Origin: Motilimonas sp. E26
GTDB taxonomy: Bacteria > Pseudomonadota > Gammaproteobacteria > Enterobacterales > CBDFNC01
Reading direction: 5' to 3'
DNA: 64,000 nucleotides
Assembly (NCBI RefSeq): GCF_021278025.1
Contig: NZ_JAIBHJ010000018.1
Location: 26,126 to 90,125, forward strand
The notes beneath the pieces were generated by a model. It made no database searches, was not told the DNA's origin, and was given only the letters and a program-made list of their open reading frames with translations. Position numbers and translations under genes: made by a program. Positions 1 through 64,000 of the stretch are shown here, piece by piece. Numbering within the stretch: the stretch's first letter is position 1; each line of letters starts with the position of its first letter.

Positions 1-1189
1 CAATGCCGTTTTCAGATACGGTAAAACGGGCTTTATCTTGCTCTAGATCTTCACCAATAATGGTGCCTGGTGCTATTTCAACGTTTTTATCAATAATTGC
101 ACGAGTAATTCGGCAGCCTTCACCTATTTTTACACTGCCTAGCATCACGGTTTCGCTAATTTTAGAGCCGCTGCGAATATGGCTGTGAAAGCCTAAAACA
201 CTGCGTTCAATCACGGTTCCAAGGACAAAACACCCGGCTGAAAGCAGAGATTGGCTTACTTTTGTTTTATGTCCGTCACTGTCTTTAAAGGTGGCTGGTG
301 GCAGTGGTGGGTGATAGGTATGAAGTGGCCATTTTCGGTTATATAAAGAGAAAGGGGCTTCATCATCGAGTAAGTCCATGTGGGCCTCCCAATATGCATC
401 TAAGGTGCCCACATCACGCCAGTAGACAGCATCCGGCTCACCAGCAATTTTGTTCTCATTAAAGTTGTAAACGAAAACCTTACCTTGCGGGTATAAGTGC
501 GGAATGATGTCCTTGCCAAAGTCATGCTCGGAGTCTTCTAAATCGGCATCACGTCTTAATTCACTTAATAAGGTGTCGGTTTCAAAGATGTAGTTACCCA
601 TGGAAGCTAACACATGTTCAGGATCGCCAGGGATGGTTTTAGCTTCTTCAACGGAAGGCTTTTCTTGGAAACCTATCATGCAGCCATTCTCATCAACTTC
701 AATAATACCAAAGTGATAGGCTTGATCTTTGGTTACTTTTATTGCCGCAACGGTCAACTCTGCCGCTTTACGTTTATGGAAATCAACCATTTGGCGAATA
801 TCCATTTTATAGATATGGTCACTGCCGAAAATACAGACTTGATCAGGCTCATTACTTTCAATGGACTTATCATTTTGGTAAATCGCATCGGCGGTACCGT
901 CATACCAACGTTTGCCAATGCGCTGTTGCGCCGGAACGGGGTCAATGAAGCGGTCTGTAATACCTGACAGGTGCCATGCTTGTCGCAGGTGGATATTGAG
1001 AGATTGTGATTTAAACTGAGTCAGCACGTATATTTTTAGAATGTCCGCATTAACAAAATTGTTGAGTGCAAAGTCCAGTAAGCGGTAGCTGCCTCCGAAT
1101 GGCACTGCGGGTTTAGAGCGAGTTTCTGTTAGGGGGTGAAGGCGTTTTCCTTCCCCTCCCGCGAGGATCATCGCGAGAATACCGGCCAT
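1..1189 (-). CDS. glgC: Glucose-1-phosphate adenylyltransferase (ADP-glucose pyrophosphorylase), 3' end outside window
   Basis: This enzyme makes ADP-glucose from glucose-1-phosphate and ATP, the committed step of bacterial glycogen synthesis, in the cytoplasm. The minus-strand frame from 1189 stays open for 396 codons and runs off the left edge; the family is about 405-430 residues, so only the C-terminal tail is missing. The nucleotide-binding signature LAGGEGKRLHPLT lies at residues 9-21. It is followed by GTADAIYQ, FQEKP (sugar-phosphate binding) and WRDVGTLDAYWEA, all typical of GlgC, and then the start of the C-terminal beta-helix. The ATG at 1189 has GGAG about six bases upstream; the ATG at 1200 is out of frame. 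No other glg gene is visible; a partner such as glgA would be expected beyond the left edge. Confidence 0.95.
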   Translation of the reverse strand, partial: MAGILAMILAGGEGKRLHPLTETRSKPAVPFGGSYRLLDFALNNFVNADILKIYVLTQFKSQSLNIHLRQAWHLSGITDRFIDPVPAQQRIGKRWYDGTADAIYQNDKSIESNEPDQVCIFGSDHIYKMDIRQMVDFHKRKAAELTVAAIKVTKDQAYHFGIIEVDENGCMIGFQEKPSVEEAKTIPGDPEHVLASMGNYIFETDTLLSELRRDADLEDSEHDFGKDIIPHLYPQGKVFVYNFNENKIAGEPDAVYWRDVGTLDAYWEAHMDLLDDEAPFSLYNRKWPLHTYHPPLPPATFKDSDGHKTKVSQSLLSAGCFVLGTVIERSVLGFHSHIRSGSKISETVMLGSVKIGEGCRITRAIIDKNVEIAPGTIIGEDLEQDKARFTVSENGI

Positions 1190-1377
1190 ATGTTCTCCAT
1201 TTTAAGTTATTAGATAAGCACAAGAATTTTCGGGTGTAGTGAGTTCATTTGAATAAAAAATCATGACACTAAAATGAATTCTGATATTTTTATTACTTAT
1301 TAATAGTTTTATCTTTTTTTGCTTATTTTGTGAATAGTTAATATCTAGAAATGGCGGTTGAAGGGAGGATATGAGGA

Positions 1378-1402
1378 CTAAGCCGCTATTTTTGCGGCTT
1401 AG
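1378..1402 (-). terminator. Hairpin downstream of rsmC
   Basis: A perfect 9-bp stem (CTAAGCCGC / GCGGCTTAG) with a 7-base loop lies 21 bp past the rsmC stop. The U-tract on the minus strand is poor, so it may be a weak or factor-assisted terminator, or only a 3'-end stabilising hairpin. The rest of 1190-1422 is AT-rich and should hold the glgC promoter, but I could not pick a convincing -35/-10 pair. Confidence 0.5.
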
Positions 1403-1422
1403 GAATGATTGTTGCTGGTTTA

Positions 1423-2469
1423 TTAATCGGGATAATTGCTCAAAAGCTTAAACTTAGTGGTTTCTGTAAGTAATTCGCAATGGGTGAAGGCTTTTTCAAA
1501 TAAAGGCTCGTAACGTAAAAATTTATTCGCCACTAAAATCAGCCGGCCGCGGATCTTTAGGTGCTGTTTGGCATCAGCGATTATTTGCTCGACCGCGCCA
1601 TAATTGGTGTTTAATCCAGCATGGAAAGGCGGATTGGATATTAAGGTGGTATATCTTTGTTTGACTTCGCTATAGACATCACTCGGGAATACATGGGCGT
1701 TTAGGCCATTTTTTGCCAAGGTAAGCTTGGCCGATTCGACCGCTAGTGCACTTACATCGGTCATTTCAACTTTTAGCTCAGGGTTTTGTTTAAGCAAAAA
1801 GCTGCCAATAACCCCTGCACCACAGCCGATATCCAAGGCATTTCCTTTCAGAGGGGCGATATTTTCTAACAGTAAACGCGTGCCGAGATCGAGCTCTTTA
1901 GCACTAAATACACCTGGTAGGCTAACTATGTCGAGGTGTTCGCCTTTCACTTCGCAAGGATAGGTTGTTAGCCAGTCGTCAAGCTGGAAAGGCTGACACT
2001 GTTGAGATATTTCCAGGGCAAGTAAGCTGCAACGGCGTGCACTGTCGAGCTTAATGGCTTTATTACCGTAGGGCTGTAATTGTTTATCTACTGATTTTAT
2101 GCCGCCGCGATTATCGCCGACGAGATAGAGTATCCCACCTATTTTGATTTGTGGCACAACATTAGCGAGTAGGTAGTCAACTTCTGCTTTTGTTTTCGGT
2201 AAATATAATATTGCCGCATCAACTTCAAGTGGGCTTTCTGGTGCAAAGCTCGCACCAAAGCTTAATCCAATCTGATCCGATTGTTGTAAAGCTTGATAAG
2301 CGGAATAGTAGGTTGTAAACACGTGAACTGAACGACAACTGTTAGCTAATTCAATTGCATAAGTGTCTTCAATGGCACCGGTAACGAGTACAGACTTATC
2401 ATTAAATTGGCTGATATTTCTTTCTAACACTTGGCTAGCTGAGGTTGGGGATGAACTTATCGCGGTCAT
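1423..2469 (-). CDS. rsmC: 16S rRNA (guanine1207-N2)-methyltransferase RsmC
   Basis: RsmC methylates N2 of G1207 in 16S rRNA of the 30S subunit, using S-adenosylmethionine. The 348-residue length fits the family. It has the usual duplicated layout: a degenerate N-terminal methyltransferase half (about 1-165), then a catalytic half with the SAM-binding motif LDIGCGAGV at 212-220 and the catalytic NPPFHAG motif at 279-285. NPPF is the signature of N2-guanine and N6-adenine methyltransferases, and the HAG extension is typical of RsmC/RlmG. The gene stands alone, divergent from the GGDEF gene on its right. The fold and motifs make this call firm; RlmG is the nearest alternative, but its N-terminus differs. 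Confidence 0.93.
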   Translation of the reverse strand: MTAISSSPTSASQVLERNISQFNDKSVLVTGAIEDTYAIELANSCRSVHVFTTYYSAYQALQQSDQIGLSFGASFAPESPLEVDAAILYLPKTKAEVDYLLANVVPQIKIGGILYLVGDNRGGIKSVDKQLQPYGNKAIKLDSARRCSLLALEISQQCQPFQLDDWLTTYPCEVKGEHLDIVSLPGVFSAKELDLGTRLLLENIAPLKGNALDIGCGAGVIGSFLLKQNPELKVEMTDVSALAVESAKLTLAKNGLNAHVFPSDVYSEVKQRYTTLISNPPFHAGLNTNYGAVEQIIADAKQHLKIRGRLILVANKFLRYEPLFEKAFTHCELLTETTKFKLLSNYPD

Positions 2470-2773
2470 ATTGAGGCTTATAGCAAAAAAAGTGTTGCTA
2501 TTATACCCGATGAATGGCCCCCAAACAGCCTTTGGTGGCTATTTTAGTTGTAGTTAAGTTTGAGGTTTTTATTAAAAGCCATTAAAGAGCGTCATAAATA
2601 TTACCTAATTAAGTTATAGCTAACGTTTTTTATTGATTGTATGTATTAGTTTGGCTTGCAACAGGTGAAGTCAAAACCTTGGTTTAAAGGCCTGTTATAA
2701 TCAGGTGTAAGAAGTGCTCCTCTATCGCACTAATTGGTTGAGGTGCTGAACCAACAAAGCTGGCTTGGATGTT
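2470..2773. other. Intergenic region between divergent rsmC and GGDEF gene
   Basis: About 300 bases without a convincing gene. The region is AT-rich and must carry the divergent promoters of rsmC and the GGDEF gene. A small imperfect hairpin (AGCC / GGCT, around 2528-2541) is the only local structure I see. No riboswitch or repeat was recognised. Confidence 0.5.
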
Positions 2774-4471
2774 ATGGAAGAAAACAGTTTTTTTGCATTA
2801 TTAAACCAGCAAGTGGCTGCAGCTGGCGATATGACGGGCGTATATCAGCAAGCCCTCGATGAGCTGCAATTGTACAGTGATGCGGATAACTGCGCGATTA
2901 TTTTAGTGCATCAAGGCTTTCAAGTATTAGCGAAAAAGAACGGCTGCGATGATGTGGTTTTTTACGATGGCGACTCAACGTTACGTCAACACACTGACTT
3001 ACCTGAATCTTTCATTAAGTCAGTTGCTTATTCTAAAAAGTTTGAATATCAAATTAATTTTCAAGCGGAAGATGATATTTGGCAAACACAATCTTTAGAT
3101 ATCCATGAAAGCGTACAGGTCGCGGCACCTATTTTTCATGACGATATGGTATTTGCGATTTTATTTTTAGAAACCAATCATGATGTTGATGCGCTGGAGC
3201 TTGATGAACAGAATATTATCAAACTGTTCGCTCAAACCATCGGTGCAGAGTTTGAAAAGCGTTACCTCTCCGAGCAGGCCCAGCTTGCGCAAGCTGAGAA
3301 TGTAACAACGGCTAAGGCGCTTGGCGAGAAAGTTGCACAATCTGAGATGTTTTTGTCGTTACTCACACAATTACACCGAGTGAGTATTGAGCTATCTCAA
3401 AGCTCCACACTGAATGACCTTTACTACAATTCAGTACGCTTAGCACAGCAGCACCTGCAAATTGACCGCATGGCGATTTTTTTGATCGATCATGAGTCAA
3501 ATAAAATGTTTGGTACCTATGGCACCGATGAAAATGGCAAAGTGGTGAATGAGTCATATTTTAGTAGCCCGATTCCAGAACACCCCGTGGTACAAGAAAC
3601 CCTGCGACGTAAAGACTACGTTATTGTAATAGAAGATACCGCGTTGCAGCACAATAAAAAAGATGTTGGGCGGGGATGGAACGCTATGGTCGCTTTATGG
3701 GACGGCGATCAAGCATTGGGTTGGATTGCTGTCGATAATTTGATTAACCAAAAGCCACTGGAATTACATCATAAAGAAGTACTTAAGCTGTATGCAGCAA
3801 ACCTATCTCAGCTGATTTTTAGAAAACGTCAAGACGAGAAGTTAGTTCAGTTTAACAAAGAGTTAGAACAAAGGGTGTTAGAGCGTACCGCGGAGTTAGC
3901 ATCGGCAAACTATGCTTTAGAGAGTGCAAACCGTGCATTAGAGTCTGCCAACATACAGCTTGAGCGCCTTTCTATGATGGATGGATTGACTGGCGTAAGT
4001 AATCGGCGCTTTTTTGATATTTCCCTGCAAGCCGAGTGGGACCGCGCACAGCGACATGGCTATCGTTTGACTCTACTGATGATCGATGTCGATAAATTTA
4101 AAGAATATAACGATTGTTATGGCCATATTGAGGGCGATAAAACATTGCAACGTGTTGCGCAAAGTTTGCTTATTCATGCTCGTCGTGCTGGCGAAGTGGT
4201 TGCTCGCTATGGCGGTGAAGAGTTTGCTATTTTGCTTCCGAATATGGCAGAGGCAGCTGTACATGCAGTGGCGGATAATATTTTAGAGGGAGTTAAAAAG
4301 CTGGGTATTATTCATAAAGCAAGCAACGTTGGTGGTGTTGTAAGTGTCAGCGTAGGTGTGGCCAGTATTATTCCTAACAAGGAGTTGTTATCAACTGAGT
4401 TGGTTGAACAAGCAGACAAAGCATTGTATCGGGCAAAAGCACTGGGGCGTGATCAATGTGTATTCACTTAG
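2774..4471 (+). CDS. GAF-GGDEF protein, probable diguanylate cyclase
   Basis: The protein probably makes the second messenger cyclic di-GMP from two GTP in the cytoplasm. No signal peptide or membrane segment is visible. Two GAF-like sensory regions occupy roughly residues 10-150 and 185-350. A charged helical linker with repeated ALESAN units (about 355-400) leads to a C-terminal GGDEF domain that opens with MMDGLTG. The active-site motif GGEEF is intact near residue 480. The upstream inhibitory site, normally RxxD, reads RAGE here, so product feedback may be weakened. The ATG at 2774 was chosen; a TTG nine bases earlier (2765) is also possible, and neither has a strong SD. No partner gene is evident; the next gene is a convergent STAS protein. 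Confidence 0.85.
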   Translation: MEENSFFALLNQQVAAAGDMTGVYQQALDELQLYSDADNCAIILVHQGFQVLAKKNGCDDVVFYDGDSTLRQHTDLPESFIKSVAYSKKFEYQINFQAEDDIWQTQSLDIHESVQVAAPIFHDDMVFAILFLETNHDVDALELDEQNIIKLFAQTIGAEFEKRYLSEQAQLAQAENVTTAKALGEKVAQSEMFLSLLTQLHRVSIELSQSSTLNDLYYNSVRLAQQHLQIDRMAIFLIDHESNKMFGTYGTDENGKVVNESYFSSPIPEHPVVQETLRRKDYVIVIEDTALQHNKKDVGRGWNAMVALWDGDQALGWIAVDNLINQKPLELHHKEVLKLYAANLSQLIFRKRQDEKLVQFNKELEQRVLERTAELASANYALESANRALESANIQLERLSMMDGLTGVSNRRFFDISLQAEWDRAQRHGYRLTLLMIDVDKFKEYNDCYGHIEGDKTLQRVAQSLLIHARRAGEVVARYGGEEFAILLPNMAEAAVHAVADNILEGVKKLGIIHKASNVGGVVSVSVGVASIIPNKELLSTELVEQADKALYRAKALGRDQCVFT

Positions 4472-4505
4472 GAATAATAGCTTGCGGCTTGCTCTTTGCT
4501 AACGA

Positions 4506-4814
4506 CTAATTTTCTATTTTAATCAGTTTATCGAAATGAGCAATTTTTAGAATTTTTAGCACAGTATTAGAAGGGTGACTGATTTTTACTGTGCCATTCT
4601 CAGATTTTTCGGTGTGCTCCTTTAACAGCAGCATCATCCCCAATGCCGAGCTATCCATGTACTGGGCTTCACTAAGATTGATGTTATAAACCAAATCAGG
4701 CTGCTGGTCTTGATAGCAGGCCCTAAACTCACGATGTAAAGAATAATCAAATCGGCCATGGATGATAATTTCTAATTCCGAATCGTTATTTATTAAGCGT
4801 TTAGTAATTGACAT
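4506..4814 (-). CDS. STAS-domain protein (anti-sigma factor antagonist-like)
   Basis: A 102-residue protein consisting almost wholly of a STAS domain, the fold of SpoIIAA-type anti-anti-sigma factors. These bind a cognate HATPase serine kinase and are switched by phosphorylation of a serine at the start of helix 1. The expected site is visible as YMDSSALGMMLL, with the DSSALG core conserved. No partner kinase or PP2C phosphatase is adjacent, so its circuit must lie elsewhere. The ATG at 4814 has GGAT six bases upstream; a GTG at 4826 would add four residues but has no SD. It converges with the GGDEF gene (34-bp gap); a functional link is only a guess. Confidence 0.8.
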   Translation of the reverse strand: MSITKRLINNDSELEIIIHGRFDYSLHREFRACYQDQQPDLVYNINLSEAQYMDSSALGMMLLLKEHTEKSENGTVKISHPSNTVLKILKIAHFDKLIKIEN

Positions 4815-4910
4815 AATCTTATCCACTTAAGTGTGATTTGACACTAAGCTGCAAGCAGCGAATAGTTTTTAGCGATTTCAAAGCTCTATAGGAATATAGC
4901 AGCAATCTGC

Positions 4911-5846
4911 TTATTCGTTTATTTTAGCTTCGATATATTTGACTATCTTTTCACATAATTTATGTGTTGTTAATAAGCTATCTAAATAATCATGCTCTGG
5001 CTGGCTTTTTTTGATCTGAGATAGCCAGGCATCTAATAAATTGTCGAATCCACGTTTGTAGAGTGTGCTTTGCCAATCTGAGAACAACATGGGGGTCATG
5101 GTGTTGTCGCTACAGTGTTGGCCTTGTCGTAAATTATCAATTTGCCAGTTTTGGTTGTCTGTAAATGCTTCAATTCGTTCAAATGTTTGCCCGCTGATAC
5201 GGTTCATGCTGCCTTCTAATAAAGTATTTTCGGTGGCAATGCGTAAAAACACGGCAGCCAGTTGTTGTTCTTTCATGACAAAGCTAATTTGTGGCTCTAT
5301 GGGAGTGGCTGGACGGCCAAAATAGAGCAGGCTGTCAACAACATGAATAAAGTCATCATAAATAAACTGGCGAATGTTGCCGGGTAGGTTGTGACGATTT
5401 TTTTGCCAACGCAATTGATTGAGAGGGTGGCCTTTTAGGGGCTGCAACAAGGGGGCAAAACGACGGTTAAAGCCGGTGCACAAAGGCGTGTTATTTGTCT
5501 TTGCTAAATCGATTAACTGGCAAACTTGTTCTATATTATCGCTAATAGGCTTGTCGACTAAGGTGGCGATGCCTGCTTTTATGCTAGCAGAGGCTATCGC
5601 AAAATGGCTGTCGGTAGAGCTGTGGATCATTATTGCATCAGGGGCTGCATTAATCGCATCTTTTATATCTGTATAGGTCTCTTTGACGCGGTACTGTTGC
5701 GCTAGCTGCGATAAGGTCTCTTTATTCCGGGTGCAAAAAATAGGCTCAATTTCGGGGTGCTGACAAACTATGGGGAGCCAAGCCTTTTGCGCTATATCTC
5801 CTAATCCCACTAATGCGATTCTGACTTTTTCTGTCATGACCATGGC
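4911..5846 (-). CDS. Gfo/Idh/MocA family NAD(P)-dependent oxidoreductase
   Basis: A cytoplasmic two-domain dehydrogenase of about 311 residues. The N-terminal Rossmann fold carries a GLGDIAQ-type dinucleotide motif near residue 12 and the EKP-equivalent loop as VDKPISDN, which holds the family's catalytic lysine. The C-terminal half is the alpha/beta substrate domain. The substrate cannot be read from sequence; relatives act on sugars, inositols or biliverdin. The ATG at 5846 has GAGGA four to five bases upstream and is preferred over the longer start at 5861. The gene is divergent from hmuU, with about 97 bp between them. A second family member lies at 40870-41853, but they are not close duplicates. 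Confidence 0.85.
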   Translation of the reverse strand, partial: AMVMTEKVRIALVGLGDIAQKAWLPIVCQHPEIEPIFCTRNKETLSQLAQQYRVKETYTDIKDAINAAPDAIMIHSSTDSHFAIASASIKAGIATLVDKPISDNIEQVCQLIDLAKTNNTPLCTGFNRRFAPLLQPLKGHPLNQLRWQKNRHNLPGNIRQFIYDDFIHVVDSLLYFGRPATPIEPQISFVMKEQQLAAVFLRIATENTLLEGSMNRISGQTFERIEAFTDNQNWQIDNLRQGQHCSDNTMTPMLFSDWQSTLYKRGFDNLLDAWLSQIKKSQPEHDYLDSLLTTHKLCEKIVKYIEAKINE

Positions 5847-5943
5847 TTCCTCAATCATCAAATGTGGTCGTAACTGAGCGGTTTTTTCCCAGCTAAGTGT
5901 TTGCTAGTGTTATCATAGCGCCACCTTATGAGTCTGTGCCAGA

Positions 5944-6996
5944 GTGATAGTGAAAATAAGTCGAGCTCCCGTTGTATTTATTATATTAAGTGTAAGCTTA
6001 TTGGCTATCATGCTGTTTTCTCTCATGATCGGCCCGCTTTCTTTCAGTCCTTGGCAAAGCTTGCAAACCTTAGGGGCGCTGTTAGTGCCACAGGCATTTC
6101 CTGAAATAACCGCCACACATATCATGGTGATGCAAAACTTACGTTTACCTCGTACCTTGTTGTGCCTGTTGGTGGGAGCTAATTTGGCGTTATGTGGCGC
6201 TATGATGCAAGGGTTGTTTCGTAATGCGCTTGCAGATCCTGCCATCATTGGCGTTTCAAGTGGTGCGGCATTGGGGGCGGCGGGAGCTATCTTTCTCAGC
6301 AGTTTAGTGATTCCTTTTACCTCGACGCTCAGTACTGAACTGCTAGTGGCTTTGTTTGCTTTTTTAGGGGGCTTGATTGTTACTTTTTTAGTGCTCCGCA
6401 TTGCATCGACTCGTCATGGTACGTCGGTTAGCGTGATGTTATTGGCAGGGATTGCTGTTACAGCACTCGCGGGAGCTGGGATTGCGATTTTGTCTTATTT
6501 TGCTGATGACACTGTATTGCGCAATATCGTCGCATGGCAATTAGGCAGTTTGGTTGGAGCTAACTGGGTCATGGTTAGCCTTTGCTCCCTGGTTAGCATG
6601 GCATTATTTGCTTTTATTATGCCCGTTGCCAAGCCTTTAAATGCATTATTACTTGGCGAGTCAGAAGCGCGTCACTTGGGCGTTGATGTGCAAAGGTTAA
6701 AATATACATTAGTGGTGTTGACAGCTTTAGCGGTTGGAGTCAGCGTAGCTTGCGTGGGTTTAATTGGTTTTGTTGGGTTGGTGGTACCGCACTTAATTCG
6801 TTTACTCGTTGGACCTGACCATCGCTATTTGCTACCACTTTCTGGTTTACTTGGTGCGTGCTTTTTATTACTGGCTGATTTGTTGGCTCGTACCTTATTT
6901 ATGCCGATAGAGCTACCTGTTGGCGTGGTAATGGGGTGCATTGGGGCGCCATTTTTTATCTTTTTGTTAATGCAACAAAAACAGTACATGGTTTGA
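5944..6996 (+). CDS. hmuU: Heme/iron-type ABC transporter permease (FecCD family, HmuU-like)
   Basis: This is the inner-membrane permease of an importer that carries heme or another iron chelate from a periplasmic binding protein into the cytoplasm. The 350 residues are very hydrophobic, with about nine to ten membrane segments. FecCD signatures are present: LRLPRTLLCLLVGANLALCG, the QGLFRNALADPAIIGVSSGA block, and the GLVVPHLIRLLVGPDHR coupling region near residue 280. The ATPase gene follows after 1 bp. The GTG at 5944 has no clear SD; a GTG at 5950 is an alternative. The substrate-binding protein (hmuT) and TonB-dependent receptor are not in the window. Heme is inferred mainly from the HmuV-like partner; siderophore or B12 transport cannot be excluded. 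Confidence 0.83.
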   Translation: MIVKISRAPVVFIILSVSLLAIMLFSLMIGPLSFSPWQSLQTLGALLVPQAFPEITATHIMVMQNLRLPRTLLCLLVGANLALCGAMMQGLFRNALADPAIIGVSSGAALGAAGAIFLSSLVIPFTSTLSTELLVALFAFLGGLIVTFLVLRIASTRHGTSVSVMLLAGIAVTALAGAGIAILSYFADDTVLRNIVAWQLGSLVGANWVMVSLCSLVSMALFAFIMPVAKPLNALLLGESEARHLGVDVQRLKYTLVVLTALAVGVSVACVGLIGFVGLVVPHLIRLLVGPDHRYLLPLSGLLGACFLLLADLLARTLFMPIELPVGVVMGCIGAPFFIFLLMQQKQYMV

Positions 6997-6997
6997 T

Positions 6998-7765
6998 ATG
7001 CTGCAAGCTGTAAATATTAATTTAACCCGTGATGATAAGGCCGTGTTAACTGAGGTTAATATTGCGCTTAATTGTAATGAAGTAGTGGCTTTAGTTGGGC
7101 CTAATGGGGCTGGCAAGTCGAGCTTATTTAATGTCATCAGCGGTGAGCTTTTTAGTACAGGGCAAGTCTTGATAGAGCAGAAGCTGAGAGCTACATGGCC
7201 GCCACGTGAGTTGGCTGAGCGGCTGGCTATTTTGCCACAAAGCTCGCAGCTGAATTTTCCATTCTCCGCATTTGAAGTTGTTAACATCGGGCGAATGAAC
7301 AAAACGACTGGCCACCTCGAAAATGAACAGGTGATTCGGCAAGTAATGAGCTGGACTGATATTCAAGATAAAGCGCAGAATATTTACACTCATCTATCTG
7401 GCGGTGAAAAGCAACGAGTGCAACTTGCCCGAACCTTTGCTCAGATATGGGAAAAGCCTAGCCTAGGTGGACGTTATTTATTATTGGATGAACCAACAGC
7501 AGCACTCGACTTGTATCATCAACACCAATTATTAAGCCTGCTCAAAGAATTAGCTTTACTGCAAATTGGCTCGTTAGTTGTACTTCATGATTTAAATCTT
7601 GCGGCGAGATACGCGGATCGCATTGTTGTGCTTGATCATGGCAAGGTGGTTGCGCAAGGCACGAGTGGTGAGGTTTTTACTCAGTCATTGCTAAAAAATG
7701 TGTTTTCATTAGAGGGGGAAGTTATTACTCACCCGAAATCAGGCTATCCGGTCATTTTATGTTAG
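6998..7765 (+). CDS. hmuV: Heme ABC transporter ATP-binding protein (HmuV-like)
   Basis: The ATPase subunit that powers the HmuU-like permease encoded 1 bp upstream. The 255 residues carry Walker A GPNGAGKSS (about 34-42), a Q-loop (LPQSSQ), the ABC signature LSGGEKQR (about 133-140), Walker B YLLLDEPTAALD and the switch histidine in VLHDLNLA. An insertion between the signature and Walker B (LARTFAQIWEKPSLGGRY) and the DLYHQHQ stretch after it are typical of HmuV rather than BtuD or FepC. The last seven bases overlap a possible early start of the next gene. One operon with hmuU is very likely; iron control is expected, but I see no strong Fur box. Confidence 0.87.
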   Translation: MLQAVNINLTRDDKAVLTEVNIALNCNEVVALVGPNGAGKSSLFNVISGELFSTGQVLIEQKLRATWPPRELAERLAILPQSSQLNFPFSAFEVVNIGRMNKTTGHLENEQVIRQVMSWTDIQDKAQNIYTHLSGGEKQRVQLARTFAQIWEKPSLGGRYLLLDEPTAALDLYHQHQLLSLLKELALLQIGSLVVLHDLNLAARYADRIVVLDHGKVVAQGTSGEVFTQSLLKNVFSLEGEVITHPKSGYPVILC

Positions 7766-7791
7766 CAAGTACCGAAAAAGGGAGACAAACA

Positions 7792-8442
7792 ATGCTTTCT
7801 GAGCAACAAGTGGATCATTATGGCCAGCTACTTTGGCATGATCTTGTGCTTTACTCTCCACTAAAGGCTGCCAGTTGCATCATAGTGATGGGCTCTATCG
7901 ATATTAGAACGGCGCAGCGTGCAAGTGAATTAATCCTGCAGGGGCTTGCACCTTATGTGGTATTTTCTGGTAATTGTGGCCGTAATACAGAGGGACTTTT
8001 TAAAAAAACAGAGGCCGAAGTGTTTGCTGACGTTGCCCGTCAAGCTGGTGTGCCTGCAAGCCATGTTCTATTGGAGCCTAAAGCAACCAATACCGGTGAA
8101 AATGTTAAATTTTCAATGGCATTGCTGGCAGAACGAGGTATTCAGGTGGATAGTGTTATTTTGGTACATAAAGACTTTGCAACAAAGCGTGCTTTCGCTA
8201 CGTTTAAACAACACTTTCCTGATATTGAGGTGATGGTCGCTGGGCCGCAGCTGACTTATTCCTCTTACCCCAATGATGTGATAGATAAAACTTTACTTAT
8301 TCATACCTTGGTTGGCGATATGCAGCGTATGAAGCTATACCCTATGCTGGATTACCAAGTCGAAATGCCTATTGATAGTGAAGCTTGGCAAGCTTATCAA
8401 GCATTAGTGTTGGCTGGGTTTACAGAACAAATTATCCCTTAA
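7792..8442 (+). CDS. YdcF/DUF218-family protein
   Basis: A 216-residue member of the DUF218 (SanA/ElyC/YdcF) family. The Rossmann-like core is seen as CIIVMGSIDIRTAQRA near the N-terminus, then VVFSGNCGRN and the conserved TNTGENVKFS block, which matches the family's xNTxEN motif. It has no transmembrane segment, so it resembles soluble YdcF more than envelope ElyC. The biochemical role of the family is unsettled; YdcF has been reported to bind SAM. The ATG at 7792 has GGGAG seven bases upstream; an ATG at 7759, overlapping the hmuV stop, would add 11 residues but lacks a good SD. Its place directly after hmuUV suggests co-transcription, but a role in heme uptake is not established. Confidence 0.8.
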   Translation: MLSEQQVDHYGQLLWHDLVLYSPLKAASCIIVMGSIDIRTAQRASELILQGLAPYVVFSGNCGRNTEGLFKKTEAEVFADVARQAGVPASHVLLEPKATNTGENVKFSMALLAERGIQVDSVILVHKDFATKRAFATFKQHFPDIEVMVAGPQLTYSSYPNDVIDKTLLIHTLVGDMQRMKLYPMLDYQVEMPIDSEAWQAYQALVLAGFTEQIIP

Positions 8443-8476
8443 ACTTTTTTGTCTCGTATCTCGAGAAGGAGTGTAA

Positions 8477-9418
8477 ATGAAGACTAAATCTGTCGGTATT
8501 GTTGGCGCTGGTAACGTTGGTGTTGCAGGTGCATATGCGATTTACTTACAACAGCTTTGCAGTGAAATTATTTTAGTTGATCTTGATAAGGCGCGAGCGG
8601 AAGGTGAAGCATTAGATCTTATGCATGGCCAAGGGATCACTGGACGAGTGAAGGTGAAGGCAGGGGATTACGCAGATCTAGTTGATTGTGATGTGATCAT
8701 AGTGACAGCTGGCGCCGCGCAAAAACCGGGCGAGACGCGATTAGATTTACTCAATAAAAATGCCGCTATCTTTAAGTCGATTACCGCTGAATTAGACCAT
8801 TATGCGCCAAATGCTATTGTGGTCATCGCCTCTAATCCGGTTGATATTCTAACCTACATTTTCCAAGAGCTATCTAGCCGCCCCAATAGCAAAGTGATCG
8901 GAACAGGCACTGTATTAGATACAAGCCGCCTTAAGTCGTTGCTTAGTGAACATTATGATGTCGATCCGGCTTCTATTCACGGTTACATTCTGGGAGAACA
9001 TGGTGACTCTGAGTTTGCGGCTTGGAGTACGATCACTATTGGTGGCGTCCCCGTCGTTGGTAATGAAGTATTAGGCATTCCTTATAGTCAGCAAAATATT
9101 GACCAATTGTACGAACAAGTAAAAAGTGCTGCATATAAGATTATTGCCGCTAAGGGCTACACCAATTGGGCGATAGGGGTTGTACTTGCTAAGCTAGTGT
9201 CAGTGCTCATGTCTGATCGTGCTTCTGTGCAACCTATTAGTGTGCGTTTAACCGGAGAATACGGCATTAAAGATGTTTGTATCAGTGTTCCTGCTAAAAT
9301 TGGCATTAAAGGTGTTGAGCAGATTGTTGAGCTCAACCTGTCTAAAGATGAACTGAAAAAATTACGTATTTCAGCTGATGTGCTGAGGGATAATTTGGCC
9401 GGGATTGACTTAGCGTAA
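8477..9418 (+). CDS. ldh: L-lactate dehydrogenase (NAD-dependent, LDH/MDH superfamily)
   Basis: A cytoplasmic NAD-dependent 2-hydroxyacid dehydrogenase of 313 residues interconverting pyruvate and L-lactate. Visible residues: the NAD motif GAGNVG (10-15), substrate-loop arginine R88 in QKPGETR, D148 and substrate-binding R151, and catalytic H175 in GEHGDSE. The specificity position in the substrate loop is glutamine (Q82), as in lactate dehydrogenases; malate dehydrogenases have arginine there. The ATG is preceded by AAGGAG with good spacing. The gene starts 34 bp after the YdcF-like gene on the same strand, so it may belong to the hmuUV transcript. It converges with the minus-strand gene at 9474. 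Confidence 0.88.
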   Translation: MKTKSVGIVGAGNVGVAGAYAIYLQQLCSEIILVDLDKARAEGEALDLMHGQGITGRVKVKAGDYADLVDCDVIIVTAGAAQKPGETRLDLLNKNAAIFKSITAELDHYAPNAIVVIASNPVDILTYIFQELSSRPNSKVIGTGTVLDTSRLKSLLSEHYDVDPASIHGYILGEHGDSEFAAWSTITIGGVPVVGNEVLGIPYSQQNIDQLYEQVKSAAYKIIAAKGYTNWAIGVVLAKLVSVLMSDRASVQPISVRLTGEYGIKDVCISVPAKIGIKGVEQIVELNLSKDELKKLRISADVLRDNLAGIDLA

Positions 9419-9428
9419 CGCTACAGTG

Positions 9429-9465
9429 CTAAAGCCTCTTCTTTTTGAGCAAAGGGAGGTTTTAG
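9429..9465. terminator. Possible hairpin between convergent genes
   Basis: CTAAAGCCTC can pair with GAGGTTTTAG (10 bp with one G-U pair) around a 17-base loop, just past the ldh stop and before the end of the gene at 9474. Neither strand has a clear U-tract, so a terminator role is only plausible from position. Confidence 0.35.
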
Positions 9466-9473
9466 CCTGTTAT

Positions 9474-10109
9474 TTATGCGATGCGCTTTTTTACCACTGC
9501 ATTGGATTTCTGACTGCGTTCAACATCAACAAACTCAGTTCTTCCTGTTTCTGCATTGTACCAAAGCACACGGGTGCCAAACCCTTGGCCATCTGCTTTT
9601 CTCAGCATTTCTAAAAACATTTCGGTCGAACTGGCTAAATACACATCTTCTAGCATTTGCATAAATGAAAAGATGGCTTCTCGGAAGTAGAGTGGGGTAC
9701 AGTTTACTGGAAACATTAACCTAAGGTTCATCTCGTCATCTTTTCCGAGCATCCTGTAATTTAGGCAGCAATGCATCGAAAATATGGTGGATTTTATCGA
9801 ACCATCTTTATTTCTTAATTGGAAGGGCTCCTGAGCTTGGATCATTTTCTGATACAACTCAGTTTCGATCAGTTGTTTTAACGGAGCCACAAAACTTTCA
9901 CGCGCTGGATCTAGCTGCGTTTCGTAAAATGGTTTGACTAATTCCATTGTCACACCACAAGGAAGCAACCAATCAAATCGGGCCAATGCGCCAGTCGGCC
10001 TGAATTGGCTCACAGAAGCTTGGCAACTGATTTGCTTAAATAGGTTACATAATGGCTGGTAAACAGAATTATCTAAATGTGGGAGCACTTTAAATTCTAG
10101 GCTAAACAT
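9474..10109 (-). CDS. Unrecognised 211-residue protein next to a chemosensory-like operon
   Basis: I do not recognise this protein family. It is soluble, of mixed alpha/beta composition, with no signal peptide, membrane segment or known catalytic motif. The C-terminal third contains a helical stretch (SFMQMLEDVYLASSTEMFLEML is its core) followed by a short beta-rich end. The ATG at 10109 was chosen because GAGG lies five bases upstream; an in-frame ATG at 10130 has no SD. The gene follows the kinase-CheY-CheX operon on the same strand, but a terminator hairpin with a U-run (10142-10171) lies between, so it may be expressed at a lower level or separately. By position it could be an output or adaptor of that pathway; this is a guess. 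Confidence 0.65.
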   Translation of the reverse strand: MFSLEFKVLPHLDNSVYQPLCNLFKQISCQASVSQFRPTGALARFDWLLPCGVTMELVKPFYETQLDPARESFVAPLKQLIETELYQKMIQAQEPFQLRNKDGSIKSTIFSMHCCLNYRMLGKDDEMNLRLMFPVNCTPLYFREAIFSFMQMLEDVYLASSTEMFLEMLRKADGQGFGTRVLWYNAETGRTEFVDVERSQKSNAVVKKRIA

Positions 10110-10141
10110 TCCTGCCTCACTGTATGACATATTTTACAGCA

Positions 10142-10171
10142 GAAAAAGCACAGCCAATATTAAGGCTGTGC
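10142..10171 (-). terminator. Rho-independent terminator after cheX
   Basis: An 8-bp perfect stem (GCACAGCC / GGCTGTGC) with an 8-base loop is followed on the minus strand by TTTTT. It sits 10 bp past the cheX stop and separates the three-gene signalling operon from the 211-residue protein. Confidence 0.82.
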
Positions 10172-10181
10172 AGATAAAAGA

Positions 10182-10628
10182 TTACTCTAAGCAGATAACC
10201 AGAGCTGCTTTGTCTTGACCCCAAGTTATAGGGATTACAAACGAGCGTATTTCGCGGGGTAATTTAATATCTTCAAGCTGACCTTTTACAATGACAGGAA
10301 CAGAGATAACAAACTCAGGCCCTAAATCTCTGCGAGCATTCCCTGAAACGGTATTGGCTACTTCACCTACCACATCACATAAGTTGTCATCTTCTAAATC
10401 ATCTTCGCCTAAAGCTTGCAGTAACTTTGCCAATAATCGACCTGGCGCAGAAAAGTAAACACAGCCTTTTCGCGCGCCTGCAATACCGATAATGCCTGTG
10501 TAATCAAAAGCCACTTTAGTATCGCTAGAGACTAAATAAGGAACGCCGACATCGACTTGTTGGCCGGCAAAGGTGCTAAAGAAATATTTTGTACCTTCAA
10601 TAAATACTTGTAATTGTTCTTCTTTCAT
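10182..10628 (-). CDS. cheX: CheX-family CheY-phosphate phosphatase
   Basis: A cytoplasmic 148-residue protein of the CheC/CheX/FliY phosphatase fold, which removes phosphate from CheY-like regulators. The catalytic E-x-x-N motif is visible in GEVANTVSGNAR (E89, N92), within a helix as expected. One such motif and the short length fit CheX rather than CheC, which has two. The gene starts 5 bp after the CheY-like gene, so the natural substrate is very probably that regulator. It is the last gene before the terminator at 10142-10171. Confidence 0.87.
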   Translation of the reverse strand: MKEEQLQVFIEGTKYFFSTFAGQQVDVGVPYLVSSDTKVAFDYTGIIGIAGARKGCVYFSAPGRLLAKLLQALGEDDLEDDNLCDVVGEVANTVSGNARRDLGPEFVISVPVIVKGQLEDIKLPREIRSFVIPITWGQDKAALVICLE

Positions 10629-10633
10629 TTTGC

Positions 10634-10996
10634 TTAAATATCCTCTAGCAATTGCTCAAATGCATCATTGAGCTCATCTTCCGTAAACGGTTTACAAATG
10701 AAGCCTCGAGCGCCAATCGTGAGGGCGCGAATTGCGGTTGCTTTATCCGCTAGTGCTGACACAACCAAAATGCGCGTGTCAGGCTTAACTTCTAGAATTT
10801 TTTCAATACTTTCAATGCCATCCATCTCTGGCATAGTTAAATCCATGGTGACTAGATCGGGTTGGGTTTGCTTTACAAGTTCAACAGCCTCAAGACCATT
10901 ACATGCACTGCCAACAACTTCTAGATCACCTACTTTATTGCTCCGTCTAATTTTACGACGAATAATATTTGAATCATCAACTATTAACAACTTCAT
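10634..10996 (-). CDS. CheY-like single-domain response regulator
   Basis: A 120-residue receiver domain with no output domain. All switch residues are present: the acidic pair D7/D8 (VDDSN), the phospho-acceptor D52 (TMDLTMPEMDG), S80 in the Thr/Ser position (VVSALADK), and K102 (CKPF). Its start overlaps the 3' end of the kinase gene by 20 bp, indicating translational coupling, and the CheX phosphatase gene follows 5 bp later. It should receive phosphate from the Hpt histidine of the upstream kinase and lose it to CheX. Whether it binds a flagellar motor, a pilus motor or another protein cannot be told from the sequence. Confidence 0.9.
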   Translation of the reverse strand: MKLLIVDDSNIIRRKIRRSNKVGDLEVVGSACNGLEAVELVKQTQPDLVTMDLTMPEMDGIESIEKILEVKPDTRILVVSALADKATAIRALTIGARGFICKPFTEDELNDAFEQLLEDI

Positions 10997-13145
10997 GGTT
11001 AACCTGCTCTACCCCAATATTTTGATCTGTTTCATTATAAGTTTTTGTTGTCGTTGTAATTTTACCTGGTAATACAATCTCAAAACGACAACCTTTATTT
11101 TGTTTGTAGCTTAGCTTCATCTTACCGCCAGCTTCCATTACAGATTGCTTAATTACATCCAGCCCAACGCCACGACCTGCGTGCATAGATACGTTTGATG
11201 CAGTGGAGAATCCTGGCTGGAAAATCAGATTGAGGATTTCACCATTAGACATTTTTTCAATATCTTGCTCAGACACTAAGTCGTTTTGTAGCGCATGACG
11301 CTTGATGCGATTAACCGATAAACCAGCACCGTCATCAATAATGGTTAGTGAGTAATTGCCATCAGATTTTTGTTGGAAGCTTGCTTTTACAGTTCCTTGT
11401 GGTGATTTACCTAGTTCAACCCGTTTGTTTGGCTCTTCGATACCATGAACAACAGCGTTACGTACTAATTGTATTGCGACTTCACGCACCTTACGAATAT
11501 ATGCCGGTGGAACATGATGGCTGTCTAGTCCTTGAGTGACTAGGTTAACCATTTTGTTTTCATCTTCAGCAACGCGTTTAACCAAGCTATTTATTTCAGC
11601 AAACGACTGCGTATTTGAGTGTGTCACTGGCTGTGCCGTGTCTGAATGCTGGTCGCTAATGTTCGCAATTTGTTCACTTAAAAGACGCAAGCTACCAATC
11701 TGTGAAAATAGTTCGTCAAGTTTTACGGTGAATGGTAGGAAACTATTACCCGTGATTTCATCGCTATTGCGAATGTCGGTCAATACATCTTCCATTTCGT
11801 GAGTCTTCTTCTCAACAGGGGATACATCTAATGCCGAAGCATCGCCTTTGATTGAGTGAATAATGCGCTGGAATTGCACCACGTTTGCCATATAGGCTTT
11901 GTGGTCTTGATTGGAAGACTTTAACTCTTCATTGATTAAGTTAATGCCATCGCTAGCCTTGTCAAGAAAGTCGATAAAGGCACTTTTCTCGATACTTAAG
12001 ATACTCACTAAGCTATCAACTTCACCTTTTGCTTTGGTTTTCGCTTCTTCTAGTTCGCGTTCTAGCTCAACCTCAACGGTTCGATCCATTACTGTTACCA
12101 GTACATGTGATACCCGTTTATTAACGCGTACACGGTTGAACTGGAAGGAAAGATACTTAGTTTCAAACAGACCAGTAGGACCAAGCAGGTTTACTTCAAT
12201 TTGTTTTAGCGGGTTTAAGCTTTGGATAAGGTTTTCATTTACGTGTTCTTTAAAGAGTAGGCCGATGTAATCTTCAGAAAGCTGTAGCTCGCTGTCTGAT
12301 ACCATGTCTTTTAAAAGTACCGCTAGTTTTTTACCGTCTAAATCTTGGCGACCAAAGATGTTAACCAGTTCTTGAGAATACTGTGATCCGATGATTAGTT
12401 CTTGGTCAAGTAGGAATAAGCCTTCTTTTACCGTACCAAGAATTTCGGCGTTTTCTTTTTGTGACAGCTCAAGTTGTTCATCGTTTTTCTTCAAACGACC
12501 AACAAAAATAAACATGATAACAAAGAAGTTCAATATCGCCGCAACCACAGCTGCTAGCTCTACGTACTGCAGCATCTGCGTTTTCTCGTTAGCTTGCTGC
12601 TCCATGTAACGGGTTAAATCGTTCATGAATGTAAGTAGTGTTGCGTTCGTTTCTTTTACCGTGGCGATTGACTCATGGATATCAAGAAGTGAAACCTGCT
12701 CGCTGCCGTTATTTATGATAGGGCCGAGTATTTCCCGATATTGTTGCCAAAGTTGTAAGCCCGCATCCACTGATTGCATCGCTGCTTCAGAGTTTACCGG
12801 TTGAACTTCAATTTGTTCGGTATCATTGATATCGGTGACTGGTACCATGCCACCTTCTTTTAGCGCTACGAGCGTGACATCAAACAACTCGAAAGTATCA
12901 GCAAACTCCTGAAAATTATCTGTAACGTCAAGGTTTACAGCTAAGTCGTCCTGTAACTCGTAAAGAGATTTTAATAGCTTTTGCGTCAACATCCCTTGTC
13001 GACCAGCTAAATTAACACTTTCAGTTTCTTGTTGAATTTCTTTTGACACGAAATAGTTCAGCGCCAACACACAGGTATCTAAGACAAGAAATAAAGTAAT
13101 TGCAGCTACAATACCGCGGTATTTGCCCAAATCGTGCAACAACAT
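10977..13145 (-). CDS. Membrane CheA-like hybrid kinase: sensory domain, PAS, Hpt, HATPase, no CheW domain
   Basis: A 722-residue inner-membrane kinase. A first membrane segment (about 12-34) is followed by a PilJ-type N-terminal sensory region with the LAGRQGMLTQ motif near 46-55, as in nitrate or pilus receptors. After a second segment (about 200-220) come a PAS-like domain (about 225-345), a linker helix, and an Hpt domain with the phosphorylatable histidine in IIHSIKGDAS near 430. The HATPase is of the CheA type: N-box LVRNAVVHGIEEP near 560, G1 DDGAGL near 602, G2 GRGVGLDV near 653. It lacks the C-terminal CheW-like P5 domain, so it should signal outside classical receptor arrays. It heads the operon with CheY-like and CheX genes. 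Confidence 0.85.
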   Translation of the reverse strand: MLLHDLGKYRGIVAAITLFLVLDTCVLALNYFVSKEIQQETESVNLAGRQGMLTQKLLKSLYELQDDLAVNLDVTDNFQEFADTFELFDVTLVALKEGGMVPVTDINDTEQIEVQPVNSEAAMQSVDAGLQLWQQYREILGPIINNGSEQVSLLDIHESIATVKETNATLLTFMNDLTRYMEQQANEKTQMLQYVELAAVVAAILNFFVIMFIFVGRLKKNDEQLELSQKENAEILGTVKEGLFLLDQELIIGSQYSQELVNIFGRQDLDGKKLAVLLKDMVSDSELQLSEDYIGLLFKEHVNENLIQSLNPLKQIEVNLLGPTGLFETKYLSFQFNRVRVNKRVSHVLVTVMDRTVEVELERELEEAKTKAKGEVDSLVSILSIEKSAFIDFLDKASDGINLINEELKSSNQDHKAYMANVVQFQRIIHSIKGDASALDVSPVEKKTHEMEDVLTDIRNSDEITGNSFLPFTVKLDELFSQIGSLRLLSEQIANISDQHSDTAQPVTHSNTQSFAEINSLVKRVAEDENKMVNLVTQGLDSHHVPPAYIRKVREVAIQLVRNAVVHGIEEPNKRVELGKSPQGTVKASFQQKSDGNYSLTIIDDGAGLSVNRIKRHALQNDLVSEQDIEKMSNGEILNLIFQPGFSTASNVSMHAGRGVGLDVIKQSVMEAGGKMKLSYKQNKGCRFEIVLPGKITTTTKTYNETDQNIGVEQVNHEVVNS

Positions 13146-13325
13146 GGTTTAACTTCCTTATACAAAGCTATTGAAGATTTAAAATATCTTTATAAACAAT
13201 AGGTTTTAATGTTTAACACATTTAATTGTCTGAATATAACATGCCGTTTTTAGAAAACCTAGTTACAACAATTCGCTATGTGAGCTTAAGCAAGTAACTG
13301 ACACCTTTAAACTAGGTCGATAGGG

Positions 13326-13577
13326 TTAATTTATCTTGGAGTTTATTAAGTCTATAAGCTGGTTTAAGCCTACCTTATTTACGCTTTCCAAATCATCGAC
13401 TTCACATTGTAAGGCCTTCTCTATTTCGACTAAATTAAAACCTGAGGAAAAACAGGCGTCTAGAATTGTTGTTAACACGATCTGGTTTATGGTGCCAGTT
13501 GATTCTAACTCTAAATTAGCTTGTTCTATTAATTGTGTTAGAGAGGGGAAATTATTTTGCGGAAGTGAAAATTTCAT
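13326..13577 (-). CDS. Unrecognised small protein, 83 residues
   Basis: No family was recognised. The protein is small, soluble and mainly helical, with a leucine- and isoleucine-rich pattern (LTQLIEQANLELE near the N-terminus; NQLIDLINSKIN at the end) and two cysteines. The ATG is preceded by AAGGA with five-base spacing, which supports real translation. It stands alone between the chemosensory kinase operon and proA, divergent from proA. About 180 bp separate it from the kinase start on its left, so it could have its own transcript or lead into the kinase operon on the same strand. Confidence 0.6.
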   Translation of the reverse strand: MKFSLPQNNFPSLTQLIEQANLELESTGTINQIVLTTILDACFSSGFNLVEIEKALQCEVDDLESVNKVGLNQLIDLINSKIN

Positions 13578-13629
13578 GCTTATCCTTGGCTGGCATTAGC
13601 GATGGCTGAGTGTGAACTTGAGGGCGTTG

Positions 13630-13683
13630 CTTGCCCTTATAAATATTATTCTTTATTCTGCCAGACTCCCCTCGAAGGGCAAG
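13630..13683 (+). promoter_or_regulatory. Inverted repeat in the proA leader region
   Basis: A perfect 9-bp inverted repeat (CTTGCCCTT at 13630-13638, AAGGGCAAG at 13675-13683) surrounds 36 AT-rich bases. A shorter upstream AGGGC (13621-13625) could pair with the same left arm, giving two exclusive folds. It ends 31 bases before the proA ATG. It may be an RNA leader structure or a dyad operator; the sequence alone does not decide. Confidence 0.4.
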
Positions 13684-13714
13684 GGTTTAGGTTATATATA
13701 AGGATAATGTCACC

Positions 13715-14968
13715 ATGAACGTGCAAGAATACATGCAAAATTTAGGTAAAAGCGCGAGAGCGGCGTCACGTCAGATTGCCGCGGCAACCTCTGGCACTAA
13801 AAATAACGCGCTACTCGCGATCGCTAATGCATTAAATGAAACACGTGATTTTTTGATTGCAGAGAATGAAAAAGATTTACAGGCGGGTCGTGAAAAAGGG
13901 CTTGATGAAGCCATGATTGACCGCTTGGCCTTAACGTCTCAAGGCATTGATAAAATGATAGAGGGCTTAACTCAAGTCGCCGCATTACCCGATCCTTGTG
14001 GTGCGATTACTGACCTAAACTACATGCCTTCAGGTATTCAAGTGGGCAAAATGCGTGTGCCACTGGGAGTGATCGGTATTATTTACGAATCGCGTCCTAA
14101 CGTGACGATTGATGCGGCGAGTTTGTGCCTTAAATCTGGCAATGCAACCATCTTGCGTGGCGGTAGTGAAGCAATACATTCTAATCGTGCTGTCGCGCAA
14201 TGTATTAAATCGGGTTTACAAAAAGCCGGATTGCCGGAAACGGCTGTGCAGGTTGTTGAAACAACAGATCGCGCGGCGGTAGGTGAGCTAATCACTATGG
14301 CCGAGTATGTGGATGTGATTGTGCCTCGTGGCGGCAAGAGCTTAATTGAGCGTATTTCTAAAGATGCTAAGGTGACAGTTATTAAACACTTAGATGGTAT
14401 TTGTCATGTCTACATTGATGATCAGGCCGATTTAGACAAAGCTTATGACATTGCCATTAATGCTAAGACTCATCGCTATGGGGTTTGTAATGCAATGGAA
14501 ACCTTGTTAATCAACCAAGCGGTCGCGGCTGATATTCTTCCTCGCTTAGCAAAAGGTTACGGTGAAAAAGGGGTGGAGTTAAGAGGTTGCCCAGAAACAC
14601 GCGCAATTATTGCTGCAGAAGTGGCCACGGATGAAGATTGGGCAACTGAATATTTAGCGCCTATTTTATCGATTAAAGTCGTACCCGATATGGATGCCGC
14701 TATGGATCACATAGCTAAATACAGCTCTGCACATTCTGAATCCATTGTTACTCAGGATTATTCAAAAGGGCGCCGCTTTATTACTGAAGTTGATTCAAGC
14801 TCTGTCATGATAAATGCGTCTACGCGCTTCGCCGATGGTTTTGAATATGGGTTAGGCGCTGAAATTGGCATTTCAACTGATAAAATTCATGCGCGAGGGC
14901 CTGTTGGATTGGAGGGGCTAACCTCGCAAAAGTGGGTTGTGCTTGGTGATGGGCATATTCGTCAATAA
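13715..14968 (+). CDS. proA: Gamma-glutamyl phosphate reductase
   Basis: ProA reduces gamma-glutamyl phosphate with NADPH to glutamate-5-semialdehyde, the second step of proline synthesis. At 417 residues it has the usual length. The aldehyde-dehydrogenase fold is clear: [14 protein letters not shown] near 110-123, the conserved [13 protein letters not shown] block, and the catalytic cysteine in [11 protein letters not shown] near 255. The C-terminus ends with [15 protein letters not shown], typical of ProA. Unusually for gammaproteobacteria, proB (glutamate 5-kinase) is not directly upstream; an unrelated small gene lies there on the other strand. A strong terminator follows at 14989-15011. 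Confidence 0.96.
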
Positions 14969-14988
14969 TCAAATGCTAAAAAGAAAAA

Positions 14989-15011
14989 AGCCGAACATAG
15001 GTTCGGCTTTA
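14989..15011 (+). terminator. Rho-independent terminator after proA
   Basis: A perfect 8-bp stem (AGCCGAAC / GTTCGGCT) with a 4-base loop is followed by TTT-A-TT and preceded by AAAAA, so it could work on both strands. It sits about 20 bp past the proA stop. Confidence 0.87.
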
Positions 15012-15099
15012 TTGTATTAACCAACTGAGCTTTGAAAAAGTACTTTTTAAAGCCAGGGTTTAAACTAAGAAAAATTTCTCAGCATATCCGGTACAAAAA

Positions 15100-15777
15100 T
15101 TAGCGGTAGTAACGAATTTCAACACGCTTGTTAGCTTGTTGGCCCGCTTTCGTATCATTAGTCGCGACAGGTTGTGTTTCGCCGTAACCGACGGCTGTCA
15201 TGCGTGATACTTCAACACCTTGAGATGCAAGAAATGCTTTTACAGATTCAGCGCGTTTTTGTGATAGCGTCATATTGTAGTCATCGCTACCTGTACTAGA
15301 TGTATGTCCAGCAATTTCTACATCGCTAGATTCGCGAACTAGGCGAGATGCAACAGCTTCAAGAATTGTTTTTGCTTCTATAGTTAGCTCTGCAGAAGCT
15401 TCACCAAAAACAACACCTGGTAGATGTTGGACTTGTGTGTATGTGCCAGTCTCTTCTTTAACGATTAATTGTGAAAGAAGTATTTTTAGCTCTTCAGTAC
15501 ATTGAGTGCTGGCTTCTTCTTTATACATAGCAGCATTATTCGCGGCTTTTTCAGCTGCTGAATATTCAACTTCACTTAGTTGGCCATCAGATGCTTTTCC
15601 AATTAGTCTGTTCGCTTGCTCTAATGCTTGAGCAGTGTTGTGAATGGCAACAATACATTGACCACTAGCGTTATTTTGTACTTCATTGATTGTTTGTTGG
15701 ATTGGTTCAACATTTTTATTAGTTGAACAGCCAGCAAGAACTGCGATTGCTGCGGTAGTTAGTAGCAGTTTTTTCAT
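15100..15777 (-). CDS. OmpA-family lipoprotein
   Basis: A 225-residue lipoprotein, probably anchored in the outer membrane and holding peptidoglycan. The signal peptide ends in lipobox LAGC with the modified cysteine at 17, followed by ST, which favours outer-membrane sorting. The middle (about 25-110) is helical and resembles the DUF4398 region found in such proteins. The C-terminal OmpA/MotB domain (about 120-225) contains GHTSSTGSDDYNMTLSQKRA and the closing NKRVEIRY, the peptidoglycan-binding signature. The ATG has AAAGGAA upstream. The gene stands alone, convergent with proA. Confidence 0.87.
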   Translation of the reverse strand: MKKLLLTTAAIAVLAGCSTNKNVEPIQQTINEVQNNASGQCIVAIHNTAQALEQANRLIGKASDGQLSEVEYSAAEKAANNAAMYKEEASTQCTEELKILLSQLIVKEETGTYTQVQHLPGVVFGEASAELTIEAKTILEAVASRLVRESSDVEIAGHTSSTGSDDYNMTLSQKRAESVKAFLASQGVEVSRMTAVGYGETQPVATNDTKAGQQANKRVEIRYYR

Positions 15778-16250
15778 CGTTTTTCCTTTGGTTGGTTTTT
15801 TTGACTATAGAAAATACAAAAACAAATATTGATCCTAACCAGTTTAATATGATACGGAGTATGTATTATGACTGGTTTTTTATTTAATTTTGATTTTTAT
15901 CACTAATTCTATGCTAATTCAAGAATGTTGCATCATTGTGACACAAAAAAAGCAGTTGTAGATTTTAAATTATTAATTTCAATTGTTTTTATTTTGTTGT
16001 TTCTATTTGTATTTTTCTCATGTAATGGACTCAATACTATCACGTTAGGCAAGCCAAACCGAGTTATTTTAGTGACGCCAATAGGAGGTGGGCTCGTGAT
16101 TGTCAAGCCGTGATCTTGGCTTTGTTTTTCTTGTCTGCTCTCAATTACATTAAAGAAACTGGCGAGTAAGCCGATAATTACCTAGCTTTTATAATAATAA
16201 GGTAACCGTTTAGTTACCTAGGCTGCAGTAAGCATGATTGAGGATGCAAA
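15778..16250. other. 473-bp intergenic region upstream of the chemoreceptor gene
   Basis: AT-rich region between the divergent OmpA-like lipoprotein and chemoreceptor genes. A 62-codon open frame (15925-16113) has no SD and is not called. A perfect anti-SD complement (AGGAGGTG, 16083-16090) precedes a GTG (16096) that opens only five codons. This is followed by a weak 5-bp stem and a T-run (16105-16129). Close to the chemoreceptor gene, GGTAAC and GTTACC (about 16200-16218) can form a short hairpin, and TTACCTAG occurs twice. No known riboswitch was recognised. Confidence 0.45.
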
Positions 16251-17882
16251 ATGACACTAAAAACAAAAGTATGGGGCATGGCTACGTTGACCTTAGTTGC
16301 CCTCTTAGGGGTTATGCTAATGGGCCTTTATACCTTGAGGCAGGCCAGTGATATCGATAATAAGTCGAGAATATATCAATTACTTAAGAGTACCTTTTCT
16401 ACTGTTAACCAAATCGAGTTGTATGTCGCGTCAGGCAAAATGAGCGATGAGCAAGGTAAAGAGTTGGCGGCGCAGATTCTTCGTGAGAATAAATATAATG
16501 ACTCCGAATATGTCTACGTGGCTGACGAAAATATGAATTTTGTGGCTGCGCCTCATGATCCTCAGCTTCATGGCACCAGCTTCCATGATTTTAAAGATGC
16601 GCAAGGGGCAAGCGTTGGACAAATTCTACTGAATGCGGTGAAAGCAAACCCCAATGGCATTGTTGAATATGAGTGGACGTCGCGAAATGCAGATGGTGAC
16701 GTTGCTGATTTACTTTCTGTTGCTCAAGTGTCAAAACGCTGGAAATGGGCTGTCGGAACGGGGATTCGCTCTACTGAAGTAGACGAACGTTTTTGGAATT
16801 CGGCACAAAATCAGCTGATTCTGTGTTTAATTACTGCTGCTATTCTGGGTTTTATCATTATTACGACGATTCGCAAAATAACGACTGACTTAGGTGGTGA
16901 GCCTGAAGATGTATTGACCTTAGTTCGAGCGGTTGCTGCGGGGGATTTATCAACCAAAGTGAAACGCGATGGTGAAGATTTTGATGAGTCGAGCATTTAT
17001 GGTTCGGTAGTGACCATGCAAGCGTCACTACGAGATATTATGAACAGCGTTGCGGCTGCGACTGCAGAGCTGCGCAATGAAGCAACCAATGCTGATAGTC
17101 GCTCAAGCCAGGTTGATCAGGTATCGGATGTACAGCGCAGTGAAACGGACATGGTTGCCACTTCGATGACAGAAATGTCATCGTCTGCTAGAACCGTTGC
17201 AGAAAGTGCAAATAATGCTGCTGCCTCAACTCAAGAAGCGGACGCAGAAGGTCAAAGGGCGCAAAATATCGTATTAAGTTCGGTTAGTTCAATTGAAGGC
17301 TTGGCTTCTCAAATTGATGAAGCCGCGCAAGTGATTGGTGAGCTTGGACGTGATGTAGATAATATCGTGTCGGTGTTAGATGTTATTCGAGGCATTGCCG
17401 AGCAAACTAACTTGTTGGCGTTAAATGCAGCAATTGAAGCAGCAAGGGCTGGTGAGCAAGGTCGTGGTTTTGCAGTCGTTGCAGACGAAGTGCGTAATTT
17501 AGCGAAACGAACTCAAGATAGCACCGCAGAAATTCAGCAAATGATAGAACGCTTACAAAGTGGTTCGCAAAAAGCCGTCAGTTCAATGGAGAACAGTAAA
17601 ACGTCAAGTATTGATACGGTATCGGGCGCGCAAGAGGCGGCACAAGCCTTACAACAAATTGCTGACTCATTAGGCACTATAACCGAAATGAACCATCAAA
17701 TAGCCAGTGCTGCAGATGAACAAACTAAGGTAGGGGATGATATCTCTCATCGTATCAACGCTATTGCTGACAGCTCTCACCAAGCTGCGGAGCTCGCCCG
17801 TGAAAACCGAGCTTCGACTAACGTTATAATGGATTTAGCCGATAACCTAGAGCAGCAAATACGTAAGTTCAAAGTAAGTTAA
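16251..17882 (+). CDS. Methyl-accepting chemotaxis protein with single Cache domain
   Basis: A 543-residue inner-membrane chemoreceptor that would control a CheA/CheW kinase array. A membrane segment at 8-28 leads to a periplasmic sCache-type ligand domain (about 35-180, with [15 protein letters not shown] and the closing KWAVGTGI typical of this class). A second segment follows at about 186-206, then HAMP (207-262) and the cytoplasmic signalling domain. The conserved hairpin tip ([19 protein letters not shown] and onward, about 383-414) is intact. Probable methylation sites lie in the flanking helices; no C-terminal NWETF-like tether is present. The ligand is unknown; sCache receptors often sense small carboxylates. 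A strong terminator follows directly. Confidence 0.93.
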
Positions 17883-17899
17883 TGGCGCTTGCCGATATG

Positions 17900-17930
17900 A
17901 AAGCGCAGCATTAAGCTGCGCTTTTTTTTT
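17900..17930 (+). terminator. Rho-independent terminator after the chemoreceptor gene
   Basis: A 7-bp GC-rich stem (GCGCAGC / GCTGCGC), extended by A-T pairs, has a 5-base loop and is followed by nine T residues. This is a textbook terminator about 20 bp past the stop. The rest of 17931-18167 contains nothing that I recognise. Confidence 0.93.
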
Positions 17931-18167
17931 GCCTAATGAAGAAGAGGCCTGCTTTTTGTTTGATCCCAACGTTGGCATCACTGAGTTAGCAGCGGTATGA
18001 TGCGCCCTAGGGATATTTATTGCTGTCACCTTAGCTTTAGCTAAGCAATTTAGTCTGTTTTTAGCTATGAAAACAAAGCTTATCAGTGAAAACATACTTG
18101 ATATTATGAAGATCAGTTAAACAGAGTTACAGTGATTGTGGTAAACGAGATAGGTTAAATGTAGTTA

Positions 18168-18188
18168 GCGACGCTTTGTAAGCGTCGC
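18168..18188 (+). promoter_or_regulatory. Hairpin directly before the SD of a small-protein gene
   Basis: A perfect 9-bp stem (GCGACGCTT / AAGCGTCGC) with a 3-base loop ends five bases before the GGAG SD (18194-18197) of the next gene. There is no U-tract, so it is not an ordinary terminator. It may stabilise the mRNA or affect ribosome access. Confidence 0.5.
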
Positions 18189-18203
18189 AATTTGGAGTCA
18201 AGC

Positions 18204-18422
18204 ATGAACGATTTTGAGCAAGAATTAAAAGCAATGGAAGAAGAAGCGGTAGATGAAACACCGCTTCCGAGTATTGAAGAGCAGCGAGCCATTGTTGCTA
18301 AATTGAAAGCATTAGAGGAAAAAGGCGAACTCACTCCGGAAGTGATGGCTGAGCATTTTGCCACTTATGCCACTGAAACTAATCGTGTTAAGAATTTGGC
18401 GGCAACGGAAGAAGAAGAGTAA
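18204..18422 (+). CDS. Unrecognised acidic small protein, 72 residues
   Basis: No family recognised. The protein is soluble, highly charged and acidic, with runs of glutamate near the start (MEEEA) and at the very end (EEEE). The middle reads as two helices with a basic-acidic heptad look (AIVAKLKALEEKGELTPEVMAEHF). The ATG at 18204 has GGAG six bases upstream and is preferred to a TTG at 18192. It is flanked by a hairpin before the SD and a terminator after the stop, so it is probably its own short transcript. Role unknown. Confidence 0.7.
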   Translation: MNDFEQELKAMEEEAVDETPLPSIEEQRAIVAKLKALEEKGELTPEVMAEHFATYATETNRVKNLAATEEEE

Positions 18423-18445
18423 TTTCAAATACTCGAAACAATGTA

Positions 18446-18494
18446 AAAAGCATAGCTCGCGATGGTGTTGACAAACTAGAGCTATGCTTTTTTG
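18446..18494. terminator. Bidirectional terminator between convergent genes
   Basis: A 9-bp stem (GCATAGCTC / GAGCTATGC) is flanked by AAAAA on the left and TTTTTT on the right, with a 20-base loop. It can end the small acidic gene on the plus strand and serC on the minus strand. Confidence 0.85.
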
Positions 18495-18500
18495 AACTGA

Positions 18501-19616
18501 TTAGTTAGTGACTTGTTGCCAAGCCCAGCTTAACCATGGAAGTAGCGCTTCAAGATCACTGGCCTCAACCGTGCTACCACACCAAATTCGTAATCCATCT
18601 GGCGCATCGCGGTATGAGCCAATGTCATAGGCCACGCCTTCATTCTCAAGTAATTTAATGAATTGTTTCACTTGGTCTGCACTCGCTTTTAATGTAAAGC
18701 AAGCACTGGTATTTGAAATGGTTTCGGGGGCTTGAGCAAGAAATTCAATCCAATCATTTTCTGCTACAAATTTCGCTAATACAGCGAGGTTGTCTTTCGA
18801 CTTTTGGATCGCTGCCGGTAAGCCTCCAATCCCATCAACCCAATCTAATGCATCTTGATAATCCGCAACACACAACATTGAAGGTGTATTAATTGTCGCA
18901 CCACTGAAAATCCCCTCGATTAATTTGCCTTTAGCGGTTAAGCGGAAAATTTTTGGTAGCGGCCACGCTGGGGTGTAACTTTCAAGGCGCGCTACTGCGC
19001 GAGGGCTTAAAATAATCATGCCGTGTGCGCCTTCACCGCCCAGTACTTTTTGCCAGCTAAAGGTGATTACGTCTAGCTTTTCCCAAGGCATTTCCATCGC
19101 AAAAACAGCGGATGTTGCATCGCAAATCATCAAGCCTTGGCGGTCATCTTTGATCCAATCTCCGTTAGGTACTTTTACCCCTGAAGTAGTGCCATTCCAA
19201 GTGAATACCACGTCATTATCTTGATTGATGTTGGTTAGATCGGGTAATAAACCATAATCAGCAAAGTGGGTGTTTACATTTTCAAGCTTCAGCTGTTGAC
19301 TGATATCCGTAAACCATTCTTGACCAAATGATTCCCAAGCAACCACGTCCACCCCACGGGCTCCGAGCATAGACCACATGATCATTTCCATCGCACCAGT
19401 ATCAGAGCCTGGAACGATACCGACTCGATAGCCTTCAGGTAAACCTAAAATGCGCGAGGTATCATCAATCGCCTTACCTAAAGCATTTTTACCAACAGCG
19501 GCACGGTGCGAGCGGCCTAAAGTCTCAGTTTTTAACTCAGCTAAGCTGTAACCAGGTCGTTTGCTACATGGGCCTGATGAAAAATTTGGGTTCGCGGGCT
19601 TGTTCAAAATAGTCAT
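18501..19616 (-). CDS. serC: Phosphoserine aminotransferase, Methanosarcina/alphaproteobacterial type
   Basis: A PLP enzyme converting 3-phosphohydroxypyruvate and glutamate to phosphoserine and 2-oxoglutarate in serine synthesis. At 371 residues, the N-terminal [14 protein letters not shown] and [10 protein letters not shown] blocks and the PLP lysine in [13 protein letters not shown] near residue 190 match the SerC subgroup described from Methanosarcina and many alphaproteobacteria (TIGR01365-like). This differs from the SerC usual in enteric gammaproteobacteria. It is monocistronic; neither serA nor serB is adjacent. About 240 bp of AT-rich promoter region separate it from the divergent HDOD gene. 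Confidence 0.9.
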
Positions 19617-19858
19617 ATGTTCCTGAGATCCTTGGTATTAAGATATTATATTTGTGGGCTGGCGCCCAAATTGAACGAGTTAACCAAACTATGCTAAAAA
19701 GATGCGAAAAGTGAGGTTGGTATTATCAGGCTTAGTGTGCGATAAGCGCGTTAATGAGGCAAAAATACCACGAAGCTTTAACCTTAATCTATAGTTTTAA
19801 CGATGGCTTTCGTCATTGTCGCGTCACTAATAAAGGTTTTTAATATAAGGAAACTGGC

Positions 19859-20695
19859 ATGGCAATAAATATCACCAGTCAAGAACGGGCATTGCTCAAA
19901 AGTATCAGTATTCCACCTCGGCCTGCTGTGTTACTAACTGTTGCCGAAGAGGCAGGCAAGCCTGAGCCGGATGTTTCAGTGATAGCTAAAGCCATTAGCT
20001 CCGATGTCAGTATTGCTTCTGCTGTGTTGCAAGTTGTCAATTCAGCGGCTTTTCGCCGTGCTAAAGAAATACAATCAATCAACCAAGCCGTCATGATGCT
20101 GGGGTTAAAACGAATTATTCCTCTGGTGAAAGCGGTCGCCCTCAGATCGGCGATGAGCTCTCATGCGTTACTTGATGATTTTTGGGAGCAAGCAACGGAA
20201 GTTGCACAAGCAAGCTCTGTTGTCGCCAAATTATTAGGTAAAGATGCCTTGGTTGATAACGCTTATATGCTAGGCCTATTCCATTTATCGGGTGTACCAG
20301 TGATGATGCTGGGTTTTGAGCAATACCCTGCGCTTTATGCTCAACTTGATGAGTTAGGCTGGCCTGCTTTGACAGAGCGAGAGCACCAATCATTTGGTAC
20401 TGCACACACAACGATTGGCGCTTTATTGTCACAGCAATGGATGTTGCCAAAGGCATTAGTTGAAATTATCTACTACCAACAAGATGCCGCAGGTTTTTAT
20501 CAATCTGGCGAGATGCCTCCTGTGGCGTTAGATTTATTATCTATTTTAAAAATCGCGCGACATGTGGTGTTGAATAATTCCGACTCGGAATGGGCTCAGG
20601 TACAAGTCCCCATTGGCGAGCACTTTAATCTGGATGATATTCAATTAGAGGAGCTTCTTGACCGCGCAGATGAAGAATTAACAACCCAATGTTGA
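19859..20695 (+). CDS. HDOD-domain protein
   Basis: A soluble 278-residue protein built around an HDOD domain (about 10-210), a relative of HD phosphohydrolases that usually lacks the metal-binding histidine-aspartate pair and acts in signalling. Typical blocks are visible: LLKSISIPPRPAVLLTVAEE, ISSDVSIASAVLQVVNSAAF and INQAVMMLGLKRI. No extra EAL, GGDEF or kinase domain is fused. Such proteins often act in cyclic-di-GMP or chemotaxis-linked regulation, but no specific partner is adjacent. The ATG has AAGGA seven bases upstream. It is divergent from serC. Confidence 0.87.
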   Translation: MAINITSQERALLKSISIPPRPAVLLTVAEEAGKPEPDVSVIAKAISSDVSIASAVLQVVNSAAFRRAKEIQSINQAVMMLGLKRIIPLVKAVALRSAMSSHALLDDFWEQATEVAQASSVVAKLLGKDALVDNAYMLGLFHLSGVPVMMLGFEQYPALYAQLDELGWPALTEREHQSFGTAHTTIGALLSQQWMLPKALVEIIYYQQDAAGFYQSGEMPPVALDLLSILKIARHVVLNNSDSEWAQVQVPIGEHFNLDDIQLEELLDRADEELTTQC

Positions 20696-20765
20696 GAGCC
20701 AGATCACGTAAACTCGATAACACGGTGATAAATTCAGCAGTCGAAAATAATTTGTCATAAAAGGC

Positions 20766-20793
20766 TTTACCTTTAAAAATCATTTGGTATTAT
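20766..20793 (+). promoter_or_regulatory. Probable promoter of tRNA-Trp
   Basis: TTTACC (-35, 20766-20771) and TATTAT (-10, 20788-20793) are separated by 16 bp. They are followed by a GC-containing discriminator (CTGCCTCG) of the kind seen at stable-RNA promoters. Transcription would start near 20800, about ten bases before the tRNA. Confidence 0.6.
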
Positions 20794-20810
20794 CTGCCTC
20801 GTTCTTCAGC

Positions 20811-20886
20811 AGGGGTGTAGTTCCAACGGCAGAACGTCGGATTCCAAATCCGAATGTTGGGAGTTCGAATCTCTCCACCCCTGCCA
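20811..20886 (+). tRNA. tRNA-Trp (anticodon CCA)
   Basis: A complete 76-base tRNA with encoded CCA. The acceptor stem AGGGGTG pairs with CACCCCT, with discriminator G. The anticodon stem TCGGA / TCCGA encloses loop TTCCAAA, giving anticodon CCA for tryptophan. The T arm contains the invariant GTTCGAAT. A strong terminator follows seven bases later, so this is a single-gene tRNA transcript. Confidence 0.97.
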
Positions 20887-20892
20887 CATTTT

Positions 20893-20922
20893 AAAAAGCC
20901 TGACTTAGTGTCAGGCTTTTTT
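20893..20922 (+). terminator. Rho-independent terminator after tRNA-Trp
   Basis: A 7-bp stem (GCCTGAC / GTCAGGC) with a 5-base loop is preceded by AAAAA and followed by TTTTTT. It ends the tRNA transcript and separates it from holD. Confidence 0.93.
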
Positions 20923-21016
20923 CGTTTATAATTCCTGCTTTTCTTCAGTTCCAACATAGCTACCAGTCAGACATTTCGGTAATATTCTTTTTCTTACTTC
21001 TGCGCTAACCGAGCTA

Positions 21017-21430
21017 ATGAATCAATACCAAGCTTTTATATTAAAAGAAATGGGCATTACACTATGGCTGTCAAATCAAAGCCTAGATCAACCTATCAAG
21101 GATGACTTATCGGCAGCCGACGCTCCCCTTATCATTGATGATGAAACTGAAATAGTCATTTTGGCTGAGTCGGACGTGTTGCAAAGTGAATTTGTTAGCG
21201 CTGTGCTTAAATCGATGGGGCTTACTGTAGCGCAAGCACAGGTCGTCACGCAGGAATGTTTTTTGCAATACCAAGGCCCGTTACCTTTGTGGGTATGGAG
21301 TACTCAGTCACCACTCGCGCTTCGTCGTTCAACACAGGTAATAAACAGCGCCAGTATTGAGCAAGTCAGTCAAGACCCGCTGCAAAAGCGAGGTTTATGG
21401 CAGCAAATAAAATCCTATCAGACACAATAG
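21017..21430 (+). CDS. holD: DNA polymerase III psi subunit
   Basis: A 137-residue HolD-like protein. Psi links the chi subunit and single-strand binding protein contacts to the clamp loader of the replicative polymerase. The sequence is divergent, as usual for this family, but the opening LKEMGITLWL and the closing KRGLWQQIKSYQ are where HolD is best conserved. rimI follows 9 bp downstream, the standard gammaproteobacterial holD-rimI arrangement, which strongly supports the call. The low overall conservation is normal and not a sign of decay. Confidence 0.85.
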   Translation: MNQYQAFILKEMGITLWLSNQSLDQPIKDDLSAADAPLIIDDETEIVILAESDVLQSEFVSAVLKSMGLTVAQAQVVTQECFLQYQGPLPLWVWSTQSPLALRRSTQVINSASIEQVSQDPLQKRGLWQQIKSYQTQ

Positions 21431-21439
21431 AGAATATGA

Positions 21440-21907
21440 ATGACTGATTATTCAGAGCTTTGTATCATGCCAATGGCCCTTAATGATTTACCACAGGTGA
21501 TCCGTATTGAGGCTCAAGCTCATGCCTTTCCGTGGAGTGAGAAGTTATTTAGCAGTAATTTTGGTACCCGATATTTTAATCATGTTTTGTCACTGGATGA
21601 GCGGGTGCTTGGCTACTATGTCGCGAGTCAGGCGGGTGTTGAAGCAACGTTACTTAACATTGCTATTGCTCCAAATGAGCAAGGTAAGGGGTTGGGGCGT
21701 AAACTACTAGAGCACTTACTTGACCACGCAAGTACCAAGCAGGTCGAAGAAATTTGGCTGGAAGTTAGAGAGTCAAACCAAAGTGCTCATCATTTGTATA
21801 ATGAACTAGGTTTTGTCGAAGTAGACCGAAGGAAAGGTTACTACCCCACAGCAGAAGGACGCGAAGATGCGATTGTTATGTGTTGCTACCTTGATCTCGT
21901 TGTTTAA
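21440..21907 (+). CDS. rimI: Ribosomal protein S18 alanine N-acetyltransferase
   Basis: RimI acetylates the N-terminal alanine of ribosomal protein S18 using acetyl-CoA. At 155 residues it is the usual length. The GNAT fold is clear: the acetyl-CoA loop EQGKGLGRKLLEHLL near 75-90 (Q/RxxGxG/A) and the motif EVRESNQSAHHLYNELGF near 115-132. It sits between holD and a LytM peptidase gene whose start overlaps the rimI end by 41 bp in another frame. Low-level constitutive expression with holD is likely. Confidence 0.93.
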   Translation: MTDYSELCIMPMALNDLPQVIRIEAQAHAFPWSEKLFSSNFGTRYFNHVLSLDERVLGYYVASQAGVEATLLNIAIAPNEQGKGLGRKLLEHLLDHASTKQVEEIWLEVRESNQSAHHLYNELGFVEVDRRKGYYPTAEGREDAIVMCCYLDLVV

Positions 21908-22829
21908 ATATGTGCTAGCGGTCTGTTTGACGATGAGCGTCTGTCTCCCGAGTTTGGCTGCTCGCGATGTTTATAAATATCAAGATGAGCAGGGTAACTG
22001 GGTGTTTACTGCTATTAAGCCTCAGGTCGTGTTTGAGGTAGAGCATGAGCGTGTGGCTGAGCCTGAGGTATCTCCCGTGCGCGTGTTACATAAAGTTATC
22101 AACGGGGAAAACCAAGCAGAAGTGATTGCTGTTAACAATTATGGTATGCCCGTGACCGTTAAATTAGCGTTTACTGAGCTGACTAACACAAAAACTTCCA
22201 TCTCAATACCTGAGGCATTTGCACTCGCACCAAACAGCCGGCAAAGGTTATTTACTATCTTTCCTGAGCAGCCTGGCCAATGGCGTTTTCAGTATCAATA
22301 TAGTTTCACCCCCGGTAAGCTGGATCCTGAGTTTTACGCTGATTATGCTTATCAAGTGCCCTTTAATCTGCCCCAAGCCGCCTATATCTCGCAAGGTTTT
22401 AATGGCAGTTTTACGCATTCAGAGCCTCACAGCCAATACGCAATTGATGTTCCGCTACCTGAAGGGACCGAAGTTGTTGCCGCAAGAGAGGGCACTGTCG
22501 TTGAAGTGGTCGAAAACAATAGTGGCGCAGCAACGGCTGACTTTGCCAAAACGAAGGCTAATGTGGTCCGCATTGCTCATGCCGATGGTACGATGACGGT
22601 TTATGCCCACCTTAAAACCTTTTCTTCTAAGGTCAGAGTCGGGCAGTTGGTGAAGCGGGGTGAGCCTATTGCCTTATCTGGCAACACGGGGTTCAGTACA
22701 GGTCCTCATTTACACTTTGCGGTACAAATTAATCAGCAACATGAATTAGTCGCGGTGCCATTTTTGTTGCAGATAAATGGTGCCGTGGTAGAGCCTAAAC
22801 CTGGCCTTAAAATAGCGCCTCAAGGTTAA
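21867..22829 (+). CDS. Secreted M23 (LytM-type) peptidase
   Basis: A 320-residue envelope protein, probably a peptidoglycan endopeptidase. A signal peptide (about 1-32, ending near SLAA) precedes a short DUF4124-like segment (RDVYKYQDEQGNWVF), a beta-rich middle domain and a C-terminal M23 domain. The zinc ligands appear complete: H188 and D194 (HSQYAID), H248 (YAHL) and H281/H283 (GPHLHF), so it should be active, unlike degenerate activators such as EnvC. The gene overlaps rimI by 41 bp; a later in-frame ATG would destroy the signal peptide, so the overlapping start is preferred. Confidence 0.85.
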   Translation: MRLLCVATLISLFKYVLAVCLTMSVCLPSLAARDVYKYQDEQGNWVFTAIKPQVVFEVEHERVAEPEVSPVRVLHKVINGENQAEVIAVNNYGMPVTVKLAFTELTNTKTSISIPEAFALAPNSRQRLFTIFPEQPGQWRFQYQYSFTPGKLDPEFYADYAYQVPFNLPQAAYISQGFNGSFTHSEPHSQYAIDVPLPEGTEVVAAREGTVVEVVENNSGAATADFAKTKANVVRIAHADGTMTVYAHLKTFSSKVRVGQLVKRGEPIALSGNTGFSTGPHLHFAVQINQQHELVAVPFLLQINGAVVEPKPGLKIAPQG

Positions 22830-22908
22830 GTCATTATTTATCTGAGTTTTGCTTAATGAGGGGTTTAGTGGAATAATCCGCGGCTGCATAAATAGGAGTA
22901 AGAACTCG

Positions 22909-23643
22909 ATGATCACCAAAAATCAAATTAAGCTGATTAACTCTCTCGCACAGAAAAAATACCGTAAACAACACGGTTTGTTTATCGTGCAAGGTGAAAA
23001 AAATGTCGTCGAGCTATTTGCATCGAACTTTGAAATTCATCAGGTTTTTGCTACTGAATCATTTTTAGATAAATATCAAGCTCATCTAACCACTACTCAC
23101 TTTGTCGCCGCCACGTCAGAGGAATTAGCGAAAGCGGGTACTTTTAGTTCCAATAACACCGCGATAGCCTTAGTTAAAACGCGACAACTTGCGTTACCCG
23201 ACAACAATTTAAATGAACTGGTATTGGCCTTAGATGGCGTATCTGACCCCGGTAACCTAGGCACCCTAATCCGCCTTGCTGATTGGTATGGCATAAAGCA
23301 GATTGTAGCAAGTGAAGACTGTGCGGATGTTTATAATCCAAAAGTGATCAGCGCTACCATGGGCTCATTTTGCCGAATTAATCTGGTTAATACCGATCTT
23401 GTCGCTTACTTGTCGCAGCAAACTGTGCCAATTTATGGTGCTTTTCTAGAAGGTGAAAATATTCATCAAGCAGCATTAAGTCAGCAAGGGGTGATACTGC
23501 TAGGCAGTGAATCTCACGGTATTCGGGGGAGTGTATCTAACTTAGTTAGCCACAAAATAACTATACCGAGTTTTGGTCTGGCTGAATCGTTAAATGTGGC
23601 CATGGCTGGGGCAATTATTTTAGATAACTTCAAGCGGCTATAA
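22909..23643 (+). CDS. TrmH/SpoU-family RNA 2'-O-methyltransferase
   Basis: A 244-residue SPOUT methyltransferase. The N-terminal RNA-binding part begins with a short basic helix (KNQIKLINSLAQKKYRKQHGLFIVQGEK), here given only to its start as KNQIKLINSL, followed by the substrate-binding domain typical of rRNA methyltransferases. The SPOUT knot motifs are present: LDGVSDPGNLGTLIRLA near 107-123, GSESHGI near 200-206, and IPSFGLAESLNVAMA near 222-236. The target nucleotide cannot be read from the sequence; 23S rRNA is likely. The ATG at 22909 follows AGGAG by about ten bases and fits the family start; a TTG 60 bases upstream is unlikely. Confidence 0.87.
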   Translation: MITKNQIKLINSLAQKKYRKQHGLFIVQGEKNVVELFASNFEIHQVFATESFLDKYQAHLTTTHFVAATSEELAKAGTFSSNNTAIALVKTRQLALPDNNLNELVLALDGVSDPGNLGTLIRLADWYGIKQIVASEDCADVYNPKVISATMGSFCRINLVNTDLVAYLSQQTVPIYGAFLEGENIHQAALSQQGVILLGSESHGIRGSVSNLVSHKITIPSFGLAESLNVAMAGAIILDNFKRL

Positions 23644-23660
23644 GGACAACAAAAGCTTAA

Positions 23661-24245
23661 TTATTGGGTAGATAGCCAAGATGTTCCTTGGCTTAAACCA
23701 AACTGTGTATCTTGATCATAGTTTTTTTCCGCGTTAGCTATTTTCAATATATGTTGTTGTGCTAGGTCTTCAGCTTGAAGTTTGATCTCTTCGCAGGTTG
23801 CTGCTGCAGGTAATGTTAATATCGACTTTTCTATCGCCTGTAGTGCTTCTACCGCAATTTTTTTATGGCCATCTAAGTGCATAAAGATACCTTGATAAAA
23901 CCCCTCCCACTTGAGCTGTAATGCTTCCGGTGCTGTGGCTTGATCAAGCCAGCGCGGTAACCGGTAATCAATTTTGAGCCAAGTGTTTACGTGGGTGATT
24001 TTGCAGCCTGATGGTGATTCTTTCGTGATCAGTACCCAACCTTTTTGCCAATGGTTGTCATTGTGAAACACCTTGTGCTGGGCAAAGTAATCATTTTGCT
24101 TACTCAGTTGTTCACTAATCGCGTGCTCTGTTTGACCATAAAAGCCAAGGTGCTTGTAATGGATGGTAATTTCAGGTGTCGCCCAAAGTGGAAATGAAAT
24201 CAACACTGAGAGAAGACTAGATAAACAAAAAAATAATCGGATCAT
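23661..24245 (-). CDS. DUF922-family exported protein, putative zinc protease
   Basis: A 194-residue exported protein with a signal peptide of about 22 residues (ending PLWA). It matches DUF922, a family predicted to be secreted zinc-dependent proteases. The expected motif HxxGH is seen as HLDGH near 125, followed by a helix, and the C-terminal YDQDTQFG fits the family's YDxxTxHG block, although the last histidine is replaced by phenylalanine. That loss may remove a metal ligand, so activity is uncertain. The gene converges with the TrmH-like gene (17 bp between stops). Confidence 0.75.
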   Translation of the reverse strand: MIRLFFCLSSLLSVLISFPLWATPEITIHYKHLGFYGQTEHAISEQLSKQNDYFAQHKVFHNDNHWQKGWVLITKESPSGCKITHVNTWLKIDYRLPRWLDQATAPEALQLKWEGFYQGIFMHLDGHKKIAVEALQAIEKSILTLPAAATCEEIKLQAEDLAQQHILKIANAEKNYDQDTQFGLSQGTSWLSTQ

Positions 24246-24710
24246 ATTGTCTTCTTTATTATGTCTAAGAAAGATTGCTATTCAGCAGGTTGCATTATTA
24301 TAACGCTGACTTATAGTTTTTTCTTAGCGTCTCAAGTGATTATTTGGTTTTATTACATTAATTTGATTATGGAGTAGGGATACGCCAGCGTTGCCAAAGA
24401 GCTAGTTTCACGCGCCTTTTGCTGTCTTATTGATTTTGATTTACCTGAAAGCAAGTATTTTAAAGTTGAAGTACATCGATGGGCATAAAAAAGGCCTCAT
24501 TAAGAGGCCTTAAGGGTAACTTGCTTACACTCAGATACTTGCTTCCTGCGTTGTACCTAATCGGGTATAAGACCAAATTGATTACCGTGAAAAACTGGTT
24601 TAAGAAGCTATTTACTAGCTAAAGATTGCTTTCAAGGTGCTGAGTCTATTGAGCATATCTGTTAAGTAAGACCGAGCATTTTTGTAATGGTTCAATCTTT
24701 TTTCTCTTTT
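24246..24710. other. 465-bp intergenic region
   Basis: No convincing gene. The left part should hold the promoter of the DUF922 gene (reading left). The stretch 24484-24511 is a terminator for the minus-strand gene on the right. The remaining sequence, 24512-24710, is a long 3' spacer between that gene's stop and its terminator, with no recognised feature; a small RNA cannot be excluded. Confidence 0.5.
24484..24511 (-). terminator. Rho-independent terminator, minus strand
   Basis: A perfect 8-bp stem (AAGGCCTC / GAGGCCTT) with a 5-base loop is followed on the minus strand by a run of six T residues. It lies about 200 bp past the stop of the SpeE-like gene at 24711, which is unusually far. 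Confidence 0.8.
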
Positions 24711-25451
24711 TTAAGAAATATTTTTCAACTGGTTTAAAAGTCGAGTTAAATCAATATCTGACGCCAACTTCAACTGTTGCGCAGCTGATTTACTCTGGGT
24801 TAATTTCACCGCTATGTCAGCTTGTGACGCAAATACAATCCAGTTGCCAGAGCTAACATGGCAACCATACAGGTAAGGGAAATTTTTTCTTAGGGCGGCG
24901 GCAAAGTCGTGATTTTCACTGTGTTCATGCCAACAATTAAGGACGAGTATGCCTTCAGCTTTTAACTGTGAGCAACAGTGCTGTAGGAAGTCATCACTTA
25001 ACTGGGCTTGATCAACCCCTAGTGCGTGATAAATGTCAGCAAACAGCAAGTCTACTTTTTTGTGCTGATTTTGCTTAATGAAAGCCACGGCATCATCATT
25101 GATTAAGGTTATTTTTTTACCATGAGGGAGTCGAAAAAAATGTTTTGCAATTTCGATAACCGCGCTCCTTAATTCCACGGCGGTTAGTTTTATACCAGGA
25201 ACCGCATGATGTAATGCACTCACCAAGCAACCTGCGCCTAAGCCTAATACCATGGCACTTTTCGGCTGACTGAATAACAGGGCTAATAACATCCCCTGAA
25301 TATATTCATGCTCAGGTAGGTGGGGATGACGTTTGTCTTGACGGCTTTGTTCATCACCAGGACCAAATGAAAGTTTACGAATAGTACCTTCTTCACTCAC
25401 TTCAATGGGGCCCCATTTATCTTGAGTTTGAAACAGTAATTGCGCAGACAT
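24711..25451 (-). CDS. Spermidine synthase-like Rossmann protein
   Basis: A 246-residue protein with the fold of polyamine aminopropyltransferases and class I methyltransferases. The nucleotide motif is VLGLGAGCLVSAL near 68-80, followed by an acidic strand end (TAVELRS) and DDAVAF. In true spermidine synthases the catalytic region reads D-(S/T)-x-D-P-x-G-P; here it is FADIYHALGVD, so that signature is missing and aminopropyl transfer is doubtful. The N-terminal beta-strand tetramerisation region is also short. It may be a methyltransferase-like protein or a catalytically altered paralogue. It stands alone, divergent from the DUF4190 gene. Confidence 0.75.
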   Translation of the reverse strand: MSAQLLFQTQDKWGPIEVSEEGTIRKLSFGPGDEQSRQDKRHPHLPEHEYIQGMLLALLFSQPKSAMVLGLGAGCLVSALHHAVPGIKLTAVELRSAVIEIAKHFFRLPHGKKITLINDDAVAFIKQNQHKKVDLLFADIYHALGVDQAQLSDDFLQHCCSQLKAEGILVLNCWHEHSENHDFAAALRKNFPYLYGCHVSSGNWIVFASQADIAVKLTQSKSAAQQLKLASDIDLTRLLNQLKNIS

Positions 25452-25660
25452 ATAACTTGGCCCTAATGCGAGAAAAGCGGCATTATCCTGACTATTTCAA
25501 GGGGGGTCAATCTAGCGCGTTATGCTGCGTGAGTTGATATCCGTCAAAACAGTGAGTTCGCAGTGATTTTTTCGTACTACTGATACTTTCTACTCGCGCA
25601 AAAGTGCTCGCTTGTTTATATTGTTTTGTTTTTATATAGATGATTTAAGTTGAGGGTAAG

Positions 25661-26146
25661 ATGCAAGGTACGGTTTTAGATATCAATGAAGCAGCGCAGA
25701 CTGGCCTGATCAAATGTGATGAAGGTGATCGTTATGAATTTTCACTGGCAATTTGGGGGGGAAATATCCCGCCGAAAACCTTAGATAAGGTTGAATTTTT
25801 TGTTGAGAATGGGGAGGTCAAGCATATTGCTCCACTGGGCCAGGTCCAATCCAGTGCTCCTAGCCAGCCGAATCTTGCCGCTACAATGCCGAACAAGCCT
25901 GTAGAAACATCGCCTTTAGCCGTTGTGAGTCTTATTTTTGGTATTTTAGGTATTTTTATCTTTGGCTCACTTATCGCGATTATCTGTGGCCATATCGCAC
26001 GCAGTAATATACGTCAAAGCCAAGGTAAATTATCCGGAGATGGCATGGCCTTAGCGGGATTAATAACCGGCTATATTGGCATGGTTTTGTTTATTGGCAC
26101 CTTAGTGATGTATGCCATTATTGGCGCGGCAGAATTTGGCTATTAG
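25661..26146 (+). CDS. DUF4190 membrane protein with N-terminal cold-shock-like domain
   Basis: A 161-residue protein. Residues 1-60 form a small beta-barrel-like domain (GTVLDINEAAQTGLIKCDEG) resembling cold-shock/OB-fold domains seen fused to membrane segments. A proline- and alanine-rich linker follows. The C-terminal half is a DUF4190-type double membrane segment (LAVVSLIFGILGIFIFGSL and a second helix) with a short cytoplasmic loop GHIARSNIRQS. Function unknown. The ATG follows GAGGGTAAG, an acceptable SD. Confidence 0.75.
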   Translation: MQGTVLDINEAAQTGLIKCDEGDRYEFSLAIWGGNIPPKTLDKVEFFVENGEVKHIAPLGQVQSSAPSQPNLAATMPNKPVETSPLAVVSLIFGILGIFIFGSLIAIICGHIARSNIRQSQGKLSGDGMALAGLITGYIGMVLFIGTLVMYAIIGAAEFGY

Positions 26147-26187
26147 CAGGGCATCGATGATTTTTGTTGTAGTTAAACTTAGATCTC

Positions 26188-26874
26188 TTATTTAATTGCT
26201 TTTAAGTAGCCTATGCCTAATTGCCGCATTTGCTGCCTGATCCATTGCTCACGCTTTATTTGATAAGTACTCGGCGCCGCGGCGCTGAAACGATAAGGGT
26301 TAGGTAGCACTGCGGCCAATCGCGCACTTTGCGCCGCAGAAAGTTGCTTAGCGCTTACGCCAAAATAATGCTGACTCGCCGCTTCTACGCCATAAATGCC
26401 GGGGCCAAACTCAACAATGTTGAGGTAAATTTCTAAGATCCGTTGCTTATTCCATTGCCACTCAATTAGTAACGTCAGCCAAGCTTCAATGGCTTTGCGC
26501 GGAATACTTTTACCTGACCACAAATACAAATTTTTTACCGTTTGTTGGCTTAGCGTACTTGCGCCGCGAAAACGTTTACCACTGATCATATCGTCGATTG
26601 CTTGCTTAGTAGACTCAACATCAATGCCATTATGGCTTAAGAATAATTGATCTTCGGCCGCTATCACTGCCAGCTGCATTGAGCTAGAAATGTCCTCAAT
26701 CGATACCCAGTGATACTTAGCATCTTCGGGATAGAGTGCTGGAGGATTGAACTCTCGTTGTAGTTGCCAACTCCAAAAAATGGGGTTGATATATTTAAGG
26801 GGGAAAGTGATCAAGAGTGAGCTGACAACAATAAAAACCCCAACCGTAAAGCAGGCTTTTAACAACCATTTCAT
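26188..26874 (-). CDS. mtgA: Monofunctional biosynthetic peptidoglycan transglycosylase
   Basis: MtgA polymerises lipid II into glycan strands at the outer face of the inner membrane. The 228 residues consist of one N-terminal membrane anchor (about 8-28) and a GT51 domain. Signatures: catalytic glutamate in AAEDQLFLSHNG near 70-80, RGASTLSQQTVKNLYL near 103-118, and the second glutamate region LEIYLNIVEFGPGIYGVEAAS near 142-160. No transpeptidase domain is attached. The ATG at 26874 was chosen because AGGGG lies eight bases upstream; the ATG at 26880 is too close to it. Confidence 0.93.
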   Translation of the reverse strand: MKWLLKACFTVGVFIVVSSLLITFPLKYINPIFWSWQLQREFNPPALYPEDAKYHWVSIEDISSSMQLAVIAAEDQLFLSHNGIDVESTKQAIDDMISGKRFRGASTLSQQTVKNLYLWSGKSIPRKAIEAWLTLLIEWQWNKQRILEIYLNIVEFGPGIYGVEAASQHYFGVSAKQLSAAQSARLAAVLPNPYRFSAAAPSTYQIKREQWIRQQMRQLGIGYLKAIK

Positions 26875-27048
26875 ATGCATTTCCCCTGACGTTAGAGTGC
26901 TAATATATAAAGGTTTGTAAGGGATTGAAAGGGGTTGGGGGCCAGAGGTTGGCCGCCAACAGTTATTGATGAGTTTACAGATGCAGGAATACTGCGATTA
27001 CATAATGAGTCAAGCCTAGTTCGGCCGGACTAGTATTTGATAAGTGAG

Positions 27049-27855
27049 CTATGAGTTTACGGACTGCAAAATAGTGCTGGTTAAATAATTAGCGACGCCG
27101 AGTTGATGTGCATGGCCAATGATCTCAGCGTGCGGCACCGCGGCTTTAACACTTTCGGCGGCATTGAGCATCACTTTTGGGTGGGCGGCATATTGTAGCA
27201 TTTCAATGTCGTTTTCACCGTCGCCAAACGCCATCACTTGATGAGCGGCCAAGCCTAGATGTTTACATAAAGCATCAACTGCGGTGGCCTTTGAAATGCC
27301 TCTTGGCATAAGCTCTAAACAATGAGGTAGCGAAAATAAGCAATCTAATTGGCCTTGGTATTTTGTTGTTAGCTCAGCTTGCAGTGCCAATAGTCCCATA
27401 CGGTCGCCCCACAAGAAAAATTTTACCGCTTGTTTGTCTTGAATAAAGTGAGGTGTTACTAATTCACACTTAAAGCCCGCCTTATCACTGTATGCTTCTA
27501 GCTTGGCATTGGTTTCGGTGGCATACCAATTAAAGTCGGTATACATGTTTAAAAATACGCCTTCTGGCATTGGGTGATGCACTAGTTCTTGGGTAATGTG
27601 ATCTGGAATGTAAGCACTCGCTATCACCTCGCCATTTGGCGCAATTGCCATACCACCATTACAGCTGATCATGCCAATGGGGCGGTCAATTTTTTTTGCT
27701 AAATCAGCTACGTCAGTGTGGTGGCGTCCTGTGGCGATAGCAAATATGCGTCCTGCATCATGTAAGTTACGAATAGCGGCTAAGGTCTCAGGCGCTAAGG
27801 AATGATCTTCCTGTAATAGGGTTCCATCAAGATCACTAACAAAAAGCACAGGCAT
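27049..27855 (-). CDS. HAD-superfamily Cof-type phosphatase
   Basis: A 268-residue cytoplasmic phosphatase of the Cof (HAD subclass IIB) family, acting on small phosphorylated metabolites such as sugar phosphates. The nucleophile motif is SDLDGTLL (D8/D10), motif II is ATGRHH, motif III contains the conserved lysine in RGISKATAV, and motif IV is GDGENDIEML near 208-217. The exact substrate is not predictable. It lies after the terminator of the copper operon and is probably expressed on its own. Confidence 0.87.
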   Translation of the reverse strand: MPVLFVSDLDGTLLQEDHSLAPETLAAIRNLHDAGRIFAIATGRHHTDVADLAKKIDRPIGMISCNGGMAIAPNGEVIASAYIPDHITQELVHHPMPEGVFLNMYTDFNWYATETNAKLEAYSDKAGFKCELVTPHFIQDKQAVKFFLWGDRMGLLALQAELTTKYQGQLDCLFSLPHCLELMPRGISKATAVDALCKHLGLAAHQVMAFGDGENDIEMLQYAAHPKVMLNAAESVKAAVPHAEIIGHAHQLGVANYLTSTILQSVNS

Positions 27856-27920
27856 GGCATCTCCAGTAGATAATAGGAAAAAGGGAAAAGCAGTGGCAGT
27901 CTATCCTTTGCCTGCGGCTA

Positions 27921-27963
27921 AATAAAGAGCAAGTGTGTTACTAAATGTAACTTGCTCTTTATT
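27921..27963 (-). terminator. Terminator of the copper operon
   Basis: A perfect 14-bp stem (AATAAAGAGCAAGT / ACTTGCTCTTTATT) with an inner TTAC/GTAA stem caps the loop. It lies 34 bp past the DUF411 stop and, on the minus strand, ends in CTCTTTATTTA. It separates the copper operon from the HAD phosphatase gene. Confidence 0.8.
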
Positions 27964-27996
27964 CGTATTATTTCAAAATACAAGGGATGAGTTGCA

Positions 27997-28434
27997 TTAG
28001 TATTGCTGATAAATGCTCAGTTTATCTTCAGAAAAAGCTATCACATCAAAGCCTTTATACGGCTCGCCTGGTAGTGCCATGCCAGGCGAATGCTGTGGCA
28101 TACCGGGGGCTGCTAAGCCTTTAATATCGGTTGGACGCTCTTTTAATAAACGAGCGATATCTGCTTCCGGTACATGGCCCTCAATAAGGTAACCATCAAT
28201 GACAGCGCTGTGGCATGACTGCAGTTGTGGCGGCATAAAGTGGGCTTTTTTCACGTCGGTCCAATCAGACTGCTGACGCACATTAACGGCATAGCCTTTT
28301 TGCTCCATGATGGTGGCCCACTCGGTGCAACAGCCACAAGTCGGCGATTTATAAAGTTCTATGGTCGGATTGGCGTAAAGCCAGTTGCTCCACATGAGTA
28401 ATACAAAGCTTGATACATAAGCGATTTTTTTCAT
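27997..28434 (-). CDS. DUF411 metal-binding periplasmic protein
   Basis: A 145-residue exported protein of the DUF411 family, common beside copper and silver efflux genes. A signal peptide (about 1-21, ending LYA) is followed by a thioredoxin-like core with the cysteine cluster SPTCGCC (C33, C35, C36), which could bind Cu(I). A further cysteine and histidine lie in QLQSCHSAV, and the family blocks VIDGYLIEGHVPE and GLAAPGMPQ are present. As the last gene of the cus operon it probably helps sequester or deliver copper in the periplasm; the exact role of the family is not established. Confidence 0.85.
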   Translation of the reverse strand: MKKIAYVSSFVLLMWSNWLYANPTIELYKSPTCGCCTEWATIMEQKGYAVNVRQQSDWTDVKKAHFMPPQLQSCHSAVIDGYLIEGHVPEADIARLLKERPTDIKGLAAPGMPQHSPGMALPGEPYKGFDVIAFSEDKLSIYQQY

Positions 28435-28499
28435 TGATAATTCTCTTGATTAGTTGGTAATAAGCACCAAGGTTAATTGGCGCTTATTATTCGTTGAGA

Positions 28500-29090
28500 T
28501 TAGAGTTGAATGTTTTTCACCATTCCCGCTTCGCTGTGGCCGGGAATATTACAAGCAAACTGAACTTGAGTTTCACCATGGAAATGCCAAAGTAACTGCT
28601 TTGCTTTACTAGGCTTAACGGTCACAGCATTACCACTTTCATGGGCGTGACTGGCCATGGTTTTCATCATTTCACGGTGCTCTCGCATTTCCTCTATTGA
28701 GCCAATTGCAAATTCGTGATCAATTTTACCTGTGTTCATCACCACAAATTGCACTACGTCATTGGGCTTGATAGTGCCTTCTTGCTTAAAGGTGATTTTC
28801 ATATCATCACTTAATATCACATGCACCACTTTGTCTGGCTTAGCGCCGGGGGCAGGCATACCCACCGCGGTCATTCCCGGCATTCCTGCCATGCTGGTGG
28901 CATCCATTTGAGAATGATCCATATTGGAATGGTCTACTGTCTCTGCAGGCATTTCCATCTGGTTATGATCCTCCATTTGCGAATGGTCCATATTCGAGTG
29001 ATCCATTGTTGAATGGTCAACCTTGTCTGTTGTCGCCCAGCTGGTGGTTGATGCTAGTGTGATGGCTAATGCTAATAATGATTTTTTCAT
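28500..29090 (-). CDS. Cupredoxin with Asp-His-Ser-Met repeats (copper resistance)
   Basis: A 196-residue periplasmic copper protein. After a signal peptide (1-19, ending SWA), residues 25-75 contain about five copies of DHSxM/DHNQM, a low-complexity His/Met segment suited to binding Cu(I) and Cu(II). The C-terminal cupredoxin domain (about 87-196) has a complete type 1 copper site: H125 (KIDHEFAIG), C180, H185 and M190 (ACNIPGHSEAGM). It resembles CopI-like copper-tolerance cupredoxins. The gene lies 23 bp after cusA and 65 bp before the DUF411 gene in the same operon. Confidence 0.87.
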   Translation of the reverse strand: MKKSLLALAITLASTTSWATTDKVDHSTMDHSNMDHSQMEDHNQMEMPAETVDHSNMDHSQMDATSMAGMPGMTAVGMPAPGAKPDKVVHVILSDDMKITFKQEGTIKPNDVVQFVVMNTGKIDHEFAIGSIEEMREHREMMKTMASHAHESGNAVTVKPSKAKQLLWHFHGETQVQFACNIPGHSEAGMVKNIQL

Positions 29091-29113
29091 GGTATTTATC
29101 CTTTTAAATTAAT

Positions 29114-32100
29114 TTAGTTTGATGTTTCAGTTGTTTGATTAATAAGTGCGTGGCGCTTAATTTCTTGGCTTTTCCACAGTTTGAAAATGGCGGGCAGTAC
29201 CAGTAAGGTCAGCATTAGCGCTGAGGCCATGCCACCGATCATGGGCGCGGCAATGCGCTGCATCACTTCTGAGCCGGTACCTGAGCCATACATGATCGGG
29301 ATTAAACCTATGATCACCGTCAGTACCGTCATCATCACTGGGCGTACGCGCAGCCCTGCGCCTTCTTCGATAGCTTGGCTTAAATCTTGCGCCGAGATGG
29401 CTTGCTGATTTTCTTCGGCATGCAATTTTTTGTAATGCCACGCTTGGTTTAAATAGACCAACATGATCACGCCAATTTCGACTGCCACGCCTGCCAGTGC
29501 AATAAAGCCCACACCCACGGCAATAGAGAAGTTATAGCCAAGCACATGCATTAGCCATAAGCCGCCGACCATGGCTAACGGCAAGGTTGCCATGATGATC
29601 AGCACCTCACCAACACGGCGAAAACTTAAATAAAGCAGCAACATAATGATGGACAGCGTGATCGGCGTCACGATGCTCAAGCGTGCCTTGGCGCGCTCCA
29701 TATACTCATATTGTCCAGACCACGCGAGGGAATAACCTGCGGGTAAGTCCAGTTGCTCGGCCACCGCTTGCTTGGCGTCTGCTACATAGGAGCTAAGATC
29801 GCGCCCTTCAATATCGACAAATACCCAGCCATTGGGGCGGGCGTTTTCGGTTTTGATCATCGGTGGGCCGTCTTCATAGCGAATATCTGCGACATCGGCT
29901 AATGCAATGCGGGCACCATTAGGTGTGACTAAAGGTAAATTTTGCAGCTTCACGACCGAATCACGGTAATCTTGCGGATAGCGCACATTGATGGGATAGC
30001 GTTGCAGCCCTTCAACGGTTTCACCGACATTCATGCCGCCCACGGCAGTTGAGATCACTTGCTGCACCTCATTGATGTTAAGGCCATAACGTGCGGCATG
30101 ATGACGTTTAATATCGATGGTGACATAGCGACCGCCTGCTACGCGCTCGGCGTAAACCGATGCGGTGCCTGCTACTTGGTTCAAAATAGGCTCAAGGGCG
30201 GCGCCGATGGCTTCGATCTGTTTCAGGTCGGGACCCGCTATCTTGACGCCGATTGGGGTTTTTATTCCCGTTGCTAGCATGTCGATGCGGGTTTTAATCG
30301 GCATGACCCAAGCATTGGTGATACCGGGAAATTGAATTAGCTGATCGAGTTCTTTATGCAGTTTTTCCGGTGTCATGCCTTCACGCCATTGATCGCGCGG
30401 CTTAAATTGGATCACCGTTTCTATCATGGTTAACGGCGCTGGATCGGTAGCCGATTCGGCGCGGCCGACTTTACCCCAAGCCGTTTTCACTTCAGGCACG
30501 GTTTTAATCAGCTTGTTAGTTTGCTGCAAGATCTCACGCGCTTTACCAATGGAGACACCGGGGAAGGTGGTCGGCATATACATTAAATCCCCTTCATCGA
30601 GTGGCGGTATAAATTCACCGCCAAGCTTAGTGATGGGGTAATAAGCCGAGGCCATTAACGTTAAAGCCACCACTATCATGGTTTTAGGGAAAGTTAAGCT
30701 GAGCTTTAACAAAGGACGATACAGCGCCACTAAGCTGCGGTTCACTGGGTTTTTATGCTCAGGTAAAATGTTACCGCGAATAAAATACCCCATTAATACC
30801 GGCACTAAGGTAATGGCGAGGCCCGCTGCGGCGGCCATGGCATAGGTTTTAGTAAACGCCAGTGGCGAGAACATTTTGCCTTCTTGACCCTCTAAGGCAA
30901 ACACCGGAACAAAGCTTAAGGTAATGATTAACAATGAGAAAAATAGCGGCGCGCCGACTTCTTCAGCGGCTTTGCCGATCACCTGCCAGCGGTTTTTGTC
31001 GGTCAGCGGCGTACGCTCAATGTGTTTGTGTACGTTTTCTATCATCACTATCGCGCCATCAACCATGGCACCAATCGCAATGGCAATGCCGCCCAATGAC
31101 ATGATGTTGGCGTTAATTCCTTGCCAATGCATGATGATAAAAGCCGACAGAATGCCGACAGGTAAACTCAGTGCTATGACCAGTGATGAGCGAATATGGA
31201 ATAAAAACAAGGCACAAACCACTGCCACCACAATGAATTCTTCGGCCAGCTTGGTCCAAAGGTTATCGACTGCGGCATTGATCAAAGTCGATCTATCATA
31301 GGTAGTGACAATTTCGACGCCATCGGGCAAGCCTTTTTGTAGCTCGGCAAGTTTGATTTTGACATTGTCGATCACTTCACTGGCATTTTCGCCAAAGCGC
31401 ATCACCACTACGCCGCCTACTGTTTCACCTTCACCATTGAGCTCCGAAATACCGCGGCGCATTTGTGGCCCTAAGCTAATATCGGCAATGTCGCCTAACA
31501 ATAATGGCGTGCCTTTATCGGTGACCTTTAACGGCAGCGCTTTAATGTCTTCGATATTAGACAGGTAGCCAGTCGTGCGCACCATATGCTCGGCTTCGGC
31601 GACTTCAATCACCGAGGCGCCGGACTCTTGGTTACCGTTTTTTATCGCCATATTCACTTGTTGCAAGGTCAGGTTATACGCGCGCAATTTGGCTGGATCG
31701 ATTTGCACCTGGTATTGCTTAACCATGCCGCCAACGGTGGCTATTTCCGACACGCCAGCAACGGTTTGTAGCTCGTACTTTAAAAACCAATCTTGCAAAC
31801 TGCGCAGCTCTGCTAAATCGTGTTGGCCGGTTTTATCTTGCAATACATAATTGAAGATCCAGCCAACCCCAGTGGCATCAGGGCCTAAGGTTGGCTTAGC
31901 GCTCTCCGGTAATTTCGGGGCTACTTGGCTTAAATACTCCAATACCCGTGAGCGCGCCCAGTACATATCGGTTTGATCATTAAAAATGATGTAAACGTAA
32001 GAGTCGCCAAAAAATGAGTAACCACGCACCGTGACTGCGCCGGGTACCGCTAGCATCGCGGTGGTAAGTGGATAGGTCACTTGATCTTCCACTACTTGCG

Positions 32101-32272
32101 GCGCTTGGCCGGGATAGCTGGTTTTGATGATCACTTGTACATCGGATAGATCCGGCAAGGCATCAACTGGCGTGTTTTTTACGCTGTATAAGCCGCCTAA
32201 GACCAGAAATACTGTGGCAACTAACACCAAGAAGCGGTTGTTAATGGACCAGCGAATAATCAGTGGGATCAT
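29114..32272 (-). CDS. cusA: Copper/silver RND efflux pump, inner-membrane subunit CusA
   Basis: A 1052-residue heavy-metal RND transporter that, with CusB and CusC, exports Cu(I)/Ag(I) using the proton gradient. Twelve membrane helices and two large periplasmic loops are evident. The three methionines that bind copper in E. coli CusA (573, 623, 672) correspond here to about M566 (YMP), M616 (LTMIE) and M665 (IDMLATG), each offset by seven, which supports monovalent copper/silver rather than zinc/cobalt specificity. The start overlaps the cusB stop in ATGA, showing translational coupling. Confidence 0.95.
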   Translation of the reverse strand: MIPLIIRWSINNRFLVLVATVFLVLGGLYSVKNTPVDALPDLSDVQVIIKTSYPGQAPQVVEDQVTYPLTTAMLAVPGAVTVRGYSFFGDSYVYIIFNDQTDMYWARSRVLEYLSQVAPKLPESAKPTLGPDATGVGWIFNYVLQDKTGQHDLAELRSLQDWFLKYELQTVAGVSEIATVGGMVKQYQVQIDPAKLRAYNLTLQQVNMAIKNGNQESGASVIEVAEAEHMVRTTGYLSNIEDIKALPLKVTDKGTPLLLGDIADISLGPQMRRGISELNGEGETVGGVVVMRFGENASEVIDNVKIKLAELQKGLPDGVEIVTTYDRSTLINAAVDNLWTKLAEEFIVVAVVCALFLFHIRSSLVIALSLPVGILSAFIIMHWQGINANIMSLGGIAIAIGAMVDGAIVMIENVHKHIERTPLTDKNRWQVIGKAAEEVGAPLFFSLLIITLSFVPVFALEGQEGKMFSPLAFTKTYAMAAAAGLAITLVPVLMGYFIRGNILPEHKNPVNRSLVALYRPLLKLSLTFPKTMIVVALTLMASAYYPITKLGGEFIPPLDEGDLMYMPTTFPGVSIGKAREILQQTNKLIKTVPEVKTAWGKVGRAESATDPAPLTMIETVIQFKPRDQWREGMTPEKLHKELDQLIQFPGITNAWVMPIKTRIDMLATGIKTPIGVKIAGPDLKQIEAIGAALEPILNQVAGTASVYAERVAGGRYVTIDIKRHHAARYGLNINEVQQVISTAVGGMNVGETVEGLQRYPINVRYPQDYRDSVVKLQNLPLVTPNGARIALADVADIRYEDGPPMIKTENARPNGWVFVDIEGRDLSSYVADAKQAVAEQLDLPAGYSLAWSGQYEYMERAKARLSIVTPITLSIIMLLLYLSFRRVGEVLIIMATLPLAMVGGLWLMHVLGYNFSIAVGVGFIALAGVAVEIGVIMLVYLNQAWHYKKLHAEENQQAISAQDLSQAIEEGAGLRVRPVMMTVLTVIIGLIPIMYGSGTGSEVMQRIAAPMIGGMASALMLTLLVLPAIFKLWKSQEIKRHALINQTTETSN

Positions 32273-33999
32273 AATTTATCCCCTTTATTAACCACTTGGA
32301 TTAACTGAAATGCTTGCCCCTGTTTTTGCAGTAAAAACCTCACCTCTTGCCCTTCGGCAAACTGGCTGAGATCAATCTTGTTTGCTGCGCTGTCGTTAAC
32401 ACTAAAGTTCATTTCGCCCGCTTGCCAATTGAGTTCGTTCACGGCTTGATGCGCGATAGTGAGCATGCCAAAGTCCGCCATCAGCATCGAAATCGTGCCA
32501 CTTGCCCAAACTTCAGTCGGGGCTGTGCTTTCGCTCACTTGGTAATTGATGATTTCATAGCCACCGGCAGCAGTTTTTTGCATTTCAAAATCAATATTTT
32601 GACCTACTTTTTCATCTGTTAACTGCAAACCATCCGCCAAGGTAAAATCCATCACCATCCCCGGCCAATCCCATTCTTTTACCGGCTGGTGGTTGATAGT
32701 GAGCATGTTATGCCCCGCCATCACTTGGGTGATTTCGCCTTTGGCCCATACGCTGTTTAGCGCCGGCTCAATACCATTGATACGCGATAAATCGGCGGTT
32801 TGACTGGATTCTGAATCCAATAAAAAATGCGCCGAGGTCACCACTAAATCTTGCTCGGTTAAGCCCGCTAAAACTTCAATTTGCTCGCCCGCTTCACGGC
32901 CCACTTCAATGCGCGCCGAGCGGTATTTGCCATTACCTTCAGATAATACGACTCGGGTCATCCCCCCAGAGCGGATCACCGACGAGCGCGGAATGGTCAT
33001 CACGGCTTGCTGAGTTTGTGGTTGTAAGGTGATGTTGGCAAACATGTTGGGCTTTAGGGCGTAGTCTGCGTTGCTAAATTTCAAACGCATTCTCAAGGTG
33101 CGCGTTTTAGGGTCGAGGATCGGATAAACGTAATCCACTTCTCCTTGCCAATTTTGACCGGGCAGTGCGTCTAAGCGCATGCTGGCTTTTGAGCCTGCTT
33201 TGATCCAATGGGCTTGGCGCTCAAACACTTCGGCATCAACCCACACTTCATCAATCGGACCGCCGCTGATCACCGCTTGCGCAGGTGAAAGGTAGCCACC
33301 TTCGCGAATATTTAAACTGGCGATAATGCCGCTATCTAAGGCTTTGACTTGGATATTTTGTTGCGCTTTACCTTGGCGCACGATTTGTTTTATTTGCGCG
33401 CGATCCACCCCTAAGGTGACTAAACGCTCGGTTGCGCCCTTAATCAGTCCTGAGCGCTCGGTACGATAGGCGTTAAGTAATTCTTCTTGGGCTTTGACTA
33501 GTTCAGGTGAATACAAGGTAAACAGGACATCGCCTTTATTGACTCGCTCACCGACGGCGTTAATGTTGAGTTTTTCTACCCAGCCACTGACGCGCACGTT
33601 GGTTTGCCAAAGACGACTTTCATCAAAGGCGATGTAACCGACGGTTTCAATTTGCGGGGTTAAGGGTGCAATGGTGACGCCTTGGGTTTTAACACCTAGG
33701 TTATTCTCCACTGCAGGATTAATTTTAACGGTGCCCGCAATGTCATTATTATCCGCTAAATCTTCAGCATAAACAGGCACTAAGTCCATGCCCATCGGGG
33801 ATTTACCCGGCTTGTCGCGCTGATAGTTGGGATCCATTGGCGCGACCCAATAAAGGGGCTTATCACTGGCGGCTGGGTTTTCTTGGTTTGCTGCTGCACC
33901 AGTCAGTGCAACAAGATAAGGCTGACCTGCATCACTGGCGACATAACCGAGTGCAGCGCCCACTAATAAGGTGATGGTGGCAATACTAAATGTTTTCAT
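32269..33999 (-). CDS. cusB: Copper efflux periplasmic adaptor CusB with two fused CusF-like domains
   Basis: The membrane-fusion protein joining CusA to CusC, 576 residues. An N-terminal anchor/signal (about 1-22) is followed by a heavy-metal-binding segment (YWVAPMDPNY to SPMGMDLVPVY, about 49-76), then the lipoyl, barrel and hairpin domains of an RND adaptor. The C-terminus adds two CusF-like copper chaperone domains. The first (about 412-480) keeps the His-Trp-Met-Met site in INHQPVKEW and WPGMVM. The second (about 495-570) has AHQAVNEL and WQAGEM, losing one methionine. Fusion of the chaperone explains why no separate cusF is present. Confidence 0.92.
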   Translation of the reverse strand: MKTFSIATITLLVGAALGYVASDAGQPYLVALTGAAANQENPAASDKPLYWVAPMDPNYQRDKPGKSPMGMDLVPVYAEDLADNNDIAGTVKINPAVENNLGVKTQGVTIAPLTPQIETVGYIAFDESRLWQTNVRVSGWVEKLNINAVGERVNKGDVLFTLYSPELVKAQEELLNAYRTERSGLIKGATERLVTLGVDRAQIKQIVRQGKAQQNIQVKALDSGIIASLNIREGGYLSPAQAVISGGPIDEVWVDAEVFERQAHWIKAGSKASMRLDALPGQNWQGEVDYVYPILDPKTRTLRMRLKFSNADYALKPNMFANITLQPQTQQAVMTIPRSSVIRSGGMTRVVLSEGNGKYRSARIEVGREAGEQIEVLAGLTEQDLVVTSAHFLLDSESSQTADLSRINGIEPALNSVWAKGEITQVMAGHNMLTINHQPVKEWDWPGMVMDFTLADGLQLTDEKVGQNIDFEMQKTAAGGYEIINYQVSESTAPTEVWASGTISMLMADFGMLTIAHQAVNELNWQAGEMNFSVNDSAANKIDLSQFAEGQEVRFLLQKQGQAFQLIQVVNKGDKL

Positions 34000-34014
34000 T
34001 GTTGTTATTCTCTA

Positions 34015-35358
34015 TTATTTTCTTGCACTTGGGCGCGCAACCTGAGGCTGTTCAACCTGATAATCAAAACCGCCTAACAGGGCAGCAAGATTGCTTTGGG
34101 TGATATTCAAGTCGGTGACTAATCGCGATTGTTCAAGGGATAGGGCGAGCTCAGCTCTGACCGCGCCGATGACGTCATTAAATTGCGCGGTGTTATTTTC
34201 ATAACCGCGCTCAACCGCTTTCGTGGTGGCCTTGGCTTGTTTGAGCAAGGTGTTTTGATAGAGAGCAATGCGCTCATTGAGATTATGTTTGTCTACCAAC
34301 AAAGCATTCACTTGGGCATTCATTTGCCGCAGCAGTTGATCGCGCTGCGCCTTGGCCGCGCCCAATTGGTATTGCGCCGCGGCGTGATTGCGGTCTTGCC
34401 GGTTGCCAGTGAATAAAGGTACATCGACCGTTAAATAAGCGCTGATTAAATCGGAGGCCGGTTTACCGCCCATGCCGTTGGCTTGGCGATTGGCATACAT
34501 CACTTCAATACCAAACTCAGGTTTGTAGGCCTCGTTGGCGATAGCCACTTGGGTTTGATTACCTGCAATACTGGCTTTGGTTATGGCAATCATAGGGTGT
34601 TTTTCTAACAGCGAGTAATGTTCGTTATTGTGCTGATTACGTGACAATAACTCGTCAAGTTTAGGCCATTCTAGCTGGTTTGAAGTGGCCAGTGGACGGC
34701 CGTCTTTAAGCCAATCTGCACCTAACCATTCAGAGAGCTGTGACATAATACGGCGCTGCATTTGTTGGTTAGCTTGTAGCTTTTCATCAAGTTGGCTGAC
34801 TTGCAGTTGTGCTTGCAGTAAATCTTGCGTTTCACCTTTGCCAATAGCGTAGTTGGTATCAATAAAGCGCACCATTTCTACCATTAAGCTACGATTTTGC
34901 AGCAAAATTTGTTCAGCTTGCTGTTGATAACCTAGCTCTAGCCAAAGCTTGGTCATGGTATTGGCGATTTCTAATTCGCGTACACCCAGTTGCAGTTCAA
35001 TGCTATCTGCTTGTTGATTCATCTTTTGTTGTTGTAGCGCGAGTGTATCGCCACGGCTAAATTGCTGCATAAAGCCAATGGCTATATTGGTCATCGGGTC
35101 GTCATCGAAACCTAAGGTATCAAGGGGTAGGCCGCCTACACCGATTTTTACTTTAGGGTCCATTAAGGTGGCACTGGCCATGCCAGTTTCGCGTATGGCT
35201 AGCGATTGGCTAAGTAATTGCTCACGGCTAAGATCACGTTCAAGCGCATATTCAATCAGTTGCTTTAGGCTAATTTGTGTTTCGCTCGCCCAAACAGGGA
35301 CGAAAAATACAGGGCTAGCAACGAATGCTAACGCTAACATCGTAAGTTTAATATTCAC
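34015..35358 (-). CDS. cusC: Outer-membrane efflux protein CusC (TolC family)
   Basis: A 447-residue outer-membrane factor forming the exit duct of the Cus pump. The signal peptide ends near VWASET; there is no lipobox cysteine, unlike E. coli CusC. Two internal TolC-like repeats of long amphipathic helices cover about 40-430, rich in glutamine and leucine. The GTG at 35358 is preferred because GGA lies seven bases upstream; a TTG at 35370 would sit on that SD. It follows the 148-residue protein by 115 bp and precedes cusB by 15 bp. Confidence 0.87.
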   Translation of the reverse strand: MNIKLTMLALAFVASPVFFVPVWASETQISLKQLIEYALERDLSREQLLSQSLAIRETGMASATLMDPKVKIGVGGLPLDTLGFDDDPMTNIAIGFMQQFSRGDTLALQQQKMNQQADSIELQLGVRELEIANTMTKLWLELGYQQQAEQILLQNRSLMVEMVRFIDTNYAIGKGETQDLLQAQLQVSQLDEKLQANQQMQRRIMSQLSEWLGADWLKDGRPLATSNQLEWPKLDELLSRNQHNNEHYSLLEKHPMIAITKASIAGNQTQVAIANEAYKPEFGIEVMYANRQANGMGGKPASDLISAYLTVDVPLFTGNRQDRNHAAAQYQLGAAKAQRDQLLRQMNAQVNALLVDKHNLNERIALYQNTLLKQAKATTKAVERGYENNTAQFNDVIGAVRAELALSLEQSRLVTDLNITQSNLAALLGGFDYQVEQPQVARPSARK

Positions 35359-35473
35359 GATAAATTCCAATATTTAGTAAAAAATAGGATAAGAAAAGGC
35401 TAAGGCCTTAACAGAAACAGACTTTTTTACTTCGACATATCCGCACCGTAGGGGGGCTCAATATGCGTTGGAA

Positions 35474-35920
35474 TTAGCTAATAGGGGGGCGATATAAAGA
35501 GGATGCACGAACGATAACTTGACCAGCGCTCTCAATGGCAACTTGGGTGCGATGAGGCTGGCGTACAATAAGCTGTTCGCTGGGGGTTAAGGGAAGCGCT
35601 AAACTAATACATACCGCAGGACAACAATCATTAGCGGCCATTTTACTGCAATGGTCGGCACTGCTAGTTGTCGTTGTAAGGGGAGCTGAGTTAGGCGAGC
35701 TCATCATTTGTTCATTACAATGAGGAACCTTAGTCTTGGACATTTGCTCATGCCCCATGTCCACATCACCTGCTAAAGGCTGATGTACCATAACCGTATT
35801 ATTGATTAAGCTAGTCATTTGCATATTCATCATTGCGGAACTGGAGGCACTGCCTGACATCACCAAGGCGGCGAGTGTGAGTAAGTTAATCCAAATTTTG
35901 TGAAAGCTGCTAAGCCGCAT
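35474..35920 (-). CDS. Met/His/Cys-rich exported protein heading the copper operon
   Basis: No named family is recognised with confidence. The 148-residue protein has a signal peptide (about 1-29) and then a short region crowded with possible copper ligands: MMNMQM, DMGHEQM, CNEQMM, DHCSKM and DCCPAVC. The C-terminal 40 residues are ordinary, with TQVAIESAG, and end with LYRPPIS. It is the first gene after the metal-type promoter, so a periplasmic copper-binding or sensing role is likely by context. The ATG at 35920 has GGGGA seven bases upstream; a GTG directly before it (35923) is possible. Confidence 0.72.
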   Translation of the reverse strand: MRLSSFHKIWINLLTLAALVMSGSASSSAMMNMQMTSLINNTVMVHQPLAGDVDMGHEQMSKTKVPHCNEQMMSSPNSAPLTTTTSSADHCSKMAANDCCPAVCISLALPLTPSEQLIVRQPHRTQVAIESAGQVIVRASSLYRPPIS

Positions 35921-35949
35921 CACAATATCCCCAATAATTATACGCTTTG

Positions 35950-35980
35950 ATTATAACCACTTTTTATAAGCAAAAGTCAA
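35950..35980 (-). promoter_or_regulatory. MerR/CueR-type promoter of the copper operon
   Basis: On the minus strand TTGACT (35980-35975) and a perfect TATAAT (35955-35950) are separated by 19 bp, longer than the usual 17. The spacer region contains a dyad, ACTTTT-N7-AAAAGT, overlapping the -35 end. This is the layout of CueR, ZntR and MerR promoters, in which the activator untwists an over-long spacer. The half-sites differ from E. coli CueR (ACCTTCC). The gene start lies about 30 bp downstream. The regulator gene itself is not in the window. Confidence 0.72.
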
Positions 35981-36023
35981 TTATAAGGTTAAGCTTTGAG
36001 TTATTGATATAAAATAGTTTTTC

Positions 36024-38963
36024 TTATTTTAATTTAACCGAACTTGGTTGTTGCGCGAGATTCTGAGTAAATAACCAAGCCACAAAATCATCTTCAGACA
36101 TAGGTTTAGCGTAGTAGTAGCCCTGGTAAATATGACAGCCTAATGCGGCCAACCGGTTTGATTGCGCTAGCGTTTCCACACCTTCGGCGATCACGCTAAG
36201 ATGCATACTCCTGCCAATTGAAATGATCGATTCTGTAATAGGGGAATAATCGCTCGTGGCGAGCTCGTCGATAAAGGTTTTATCTATCTTGAGTAAATCG
36301 AGCGGCAGATCTCGCAAGTAGGCCATTGACGAGTAGCCTGTGCCAAAATCATCTAAGGCTATTTCTATGCCGAACTTACGCATTTGAGAGAGTTTTTGGA
36401 TAGTATCAGGTATGTCTATCAGTAAGCCCGTTTCTGTTACTTCTAGCATGATAGAGCTTGGTTTAATGCCTTTATTTTTTACTGCATGGATAATGTCGTC
36501 AGCGAATGCGGGTAAGGCAAATTGCCAAGCTGATACGTTAACGGAAAGGTGTCCTTTAAAGGGAATAGAGTTTTCTTGCCATTGCTCTATGCGATGCAAA
36601 GATTGGTTAAACACCCATTCGCCAATGCTGTGGATCAACCCAGTTTCCTCAGCTAAAGGAATAAATTTAGCGGGTGAGACAAAGCCAAAAGTGGGTGAAA
36701 ACCAGCGTAGTAAGACCTCCGCACCAAACTGTGAGCCATCTTGCCTAACTTGAGGTTGGAAAAATAATGACAGCTCTTCGTTAGTAATAGCGTTTTTCAA
36801 TGCTTGTTGCATTTTCATGCGCTCTTGCGCCACTTTTTCTAAGTTATGCTCGTATACCTGATAGCGTCCTCGGCCATTGCTTTTTGCTTTATATAAAGCC
36901 AGTTCGGCATGGCGTATGACATCGAGTGCAGTTTCATCGGTCTTAGGAAATAGACAAATACCAAAACTCGCTCCTATGTCTATTTTATGTTCGCCTATTT
37001 GCAACGGTTGATTGATTATTTTTTGCAGTTTATCGAGTGACACTTTGATCTGGCTGCCATATAAGCACAGGTGACGACTGATTAAGGCAAACTCATCGCC
37101 GCCTTGACGAGCAATGAAAAATTCATCAGAACAGTGCTCTGCTAGGCGTTTACCTATGTGGCGCAAGATGTCATCGCCAATATCATGGCCTAACACGTCG
37201 TTAATGGTTTTAAAGTGGTCTAGATCCATCACGATGAGCATGGCTTGCTCTTGGCTAGATTGTAGTTTGGCAATCTGCCCGTTCAAGTGTTCAAGTAGCA
37301 GGGCTCGGTTAGGCAAATGGGTGAGGTAATCCTCAAACGCCATTTTCCTAATATCGGCTTGTGCTTGGCTGCGTTGCATTTCGGCGCCTGCTCGCGATGA
37401 AAAAATATCCAAAATATCACGAAGTTGCATATCGTCGGGCATTTTTTCGTCATGCATTAATACAATCAGCCCTTTTGCTATGCCGTGTTCGTCCTTGATC
37501 TTGGTGCAAATATAGCTCTCAATTGCTCTTTCTTTAATTAGCGCATCATTTGGGAACAGTGTTTGGACTTGATCTGGGAAGCTGCATACATCGCATTGAG
37601 ATAAATGGGTACAGGGTGAATGAGTGAGTTCATAATTAAAATTACTGACTACCTTGTCATTTTCTACTACAGAGCAAGTTCTAATGATATTTTTGTTTTG
37701 TTCTGAGAGAAAGCCGATAAAGCCATACTTGGCATTAAATAACTTGGCTAGGTTGGCGATCAGATCATGATAAAAGTCGTCACCTTGTGCGGAAGCAACG
37801 CCTCGAGCTATATGGCGAATTGCTTGTTGTTGTTGCTCTTGAGCGGTGACATCAGAGCAGGAGACGATGATTTTTTTCGCCTGATTATATTCACGAGTGA
37901 TAAAAATTTTAAATGTTAAAATAGACTGCTTACGGTGCTCCGCAAAATAAGGTGTGCTGTATTCGTTAAGACTAACAGGAGGCAGGTGGATATTTTCTTT
38001 GTGGCTAATATCGGTAATTTCACCACGTTTTTTTGGGTAAAGCAGGCATAAAAAATCTAAAAAATTAACCCGCTCTACAGCTAGCTGACGGTGCCAGAAG
38101 TTATCACAAGCTTGATTACATTCAACGACGAAACCGTTTAAATCTAAAATCAATAAAGCAGAAGGAGATTGGTCGACGACTTGAGCCATCATATTGAGAC
38201 TTTTTTGTGCAATTAAACGTTGACGACGCTCTGCGGTAAGCTTAACGGTTTGCGCGACAATGCGCTGGTTGGTTCTTCTGAAGTCAAGAGCAAGACTAAA
38301 GCTCATTAGCATCACTAAAATTACAAAGGCAAAGCCGACGGTGTAGAATATTTTTATCAAGCCCGCGTCGATCATGATGCCTATGATGGCAGAGCTTAGT
38401 TGAGCCAAAATATAAAGACTAAAGAAGATGGCAATTCGGGGTTCATTTTTTTTAAACAGTCTCCAGCTACGGTAAGCAACCCAGAGCAACAAAGCTTGGT
38501 AGAGGCCGTGCATTAGCTTACCCCAAGGTGAAATTTCGCCTCTTATCAAATTAATACTTTGCTGCCAAGGTAACACTATGTTGACGCGCTCAACTACCTG
38601 TTCAAACCTTATTGTGAGTGGCTGTTCATAGTTAATAAACATCATAAACAAACAAACTAACGTGATGATATTAAAAAATATTTTGTAGTTTTTTTGCTGC
38701 GTATAAATTGCAATAAAGATAAAGAATGAGGGCGTAAGAGCAAGCACAGAAAATACCTGCCAGCGTAATAGCTCAATGGCAGCGTAAGTGTCAGCTGCAA
38801 TAAGATACTGAACCGAAAATACTTGATAGCTTGCTATGCATAAACATACCCAAGCAAAGTGAAGGAATAGCTTTTCTTTTTGCTTTAATAAGGCAACGAA
38901 GCCGCTAAAGCTGGCGGCAAAAATACAAATTCCTGCGGAAACATAATACAGAGCTTCTAACAA
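36024..38963 (-). CDS. Membrane GGDEF-EAL protein with PAS and GAF domains, probable c-di-GMP phosphodiesterase
   Basis: About 979 residues. The N-terminal 240 residues contain seven likely membrane helices forming a sensor module. A PAS domain (about 265-380), a GAF domain (about 385-530, rich in cysteine around CTHLSQCDVC), a GGDEF domain and an EAL domain follow. GGDEF is intact near 622 (ARQGGDEFA) but has no RxxD inhibitory site. The EAL signature reads EVLLRW near 748 with catalytic glutamate kept, and DDFGTGYSS near 870 is intact, so c-di-GMP hydrolysis is the likely main activity. A TTG at 38963 has AGGAG five bases upstream; a GTG at 38969 overlaps that SD. Confidence 0.87.
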   Translation of the reverse strand: MLEALYYVSAGICIFAASFSGFVALLKQKEKLFLHFAWVCLCIASYQVFSVQYLIAADTYAAIELLRWQVFSVLALTPSFFIFIAIYTQQKNYKIFFNIITLVCLFMMFINYEQPLTIRFEQVVERVNIVLPWQQSINLIRGEISPWGKLMHGLYQALLLWVAYRSWRLFKKNEPRIAIFFSLYILAQLSSAIIGIMIDAGLIKIFYTVGFAFVILVMLMSFSLALDFRRTNQRIVAQTVKLTAERRQRLIAQKSLNMMAQVVDQSPSALLILDLNGFVVECNQACDNFWHRQLAVERVNFLDFLCLLYPKKRGEITDISHKENIHLPPVSLNEYSTPYFAEHRKQSILTFKIFITREYNQAKKIIVSCSDVTAQEQQQQAIRHIARGVASAQGDDFYHDLIANLAKLFNAKYGFIGFLSEQNKNIIRTCSVVENDKVVSNFNYELTHSPCTHLSQCDVCSFPDQVQTLFPNDALIKERAIESYICTKIKDEHGIAKGLIVLMHDEKMPDDMQLRDILDIFSSRAGAEMQRSQAQADIRKMAFEDYLTHLPNRALLLEHLNGQIAKLQSSQEQAMLIVMDLDHFKTINDVLGHDIGDDILRHIGKRLAEHCSDEFFIARQGGDEFALISRHLCLYGSQIKVSLDKLQKIINQPLQIGEHKIDIGASFGICLFPKTDETALDVIRHAELALYKAKSNGRGRYQVYEHNLEKVAQERMKMQQALKNAITNEELSLFFQPQVRQDGSQFGAEVLLRWFSPTFGFVSPAKFIPLAEETGLIHSIGEWVFNQSLHRIEQWQENSIPFKGHLSVNVSAWQFALPAFADDIIHAVKNKGIKPSSIMLEVTETGLLIDIPDTIQKLSQMRKFGIEIALDDFGTGYSSMAYLRDLPLDLLKIDKTFIDELATSDYSPITESIISIGRSMHLSVIAEGVETLAQSNRLAALGCHIYQGYYYAKPMSEDDFVAWLFTQNLAQQPSSVKLK

Positions 38964-39121
38964 GAGCACTCCTAAATTCTAAGTTAGTATACTTTTGGCT
39001 TTCAGAAGTTAGTTTAGTCAAAAACAAATCATGTTGAGTTAAATGTTTATTTCGAGGTTAATTTTGCAAATACAATGACTCTAGGCATAATGCTGTCGAG
39101 ATAGTCTAAGGAAGTACAGCG

Positions 39122-40231
39122 TTGGAACTTTTACACCTGCATTTTTTCGATAAACCATTACGTTTGGAGGGCTCTACCTCTGGTGAACAGAAGCTATTTT
39201 GGAATGAAGTATTAGTTTCTCAATCTCCAGCGATAGACGGTTCAAAGCGTCAATTCATTCATACTTTTCAATTGCAAAAAGCCGCTACAGACGAGGCAGA
39301 GTCGAGCTCGATAGATGCTATTGAGGTCAAATTAGAGATCGACTTAACTTGGCAGCCTTTTAGGTTAGTATATTGCCTAAGCCATAATGACGTGATTGAC
39401 GCACAAGGCGAGCGCACTGAGCGCGATATCGAGCGTCAGCAAGTAAGCCAACCCATAGTGGTAGAGAGAAAGTGGAGCACGCTAGGGCTTATGTCCTTGG
39501 GCTTTAAGCTGTTTAAGAGTGCAAAGCTGATTAAGGTTGCGTTAGCTGGAGCCAGTTTAGCCGCTTACTCTTGGCTGTTTTCGCTGCAGTTTGCACTTGC
39601 GTTATTGGCTTGCTTAGTTTTTCATGAGTATGGCCATATTCGGGCCATGAAATATTTTGGTATGAAAACCAAAGGTATATACCTAATTCCGTTTTTAGGT
39701 GGGTTAGCGCTCAGTGATGAAAAAATTAATACCCGCTGGCAAGATGTGGTGATCTCCATCATGGGGCCATTTTTTGGCTTGATCATGTCTATTGCCTGCT
39801 TAGTTGCTTATTGGGTCACGGGAAATATCTTTTTTGCTGGCTTAGCGGCGTTTAATTCTTTATTGAATTTATTTAATTTGTTGCCTGTCTTACCCCTTGA
39901 TGGTGGCCATATATTGAAAAGTATCAGCTTTTCGATGAACACTAAAGTTGGCCTGATTGCTTGTTTAGCGGGGGCGGGGTTAGGCGTTTGGGTAAGCTAC
40001 TCTTTTGGTCTCGCGTTACTCGGCTTTTTGTTGCTGATTGGCTCAATAGAGATTTTGCTCGAATGGCGGATGCGTCATCAAAGTCATTTATTGCCCCTGA
40101 ATCGCTATGCGCAAACCGTGTCGCTGGTTTGGTATGTGGCAACAGTTGCCGCCTTTGTTAGCATTATTTGGCATCTAGCGGGCACAGGTGATGCAATGTT
40201 GGGCTTGCCATTACAAATATTAAGTAGCTAA
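39122..40231 (+). CDS. Site-2 protease family (M50) membrane metalloprotease
   Basis: A 369-residue membrane protein. Residues 1-130 form a soluble, beta-rich N-terminal domain that I do not recognise. Several membrane helices follow. The zinc-binding motif HEYGH lies at about 168-172 and the third ligand in LPLDGGHIL near 260, as in site-2 intramembrane proteases and their relatives. No PDZ domain is seen, so it is not a standard RseP. Substrate unknown. The start is a TTG with AAGGAAG about nine bases upstream. It is divergent from the GGDEF-EAL gene. Confidence 0.82.
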   Translation: MELLHLHFFDKPLRLEGSTSGEQKLFWNEVLVSQSPAIDGSKRQFIHTFQLQKAATDEAESSSIDAIEVKLEIDLTWQPFRLVYCLSHNDVIDAQGERTERDIERQQVSQPIVVERKWSTLGLMSLGFKLFKSAKLIKVALAGASLAAYSWLFSLQFALALLACLVFHEYGHIRAMKYFGMKTKGIYLIPFLGGLALSDEKINTRWQDVVISIMGPFFGLIMSIACLVAYWVTGNIFFAGLAAFNSLLNLFNLLPVLPLDGGHILKSISFSMNTKVGLIACLAGAGLGVWVSYSFGLALLGFLLLIGSIEILLEWRMRHQSHLLPLNRYAQTVSLVWYVATVAAFVSIIWHLAGTGDAMLGLPLQILSS

Positions 40232-40310
40232 ACAAAGCCGCTTTATATCTACTTTAATACTAAGGTCGCTGTTGCTGGTGGCCCCATTACTTTTACAATT
40301 GGAAACTACC

Positions 40311-40847
40311 ATGGCCATTGGCGCTACAATTATTAAAGCAAGATTACAACTTGCTAATATGGATACTCACCTTTACCAAGACTTTAATCTAACCTTGGCG
40401 CAGCACCCTTCAGAAAACGAACAACGATTGATGGTGCGTTTATTGGCATTTGCGTTAAATGCCAGTGATGAACTGATGTTTACTAAAGGCCTTTCATCTG
40501 ACGATGAGCCTGAGCTGTGGGCTAAATCCATGACCGATGAAATAGATCTTTGGGTTGAGCTGGGCACACCGGAAGAGAAACGTTTGAAAAAAGCCTGCTC
40601 ACGAGCTAAAAAAGTCGTGTTATATACTTATGGTGGCGGCACTGCAGATGTTTGGTGGAAGCAAAACCAAAAGCAAGCCAGCAAGTTGAGTAAGCTAACG
40701 GTGGTTAATTTACCATTGGAACAAACTCAAGAGTTGGCCGCTATGTGCCAAAAAAGTATGGATATTCAGGTTTCAATTCAAGATGGCGAAGTATTAGTCA
40801 GCTCTGAGCAAGGCAGTGTTGCGGTGACGCCGATTATCTTGCAATAG
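40311..40847 (+). CDS. yaeQ: YaeQ family protein
   Basis: A 178-residue YaeQ protein, a PD-(D/E)xK nuclease-like fold of unsettled function; E. coli YaeQ was once reported to suppress a hemolysin-transcription defect. Family blocks: the opening MAIGATIIKARLQLANMD, the HPSENEQRLMVRLLAFAL stretch, and EPELWAKSMTDEIDLWVELG, where the acidic residues of the nuclease-like site lie. The ATG at 40311 has GGAAA seven bases upstream. It is followed 22 bp later by an oxidoreductase gene, so the two are likely co-transcribed. Confidence 0.92.
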   Translation: MAIGATIIKARLQLANMDTHLYQDFNLTLAQHPSENEQRLMVRLLAFALNASDELMFTKGLSSDDEPELWAKSMTDEIDLWVELGTPEEKRLKKACSRAKKVVLYTYGGGTADVWWKQNQKQASKLSKLTVVNLPLEQTQELAAMCQKSMDIQVSIQDGEVLVSSEQGSVAVTPIILQ

Positions 40848-40869
40848 CCACAGCAAAGGAAACTAAGTC

Positions 40870-41853
40870 ATGATTAAATTAGCGATCGTAGGTACAAACT
40901 GGATCTCCCGTCAGTTTGCAGAGGCCGCGCTACAGAGCCAGCAATTTACAATTAGCGCAGTCTACTCGCGCGATATTGCCCGTGCTCAAGACTTTGCCCA
41001 AGGTTTGGCATGTTCGCATTATTTTGATGATTTAAATGCGTTAGCAAATAGTGATGAGGTGGCCGCTGTTTATATAGCGAGCCCTAATTCGTTGCATTAC
41101 GAGCAAGCTTTATTGCTGTTAAATCAGGGCAAGCATGTTATTTGTGAAAAGCCGATGGCGGCTAATCCGATACAAGTAGCGACGCTATTGGCTGCAGCAA
41201 AAGAGCATAACGTGGTGCTGTTTGAAGCCTTTATGACCCAGCATAGGCCGAATTTTTTTCAACTAAAGCAGCACATTGAGAAAATTGCCCCCCTGCGTCA
41301 AGTGCTACTCAGTTATTGTCAGTATTCATCGCGTTATCCTGCTTACTTAGCGGGGGATAATCCCAATACATTTAACCCCAATTTTGCCAATGGCTCTATT
41401 GTGGACATTGGCTATTACTGTGTTGCCACTGCTGTTGCGCTATTTGGTGCGCCGCGTCAGGTGTTGGCAAGTGCTTACTTGCTTCCTTCTGGGGTGGATG
41501 GCCAAGGCTGTGTCATTTTACAATATCCTGAGTTTGAAGTGATACTGCGCCATTCAAAGATCAGCGATTCTAAATTGGAAAGTGAGCTTCAAGGAGAGGG
41601 CGGTAGATTATTAATCAGCCACCCAGTGTCACTGTGCCAACAGGTGCAATGGGTCGATCAAGATGGCGCCGTGACTGATATTTCTTTAGTGCAGGCAGAC
41701 AATCCAATGCTAGAAGAAGCATTGGCTTTTGCGCAGCAAGTTAAATTGGGTGCGATGGATCCTGTTATGTGTCAGCGCTCGCAGCAGGTTGCTGATATTT
41801 TGTATGAAGTGCGCCGTCAAACGGGGGTCGTGTTTCCAACAGATGAGGATTAA
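40870..41853 (+). CDS. Gfo/Idh/MocA family oxidoreductase
   Basis: A cytoplasmic NAD(P)-dependent dehydrogenase of 327 residues. The N-terminal Rossmann domain begins IKLAIVGTNWISRQF, with an atypical GTNWIS in place of the common GxGxxG. The family's catalytic EKP motif is intact (VICEKPMAANP near 92-102). The C-terminal domain has the VDIGYY motif near 172. The lineage resembles trans-1,2-dihydrobenzenediol dehydrogenase-like and virulence-factor-like Gfo/Idh proteins; substrate unknown. It follows yaeQ closely and ends before a long hairpin. Confidence 0.85.
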   Translation: MIKLAIVGTNWISRQFAEAALQSQQFTISAVYSRDIARAQDFAQGLACSHYFDDLNALANSDEVAAVYIASPNSLHYEQALLLLNQGKHVICEKPMAANPIQVATLLAAAKEHNVVLFEAFMTQHRPNFFQLKQHIEKIAPLRQVLLSYCQYSSRYPAYLAGDNPNTFNPNFANGSIVDIGYYCVATAVALFGAPRQVLASAYLLPSGVDGQGCVILQYPEFEVILRHSKISDSKLESELQGEGGRLLISHPVSLCQQVQWVDQDGAVTDISLVQADNPMLEEALAFAQQVKLGAMDPVMCQRSQQVADILYEVRRQTGVVFPTDED

Positions 41854-41862
41854 CCTTAGTTA

Positions 41863-41910
41863 GGTCTTAGCCATTTCATACAGTTCGATACTGTGAGTAT
41901 GGTTAAGACC
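41863..41910. terminator. Long imperfect hairpin between convergent genes
   Basis: A 12-base outer stem (GGTCTTAGCCAT / ATGGTTAAGACC, one internal mismatch) continues into a second stem (ACAG / CTGT) around a 7-base loop. The whole 48-base element fills the space between two convergent stops. There is no real U-tract on the plus strand (GGCTTAAAAAA), so it may be a bidirectional transcription barrier or an mRNA 3'-end stabiliser. Confidence 0.5.
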
Positions 41911-41913
41911 GGC

Positions 41914-44721
41914 TTAAAAAATAGTATTTTCTTTGCTGGTTAAGGCATCTTCATTGGCCCCCAGTAAGGACATGAGTTGTTTTAATACTTGGTGCTTCTG
42001 ATAGACCCAGCGGGTGTAGGTTAAGGGATACAAAATGAGCCCCGCGCGTTGAAATATTTTGTAGCGGCTTAAATGATAGTAATCTTGCGATTCTCCCGGA
42101 TAGCCAATTAAATCTAAGGCAACGGTATTCTCACCATATTGGCAGACTAAATCTAATTCAGCGCCCGCAATGGGGTAGTTTTTCCAAGTATTGATACCGT
42201 TTATTGTCAATAAACGCGAAACCTCTGCCTGAAAAGCATCAAAGTCACTGACATCATCTAGCGAGTAGCTTTGGTTACGTTCTATGCTATGGATGTACTC
42301 AAATAACAGCGATTGAGATGGCAATTTATGTGGGCGAGTAGAGAGGAATATATATTGCTCATCACGCGCGCGCGTGATGGCTACATTAAACACGTCTTCA
42401 CGATTCATGTAACGATATTGTTGCCCTGAGCTACTCTCATCGACACACATACTGATTAACATAATGTCACGCTCTTCCCCTTGGAAGCCATAGGCGGTTT
42501 CTATTTTTATTTTATGGCGCTCAATTTGGTCTGGGGAAAGATACTTACCAATTAATTTGGTGAGCAAAATGGTTTGTTCACGAAATGGCGATAGGATGCC
42601 AATGCTAGAAGTCAGCTCCATTTCTGTGAGGTTGTGGATCTTGTTACGCAAAAATTCTAATAAGGTGATGGCTTCTTGTTGGTTTTTGCCACTGTTATAT
42701 TCGCCCTGACATTTAATGATACTGATTGGGTATTCACCTTGATTTCCGGGCTTATGGCGCATGATCTTGAGTTGACGGTGATAAAATTTACGGTTACTAA
42801 AATCAATCAGTGCACTTTTACTACGAAAGTGTTCATCTAACACCACAATAGCATGTTGATTTTGAATACGTCGATTAGCCAAATCTAACGCACTGACGTT
42901 GCGATAGTTAAATTCGTCAGTTTGGCTGGCTAAATCATATCGCGCCTGTAACTTATTTTGTTTCTTACTGGATAAAAAAGAGATAAATCTGAGCTGTTTA
43001 TTATCGCCTACTATCACTAAGTGTTTAGCTCGATAGATAGCGGGTAATACACTGGCGATATCACATTGGCTCGCTTCATCAATGATCACTAAGTCAAACA
43101 ACTCAGCTTTAAGGGGTAAGCTACGGTGCAAGTCACCTAAAGTTCCAAGCCAAACTGGCATAGCTTGCAGCAGGACACTGTAGTCAATTTTGTCAAAACT
43201 GGCCTCTTGCTGCGCTGAGTTATTGGCATTAATAGCCTCACGAAAGCTATTAAGCTGACGACGATGATGGGTTAATACTTTGTGTAAGCGCTTGCGTCGA
43301 CTTTCACTAATGTAGTGGCCTAAAGCCACATGGCGAATACGTTGTTGTTGAGTTATTTGGGCAAAGACATCGAATAAAATATCTTGATTCAAGGTGGCAC
43401 GTTTTGCCCACCAAGCACTAAAGCGGTTTAAAAAATTGGCATTTTGCTGCACTTTCCAAGTCGACATTCCGTAGCGAATGGCTTTTTTACAGCGCTTGGC
43501 AAACTGTCGCTCCAGTTTCTCCATTTTTAGCTTTTGTTTTTGCAGGCTATCGAGTGGTGTATGGGTTTCATTTTGCTGCGTTAGGTAACCACTTAACAAA
43601 TCTTTTAAGTAGCGTTTTAATTTTTTATGGTAGCTAGCGTTACCGACGCGTACCACAAAGTCTTGCTGACCTAACATAGATTCAATTTTATCGCCAACAA
43701 TGTTGACACTTTCATTATTTTGACCCACCACAAGAACCGATTCGCCTTGTAAATAACGCTCAAGTGCGAGACAAGCTATTGTGTATGACTTGCCTGTTCC
43801 TGGCGGCCCGATTATTTGACTAACAGTATGGCGTGAGGCGTTATATAGCGCATCACGTTGAGCTTTACTGAGTACCGCGGGAATATTATCTGGCATGGCA
43901 GGCGCAAGCTGAGGGGCTGGGCGCAGATCGTCAGGGGGTTGTGGCCCATATTTATCGTTAGGCCTGTTTTGCTCGTTGTCGTTACTTTTCTCACCAAGCA
44001 AAAATTGCGTCACAGAGTTGGGCATATATGAGGCCACGGCCATGGCTTTTAAGTCATGGAGTATCCCTCTAGAGGCGACCGAGTAGTTGATTAAAGTAAC
44101 AGCAGAGGCGGCGATTAAGCTAAACTGGTCGGTTTTTATTTGAGTTTGTTTAGCCTCAATTTGCTCCGCCGTGGCCAACTTTGGATAATGATAAAGCTCT
44201 AAACAGTTTATGTTATTACTTAATGAGCTGATCCAGTGGCTTAGTTTTGCAACATCGCGTTCGGTAATATCTTTATTAATAAACTCAGGCTCTGAGCTTT
44301 GACTCGATTCCGCTAAGATCCAGCGTAATAAAGGCCAATTAACAATAGGCTTGCTCTTTTCAATGGTGAGGTAATATTCGTTGTTTTCCACGCTCACTTG
44401 TGCTTGATAATAGAGCAGGGGGGCGCAAACCGTGCGTTTGCCTGGGTAGCTGGGGGGCAATTTTCCGAGTAAAAAAAAGCTACCGTAGAGTAATGTCTTT
44501 TCGCGTTTGTATAGGGTTTGCGATTGATATAAACCTTCACCATAACTGCGTGGCAGTGGATAACGTGGCAGCTCACCTGATATTAACGACTCTCTACCTT
44601 GAATAAACCGCGTCGATTCGCAATTTCGATGGAATACATTGAACAGAGTTAAATCTCGATTATCAGCTTGATAACAAGCACGATAATATCGAATGAGATT
44701 GCGACAACTCCGGTCTAACAT
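41914..44721 (-). CDS. Superfamily 1 (Upf1-like) helicase with C-terminal nuclease-like domain
   Basis: About 935 residues. The N-terminal third (about 1-270) is not recognised. Helicase motifs follow: Walker A GPPGTGKSYT near 305, motif II as VIIDEASQCD near 547, and motif VI as NVAITRARDEQ near 780. This is the DNA2/Upf1-like class (AAA_11/AAA_12). The last 100 residues look like a restriction-endonuclease fold of the Vsr/DUF559 type (AELDLV, VALDLIG, SRYKIFQRAG), but the catalytic lysine is not obvious. The ATG at 44721 has AGGGA five bases upstream; the longer TTG frame (44784) has no SD. It is the last gene of a five-gene same-strand run. Confidence 0.83.
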   Translation of the reverse strand: MLDRSCRNLIRYYRACYQADNRDLTLFNVFHRNCESTRFIQGRESLISGELPRYPLPRSYGEGLYQSQTLYKREKTLLYGSFFLLGKLPPSYPGKRTVCAPLLYYQAQVSVENNEYYLTIEKSKPIVNWPLLRWILAESSQSSEPEFINKDITERDVAKLSHWISSLSNNINCLELYHYPKLATAEQIEAKQTQIKTDQFSLIAASAVTLINYSVASRGILHDLKAMAVASYMPNSVTQFLLGEKSNDNEQNRPNDKYGPQPPDDLRPAPQLAPAMPDNIPAVLSKAQRDALYNASRHTVSQIIGPPGTGKSYTIACLALERYLQGESVLVVGQNNESVNIVGDKIESMLGQQDFVVRVGNASYHKKLKRYLKDLLSGYLTQQNETHTPLDSLQKQKLKMEKLERQFAKRCKKAIRYGMSTWKVQQNANFLNRFSAWWAKRATLNQDILFDVFAQITQQQRIRHVALGHYISESRRKRLHKVLTHHRRQLNSFREAINANNSAQQEASFDKIDYSVLLQAMPVWLGTLGDLHRSLPLKAELFDLVIIDEASQCDIASVLPAIYRAKHLVIVGDNKQLRFISFLSSKKQNKLQARYDLASQTDEFNYRNVSALDLANRRIQNQHAIVVLDEHFRSKSALIDFSNRKFYHRQLKIMRHKPGNQGEYPISIIKCQGEYNSGKNQQEAITLLEFLRNKIHNLTEMELTSSIGILSPFREQTILLTKLIGKYLSPDQIERHKIKIETAYGFQGEERDIMLISMCVDESSSGQQYRYMNREDVFNVAITRARDEQYIFLSTRPHKLPSQSLLFEYIHSIERNQSYSLDDVSDFDAFQAEVSRLLTINGINTWKNYPIAGAELDLVCQYGENTVALDLIGYPGESQDYYHLSRYKIFQRAGLILYPLTYTRWVYQKHQVLKQLMSLLGANEDALTSKENTIF

Positions 44722-44820
44722 AAAATTCCCTGAAATAATGAACTGTGCTGATGCATCAACAGGACATTCTGCAATGCTAGGCAAAAAATTTAAAGCTGCT
44801 AAATAGCAAAATTTGAACTG

Positions 44821-44843
44821 GGCGAAGAGAGATACTCTTCGCC
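44821..44843. repeat. Perfect inverted repeat between nuclease and helicase genes
   Basis: A 9-bp GC-rich stem (GGCGAAGAG / CTCTTCGCC) with a 5-base loop lies in the 210-bp gap between the PLD-type nuclease stop and the helicase start. It lacks a U-tract on either strand. It may reduce read-through into, or processing around, the helicase gene. Confidence 0.5.
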
Positions 44844-44931
44844 GCGTAACATATCAAGTTAACTTAGGAGGGAAAACCGGAATTCTATTAATTATTGTTT
44901 AGAAATTGAATTCGCTAGGTTAGAAGAGGCA

Positions 44932-45618
44932 TTAGCCCAACTTGGTCCATAACCGCTCAAACTCATAACTAAAAGCTTGTACTAACTTAGGGTTATCGGT
45001 AGTAGCGATATTCTCTTGGTTAAATTTTGAGGCACTTCGGGTCCAGTTAAAGCTGCCGTTTAACAGAATTTTCTTGTCAAATAAGGCAAACTTGTTGTGC
45101 ATATGATGCTCAGTGCGATCGACCACTACTGGAATACCGGCTTCATCAAGTTGATAGACATCTGACCCTTTGTCGTTGCGCTTATCATTATCCGAGATGA
45201 TACGCACATTAATACCGCGTTGGTGGGCCTTAAGTAAGGCGGCGGTAATCTCATTACATGAGATAGTAAAGACACAAACATCAATACTATGGCGTGCTTG
45301 GTTACACAAGCTAACAATGCGGTTTAAGCAATCGTTACCTGGGCTAAAACAAGCGTCGGCGACGATGCTAGGCTGCTGGCTATTTTTGTCTAAGGTTTTG
45401 ACCACATTCTCTAGCCATTTGATGGCGCGAAACTGTGCTTCGTTAAAATCACCTTGCTCTAACAGCACCGCAAAAGCTTTATTACGGATAAAACTAATTT
45501 TATCGGGCTGATTTTGCAGTTCTTGGGTTAATTCCGCTAATTGATTTTTCTCACTTTGATCAAGTTTATTGTCGGCCAAGCTGTCAATTAACGCTTGTTC
45601 TATCTCTTGTTGATTCAT
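44932..45618 (-). CDS. Single-HKD phospholipase D-type nuclease with helical N-terminal domain
   Basis: A 228-residue soluble protein. Residues 1-75 are all-helical and acidic, with LADNKLDQSEKNQL, reminiscent of TerB-like or EF-hand-like small helical domains; this part is tentative. Residues 90-228 form one PLDc_2 domain with the catalytic HKD motif H174-N-K176-FALF-D181, followed by NGSFNWT at 187-193 and a conserved E202. Single-HKD proteins such as Nuc and MitoPLD dimerise and cut nucleic acid or phosphodiesters. Lacking a signal peptide, it should act in the cytoplasm. It starts 2 bp after the AAA+ ATPase stop, so the two are translationally coupled. Confidence 0.85.
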   Translation of the reverse strand: MNQQEIEQALIDSLADNKLDQSEKNQLAELTQELQNQPDKISFIRNKAFAVLLEQGDFNEAQFRAIKWLENVVKTLDKNSQQPSIVADACFSPGNDCLNRIVSLCNQARHSIDVCVFTISCNEITAALLKAHQRGINVRIISDNDKRNDKGSDVYQLDEAGIPVVVDRTEHHMHNKFALFDKKILLNGSFNWTRSASKFNQENIATTDNPKLVQAFSYEFERLWTKLG

Positions 45619-45620
45619 TC

Positions 45621-48600
45621 TTATTTACCTTGTTCGTGTTTGGGCTTTTTGCTAATACTCACCTGAGTTTTACCTGTTTCAGTGGTGGTACGCTTAAAGC
45701 GATAGCGAGTTTGACTTAAGGTATCGTTAATGCCGGTTAAGTTGGCATTAATATCAAGTAATTGCGATACCGCTTTGAGAGTCATGTCGCCATCACCGCC
45801 TAAGGTTTTATGTTTAATAAAATCGGCTTTTATTTGCTGCCAGCGTTGAACTTGCTCGGCAGTCATGTTGCCACGTAACTCGGCTAATTTAAGTAAGTTT
45901 TCTTCGGCTCCTGCGGCGAGCATTTGCGCTTCGCCTAAATAGTGGTCTTCAATCAGTTGCATCAGTTCATTGTCATTCATCACCGATGAGACCTTTTCCG
46001 CCATTTTATTCATGTTACGGTAACTACCTTGTAACTTGAACGGTGGCTCTTGGCGGTATTTATCAGCTTGCGCAGCAGAGGCGATATAACTTTGGTTTAC
46101 CGACAAAACAACTTCTTGAATACGTAGCAACTTGGCCAATACGCCAGTGATTTCATTGAGCTCAGCGCCGCTGTAACCGTGCTCTAGCTCACTGCTATCG
46201 ACTTGGTTGCCTTGGGCCATGTTCACTAGTTTATAAATATCTTGCTGTGAACGCGTTGCCAACGGTGCCAGTACTGGGTTTGAGGTCATGGCATTTTCCA
46301 AGTAACTCAAAGCAAATGCTTCGTCCATGCCACCTAAAATATCGCCTAGGTTATAAATATCGGCGCGGTTAGCCAGCATGTCTGGAATTTGGAATGCTTC
46401 ACCTGATTCGGTGTAAGGGTTACCTGCCATGATGACGCAGAATTTTTTACCGCGTAAATCATAGGTTTTCGGTTTTCCTTGCCAGATACCTTCAATACGG
46501 CGAGTACCATCACACAGCGAAATGAACTTTTGTAGGAACTCTGGGTTGGTGTGCTGAATATCATCAAGATACAGCATCACGTTGTTACCCATTTCTAGAC
46601 CTAAGTTAAGTTTAATCAGCTCTGCTTTTGCCGTTGCGTTCGGTGCTTGTGCAGGGTCGAGAGAGTCAACTTCATGACCAATTGATGGACAGTTGATCTT
46701 CATAAAGATCAAGCCTAAACGGCTGGCAATGTACTCCATCAAGGTGGTTTTACCGTAACCCGGCGGTGAAATGAGCATTAATAAGCCCATCAAGTCGGTA
46801 CGCTTGGTGTCGCCCACAGTGCCCATTTGCTTGGCGAGGTTATCACCAATAATAGGTAGGTAAGCGTCGTTGATCAGTTTGTTGCGAACAAAAGAAGACA
46901 ACGGACGCGCTTTAAATTCAGAAAGGCGTAATTGTGCTTTCTGATTTTGCGTTACCTGGCTGCGTACTTGTAAAAATTCATTATAACCGGGCAAGACAAC
47001 CTGCTGATGGTGCTCAAGGCGCTGCAAAAAGTTATCAAGTGATAAGTTTAAGCTGCGATCTTTGATCCGTGCATGTTGTCCCATTAAGCCGCTAACCGTG
47101 AAATCAAGATTGATATCTAATACGCGACGGCTAACTCTACCTTCACCATTGATGAGGGCAATAGCTTCCGGAATGTAGCCTTGGTATGGCTGCATTTTCT
47201 TGTTGCTGACTAAGGCTTGTAACCAAGCTTGGGTGAGTGCCCAGCGTTGTCCTATTTGTCCTTTTAGTTTCTCTAAGGTGTGCTGATAAGAGTTCCACGA
47301 TGCCGTGTCCATGGCGCGTTTCAGCTCATCTGCTAGATGGGTGGCGTATTTGCTACTGGAGAAAACCACGGGCTCTTTGGCGAGCTCTTGCACTAAATAG
47401 CGCGAAGCTAAGTCAATCGCGGTGTCATCAACCGGTAATTCAAACTGCTGAGCAAATGCTTGCTGCGCTTGTTTTATTTCACGCTCAAGTAGTTGCTTGG
47501 CATCGCTGGAGCTAAACAAGGCTTCCATGCGCAGCGCTGATTTAGCGCGCTCAACCCAAGTTTGTTGCTGCGGCTCTTGTTGGTTGTTGGCCCAATAAAT
47601 CGCGGCAAAACCACGGCTGAGTGGTGGATACTTGAGCACATCTGCACCGGTTAGAGCCGGTAATAATTGCGCCAAGATCAAACTCGCATCATGATCATGA
47701 ATACCCCGCTCGTAACCCTCTTTATAGCGCGGTGCGGCAAAATCTTTAACCAGCTGGCTAAGTTGTTGCTCATCGGTTTGTGCCAATCTTAGGGCTTCTA
47801 ACGTTAGCCCATTTTCGTTGCGCTCAGCAGCATCTAAAATTTGCTTAACGAGGTATTCGGCGCGATAAACATCGGCGGTTTCTGATTCAATTTCTTGTGG
47901 CCAAAAGGGTTTAAGGCGGTTTAGTGCTTGATCATTAGCAACGTCAAAGTAGTCGGTGCCAGTTAAGTGAAACACCAGTTTGTCGTCTTTTGGTAATAAG
48001 GTGAGGTCTAACTCTTGAGTGTTTACGGTAAACTTATGACGAGGCCCCAATTTGATAACGTTACCACCGTCCTCAAATATTTCCGACTTATCGCGTAATG
48101 AGCGTACGGCTTGATCTTTGCTATTTTTAAATTTGGCTTCAACATCATCGGCTTTGACCGAATCATCGAGATCTCTAAGCTGGGATACTAAATCATAAAT
48201 CTTAAGCGCTAAGGCATCGGAAGCAAAAAAAGTATTAAGCTCGTCAAGCTCGGTAAATTTTTGTACTCGGCGTGTAATACTGGCCAGAATTCGCTCGGCA
48301 GCATCTTTTAGGGAGCTGGCTTTGCGTTGGCGGGTTTCCACCATACGCTGGCGGTGCGCTTCAAAGCTTTCGATAACCTCTTCACGTTTGGTCAGAATAT
48401 CGGTGAGAAACTCTTCTTGCTCACTAAACTGGCTTTCCAGCTCTTCTAACTGCACCAGTAAACGAGACAATTGTTCATCGGCTTTTTCTGGGGTATTAGC
48501 TAAGCCTAAAGCGTTGGTAATACTTTGGCTAAATAGCTTAAATTGCGCTGAAAATTGCGCTAAGGATTCGGCACTGCCTAAGCTGCTTTTTTTATGCTTA

Positions 48601-50642
48601 GCGCTGGCTTTAGTTTGATTTAAACGGCCATAAATTTCTGAAATGGTGTCGATGATGCGGGTGCGCACCGTGGCATCGTTAACTTTCAAGGTTGCCATTA
48701 ACTCGGACAGTAAATCGAGCCCTGAAGCCATTAACTCCAGTTTTTCGGCAACTGGCTCAAGCTCGGCGACGGAAACGACACTCTCTAACTCGTGATTAAG
48801 TTGATCTAATTTATCGTTATAAGGCGCTAATGAGGCGTCTTTAGCCAAGAAATCAACGGTCTTTTGGCTTAACTTCGCTTCTTCTTGCTCGAGCTTTGTG
48901 CCCATCTCGGCAATTTTTTGCTCATCCATGTAGCGCATGGATTTAATGGTTAGTAAATGCCCTTTTTGTTTGCGCAGTGAATCTAATCCGCCAACAAACA
49001 GCTCAGGTGTTTGCCAAGAGTCAGGTGTTAACGCGCTAATAATGCTAGCTTGCTTTTGCTGGGCTTGTTGTAGCGCTTGTTGCGCTTGCTGACGGATGGT
49101 TTCAACTTTTTCAAACTCATCCAAAACCAGCTCGGACGTTTCTGATATTTGCCGTAGTAACGGATCAATTCCGTTTACTTGAGGGGCGTTCATCCAGTGA
49201 TAGCTATCAAACATGCGGTTAACATTTTTGATTAGCTCGCCATAAAGCTTAATCGACACCGCTTGGTTATTAATGGCTTTCACTGTACTAAATAGCTCAG
49301 AAATACCGCGGACTAATTCAGCATTACCTATTTTGCCAAAAAAGCTTTGCTTACTGGGTTGAGTGCTGGCGTAAAAATCACTGCAATAAGGCGTTTGCCA
49401 AATTTGCATTGGGTGCACGCGTGTTGGCTCGTCTTCAGCATAAAACAGTACCACACGACCATCGGCGAGGGCGGCGTAGCCGTGGCCGAATAGTGGGTTT
49501 TCCAATGATTTATTGATCAGATTGTAAGAGTATAAGGCGACTTTACCTTCAACGGGTTCATAAAATACATACAGCACATCTTCGCCATTGGGGCTTTTGA
49601 TGGTTCGCTTATATTCAAGACCAGTGATGTCATCATCAAAGGTTTTGTATTCGCCATTTTGTAAATAATAACCACCGGGGAAAATAATGCCGTGGTTTTC
49701 AGGTAGCTGAATGCAGGCGTGGCCAATATTATCAATGCGCACCACGGTTTCGGTATTGCGGTTGTAAACTAAATAACGCCAAGTTTCTTCGCGATAGGGC
49801 AATATTTTCAATAAGATCAATGAACCGACTTCGGCATAGCAAAAGCGCGCATCATCCAGTGATTGGTTATCATCAACCACATCTTCGGCGTAAATACCAA
49901 GGCCTGAATTAGTGTTGTTTTCGATCTTGATGGTTAAGTCACCTTGGGTGGTTTCCACAAACAAGGTGTCTAAAATATTCATGTGCGGGAAGCGTCCCGC
50001 CACTTCATTTTCACGAGTACACTCACGCCATTCAAAATCATATTGATTAGGAGGGAGAAGATCGCGTTCGCCGCGATTATCAATATACTCGATGGTTTGG
50101 CCATCGCTGCTAATACTCCAACGGAATACTCGTACGTCAGACAGCTTTAAACCAATTTGAAAACTGGCCAGTAACTTGCCATCACGCACCGCCAGGCGCA
50201 GTAGACGGGCTTCTTTGTAATAGGTGTAAAGCTCGGTGAAATCTTGCTCAAAGCGTCCGTTATCTAAGAAACTGCCAGCCATGGGTTCGGCATGCATCTC
50301 ATAACCGGCTTCGGTTTGATTTAATTTATACAGGCCAAATACATCCGAAATTTTAATTTCTTGTTTCAGGCCGATAAAAACGTTGTAGCCAAATAACAGG
50401 TAATCGCCCGCACACACGATATCACGTGCTTGGCAGTTATTTTCGGTTCTGACTCTGACTCGCCCCAGCACATGCATGTCTTCACGGCCAAATTCTTCTA
50501 GGCGTGCTTGGTTGAGTTGCTGGGTTTTTTGTTCAAGCTCTGCGCCTTGCTGATTAAGGCGCGCTCGAATAACTTGGTAAGCTCCGCCTTGGGCGACGGC
50601 GGCTAAATCTTGTTCATTTTCTGCAACAGTTTGATCCGACAT
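45621..50642 (-). CDS. Giant AAA+ ATPase (annotated in relatives as DNA repair ATPase)
   Basis: A 1673-residue cytoplasmic protein. Residues about 40-480 are beta-rich with propeller-like repeats (for example VLGRVRVRTENNC and SVYSYNLINKS-like strands). Residues about 500-900 are predicted coiled coil, rich in glutamine and glutamate. After a mixed region comes a C-terminal AAA+ module (about 1270-1500) with Walker A SPPGYGKTT near 1293, Walker B MLYLDDIQH near 1357 and sensor 1 in MAGNPYTE. From memory the family is labelled DNA repair ATPase and may include DUF3686, but no function is proven. Start: ATG at 50642, with AAGGA six bases upstream. It lies between a flotillin gene and a nuclease gene. 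Confidence 0.82.
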   Translation of the reverse strand: MSDQTVAENEQDLAAVAQGGAYQVIRARLNQQGAELEQKTQQLNQARLEEFGREDMHVLGRVRVRTENNCQARDIVCAGDYLLFGYNVFIGLKQEIKISDVFGLYKLNQTEAGYEMHAEPMAGSFLDNGRFEQDFTELYTYYKEARLLRLAVRDGKLLASFQIGLKLSDVRVFRWSISSDGQTIEYIDNRGERDLLPPNQYDFEWRECTRENEVAGRFPHMNILDTLFVETTQGDLTIKIENNTNSGLGIYAEDVVDDNQSLDDARFCYAEVGSLILLKILPYREETWRYLVYNRNTETVVRIDNIGHACIQLPENHGIIFPGGYYLQNGEYKTFDDDITGLEYKRTIKSPNGEDVLYVFYEPVEGKVALYSYNLINKSLENPLFGHGYAALADGRVVLFYAEDEPTRVHPMQIWQTPYCSDFYASTQPSKQSFFGKIGNAELVRGISELFSTVKAINNQAVSIKLYGELIKNVNRMFDSYHWMNAPQVNGIDPLLRQISETSELVLDEFEKVETIRQQAQQALQQAQQKQASIISALTPDSWQTPELFVGGLDSLRKQKGHLLTIKSMRYMDEQKIAEMGTKLEQEEAKLSQKTVDFLAKDASLAPYNDKLDQLNHELESVVSVAELEPVAEKLELMASGLDLLSELMATLKVNDATVRTRIIDTISEIYGRLNQTKASAKHKKSSLGSAESLAQFSAQFKLFSQSITNALGLANTPEKADEQLSRLLVQLEELESQFSEQEEFLTDILTKREEVIESFEAHRQRMVETRQRKASSLKDAAERILASITRRVQKFTELDELNTFFASDALALKIYDLVSQLRDLDDSVKADDVEAKFKNSKDQAVRSLRDKSEIFEDGGNVIKLGPRHKFTVNTQELDLTLLPKDDKLVFHLTGTDYFDVANDQALNRLKPFWPQEIESETADVYRAEYLVKQILDAAERNENGLTLEALRLAQTDEQQLSQLVKDFAAPRYKEGYERGIHDHDASLILAQLLPALTGADVLKYPPLSRGFAAIYWANNQQEPQQQTWVERAKSALRMEALFSSSDAKQLLEREIKQAQQAFAQQFELPVDDTAIDLASRYLVQELAKEPVVFSSSKYATHLADELKRAMDTASWNSYQHTLEKLKGQIGQRWALTQAWLQALVSNKKMQPYQGYIPEAIALINGEGRVSRRVLDINLDFTVSGLMGQHARIKDRSLNLSLDNFLQRLEHHQQVVLPGYNEFLQVRSQVTQNQKAQLRLSEFKARPLSSFVRNKLINDAYLPIIGDNLAKQMGTVGDTKRTDLMGLLMLISPPGYGKTTLMEYIASRLGLIFMKINCPSIGHEVDSLDPAQAPNATAKAELIKLNLGLEMGNNVMLYLDDIQHTNPEFLQKFISLCDGTRRIEGIWQGKPKTYDLRGKKFCVIMAGNPYTESGEAFQIPDMLANRADIYNLGDILGGMDEAFALSYLENAMTSNPVLAPLATRSQQDIYKLVNMAQGNQVDSSELEHGYSGAELNEITGVLAKLLRIQEVVLSVNQSYIASAAQADKYRQEPPFKLQGSYRNMNKMAEKVSSVMNDNELMQLIEDHYLGEAQMLAAGAEENLLKLAELRGNMTAEQVQRWQQIKADFIKHKTLGGDGDMTLKAVSQLLDINANLTGINDTLSQTRYRFKRTTTETGKTQVSISKKPKHEQGK

Positions 50643-50665
50643 CATGCATCCTTTTCAAATACTAG

Positions 50666-50696
50666 GTGTAAAAACCGGCTCAATCGAGCCGGTTTG
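50666..50696 (-). terminator. Terminator or attenuator between yqiK and the AAA+ ATPase gene
   Basis: A perfect 10-bp stem (AAACCGGCTC / GAGCCGGTTT) with a 4-base loop is followed on the minus strand by TT-A and further pyrimidines (GGTTTTTAC). It sits 23 bp after the flotillin stop. It probably lowers but need not abolish read-through to the ATPase gene. Confidence 0.72.
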
Positions 50697-50718
50697 TAAA
50701 CAATGACGTGGTTAAACG

Positions 50719-52947
50719 TTATGCTTCAGTGGACTCTGTTGTCGGTTTTTTCGCTTTGGTTTTTTCGTTCAATAAGCCACCTAGTACATCAGATGAGTCT
50801 TTCGCTGGCTGTTGCGCAGTTTCTTCATTACCAATGAATTTGTTTAGTAGCGCGGCTACCGATGGGCTTTTACCCACTAAGCCGTTGATAGATTTGCCTA
50901 CCGTAAGCGCTTTGCTGAGTGAGTTAAAGTAGTCACCTTGACCACCAACAATATCAATGTTGGCTTTTTCAAGAGCAGAAGACAGTACATTCGCTTGTTG
51001 TACGGCAATGTCTTTGTTAACCGAAATCGCTTCCATTGCTTGCTCGAAGTCTTTCTCTAGCTGCATACGGAACTCTTCATGCTCACGTGCATCTTTTGAC
51101 ATCGTAGCCATGGCGCTGAACTTCTCAACCAAGCCTTGTGCTTCGGCGTGGAATTTCGCGCTAAGCACGTCGGCTTCGGCCATACCTTGTTCTTTATCAC
51201 CTTTGGCTTGAGCAGACAGTTTCATTGCTAATACGTCAGCTTCAGCTGTACCCAATTCGCGTGAAGCAAGGGCTTTAGCCAAGCCAATGTCTTTATCACC
51301 TTTAGCTTGAGCAGACAGTTTCTCTGCCAGTACCGCCGCTTGTGAAAGGCCGATATCTTTATCACCTTGGGCTTGAGCGGTGAGTTTCTCAGCCAGAACC
51401 TTCGCTTCTGCTAGACCATCTTTTTCTTTCGCGCTGGCGTTCGCTTCTAGTACGCGGGCTTTAGATAGGCCAATTTGCTCATCACCTTGTGCTTTAGCAA
51501 TTAAGGTTTCTTGTTCAATTCTCGCCTTCGCTAAGCCTTCTTTTTCTAGGGCATCGGCAAGGGCTTCTTTCACCCGTGCTTCTGCTAGACCTGGTGCTGA
51601 TTGCTCAGCCTCAATGCCTTCTGCAAGTTTCTTCATTGCATCAGCATTTTTCGCTGATGCTTCCAGATCAGCTTGGGCCATGGTGATGATTTTTTGCGCT
51701 TCGTGTTTCGCTTTGATTTCATCTGCTTCAGCTTGTTTCACTTGTTTAACAAGCTCTTCTTGTGCTTCGGCTTCAGCATTTAGGATCACCACTTGGCGAT
51801 TACGATCGGCCTCTGAAACTTCACGAACTTCTTTGATTCGCTCTTCTTCTTCCGCCACGGTTTTTTCTACCGCAATACGCTCACGAACCACGTTAGCGAT
51901 TTCTTTTTTCTCAACTTCTAGAGCGCGTTCTTTCTCAATGGTTTGCAGCGCTACTTCTCGTTCACGAGAAACGACTTCTAAGTCTTTCGCGCGTTGTACC
52001 CGTTCTTGCTCAACGCCAATGGCGCGTTCGCGGTTTTGTTGTGCTACTTCAATTTCACGTAGCTTGTTTTCTTCTTGAATAGAAATTTCTTGTTCGGTTG
52101 TAATGCGAGCTGATTCCGCTTTTAAGCGCTCTTCCTCGCTAACACGCATTTGTTCTGATTGTTCACGCGCTTGAATGTTTGCTACTTCGCGCTCTTGTTT
52201 CGCACGGGCTTCTTTTTCTTGGCGATCTAGTGATAGCAAGTGCTCGATGGTTTCAACGTTTTTCTTCTTAATCGCACGCTCTTCATCGCGAATAAATTCG
52301 TTGGTTTTTACATTTTCTCTTGAAGTCACTTCTGTGATTTTACGAATACCTTCAGAGTCCATGATGTTGTTTGGATCCAATGCCGATTTTGGCGTTTGTT
52401 CCAGATAGTCGATTGCCACGTCTTCAAGGGCGTAACCGTTTAAGTCATTGCCGATGGTTTTTACTATTTCATCGCGGAAAAATGCTCGCTCTTCAAATAG
52501 TTGTAAAAACTCCATCTTTTTACCCACGCTTTTTAGCGCTTCAGAGAATTTGGCATTAAATAGATCATTTACGGCATCTTTATCTGAGGCGCGATCGGCA
52601 CCAATCGATTTAGCCACTTTCAAAACGTCTTCAGCGGTTTCATTTACACGCAAATAGAATGCAACTGTGATGTCGGCGCGCATATTATCCAAACAAATTA
52701 GGCCGTCTTTACCGCGACGGTCAATTTCTAAGGTAATTAATGAGATGCGCATTTTTTCCATTTTGTGGATAACTGGAATGACTAAGGCACCAGTGAAGCG
52801 AACCTTTGGCACGGCTTGAGTGGTGTTAACAATCAGTGCCGTACCTTGTGGCACCTTAATGTAGAAGGCTTTAACAAGCATTGCCATGGCCAGTAGGCCG
52901 ATGAATGCAATGCCAACAATGATCAGAATAGTTGTTATGTCTAACAT
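50719..52947 (-). CDS. yqiK: Flotillin-like SPFH protein (YqiK-type)
   Basis: A 742-residue inner-membrane scaffold protein. One membrane segment (about 7-28) is followed by an SPFH/band 7 domain (about 35-200, starting VPQGTALIVN). A very long alpha-helical tail rich in Glu, Lys and Ala covers 200-690, and a short C-terminal segment ends TESTEA. The tail contains near-identical units around GDKDIGLSQA and LAEKLSAQAKGD (about 480-600). Flotillins form oligomeric membrane microdomains. The NfeD/YqiJ-like gene lies 19 bp upstream, the usual pairing. The ATG has AGGGA six bases upstream. Confidence 0.9.
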   Translation of the reverse strand: MLDITTILIIVGIAFIGLLAMAMLVKAFYIKVPQGTALIVNTTQAVPKVRFTGALVIPVIHKMEKMRISLITLEIDRRGKDGLICLDNMRADITVAFYLRVNETAEDVLKVAKSIGADRASDKDAVNDLFNAKFSEALKSVGKKMEFLQLFEERAFFRDEIVKTIGNDLNGYALEDVAIDYLEQTPKSALDPNNIMDSEGIRKITEVTSRENVKTNEFIRDEERAIKKKNVETIEHLLSLDRQEKEARAKQEREVANIQAREQSEQMRVSEEERLKAESARITTEQEISIQEENKLREIEVAQQNRERAIGVEQERVQRAKDLEVVSREREVALQTIEKERALEVEKKEIANVVRERIAVEKTVAEEEERIKEVREVSEADRNRQVVILNAEAEAQEELVKQVKQAEADEIKAKHEAQKIITMAQADLEASAKNADAMKKLAEGIEAEQSAPGLAEARVKEALADALEKEGLAKARIEQETLIAKAQGDEQIGLSKARVLEANASAKEKDGLAEAKVLAEKLTAQAQGDKDIGLSQAAVLAEKLSAQAKGDKDIGLAKALASRELGTAEADVLAMKLSAQAKGDKEQGMAEADVLSAKFHAEAQGLVEKFSAMATMSKDAREHEEFRMQLEKDFEQAMEAISVNKDIAVQQANVLSSALEKANIDIVGGQGDYFNSLSKALTVGKSINGLVGKSPSVAALLNKFIGNEETAQQPAKDSSDVLGGLLNEKTKAKKPTTESTEA
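51190..51510 (-). repeat. Tandem in-gene repeats coding for helical units of flotillin
   Basis: The flotillin tail is encoded by recurring blocks beginning TCTTTATCACC (plus-strand view) at 51191, 51290 and 51356, with a weaker copy near 51477. The clear spacings are 99 and 66 bases, i.e. 33 and 22 codons, multiples of 11. The repeats are diverged but recognisable at the DNA level, so they come from internal duplication. Confidence 0.7.
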
Positions 52948-52966
52948 ATTTTGTCCCTAAAAATAA

Positions 52967-53575
52967 TTACGAATGAGGGGTTACGTGGTAAATGTCTTGC
53001 TCTGCTTGGTATTCCACCAACAAAACAGTATCGCCACGATTAAGTTGGTTAGGTTGTTGTGCTCTTATTTTTATAATGATACCGGCTGCGCCATTGTTAA
53101 AATTGGCTTCACCAAAGGTATCGGTCACTGTGTTGCTGCGGATTACCGCGGTTTGACCAACAAGATCTTTTTTGCTTAAGACTTCTTGATCGCGAAAAAC
53201 TTTCCTTAAGGGCTTTACACATTGGCAGGCAATGAGGTCGCCGAGCAGGAGGCTAATGAGCATTACTGCCAAGCCAACTCCCAATTGAGCGAGTAAAGGA
53301 AGCTCCCATTGATTCATTTGATTTTGCATTATCATGCTAACTATCCACGAAAAATAAAATAGTAATGACAATGCAATGGTGGCAGGCACGCCATCCAGTT
53401 TTAGCTTGGCCAGTATGCCAGTCATGTCTAAAAATGAGTCGTCGACGTCAATATCAAGCATTTCAATTTCGGTCATGCCTATCATGGTGGCTAACCAATA
53501 TAAGGTAAACAAAATAACAAAGCCGGTATAAATGGCAGTTGGCAAACTAAATGCAAGATTGAAAAACATGCTCAT
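52967..53575 (-). CDS. yqiJ: YqiJ-like inner-membrane OB-fold protein (NfeD-related)
   Basis: A 202-residue inner-membrane protein. Membrane segments lie at about 13-33, 62-82 and 94-114. The C-terminal OB-fold domain (about 135-200) contains DLVGQTAVIRSNTVT and GDTVLLVEY, as in NfeD/YqiJ proteins, which are partners of flotillins. The N-terminus lacks the serine-protease part of long NfeD proteins. It is the first gene of the run ending with the helicase; yqiK follows 19 bp later. Confidence 0.87.
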   Translation of the reverse strand: MSMFFNLAFSLPTAIYTGFVILFTLYWLATMIGMTEIEMLDIDVDDSFLDMTGILAKLKLDGVPATIALSLLFYFSWIVSMIMQNQMNQWELPLLAQLGVGLAVMLISLLLGDLIACQCVKPLRKVFRDQEVLSKKDLVGQTAVIRSNTVTDTFGEANFNNGAAGIIIKIRAQQPNQLNRGDTVLLVEYQAEQDIYHVTPHS

Positions 53576-53967
53576 TGTGTCTATTTCCTACCTAATGATT
53601 AGCATTTTTATTGTTATTTGATTATCAAGGCAATATTAAACGCTTGTTTATATCAGTATTAAAAAGCCAGCGCAATTATGTGTTTGACTATTTTTTGCCA
53701 TCTTGGGTTAACCTCGATCTATGACTCATTTTTGCGTCATCACTTTTTAGAATCGGGCCTGAAAAAATAGTCAAGTAAACTCAATAAACTCTAATTAACG
53801 AAAGTTAATCTTCTAAACACCGGATGTTTACCAATGGGGTTATATGATAGCCACAAGTTTTAGGCAGTTACCTTGTTTTATTGTTAGTTCGCTCTTTGTT
53901 AATTGCTCAATGTTATTGATTAATTTACAGCTAGAAGTCAGATTAGCAAAAGATAAAAGGGAGCAAT
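53576..53967. other. 392-bp divergent promoter region
   Basis: AT-rich sequence between the yqiJ operon (leftward) and the small membrane-protein gene (rightward); it must hold both promoters. A short dyad ATTAAC-GAAA-GTTAAT lies at 53794-53809 near the middle and could be an operator or a hairpin. I could not assign -35/-10 elements with confidence and saw no SOS-type LexA box. Confidence 0.45.
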
Positions 53968-54219
53968 ATGAAGTCTTATTTTCAAACTATTCGTTCACAA
54001 GCAGGAGCTAATGCACCTGTTAATGGTTTTCCGGCAGTGCTACGAGCGTTTATTCTCGTGTCATTTTTTCTGTTAGCACTGCCACTTCTTTTTATACTGT
54101 TGGCGCTGCAGCTAGTGATAGGGGTCGGTTTATTTATTGCCGCAATGGTGATGAAAAATCGGCAGCATCATCAAGCTGAAAGCTGGAGTAATGGTGAGAA
54201 GGTTATTAACCCTCTCTAG
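53968..54219 (+). CDS. Small membrane protein, 83 residues
   Basis: Family not recognised. A polar N-terminus (about 1-25) is followed by two hydrophobic stretches (about 28-47 and 50-62) that form one long or two short membrane helices, then a polar tail with histidines (NRQHHQAESW). The ATG has GGGAG five bases upstream, a strong start signal. It is divergent from the yqiJ operon and followed by two copies of a terminator. A role with the flotillin cluster is possible only by position. Confidence 0.7.
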   Translation: MKSYFQTIRSQAGANAPVNGFPAVLRAFILVSFFLLALPLLFILLALQLVIGVGLFIAAMVMKNRQHHQAESWSNGEKVINPL

Positions 54220-54258
54220 TTAATTGTGCAGTGTGTATTGAGTGTTTTAGTTTTAATG

Positions 54259-54297
54259 TGTTCCATGTTCCATGTTCCATGTTCCACTTGTTCCATC
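54259..54297. repeat. Short tandem repeat TTCCATG
   Basis: Three exact copies of the 7-base unit TTCCATG are followed by two degenerate ones (TTCCAC, TTCCAT). It lies just after the small membrane-protein gene. The 7-bp unit could change length by slippage, but it is not inside a credible reading frame. Confidence 0.75.
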
Positions 54298-54330
54298 CGT
54301 AAATTGTGTTTCTATTGTGCTTGTCACCAT

Positions 54331-54388
54331 CCCTTTGCCCAACCTTGCGTTGGGCTTTTTTTTGTCGTTATTAATTGGGTGGTTTATT
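54331..54388 (+). repeat. Duplicated terminator unit, copy 1
   Basis: A 58-base unit starting CCCTTTGCCCAACC and ending GGGTGGTTTATT. It contains a perfect 7-bp terminator stem (GCCCAAC / GTTGGGC, 54337-54355) followed by eight T residues. A near-identical copy follows 78 bp downstream. The hairpin should end transcription of the small membrane-protein gene. Confidence 0.87.
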
Positions 54389-54408
54389 GTGCTTATACTC
54401 AAATAATG

Positions 54409-54465
54409 CCCTTTGCCCAACCTTGCGTTGGGCTTTTTTTGTTGTTATTGGTCGGGTGGTTTATT
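54409..54465 (+). repeat. Duplicated terminator unit, copy 2
   Basis: The second copy of the preceding 58-base unit, with a few changes in the part after the T-run. Its terminator (54415-54440) has the same stem and loop and seven T residues. The copy reaches the stop codon of the lactonase gene on the opposite strand, so the duplication includes intergenic sequence and stops at the gene edge. Confidence 0.87.
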
Positions 54466-55534
54466 AAGGCAAGCTTGACTCGTTCGTGATAAAGCATACG
54501 CAGGAAGGAGCATTAACGGCAAACAGCGTCTCAGTTAAGGTGAGCGCACCGCTGTGACGATCGCGGTTTAACAGGCGAATATTGTCACTTTGCTGATTGG
54601 CAACCACAATAAAGTCTTGGTTTGGCGACAGTGCAAAATGACGCGGGAATTGACCACCTGTTGAACAGCTTGAGCGAAAGCTTAAGGCTTGGCTATCAGG
54701 CGCAATGGTAAAGCAACTGATACTGTCATCACCACGATTACTTAAGTAGACAAATTTTCCTTGTTGGTCCACTAGCACCTCGGCAGGATAGCTGTGATTG
54801 CTATTATTAGGTGCCAGAGCGGGCAGGGTGGCACACAAGGCTAGCTCGCCTGTTGTAGGGTTAACTTGCACCTGACTAATGGTGTTATTTAGCTCATTGG
54901 CAACGTATAAGCTTTTACCATTGGGGTGAAAGGCACAGTGACGAGGGCCGCTGCCTGCAGGCATGGTCAGACTGAATACTTGCTCGATCGCGCCAGTTTG
55001 ACTAAAGCGATAGCTCACGAGCTTGTCTGCGCCTAAATCGGCGACAACAAAAAAAGCGTTATCAGGTGAAGCCGTTGCACTGTGCACATGGGCTTGGCTT
55101 TGACGATCACTGATCACACTTGAGCCTGAGTGTTGAATGCAAGTTTGCGCGGGCAGTAATTCAACCGAGTGCTTGGTATTAAAATCGGCAAAGTTTCCGC
55201 CACTGTAGTTTGAACAGATTAAGTGCTGGTTAAGCCAAGCTAGATGACAAGGATCGCCGCCTTGACTTAACTGTCGTGCCACTAGTTTAGGTTGTTGTGG
55301 TTGCGTTAAATCATATTGCGCGACCCAGCCACTGTTGGCGCCATCAGCATTATTTATCTCACTGACAGCAAATAATTGTTTTATGCTGGCGACATAAAGT
55401 AAATAACTAGCATTGTCGAGTTGATTGTCAGTGGCGATCGGTTTGAATTCAGTTTGGTTAGCCGATTGAATTAATTTCAGCCCTTGGATGCTGGGCGTTC
55501 CTGATGGATTGTAACCGCCGACGTATAGCAACAT
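54464..55534 (-). CDS. 6-phosphogluconolactonase-type beta-propeller (lactonase family)
   Basis: A 356-residue protein of the YbhE/Pgl lactonase family, a seven-bladed propeller that hydrolyses 6-phosphogluconolactone in the pentose phosphate pathway. Repeated blade motifs are visible: LYVANELNNTISQV, VYLSNRGDDSISCF and FIVVANQQSDNI. The block VADLGADKLVSY and GSGPRHCAFHPNGKSLY are typical of the family. No signal peptide is evident, fitting a cytoplasmic enzyme. No zwf or edd gene is adjacent, so the link to sugar catabolism rests on the family alone. Confidence 0.82.
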   Translation of the reverse strand: MLLYVGGYNPSGTPSIQGLKLIQSANQTEFKPIATDNQLDNASYLLYVASIKQLFAVSEINNADGANSGWVAQYDLTQPQQPKLVARQLSQGGDPCHLAWLNQHLICSNYSGGNFADFNTKHSVELLPAQTCIQHSGSSVISDRQSQAHVHSATASPDNAFFVVADLGADKLVSYRFSQTGAIEQVFSLTMPAGSGPRHCAFHPNGKSLYVANELNNTISQVQVNPTTGELALCATLPALAPNNSNHSYPAEVLVDQQGKFVYLSNRGDDSISCFTIAPDSQALSFRSSCSTGGQFPRHFALSPNQDFIVVANQQSDNIRLLNRDRHSGALTLTETLFAVNAPSCVCFITNESSLP

Positions 55535-55562
55535 AGTTTCCTCGATTCAGTCAGAAGATGGT

Positions 55563-57146
55563 TTAGGGTAAAGGCAGTTGCAACATAAATTTCGTGCCTT
55601 TACCCAGTTCGCTTTCTACTTTTATTTCGCCACCATGTTGTTCAATAATGGCATGGCTGATGGACAGGCCTAAGCCCGTTCCTTTACCCACTTCTTTAGT
55701 CGTAAAAAAGGGATCAAAAATTTTATCCATGGCTTCTAGCGGAATGCCAATGCCAGAGTCATAGACTTCAATAAACAAGCGTCGATCTTTTTGAAACGCT
55801 TTAATGCCGACGATTTTTTCATCACAGTCTTCTACTGCATCACGGGCATTAACCAACAAATTCAGTAATACCTGCTCAATTTGTATCTTGTTGCATTTTA
55901 TGTGCGGTAAGGCAGGAGCAATGTTTTCGCGCACCTCAATATTTTTACTCACAAATTGACGCTTTAAGAACATTAAGCTGCTATTTATCAACTCATTCGA
56001 ACTAATGGTTTGATGTTCATCATGGGCCGAGTCTCGACCAAAACAACGTAGTTGTTTAATGATGCTTTGCGCACGATCGACTTGTTGCATAATATCGGTA
56101 AACGCTTTCACCACGCGATTGTGCTTACTTTGCGCTAAGTATTCAGGCCCCATTTCGGTATTCATACTAATGACTTGCAATGGTTGATTTAGTTCATGCG
56201 CGATCCCTGTGGCCATCTCACCTAAGGAAGCAAGTTTCGTGGAATGGACGAGCTGGGATTGGGTGTTTGCTATCTCTTTATTTTTCTGCCTTAGCTCATC
56301 ATTTTTCGCTTCCAACTCCACTTTTTTACGCTCAACTTGGCGGGCAAAATAAAATGAAAAAGACAACAGCAAAGAAATACATAAGCCAAATGTCAGTACC
56401 ATGCTTGGTAACATACTGGTACTTTTATTCAGTAATGATTGCGATGGCCAGTTGTAAATTTCCCAATGTCGACCATAAACCGTCATTTTAGTTTGCAGCA
56501 TATTTTGGTCGATACGGGTGTTTTCAGGCACTTGTTGGTAAACAATTTGTCCAGCTTCCATTATGGTCACAGGAGTATCAAAGTGGCCATTTTCAAGAAT
56601 TAAACTTAGTAATTTATTAAAACTAAATACCCCCACGATATAGCCATCAAATTCGCCCTTTGGATACAGCGGTAAAAATACTAAAAAGCCTTTCCCACCG
56701 TGAGTCAGTTTAACACTTTGAGAAATAGCCACCGTCCGCGTTGTGCGGGCTTGTTTCAAGGCATTGTTATGATATTGGCTGATCTCGTTGAGCAAGTGTT
56801 GGTTTTCACTTTTCTGCTTAATCGGTGCTACCCATTGAATAGAATTGTATTTGTCGACCCAAGCAAGGCTATGGTAAGCCTGCTCATAAGTCATAAAGTT
56901 GAGGGCGTCAAAGTGCCATTGATCAAAAGGGGTACCGTTGCTGTATTCCCAGCGTTTAGCCATGCGCTTGAGAGACTGTACTTGCTCAGTTAACTGAACT
57001 CGGATCACCTTAGTGATATTGGCACTTTGGTTGGCGACTTCGTTTTGAATAACTCTCGTTTCATGTTGTTTTAAATGATGCCATGAGCCAATAGAAAGGG
57101 TTGCCCCGAGGCACAAAATTAAACAAGCAATGATCTGGTACTTCAA
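55563..57146 (-). CDS. Sensor histidine kinase with periplasmic CHASE-type domain
   Basis: A 527-residue membrane kinase. A membrane segment (about 7-24) leads into a periplasmic CHASE-like domain (about 45-220), then a second segment (about 248-270) and a coiled linker. The HisKA box has the phosphorylation site in GIAHELNQPLQV, near H315. The ATPase carries N-box NLLVNARDAVED, G1 DSGIGIP and G2 GTGLGLSI near 425-495. The DHp/ATPase type matches the NtrB/DctB class. No response regulator is adjacent, so its partner is unknown. It is divergent from the PLP-enzyme gene. Confidence 0.88.
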   Translation of the reverse strand: MKYQIIACLILCLGATLSIGSWHHLKQHETRVIQNEVANQSANITKVIRVQLTEQVQSLKRMAKRWEYSNGTPFDQWHFDALNFMTYEQAYHSLAWVDKYNSIQWVAPIKQKSENQHLLNEISQYHNNALKQARTTRTVAISQSVKLTHGGKGFLVFLPLYPKGEFDGYIVGVFSFNKLLSLILENGHFDTPVTIMEAGQIVYQQVPENTRIDQNMLQTKMTVYGRHWEIYNWPSQSLLNKSTSMLPSMVLTFGLCISLLLSFSFYFARQVERKKVELEAKNDELRQKNKEIANTQSQLVHSTKLASLGEMATGIAHELNQPLQVISMNTEMGPEYLAQSKHNRVVKAFTDIMQQVDRAQSIIKQLRCFGRDSAHDEHQTISSNELINSSLMFLKRQFVSKNIEVRENIAPALPHIKCNKIQIEQVLLNLLVNARDAVEDCDEKIVGIKAFQKDRRLFIEVYDSGIGIPLEAMDKIFDPFFTTKEVGKGTGLGLSISHAIIEQHGGEIKVESELGKGTKFMLQLPLP

Positions 57147-57324
57147 AGTGATCTCCTTGGCGTGGGAGTGAGCCTGGACATAATCATGAGAATTTATCGG
57201 TTATTTGCTGATTTTTTTTCATAACGCTCTGTGATTACTGTAAATTGTTGCTCAAGAATAATGTTTAGGCTGGGCGCCAGTTTATCATTCTCTCCACATG
57301 AACTCACGGCCAAGGATAAAAAAT

Positions 57325-58560
57325 ATGTCAAGTAGAGGATTTACTACACAATTAATTCATAGTGATCGCCTTTTAGGCTTAGAGCATGGTGCAATCCATG
57401 CCCCGGTTCATCCTTCTGTGCCCTATGGTTATCAAGACGTAAATGATTTAGTGGACGTATTTCAAGGTAAAAAAGCGGGACACGCCTATGCGAGGCAGTC
57501 AACGCCAACCATGGATGCATTAGGTCATAAAATTTGTCAGCTCGAGCAAGGTGTTGCCACTTTGGTCTTTGGTACGGGTATGGCGGCAATTTGTGCGACT
57601 TTTCTAACTTTGTTAAAGCAGGGCGACCACCTTATTTGTAGTCGCTTTGTTTTTGGAAACACCTCAAGTGTTATGGGAACATTGCGGGGTTACGGTATTG
57701 AGGTCACTCTGGTAGATGCCACCTCTATTGAGCAAGTGAAAAGCGCTAAGCAAGCGAATACTAAAATGGTATTTGTTGAAACCATCGCTAACCCTGTCAC
57801 TCAAATTTCAGCATTGGCCGAAATAGGTGAATTTTGCCGCCAAGAAAAACTGCTGTACGCGGTAGATAACACCATGACCTCGGCTTATTTATTTCAACCT
57901 AGCACAGTACAAGCAAGCTTAATTATTAGCTCTTTATCTAAATATTTTGGCGGCCACGGTAATGCTCTAGGTGGCAGTGTGACAGACACAGGTTTATTTG
58001 ATTGGTCTGAATATGAGAATATTTTTGACGGCTATAAGAAGGGTGATCCTAAGTTATGGGGTATTAGCCAAATAAAGAAAAAAGGCTTACGTGACATGGG
58101 CGGAAGTTTAAGCTCGGAAGCAGCACATTTACTGTCAGTTGGTTCAGACACGCTAGCGTTAAGAATGCAGCGTCAATGTCATAACGCGATGAGCTTAGCT
58201 AAATTATTGGATGCCCACCCCAAGGTTGCCCAAGTGTATTACCCTGGCTTAGCTGCTCATCCACAACACCAAAGAGCCGCTGAACTATTTCGTGATTTTG
58301 GCGCTCTACTGAGCTTTGACCTCGTGGACAACATTGATTGTTGTGCATTTCTAAATGAGCTGCAATGGGTTATTAATGCTACTCATTTAGGTGACAATCG
58401 TACTTTGGCTCTACCGGTGGCTCCGACTATTTATTTCGAAATGGGGCTAGCGGCGCGCCAAGCGATGGGGATCAGCGAGAACATGATCCGTTGTTCAATT
58501 GGCATTGAGGACACCCAAGATTTACTCGATGACTTTTCTGCCGCTTTGGACAAGTTTTAA
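57325..58560 (+). CDS. Cys/Met-metabolism PLP-dependent enzyme (cystathionine gamma-synthase/O-acetylhomoserine sulfhydrylase-like)
   Basis: A 411-residue PLP enzyme of the trans-sulfuration family. Signatures: YARQSTPTMDALGHKICQLE (substrate and cofactor region), GTGMAAI, and the PLP lysine in SSLSKYFGGHGN near K207. The C-terminal NLTHLGDN-like stretch (ATHLGDNRTL) and MIRCSIGIED are typical. Exact reaction (gamma-synthase, gamma-lyase or sulfhydrylase) is not predictable. The ATG at 57325 has AAGGA seven bases upstream; an ATG at 57298 would add nine residues without SD. An MtfA-like gene follows 36 bp later. Confidence 0.85.
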   Translation: MSSRGFTTQLIHSDRLLGLEHGAIHAPVHPSVPYGYQDVNDLVDVFQGKKAGHAYARQSTPTMDALGHKICQLEQGVATLVFGTGMAAICATFLTLLKQGDHLICSRFVFGNTSSVMGTLRGYGIEVTLVDATSIEQVKSAKQANTKMVFVETIANPVTQISALAEIGEFCRQEKLLYAVDNTMTSAYLFQPSTVQASLIISSLSKYFGGHGNALGGSVTDTGLFDWSEYENIFDGYKKGDPKLWGISQIKKKGLRDMGGSLSSEAAHLLSVGSDTLALRMQRQCHNAMSLAKLLDAHPKVAQVYYPGLAAHPQHQRAAELFRDFGALLSFDLVDNIDCCAFLNELQWVINATHLGDNRTLALPVAPTIYFEMGLAARQAMGISENMIRCSIGIEDTQDLLDDFSAALDKF

Positions 58561-58596
58561 TATGAGATTAATCCCCTTAACTACAAGGTTTATATA

Positions 58597-59409
58597 ATGA
58601 ATATTGTGTTTTTGGTCTTTGCTGTATTAATCACTGGATTGTTTTTATTTCTTCCAGTATATAAAGACAAAAAGGCAAGGTTTGCTGACTTTCCGCAGCA
58701 ATGGCGAGATATTTTAAGTAAAAATGTCCCTATGTATAACGTGTTGCCTGAGCCGTTAAAGTTACAACTGCATTTGTTGATCAATAGTTTTTTACATCGT
58801 AAAAAATTCTACCCTTGCCAAGACTTAGTCATGACCGATGAAATTCGAGTTACTATTGCGGGCCAAGCTTGTATCTTGCTACTAAACCGCAAAACCGATG
58901 AGTTCGCCAAGTTAAAGTCGGTGTTAGTCTATCCAGCTGCTTTTATTGCCGCGCACACCAGTGTTGATGAAAATGGCTTAGTCAGCATTGAGCAAAAAGG
59001 CTTAGCGGGTGAATCTTGGGGGACGGGGAAAATTGTACTCTCGTGGGACGATGTGCAAAAAGGGGCGATGGATATAGGCGATGGCCACAATGTGGTATTA
59101 CATGAGTTTGCTCATCAGCTGGATTCGGCCGATGGCTCAACGAATGGCGCGCCTGTTTTAAGCTCTGCCAATGCTTACAAAAGCTGGGCAAAAGTGATGA
59201 GTAAGGAATTTGCTGTACTGCAACAAAACCAGCAGCATCACATACGCAGCGTGATGGATGACTATGGCGCAACGAATCCTGCTGAATTTTTTGCCGTGGT
59301 GACGGAAACATTTTTCGAGAAACCTAAGCAGCTAAAGCAGCGGCATCCTGAGTTATATGACGTGCTTGCGCAATATTATCATGTGAAACCCGACGAATGG
59401 CAGCATTAA
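58597..59409 (+). CDS. mtfA: MtfA-like zinc metallopeptidase
   Basis: A 270-residue protein of the MtfA (M90, DUF980) family; E. coli MtfA is a zinc aminopeptidase that binds the glucose repressor Mlc. The active site HEFAHQLD lies near 169-176, followed by a distant glutamate in FFAVVTETFF near 230 as third ligand. Unlike E. coli MtfA, the N-terminus has a hydrophobic segment (about 3-22) that may anchor it in the membrane. The start ATG has AAGG eight bases upstream. It probably shares a transcript with the PLP enzyme. Confidence 0.88.
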   Translation: MNIVFLVFAVLITGLFLFLPVYKDKKARFADFPQQWRDILSKNVPMYNVLPEPLKLQLHLLINSFLHRKKFYPCQDLVMTDEIRVTIAGQACILLLNRKTDEFAKLKSVLVYPAAFIAAHTSVDENGLVSIEQKGLAGESWGTGKIVLSWDDVQKGAMDIGDGHNVVLHEFAHQLDSADGSTNGAPVLSSANAYKSWAKVMSKEFAVLQQNQQHHIRSVMDDYGATNPAEFFAVVTETFFEKPKQLKQRHPELYDVLAQYYHVKPDEWQH

Positions 59410-59427
59410 GCGACCAATGAAACCTCA

Positions 59428-59474
59428 CTTGATGTTTTTTTGTTTACACTAAATTTATAGTAAAAAACATCAAG
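59428..59474 (+). promoter_or_regulatory. Long hairpin directly before the SD of a 60-residue gene
   Basis: A perfect 13-bp inverted repeat (CTTGATGTTTTTT / AAAAAACATCAAG) with a 21-base loop that itself contains ACTA/TAGT. The right arm ends directly against the GGGGG SD of the following gene. It could regulate translation or act with a T-run as a terminator of mtfA. Confidence 0.5.
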
Positions 59475-59483
59475 GGGGTTTAT

Positions 59484-59666
59484 ATGGTTTCGTTACTGCA
59501 TTTTCTGAAAAACGTTGGTGGACTAATTTTTGTCAGCCTGTTTTTACTCTATACCTTTATGACTCAAGCGCAGCCAACACCAGATATCAGCGGCGTTGAA
59601 AATGCGGTGGTGCAGGTTAACGAAGTCGCATTAAACACAGCCCCTCAGTCATCGATTAGAAAGTGA
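59484..59666 (+). CDS. Small membrane-anchored or exported protein, 60 residues
   Basis: Not recognised. A hydrophobic segment (about 8-27) with a cleavage-like site at TQAQ near 30 suggests either a single membrane anchor or a signal peptide. The remaining 30 residues are polar (ISGVENAVVQVNEVALN). The ATG has a strong SD (GGGGG, about six bases upstream) that follows a perfect hairpin. No terminator was seen; the next gene converges. Confidence 0.6.
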   Translation: MVSLLHFLKNVGGLIFVSLFLLYTFMTQAQPTPDISGVENAVVQVNEVALNTAPQSSIRK

Positions 59667-59843
59667 TAAAAGCTATCCAACTCACCTTTAGTTGATTTAA
59701 TGTGTAGGGCTAGCCACTTTAATTTATTCTGGCAAAAACTGCCGAAGCACTGTGTTGGTAAATTAATGCCAAGTTAATTGTTATCACTCTTAGCAACAGC
59801 CACCTTTATTTACTCTTTTCTGATCATCTTCTATTTGCTGAAC

Positions 59844-60410
59844 TTACTGCTTTGGTGGCGTTGTTTGTTGCTCAGCTAAATCTTGTGCCACTTTTAGGGT
59901 CTCACTTAGGGCTAAATTAAGAGTGGTTTCCGATAGTGGCGTGTAGTTACCGCGCTTATAATCTGGGATAGGTAACCAAACTTGTTGTAAGTCCATTAGC
60001 ACATGTAAGCGTATTGCTTCACTGTGCGGATTGTGTTTAATCACCACGGCCGGAAAACGCAGGACTTGATAGCGCTTAAGCAAGCTTTGGGCTTGAGTAT
60101 CATCAGATTTGACCGTAATACTAATTTTAACCATAGGTTGGATTTGCTCACTGATACTTGGCAAGGTGAGATAGTTTTCTTCAAAATCATCACAATATTT
60201 ACAAGGTGAGCGTTTTAAATAAATCAATAAAGGGCGCTGTTGTTGCGTGGCGAGTTTTTTCGCATGAGGTAATTGCTCAATCCCAAATAGCCAACCGTCT
60301 TTTGCCGACACATGATGTTGCTGCTTAACATGGAAAAAAAGCAAATAAGCCAGAGCAGCTAAACTAAATGCGACCACAACTGCAAGTCTAATAAGTAAGG
60401 TTTTGTTCAT
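59844..60410 (-). CDS. Thioredoxin-fold protein with CxxC motif
   Basis: A 188-residue membrane-anchored protein, probably periplasmic. An N-terminal helix (about 7-26) is followed by a thioredoxin-like domain with redox motif C70-K-Y-C73 (RSPCKYCDDF) and a cis-proline-like RFPAVV near 120. It belongs to the thioredoxin-like group with SoxW/DsbE-like proteins. It lies 18 bp after the PhoQ-like kinase gene on the same strand, so it may be regulated by, or report redox state to, that two-component pair. Substrate unknown. Confidence 0.78.
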   Translation of the reverse strand: MNKTLLIRLAVVVAFSLAALAYLLFFHVKQQHHVSAKDGWLFGIEQLPHAKKLATQQQRPLLIYLKRSPCKYCDDFEENYLTLPSISEQIQPMVKISITVKSDDTQAQSLLKRYQVLRFPAVVIKHNPHSEAIRLHVLMDLQQVWLPIPDYKRGNYTPLSETTLNLALSETLKVAQDLAEQQTTPPKQ

Positions 60411-60428
60411 AACGCCCTTTTGTATTAT

Positions 60429-61832
60429 TTAGTCGATCGGAAAATGAAGTAAAAATCCCGCTCCACCCAACTCGCTGTCAAATATTTCAATCTTTCCGGC
60501 ATATGAGTGGATAATTTCATTACTTACAGCCAATCCAATTCCTTGGCCTCCTGAGCTATCTGCTCTTACCCCTCGCTGCAAAATTTTATCGCGAATGGCT
60601 TTATCAACACCTAAACCATCATCTTCAACAATAATAGTTAAACCTTCCGTTTTGCTAAATTGAGCGGTGATTGATATTAAACTTAACGTAAACTTACAAG
60701 CATTATCGAGCAAGTTACCCATCAGCTCCATTAAATCATCTTGTTGGCCAAAGAAGATGGCATTATTAGGATCTTGAAACGAAAAGTGAATTTTTTTGTG
60801 TCGATAAACCTTATCTAAGGTATTAATCAGTTTAGTAATCTCCGGAGCAATGGCAATGGGTTTTCCCGTAATATTCTGTCTACCTGAGACTGCGCGGCGA
60901 AGTTGATAATGCACAATTTGATCCATTTGGCTGATTTGCTCATTGAGGGCAAAGTTAACCCCTTTATTTGTTGAGCTTGGCTCTTCATTCACGGCTTTTA
61001 GTAATGCTAAACGCGTTTTCAAGCTGTGTGCCAAATCGTTCATCGAATGCTGATAGCGTGTTTTTTGTTCTCTTTCACTATGTAATAGTTGATTTAGTGC
61101 GGATGTTAATCCTTGCAGTTCCGGCTCATATTGTTTTGATAAAGCCTCTCTTTTTCCTTCTTTAATACTTTTAAGTTCGCGCGTTAAGCGCGTTAAACTT
61201 AATAAACTCCAATGAATGGTGAGATAGAATAGGGTAGTAAAAAAGAAAAACAGTACTAAGTTACGACGTAGTACTTTTTGCTTGAACAGCGTCATGGCTT
61301 GTTCTAAATCTTGGGCGTCCTTAGCTACGGCTATGACATAGCGGGTGGTGTACTCATTGCTGCTATGTTGTAATTGAACTAACTGAATAATCACTGGCTC
61401 TTCGTTAATTTCTAACTCGCCATAGCGGCTTTCAATACCGTCAATATTAAGCGGCACCAGCTGTGAAACTTCTTCGCCCATCACATTAACCAAGCGAGTA
61501 CAGGCAGTGCCATTGGTGTCAATGTGCGCAGCTGAACGTGAACGCCAAAGCATTTTTTTAGAGTCCTGATTACAGACTATTGCCACCAAGCTAGCACCGG
61601 GTTTATTGAGCTCGCCATAGGACACCTCTTCTGGCATGGTGATGCTATCCTTGCGCATTCTGCTTTCAGAAAATAACCCCGTTACAATGTTTTGCAGCAA
61701 ATTTTGCTGTTGCTGCAGCAATTGTTCTCGATGGTTACTGATCTGGTAATGACTGAAGGTATAAAGCCCCAGCATTAAAACACATAGGCTGGTGGACAGT
61801 AGCTTAAACTTAAGTGAACGAATTATTTGCAT
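60429..61832 (-). CDS. PhoQ-like sensor histidine kinase
   Basis: A 467-residue inner-membrane sensor kinase. Two membrane segments (about 10-28 and 188-206) flank a periplasmic domain of about 160 residues. HisKA has the phosphorylation site in NDLAHSLKTRLALL (about H269), the PhoQ-type H-box. The ATPase has N-box GNLLDNACKF, G1 DDGLGV, and G2 GQGIGLAV. The ligand (for example divalent cations or peptides in PhoQ) is not predictable. Its start overlaps the regulator stop by 10 bp (ATGCAAATAA), so the pair is translationally coupled. Confidence 0.85.
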   Translation of the reverse strand: MQIIRSLKFKLLSTSLCVLMLGLYTFSHYQISNHREQLLQQQQNLLQNIVTGLFSESRMRKDSITMPEEVSYGELNKPGASLVAIVCNQDSKKMLWRSRSAAHIDTNGTACTRLVNVMGEEVSQLVPLNIDGIESRYGELEINEEPVIIQLVQLQHSSNEYTTRYVIAVAKDAQDLEQAMTLFKQKVLRRNLVLFFFFTTLFYLTIHWSLLSLTRLTRELKSIKEGKREALSKQYEPELQGLTSALNQLLHSEREQKTRYQHSMNDLAHSLKTRLALLKAVNEEPSSTNKGVNFALNEQISQMDQIVHYQLRRAVSGRQNITGKPIAIAPEITKLINTLDKVYRHKKIHFSFQDPNNAIFFGQQDDLMELMGNLLDNACKFTLSLISITAQFSKTEGLTIIVEDDGLGVDKAIRDKILQRGVRADSSGGQGIGLAVSNEIIHSYAGKIEIFDSELGGAGFLLHFPID

Positions 61833-62497
61833 GAGATTGAAAATAGGTATCCTTGACCGCGAATAGTGTTAATGGGTTTGATGGTGTTATCTTTATCCAT
61901 TTTTTTACGCAAGCGGCTTACCATCACTTCAACCACATTTGGGTCGCCTTCGCTGTCACTGTAAAGTTGATCTAAAAGTTGCTGTTTTGACACCACTTGA
62001 CCATGGTTACGCATCAAATACTCCAAAATTTGGTATTCAAATGCGGTGAGCTCTACCTCTTGTTCGGCGACAGTTAAACTTTTTTTTGCCAGATCTAATC
62101 GATAAGGACCGGCTTCAATTTGTGGTTTGATAAAGCCTGCACTGCGGCGAACTAAGGCATTTAAACGAGCCCATAGTTCGTCTTGCTGAAAAGGCTTTAC
62201 CACATAATCATCAGCGCCAGATTCCAGTCCTATGACTTTCTCTTGCCAATTGCCGCGCGCGGTTAAAATTAAAATAGGAAAGCTTAACCCTTGCTCGCGA
62301 AACTTTTTTACTAGATCAAGACCATCCATGTCAGGTAAACCTAAATCAACAATCGCTACATCAATCGGATATTGGTTGGCATAGTAGTCGCCCATTTCTG
62401 CATTTTCTGCGTCGTAAACATGATTGCCAATCGCTTCTAATTGGGTTTTTAAGTGGTGGCGTAAAATTGGCGCATCTTCAACTAACAGAATTTTCAT
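61823..62497 (-). CDS. PhoP-like OmpR-family response regulator
   Basis: A 224-residue transcriptional regulator. The receiver domain carries acidic E7/D8, phospho-acceptor D51 (VDLGLPDMDG), T80 and K102 (VVKPF). A winged-helix OmpR-type DNA-binding domain follows (about 125-222), with recognition-helix region VVEVMVSRLRKKMD. The ATG at 62497 has GAGG six bases upstream; a longer in-frame start at 62680 is not supported. It heads an operon with the PhoQ-like kinase and the thioredoxin-fold protein. Target genes unknown. Confidence 0.9.
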   Translation of the reverse strand: MKILLVEDAPILRHHLKTQLEAIGNHVYDAENAEMGDYYANQYPIDVAIVDLGLPDMDGLDLVKKFREQGLSFPILILTARGNWQEKVIGLESGADDYVVKPFQQDELWARLNALVRRSAGFIKPQIEAGPYRLDLAKKSLTVAEQEVELTAFEYQILEYLMRNHGQVVSKQQLLDQLYSDSEGDPNVVEVMVSRLRKKMDKDNTIKPINTIRGQGYLFSISCK

Positions 62498-62863
62498 TAA
62501 AACCTCATCTTTATTTTTGTAGGCACTATACCGCCTAAAGGCTAAACCTAAGCTTAATGAAGCGCGGTCAACATGGTTTGGGCAAGGATTGTCCCCTAGT
62601 TTAGCGTTATTTGTTATGACGAGGTCATAAAAACATAAAGTTAAGTCTACCCAAAAGGCAGAATCTTTGCCAAAGTTCATACTTATCCTGCTTTACGTTT
62701 TCATATAATAGAAAGGGGCCTGCGTAGCGTATATGCAGTCTTAAATCGTTCGAGACGCTTAATTTTCTGGTAGCTAGCGCGGTGAACTTTTAGAATGAAG
62801 CGTTGGTATGATTAACAGTATGATGAACATTAACTCTAGGTTGCGATAAAGGTAGTGATAAAC

Positions 62864-63529
62864 ATGGAACATGCATCTTTGCCGGAAAAACAAGGTTTGC
62901 TAGCGCAATTACAGGCTAAAGACGAGCAAATCAAAATTTTAGAAGCGAAAGTGGCAAATTTGAATAAGCGCATAGATGAGCGAACGCTTACCTTATCGCA
63001 GCATTTAGCCAGTTTGCGAGGCAACAATGCTCAAGTATCGCCTTTAAATACACTGTTATTGCAAATTCGCACGCGGGTGTTAAATGATGTGACGCGCAAC
63101 ATTGGCATGCCTGATAGCTTAGCGGCCAAGCGAGAATATAATTTATTAGTTATTGCAGCGACGGAGTTTATCAAAATGCTGGAGTTTGGCGCGACTAAAA
63201 TGACCTGTTTAGCCGCTGACTTTCTTGATGACTATGCCGAAAATCAAGACGTTGAAGGGGAGTTGGTAAGCGACCTTTCAGAAGGGCTGCGCACGTTAGC
63301 TGATGGCTTTAATGAAACAGTGGAAACGGCTTATTACTGGGTTCCCGATCGTATTGATACGTTAAAAGCAGATATTTTTTATGATGACGAGGACGATACA
63401 GTTCCTGCGCCAGATTCGTTACCAAATTACATGACAATTATGCGCCACGATCGATTTGACGCAGACAGAAAAGAACTAAATGTGCTGTTAACTCATGCCT
63501 TTGATATTGAAGACTACTTAGTGGAATAA
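62864..63529 (+). CDS. Unrecognised cytoplasmic protein with N-terminal coiled coil
   Basis: No family recognised. About 221 residues, soluble, no signal peptide. Residues about 5-50 form a heptad-like coiled coil (AQLQAKDEQIKILEAKVANL). The rest is helical and acidic, with ADIFYDDEDDTV and FDIEDYLVE near the end. The ATG at 62864 was chosen over a GTG at 62855; the SD is weak for either. Divergent from the PhoP/PhoQ-like operon, which raises the possibility that it is regulated by it. Confidence 0.65.
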   Translation: MEHASLPEKQGLLAQLQAKDEQIKILEAKVANLNKRIDERTLTLSQHLASLRGNNAQVSPLNTLLLQIRTRVLNDVTRNIGMPDSLAAKREYNLLVIAATEFIKMLEFGATKMTCLAADFLDDYAENQDVEGELVSDLSEGLRTLADGFNETVETAYYWVPDRIDTLKADIFYDDEDDTVPAPDSLPNYMTIMRHDRFDADRKELNVLLTHAFDIEDYLVE

Positions 63530-63800
63530 GCTAAGTTAACTTTAGCTGCTAGCCTTTAAGGCTGATGTTGAGGGGCTGCTCCTAGCGAGTAGCCCTGAGT
63601 TTAGGTTTAGAGCTTTGTTATATGCTCAAGGCTCCTCAATATGCAGGATTCAGAGCCGCTAGCACGGGGCGAGTTTTGTAGCTTGATCCTTTGTAGCTGA
63701 TTTTAAAGTAGAATAACTATGTCTCAAATCAGCGCCGCGCCTAACAGCCTACCAATTCTTACTGAACAAGCATCTTAAGGTAAGTTGGGTATTCATGCTC

Positions 63801-63917
63801 TTAATAACCTCCCCCCATCATTTTTTCTTCTTTAGTCGGCTGTTCCCCTGTGCTAGCGCAGCCAGTAAGGAATGCGCCTGAAATCAACAAGCAGCACATT
63901 AACAATGATATTTTCAT
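63801..63917 (-). CDS. Small lipoprotein, 38 residues
   Basis: A very short lipoprotein. The signal peptide (MKISLLMCCLL) ends in lipobox LTGC (C20), followed by ASTGE. The mature part is only about 19 residues, charged (TKEEKMM), with a glycine-rich tail GGGY. The ATG at 63917 has AGGGA five bases upstream. A longer in-frame start at 63995 is not supported. Function unknown; the window ends shortly after. Confidence 0.72.
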   Translation of the reverse strand: MKISLLMCCLLISGAFLTGCASTGEQPTKEEKMMGGGY

Positions 63918-64000
63918 TTTTATCCCTAGGGCGTGTTGATCTTTCGCGATGGATTTTTGAGCAGCATGGTAAAGGGTTATAATTTGCTTCGCCAAAAGTA

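Follow-up and report, generated by a model that had tools for sequence, protein, structure and literature searches.

Do five neighbouring minus-strand genes in a 64,000-nt stretch of Motilimonas sp. E26 DNA (the window, taken at its full length) form one functional unit, and what could such a unit do? In order, the genes encode a YqiJ-like protein, a flotillin, a giant ATPase, a PLD protein and a helicase (Table 1). We determined that this gene set is real, linked and partly known: the core of the first three genes and the PLD are already in print, and what is new is the helicase behind the PLD.

The five genes and their products

All five genes were located where a preliminary description of the locus had placed them. 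Intergenic gaps, from the yqiJ-like gene to the helicase gene, measure 19, 73, 2 and 210 bp, and the description gave the same values for the first, third and last of these. The giant AAA+ ATPase reported there was also found, with a length of 1674 instead of 1673 residues. For the helicase, an alternative TTG start is present upstream, at 44784. No sigma-70-like promoter or terminator-like site was called on the minus strand of the PLD-helicase gap. The hairpin in this gap is perfect (9 bp), has no T run, and is partly kept in locus L007 and absent from L006.

Table 1. Positions of the five genes and of the PLD-helicase gap in the window
Feature	Position	Strand	Length and remarks
yqiJ-like inner-membrane protein	52967-53575	-	202 aa
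YqiK-type flotillin	50719-52947	-	742 aa
Giant ATPase	45621-50645	-	1674 aa
Single-HKD PLD protein, Zucchini-like	44932-45618	-	228 aa
Upf1/IGHMBP2/Sen1-like SF1 helicase	41914-44721	-	935 aa from conserved ATG
PLD-helicase gap	44722-44931	-	210 bp; hairpin at 44821-44843

The flotillin is 29% identical to E. coli YqiK over 442 aa (9e-41), and hhalign supports a YqiK type at 99.9%. Its layout comprises one N-terminal TM-like segment, an SPFH region and a long repetitive part, probably a coiled coil; SPFH-region homology and the N-terminal TM segment, by which we recognized YqiK flotillins, are thus both present. The YqiJ-like protein has three TM-like segments and aligns to E. coli YqiJ with an hhalign probability of 93% (134 columns, 22% identity), with a weak BLASTP match (1e-4). 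Neither window protein has a Pfam match of its own: Band_7 matches 4 of 16 aligned flotillin members and YqiJ_N 2 of 15 aligned YqiJ-like members (best E 0.0034), those from the window not being among them. The second YqiJ alignment was built with L003 left out, as its earlier row was in a wrong frame. Judged by these comparisons, the YqiJ label is weaker than the flotillin label.

The ATPase consists of DUF3686 (PF12458, E 2.6e-196; residues 36-483), DUF7902 and a C-terminal AAA+ domain. Three motifs are near-invariant in 108 sequences, namely Walker A (SPPGYGKT), Walker B (LYxDDIQ) and NRADIYNLGD. Neither the ATPase nor the helicase had a match among 50,697 phage records, and on this ground a phage origin was rejected. 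Twelve plasmid records with the ATPase were found, of which all but the second Proteus record were inspected.

The PLD protein carries a PF13091 domain (E 3.9e-30) with a single HKD motif, whose residues H174, K176 and D181 are invariant in 25 PLD sequences. In profile comparison with solved structures (PDB sequences only), its closest kin were Zucchini/MitoPLD, Nuc and NucT, the last two being named nucleases; the match to the two-domain phospholipase 7e0m was far weaker (3.7e-4). We classed the protein as Zucchini-like on its single HKD motif and on Zucchini/MitoPLD being nearest to it among PDB sequences. No TM-like segment was seen, and residues 3-79 form four helices in the predicted structure. 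A small TerB-like gene neighbours the set. The PLD N-terminal region was not confirmed as TerB-like (hhalign against the product of that neighbour, only 17%) or as Mokosh-like, with only weak JukA, PDC-S48 and GajB matches when taken alone from five PLD proteins; no Pfam family scored above cut-off for the region in the three proteins tested. An MkoB match on the window PLD covers residues 3-200, and since the N-terminal region alone matches weakly, we do not take this match as proof for it.

The helicase contains AAA_11/AAA_12 domains with SF1 motifs and an Upf1-type fold, and is thus an Upf1-like SF1 protein. Its C-terminal domain (residues about 826-920) is restriction-fold-like, with two invariant Asp residues and without the ExK lysine. 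Of the helicase with a nuclease-like domain proposed earlier, the helicase domains were recovered, while the second part corresponds to an MTES_1575 match below cut-off (E 0.0023). Rosetta-stone proof by a PLD-helicase fusion was rejected, as no PLD domain was found among 120 listed of 469 helicase relatives.

Conservation of the gene order

Neighbourhoods were compared at distinct loci only (two loci with identical ATPases were dropped), and near relatives are over-represented in the sample. Results showed a flotillin upstream of the ATPase at 95 of the 96 loci with enough upstream DNA and a yqiJ match at 94; the three genes are kept together in other phyla too, and in the window they are adjacent on the same strand, as in psp/bac-type operons. 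The operon formed by this core of yqiJ, flotillin and ATPase genes is old. The question raised earlier, whether yqiJ and yqiK stay with the ATPase, is therefore answered positively, and these counts exceed what the random neighbours named as the opposing outcome would give. The PLD accompanies the ATPase at 43 of 94 loci, 28 of these 43 being without the helicase. In this sample the helicase is a rare add-on (15/94 loci, two of them with broken copies).

Among 148 genomes of one family, which we infer to be Pseudomonadaceae, the ATPase occurs in 26, the PLD in 13, each time directly behind the ATPase, and the helicase in 5, each time directly behind the PLD (one copy is interrupted) and, at the cut-offs used, nowhere else. 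The attachment of the PLD to the ATPase, also put up for checking in the preliminary description, therefore holds for part of the loci and for all 13 PLD genomes of this family. The same gene order was found in all three Motilimonas genomes, and the five-gene arrangement recurs in Pseudomonas with genes that nearly touch (in L027 the PLD codons end at 16446 and the helicase starts at 16449). The helicase, suspected to be an independent neighbour, thus occupies the same position, next after the PLD, in both genera.

A small helicase tree separates 13 linked helicases from 5 others by one branch (support 90/85), whereas wider trees (134 and 28 rows) break up the linked group. In the wider family the Motilimonas and Pseudomonas helicases fall in separate branches, and their joint grouping was rejected (AU p 5.3e-5, 28 rows) for a group of 10 rows, chosen after the 134-row tree had been seen and made up of 6 linked helicases plus P0003, P0005, P0006 and P0007, which are without known context; gene context is known for hardly any P rows. 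The helicase as one ancient operon gene, favoured by the small tree, was rejected on the wider trees and the AU test. Because these helicases lie in separate branches, the position behind the PLD was, on tree topology, probably filled twice. Loci L028 and L081, where the helicase is broken, were both scored as helicase-less in the small-tree analysis, where the PLD rows of L081 and L143 were moreover in a wrong frame; the PLD tree from that analysis was therefore set aside. The L081 row in one alignment is a broken piece.

Relation to described systems

Passages of Ravi et al. 2024 (PMC11237479) describe the YqiJ-flotillin-AAA+ ATPase core, with a PLD in some Proteobacteria, as the operon CesT/Tir-PspA-YqiJ-flotillin-AAA+ (PLD), the flotillin having a coiled coil. 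They also mention abbreviated operons without PspA, present a beta-propeller at the ATPase N-terminus as a trait of the psp/bac-type operon, and interpret the operons as membrane-complex assembly (PMC11237479). The window locus shares a YqiJ-like gene, flotillin, giant AAA+ ATPase and PLD, but it is without CesT/Tir (DUF2170) and PspA and has the SF1 helicase in addition; as the DUF2170-PspA dyad is missing, we filed it as the abbreviated form. The word "helicase" is absent from the main text of PMC11237479, and no published description of the helicase link was found in the open-licence literature. The joining of a membrane scaffold to DNA-acting enzymes, earlier called unusual, is accordingly in print as far as passages of PMC11237479 cover the PLD, and rare for the helicase. 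A DUF2170-PspA pair is encoded elsewhere in the Motilimonas genome (L135). A second PspA (L134) lies beside genes that we take to be pspF and pspC.

In P. aeruginosa, passages of PMC10948618 report bacA to bacF as a six-gene operon headed by DUF2170 and PspA, co-transcribed by RT-PCR, with a sigma-54 site and a biofilm phenotype; no helicase figures in them. From gene order and the listing of PA3728 as an ATPase, and not from sequence comparison of bacC-bacF, we infer that the remainder of the operon is the same core. No sigma-54 promoter as in bac was detected at 53576-54463 with up to 2 mismatches allowed. One passage in one paper (PMC12041424) states that PA3728-PA3732 are induced by two lytic phages. 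In the open-licence literature we found only unrelated papers on PA3727, and none on PA3731 upregulation by phage, on amidoligase/YgiC, on DUF3686 (alone or paired with flotillin), or joining flotillin, PspA, AAA+ ATPase operon and phage infection. E. coli yqiJ-yqiK have the same order as in the window, but the MG1655 annotation (3190000-3200000) shows neither an ATPase nor a PLD or helicase gene next to them.

Of the PADLOC families, MkoC ranked first with both the helicase and the window PLD, DrmC scored best across PLD members, and all scanned PLD/helicase members match MkoC, MkoA or MkoB profiles. In Mokosh, as in the window, an SF1 helicase adjoins a PLD protein. However, the alignments are confined to the helicase and PLD parts (MkoA at 618-1068 of 1112 or 1027-1586 of 1607; MkoB at 227-421 of 610), and neither the full MkoA/MkoB nor the fused MkoC architecture was observed. 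Against DISARM/Dpd the five proteins gave only partial DrmC, DpdK and DpdJ matches, and none of their genes encodes a DrmA/DrmB or Dpd partner. Zucchini/MitoPLD has an N-terminal membrane anchor and works with a helicase partner in piRNA making. In the window, too, a single-HKD enzyme and a helicase of the Upf1 family are encoded close to a membrane scaffold, yet the PLD here bears the N-terminal helical region in place of an anchor.

Possible functions of the gene set

We tentatively favour the reading that the five genes form a single envelope-stress module: from its place at a flotillin scaffold, the ATPase would activate the predicted nuclease-helicase pair, and nucleic acid at the membrane would then be cut. 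This reading draws on the identities of the genes, on motifs that are intact in the ATPase, the PLD (HKD) and the helicase, on the conservation of the core operon and on the linkage of first the PLD and then the helicase at fixed positions, as well as on the published co-transcription and phage induction of the P. aeruginosa counterpart. The YqiJ-flotillin pair would make a membrane platform, at which the ATPase, once the membrane is disturbed (phage entry being one possible trigger), may remodel or release a partner; the PLD would form dimers that cleave RNA or single-stranded DNA, and the helicase, moving 5′ to 3′, would feed or displace strands for it. The module could then be described as a PspA-associated membrane guard with an added Mokosh-like effector pair. 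To our knowledge, no clear output has been assigned to bacterial flotillins and PSP-type systems, which are known as guards of the membrane; a guard to which, at a fixed position and probably on two occasions, a Zucchini-like enzyme and behind it an Upf1-like helicase were attached would have a concrete one, namely nucleic-acid cutting at the membrane. A bolder version, which we consider quite unlikely, is membrane-anchored nucleic-acid surveillance: the flotillin platform and giant ATPase would feel membrane damage, for example phage genome injection, and direct the nuclease and helicase against RNA or ssDNA that enters the cell or lies near the membrane. Such a machine, put together on two independent occasions, would parallel the Zucchini-helicase pair of the mitochondrial surface. 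If either version holds, envelope stress would be linked to anti-phage defence, and an enzyme pair used by eukaryotes against transposons would have a bacterial setting.

Somewhat unlikely in our estimate is a pure envelope-repair operon, in which the substrates of the PLD are phospholipids (e.g., cardiolipin) in flotillin domains, the ATPase serves to remodel complexes in the membrane and the helicase plays no part. The association of PspA with 69 and of DUF2170 with 66 of 96 loci, the rhomboid and TelA genes among the neighbours, the deposition of the Zucchini structure as a cardiolipin hydrolase, the assembly reading in passages of Ravi et al. (PMC11237479) and the biofilm, rhamnolipid and virulence phenotypes in passages on bacA mutants are all consistent with repair, but the profile kinship of the PLD, two named nucleases included, and the confinement of the helicase to the place behind the PLD in the 148 genomes argue against it. 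The opposite emphasis, a Mokosh-like defence pair riding behind the psp/bac operon and sharing its promoter with no joint work with flotillin or ATPase, would agree with the MkoC matches, and intermittent selection could explain the broken helicase copies; we regard it as improbable, as most PLD genes that accompany the ATPase lack the helicase, the PLD gene directly adjoins that of the ATPase even in Vibrionaceae, and Mokosh architecture is matched only in part.

A DNA-repair machine is suggested by the name that Pfam gives to DUF3686 (ATPase involved in DNA repair), by the helicase-nuclease neighbours and by a gene near the Pseudomonas locus that is presumably of recJ type. It appears very improbable, as no test behind that name was seen and the constant partners are membrane proteins, PLD and helicase being optional. 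Finally, the helicase may be an unrelated neighbour in Motilimonas, leaving the first four genes as the unit, which is compatible with the other readings. The 210-bp gap with its hairpin and the unlinked helicase relatives at the sites checked (L123-L126, L162 and M269, by L054) point this way; we nevertheless hold it unlikely, given the order shared by the three Motilimonas genomes and by Pseudomonas, where the genes almost abut.

Gene set and catalytic motifs

The five genes are summarized in the table below. The ATPase shares 98% identity with the Motilimonas cestriensis protein and 88% with its M. eburnea counterpart.

Order and spacing of the five genes of the set
Feature	Location	Strand
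YqiJ-like protein, three TM-like segments	first of five, 5' end at 53575	minus
YqiK-type flotillin	second of five, 19 bp past yqiJ-like gene	minus
ATPase, 1674 residues	third of five, 73 bp past flotillin gene	minus
PLD protein, 228 residues	fourth of five, 2 bp past ATPase gene	minus
Helicase, 935 residues	last of five, ending 41914, 210 bp past PLD gene	minus

In 108 ATPase sequences, the Walker A and Walker B motifs and the NRADIYNLGD stretch are near-invariant; H174, K176 and D181 of the PLD HKD motif are invariant in 25 sequences, and an alignment of 12 helicases shows conserved SF1 motifs. Judged from these alignments, the catalytic motifs of all three proteins look intact. The nuclease-like C-terminal end of the helicase has a predicted alpha-beta3-alpha-beta fold with two invariant Asp residues (857 and 870), but the ExK lysine is absent in the alignment of 12 helicases; nuclease activity of this end is thus doubtful. 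The MTES_1575 label (PF18741) was found on 7 of the 120 helicase relatives listed.

A terminator-like hairpin with a T run occurs in two identical copies (54337-54355 and 54415-54433), 78 bp apart within a near-repeat, in the interval that separates yqiJ from the gene at 54464. Two small divergent ORFs (87 and 83 aa) lie upstream of yqiJ; one of them, on the plus strand at about 53967-54210, appears by eye to encode a membrane protein.

Conservation and nesting of the neighbouring genes

To evaluate gene neighbourhoods, we pooled the best 80 of 229 genome relatives with 4 plasmid, 7 phylum-search and 18 G190-family loci and the window (110 loci, 108 distinct ATPases), a non-random sample skewed to near relatives and Pseudomonas. 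The G190 family (148 genomes) was treated as Pseudomonadaceae, given that its members fall among Pseudomonas species and that one of them shares the P. alcaligenes ATPase. The preliminary description had grouped the five genes as a set, with the helicase as a possible independent neighbour, and for the membrane genes the grouping held: among distinct loci with at least 4.5 kb upstream, flotillin accompanies the ATPase in 95/96 and a YqiJ match in 94/96, with PspA in 69/96 and a DUF2170 gene in 66/96. The enzymes follow the ATPase in part only, as the PLD was found in 43 and the helicase in 15 (two of them broken copies) of the 94 distinct loci with at least 3.5 kb downstream. No helicase stood behind an ATPase lacking the PLD in the pooled sample; at the Reinekea locus (L053), a weaker relative of the helicase is encoded some 5 kb upstream, on the opposite strand.

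Fairer but smaller samples were 398 Pseudomonadota genomes, where the ATPase is present in 8, including the window's own, and the G190 family, where it occurs in 26/148; the 14 named control genomes all lacked it. At cut-offs of E 1e-25 or better (PLD) and 1e-60 or better (helicase), 13 G190-family genomes carry the PLD, all within the 26 with the ATPase, and 5 the helicase, all within those 13. Every such PLD shares contig and strand with the ATPase, 3.8-4.4 kb behind the DUF3686 domain, and each helicase match begins 26-312 bp behind the PLD match. Hypergeometric values for this nesting, uncorrected for kinship, were 7e-12 (PLD) and 2e-6 (helicase), the latter only 0.02 when conditional on the ATPase. 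As a counter-example to the ATPase-PLD linkage, genome G495 encodes a 41% identical PLD on a 4.3-kb contig behind a different gene, and a helicase on a separate contig with neither PLD nor ATPase within the 12 kb examined. The constant part of the operon is membrane-bound and ATP-driven, while the optional part is enzymatic, placed behind the core and cumulative, from ATPase to PLD to helicase.

A second collection, of 72,556 plasmid records, points the same way: the PLD has matches at E 1e-15 in 1528 of them, and only two, from Vibrio campbellii and Photobacterium, reach at least 80% coverage; in both, the start codon of the PLD gene directly follows or overlaps the stop codon of the ATPase gene. 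Since these ATPases, with PLD attached, are only 43-44% identical to the window's, the ATPase-PLD bond is old. A TelA gene comes next after the PLD in both operons (L160:9721-10776, PF05816; L161:9715-10797, by likeness).

Further genes were seen around the core. A rhomboid-family gene lies behind the ATPase, often before the PLD, in 33/95 loci, duplicates included (e.g., L067:15256-15813, PF01694; L016:15375-15929). A small protein of 76-79 aa recurs in the flotillin/ATPase interval, before yqiJ or behind the ATPase (L027:9536-9772, L017:15399-15626); it weakly resembles TerB or EF-hand proteins, with scores below cut-offs, and its D39-G40 and D43 are the same in all 15 sequences aligned. In two uncultured Pseudomonadales (L070:15411-19889, L017:15399-17416), TerB-like, MscS-like (PF00924, tested in L017) and zinc-ribbon-like genes occupy the place behind the ATPase that PLD and helicase take at other loci.

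Probable recruitment of the helicase

The helicase family is wide: of 7996 candidates scored, 469 reach 1e-30 or better, including proteins from Shewanella and Pseudoalteromonas. In 274 Gammaproteobacteria genomes, four relatives beyond the window reach 1e-100 or better, with no PLD or ATPase in the stretches examined around them; another unlinked relative occurs in Persicobacter. Mapped onto the ATPase tree, the helicase is present at three separate points: in Motilimonas, in the group of P. composti/P. alcaliphila and in that of P. alcaligenes. A single clade of linked helicases was suggested by a small first tree, but wider trees split Motilimonas from Pseudomonas, and a constraint uniting the linked helicases was rejected (50.7 log units, AU 5.3e-5). 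An Alteromonadaceae M269 protein (P0054) is among those on the Pseudomonas side; in M269 itself, no helicase lies within 10 kb of the ATPase (L054). The plainest reading of these trees is that related helicases were recruited twice to the same spot behind the PLD. The helicase is easily lost, too: L028 retains a remnant, and in G688/L081 the copy is split.

A YaeQ gene (PF07152, window 40272-40847) lies close behind the helicase in the three Motilimonas genomes, and homologues (32-41% identity) occur within the examined regions of 41 other loci, each from the Pseudomonas group. Motilimonas and Pseudomonas therefore share a neighbourhood beyond the operon.

Published relatives and possible function

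The operon core and PLD are already known. In passages of Ravi et al. (PMC11237479), CesT/Tir, PspA, flotillin, YqiJ and an AAA+ ATPase carrying a coiled coil and a beta-propeller make up one operon, joined by a PLD in some Proteobacteria; abbreviated operons without PspA are described too, which PspA from another locus might serve. Compared with these, the window holds the PspA-less shorter form plus PLD and helicase. Its genome encodes a DUF2170-PspA pair elsewhere (L135). A second PspA (L134) stands beside genes that we take to be pspF and pspC. As far as our searches reach, the kinship of the PLD to Zucchini, the nested counts and the tight ATPase-PLD bond in Vibrionaceae are new. New too is the helicase as a position-specific extension, probably acquired twice; no report linking it to the flotillin-ATPase operon was found in the open-licence literature.

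In our best reading, the ATPase would respond to membrane disturbance at a presumed flotillin-YqiJ platform (with PspA where present) and control the PLD, a putative nuclease, while the helicase would make structured or bound nucleic acid accessible; phage may be the trigger. A serious alternative is that the PLD acts on phospholipids in an envelope-repair operon, with the helicase as bystander, because 28 of the 43 PLD-bearing operons have no helicase and PspA often accompanies the core.

According to excerpts of Wallart et al. (PMC10948618), RT-PCR joins bacA to bacF of P. aeruginosa PA14 into a single operon, which has a putative sigma-54 site. Gene order and a table row listing PA3728 as an ATPase (PMC8190622) suggest that one bac gene is a DUF3686-type ATPase of the window's kind, and P. 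aeruginosa also has a member of the window's PLD subfamily (P0235). PA3728-PA3732 are named among 17 genes up in all JG005/JG024-infected P. aeruginosa samples, both times (part of PMC12041424), and a pa3728 insertion mutant served as a growth control in another study (section of PMC12599236). Mokosh, a defence system of helicase and PLD, is likened to piRNA machinery in a passage of PMC11291487. On plasmid pQBR103 (L002), the core stands right behind a yjfI-pspA-rhomboid-DUF2491-DUF350-DUF1190-GspS-like row, uniting two operon groups from the passages of Ravi et al.
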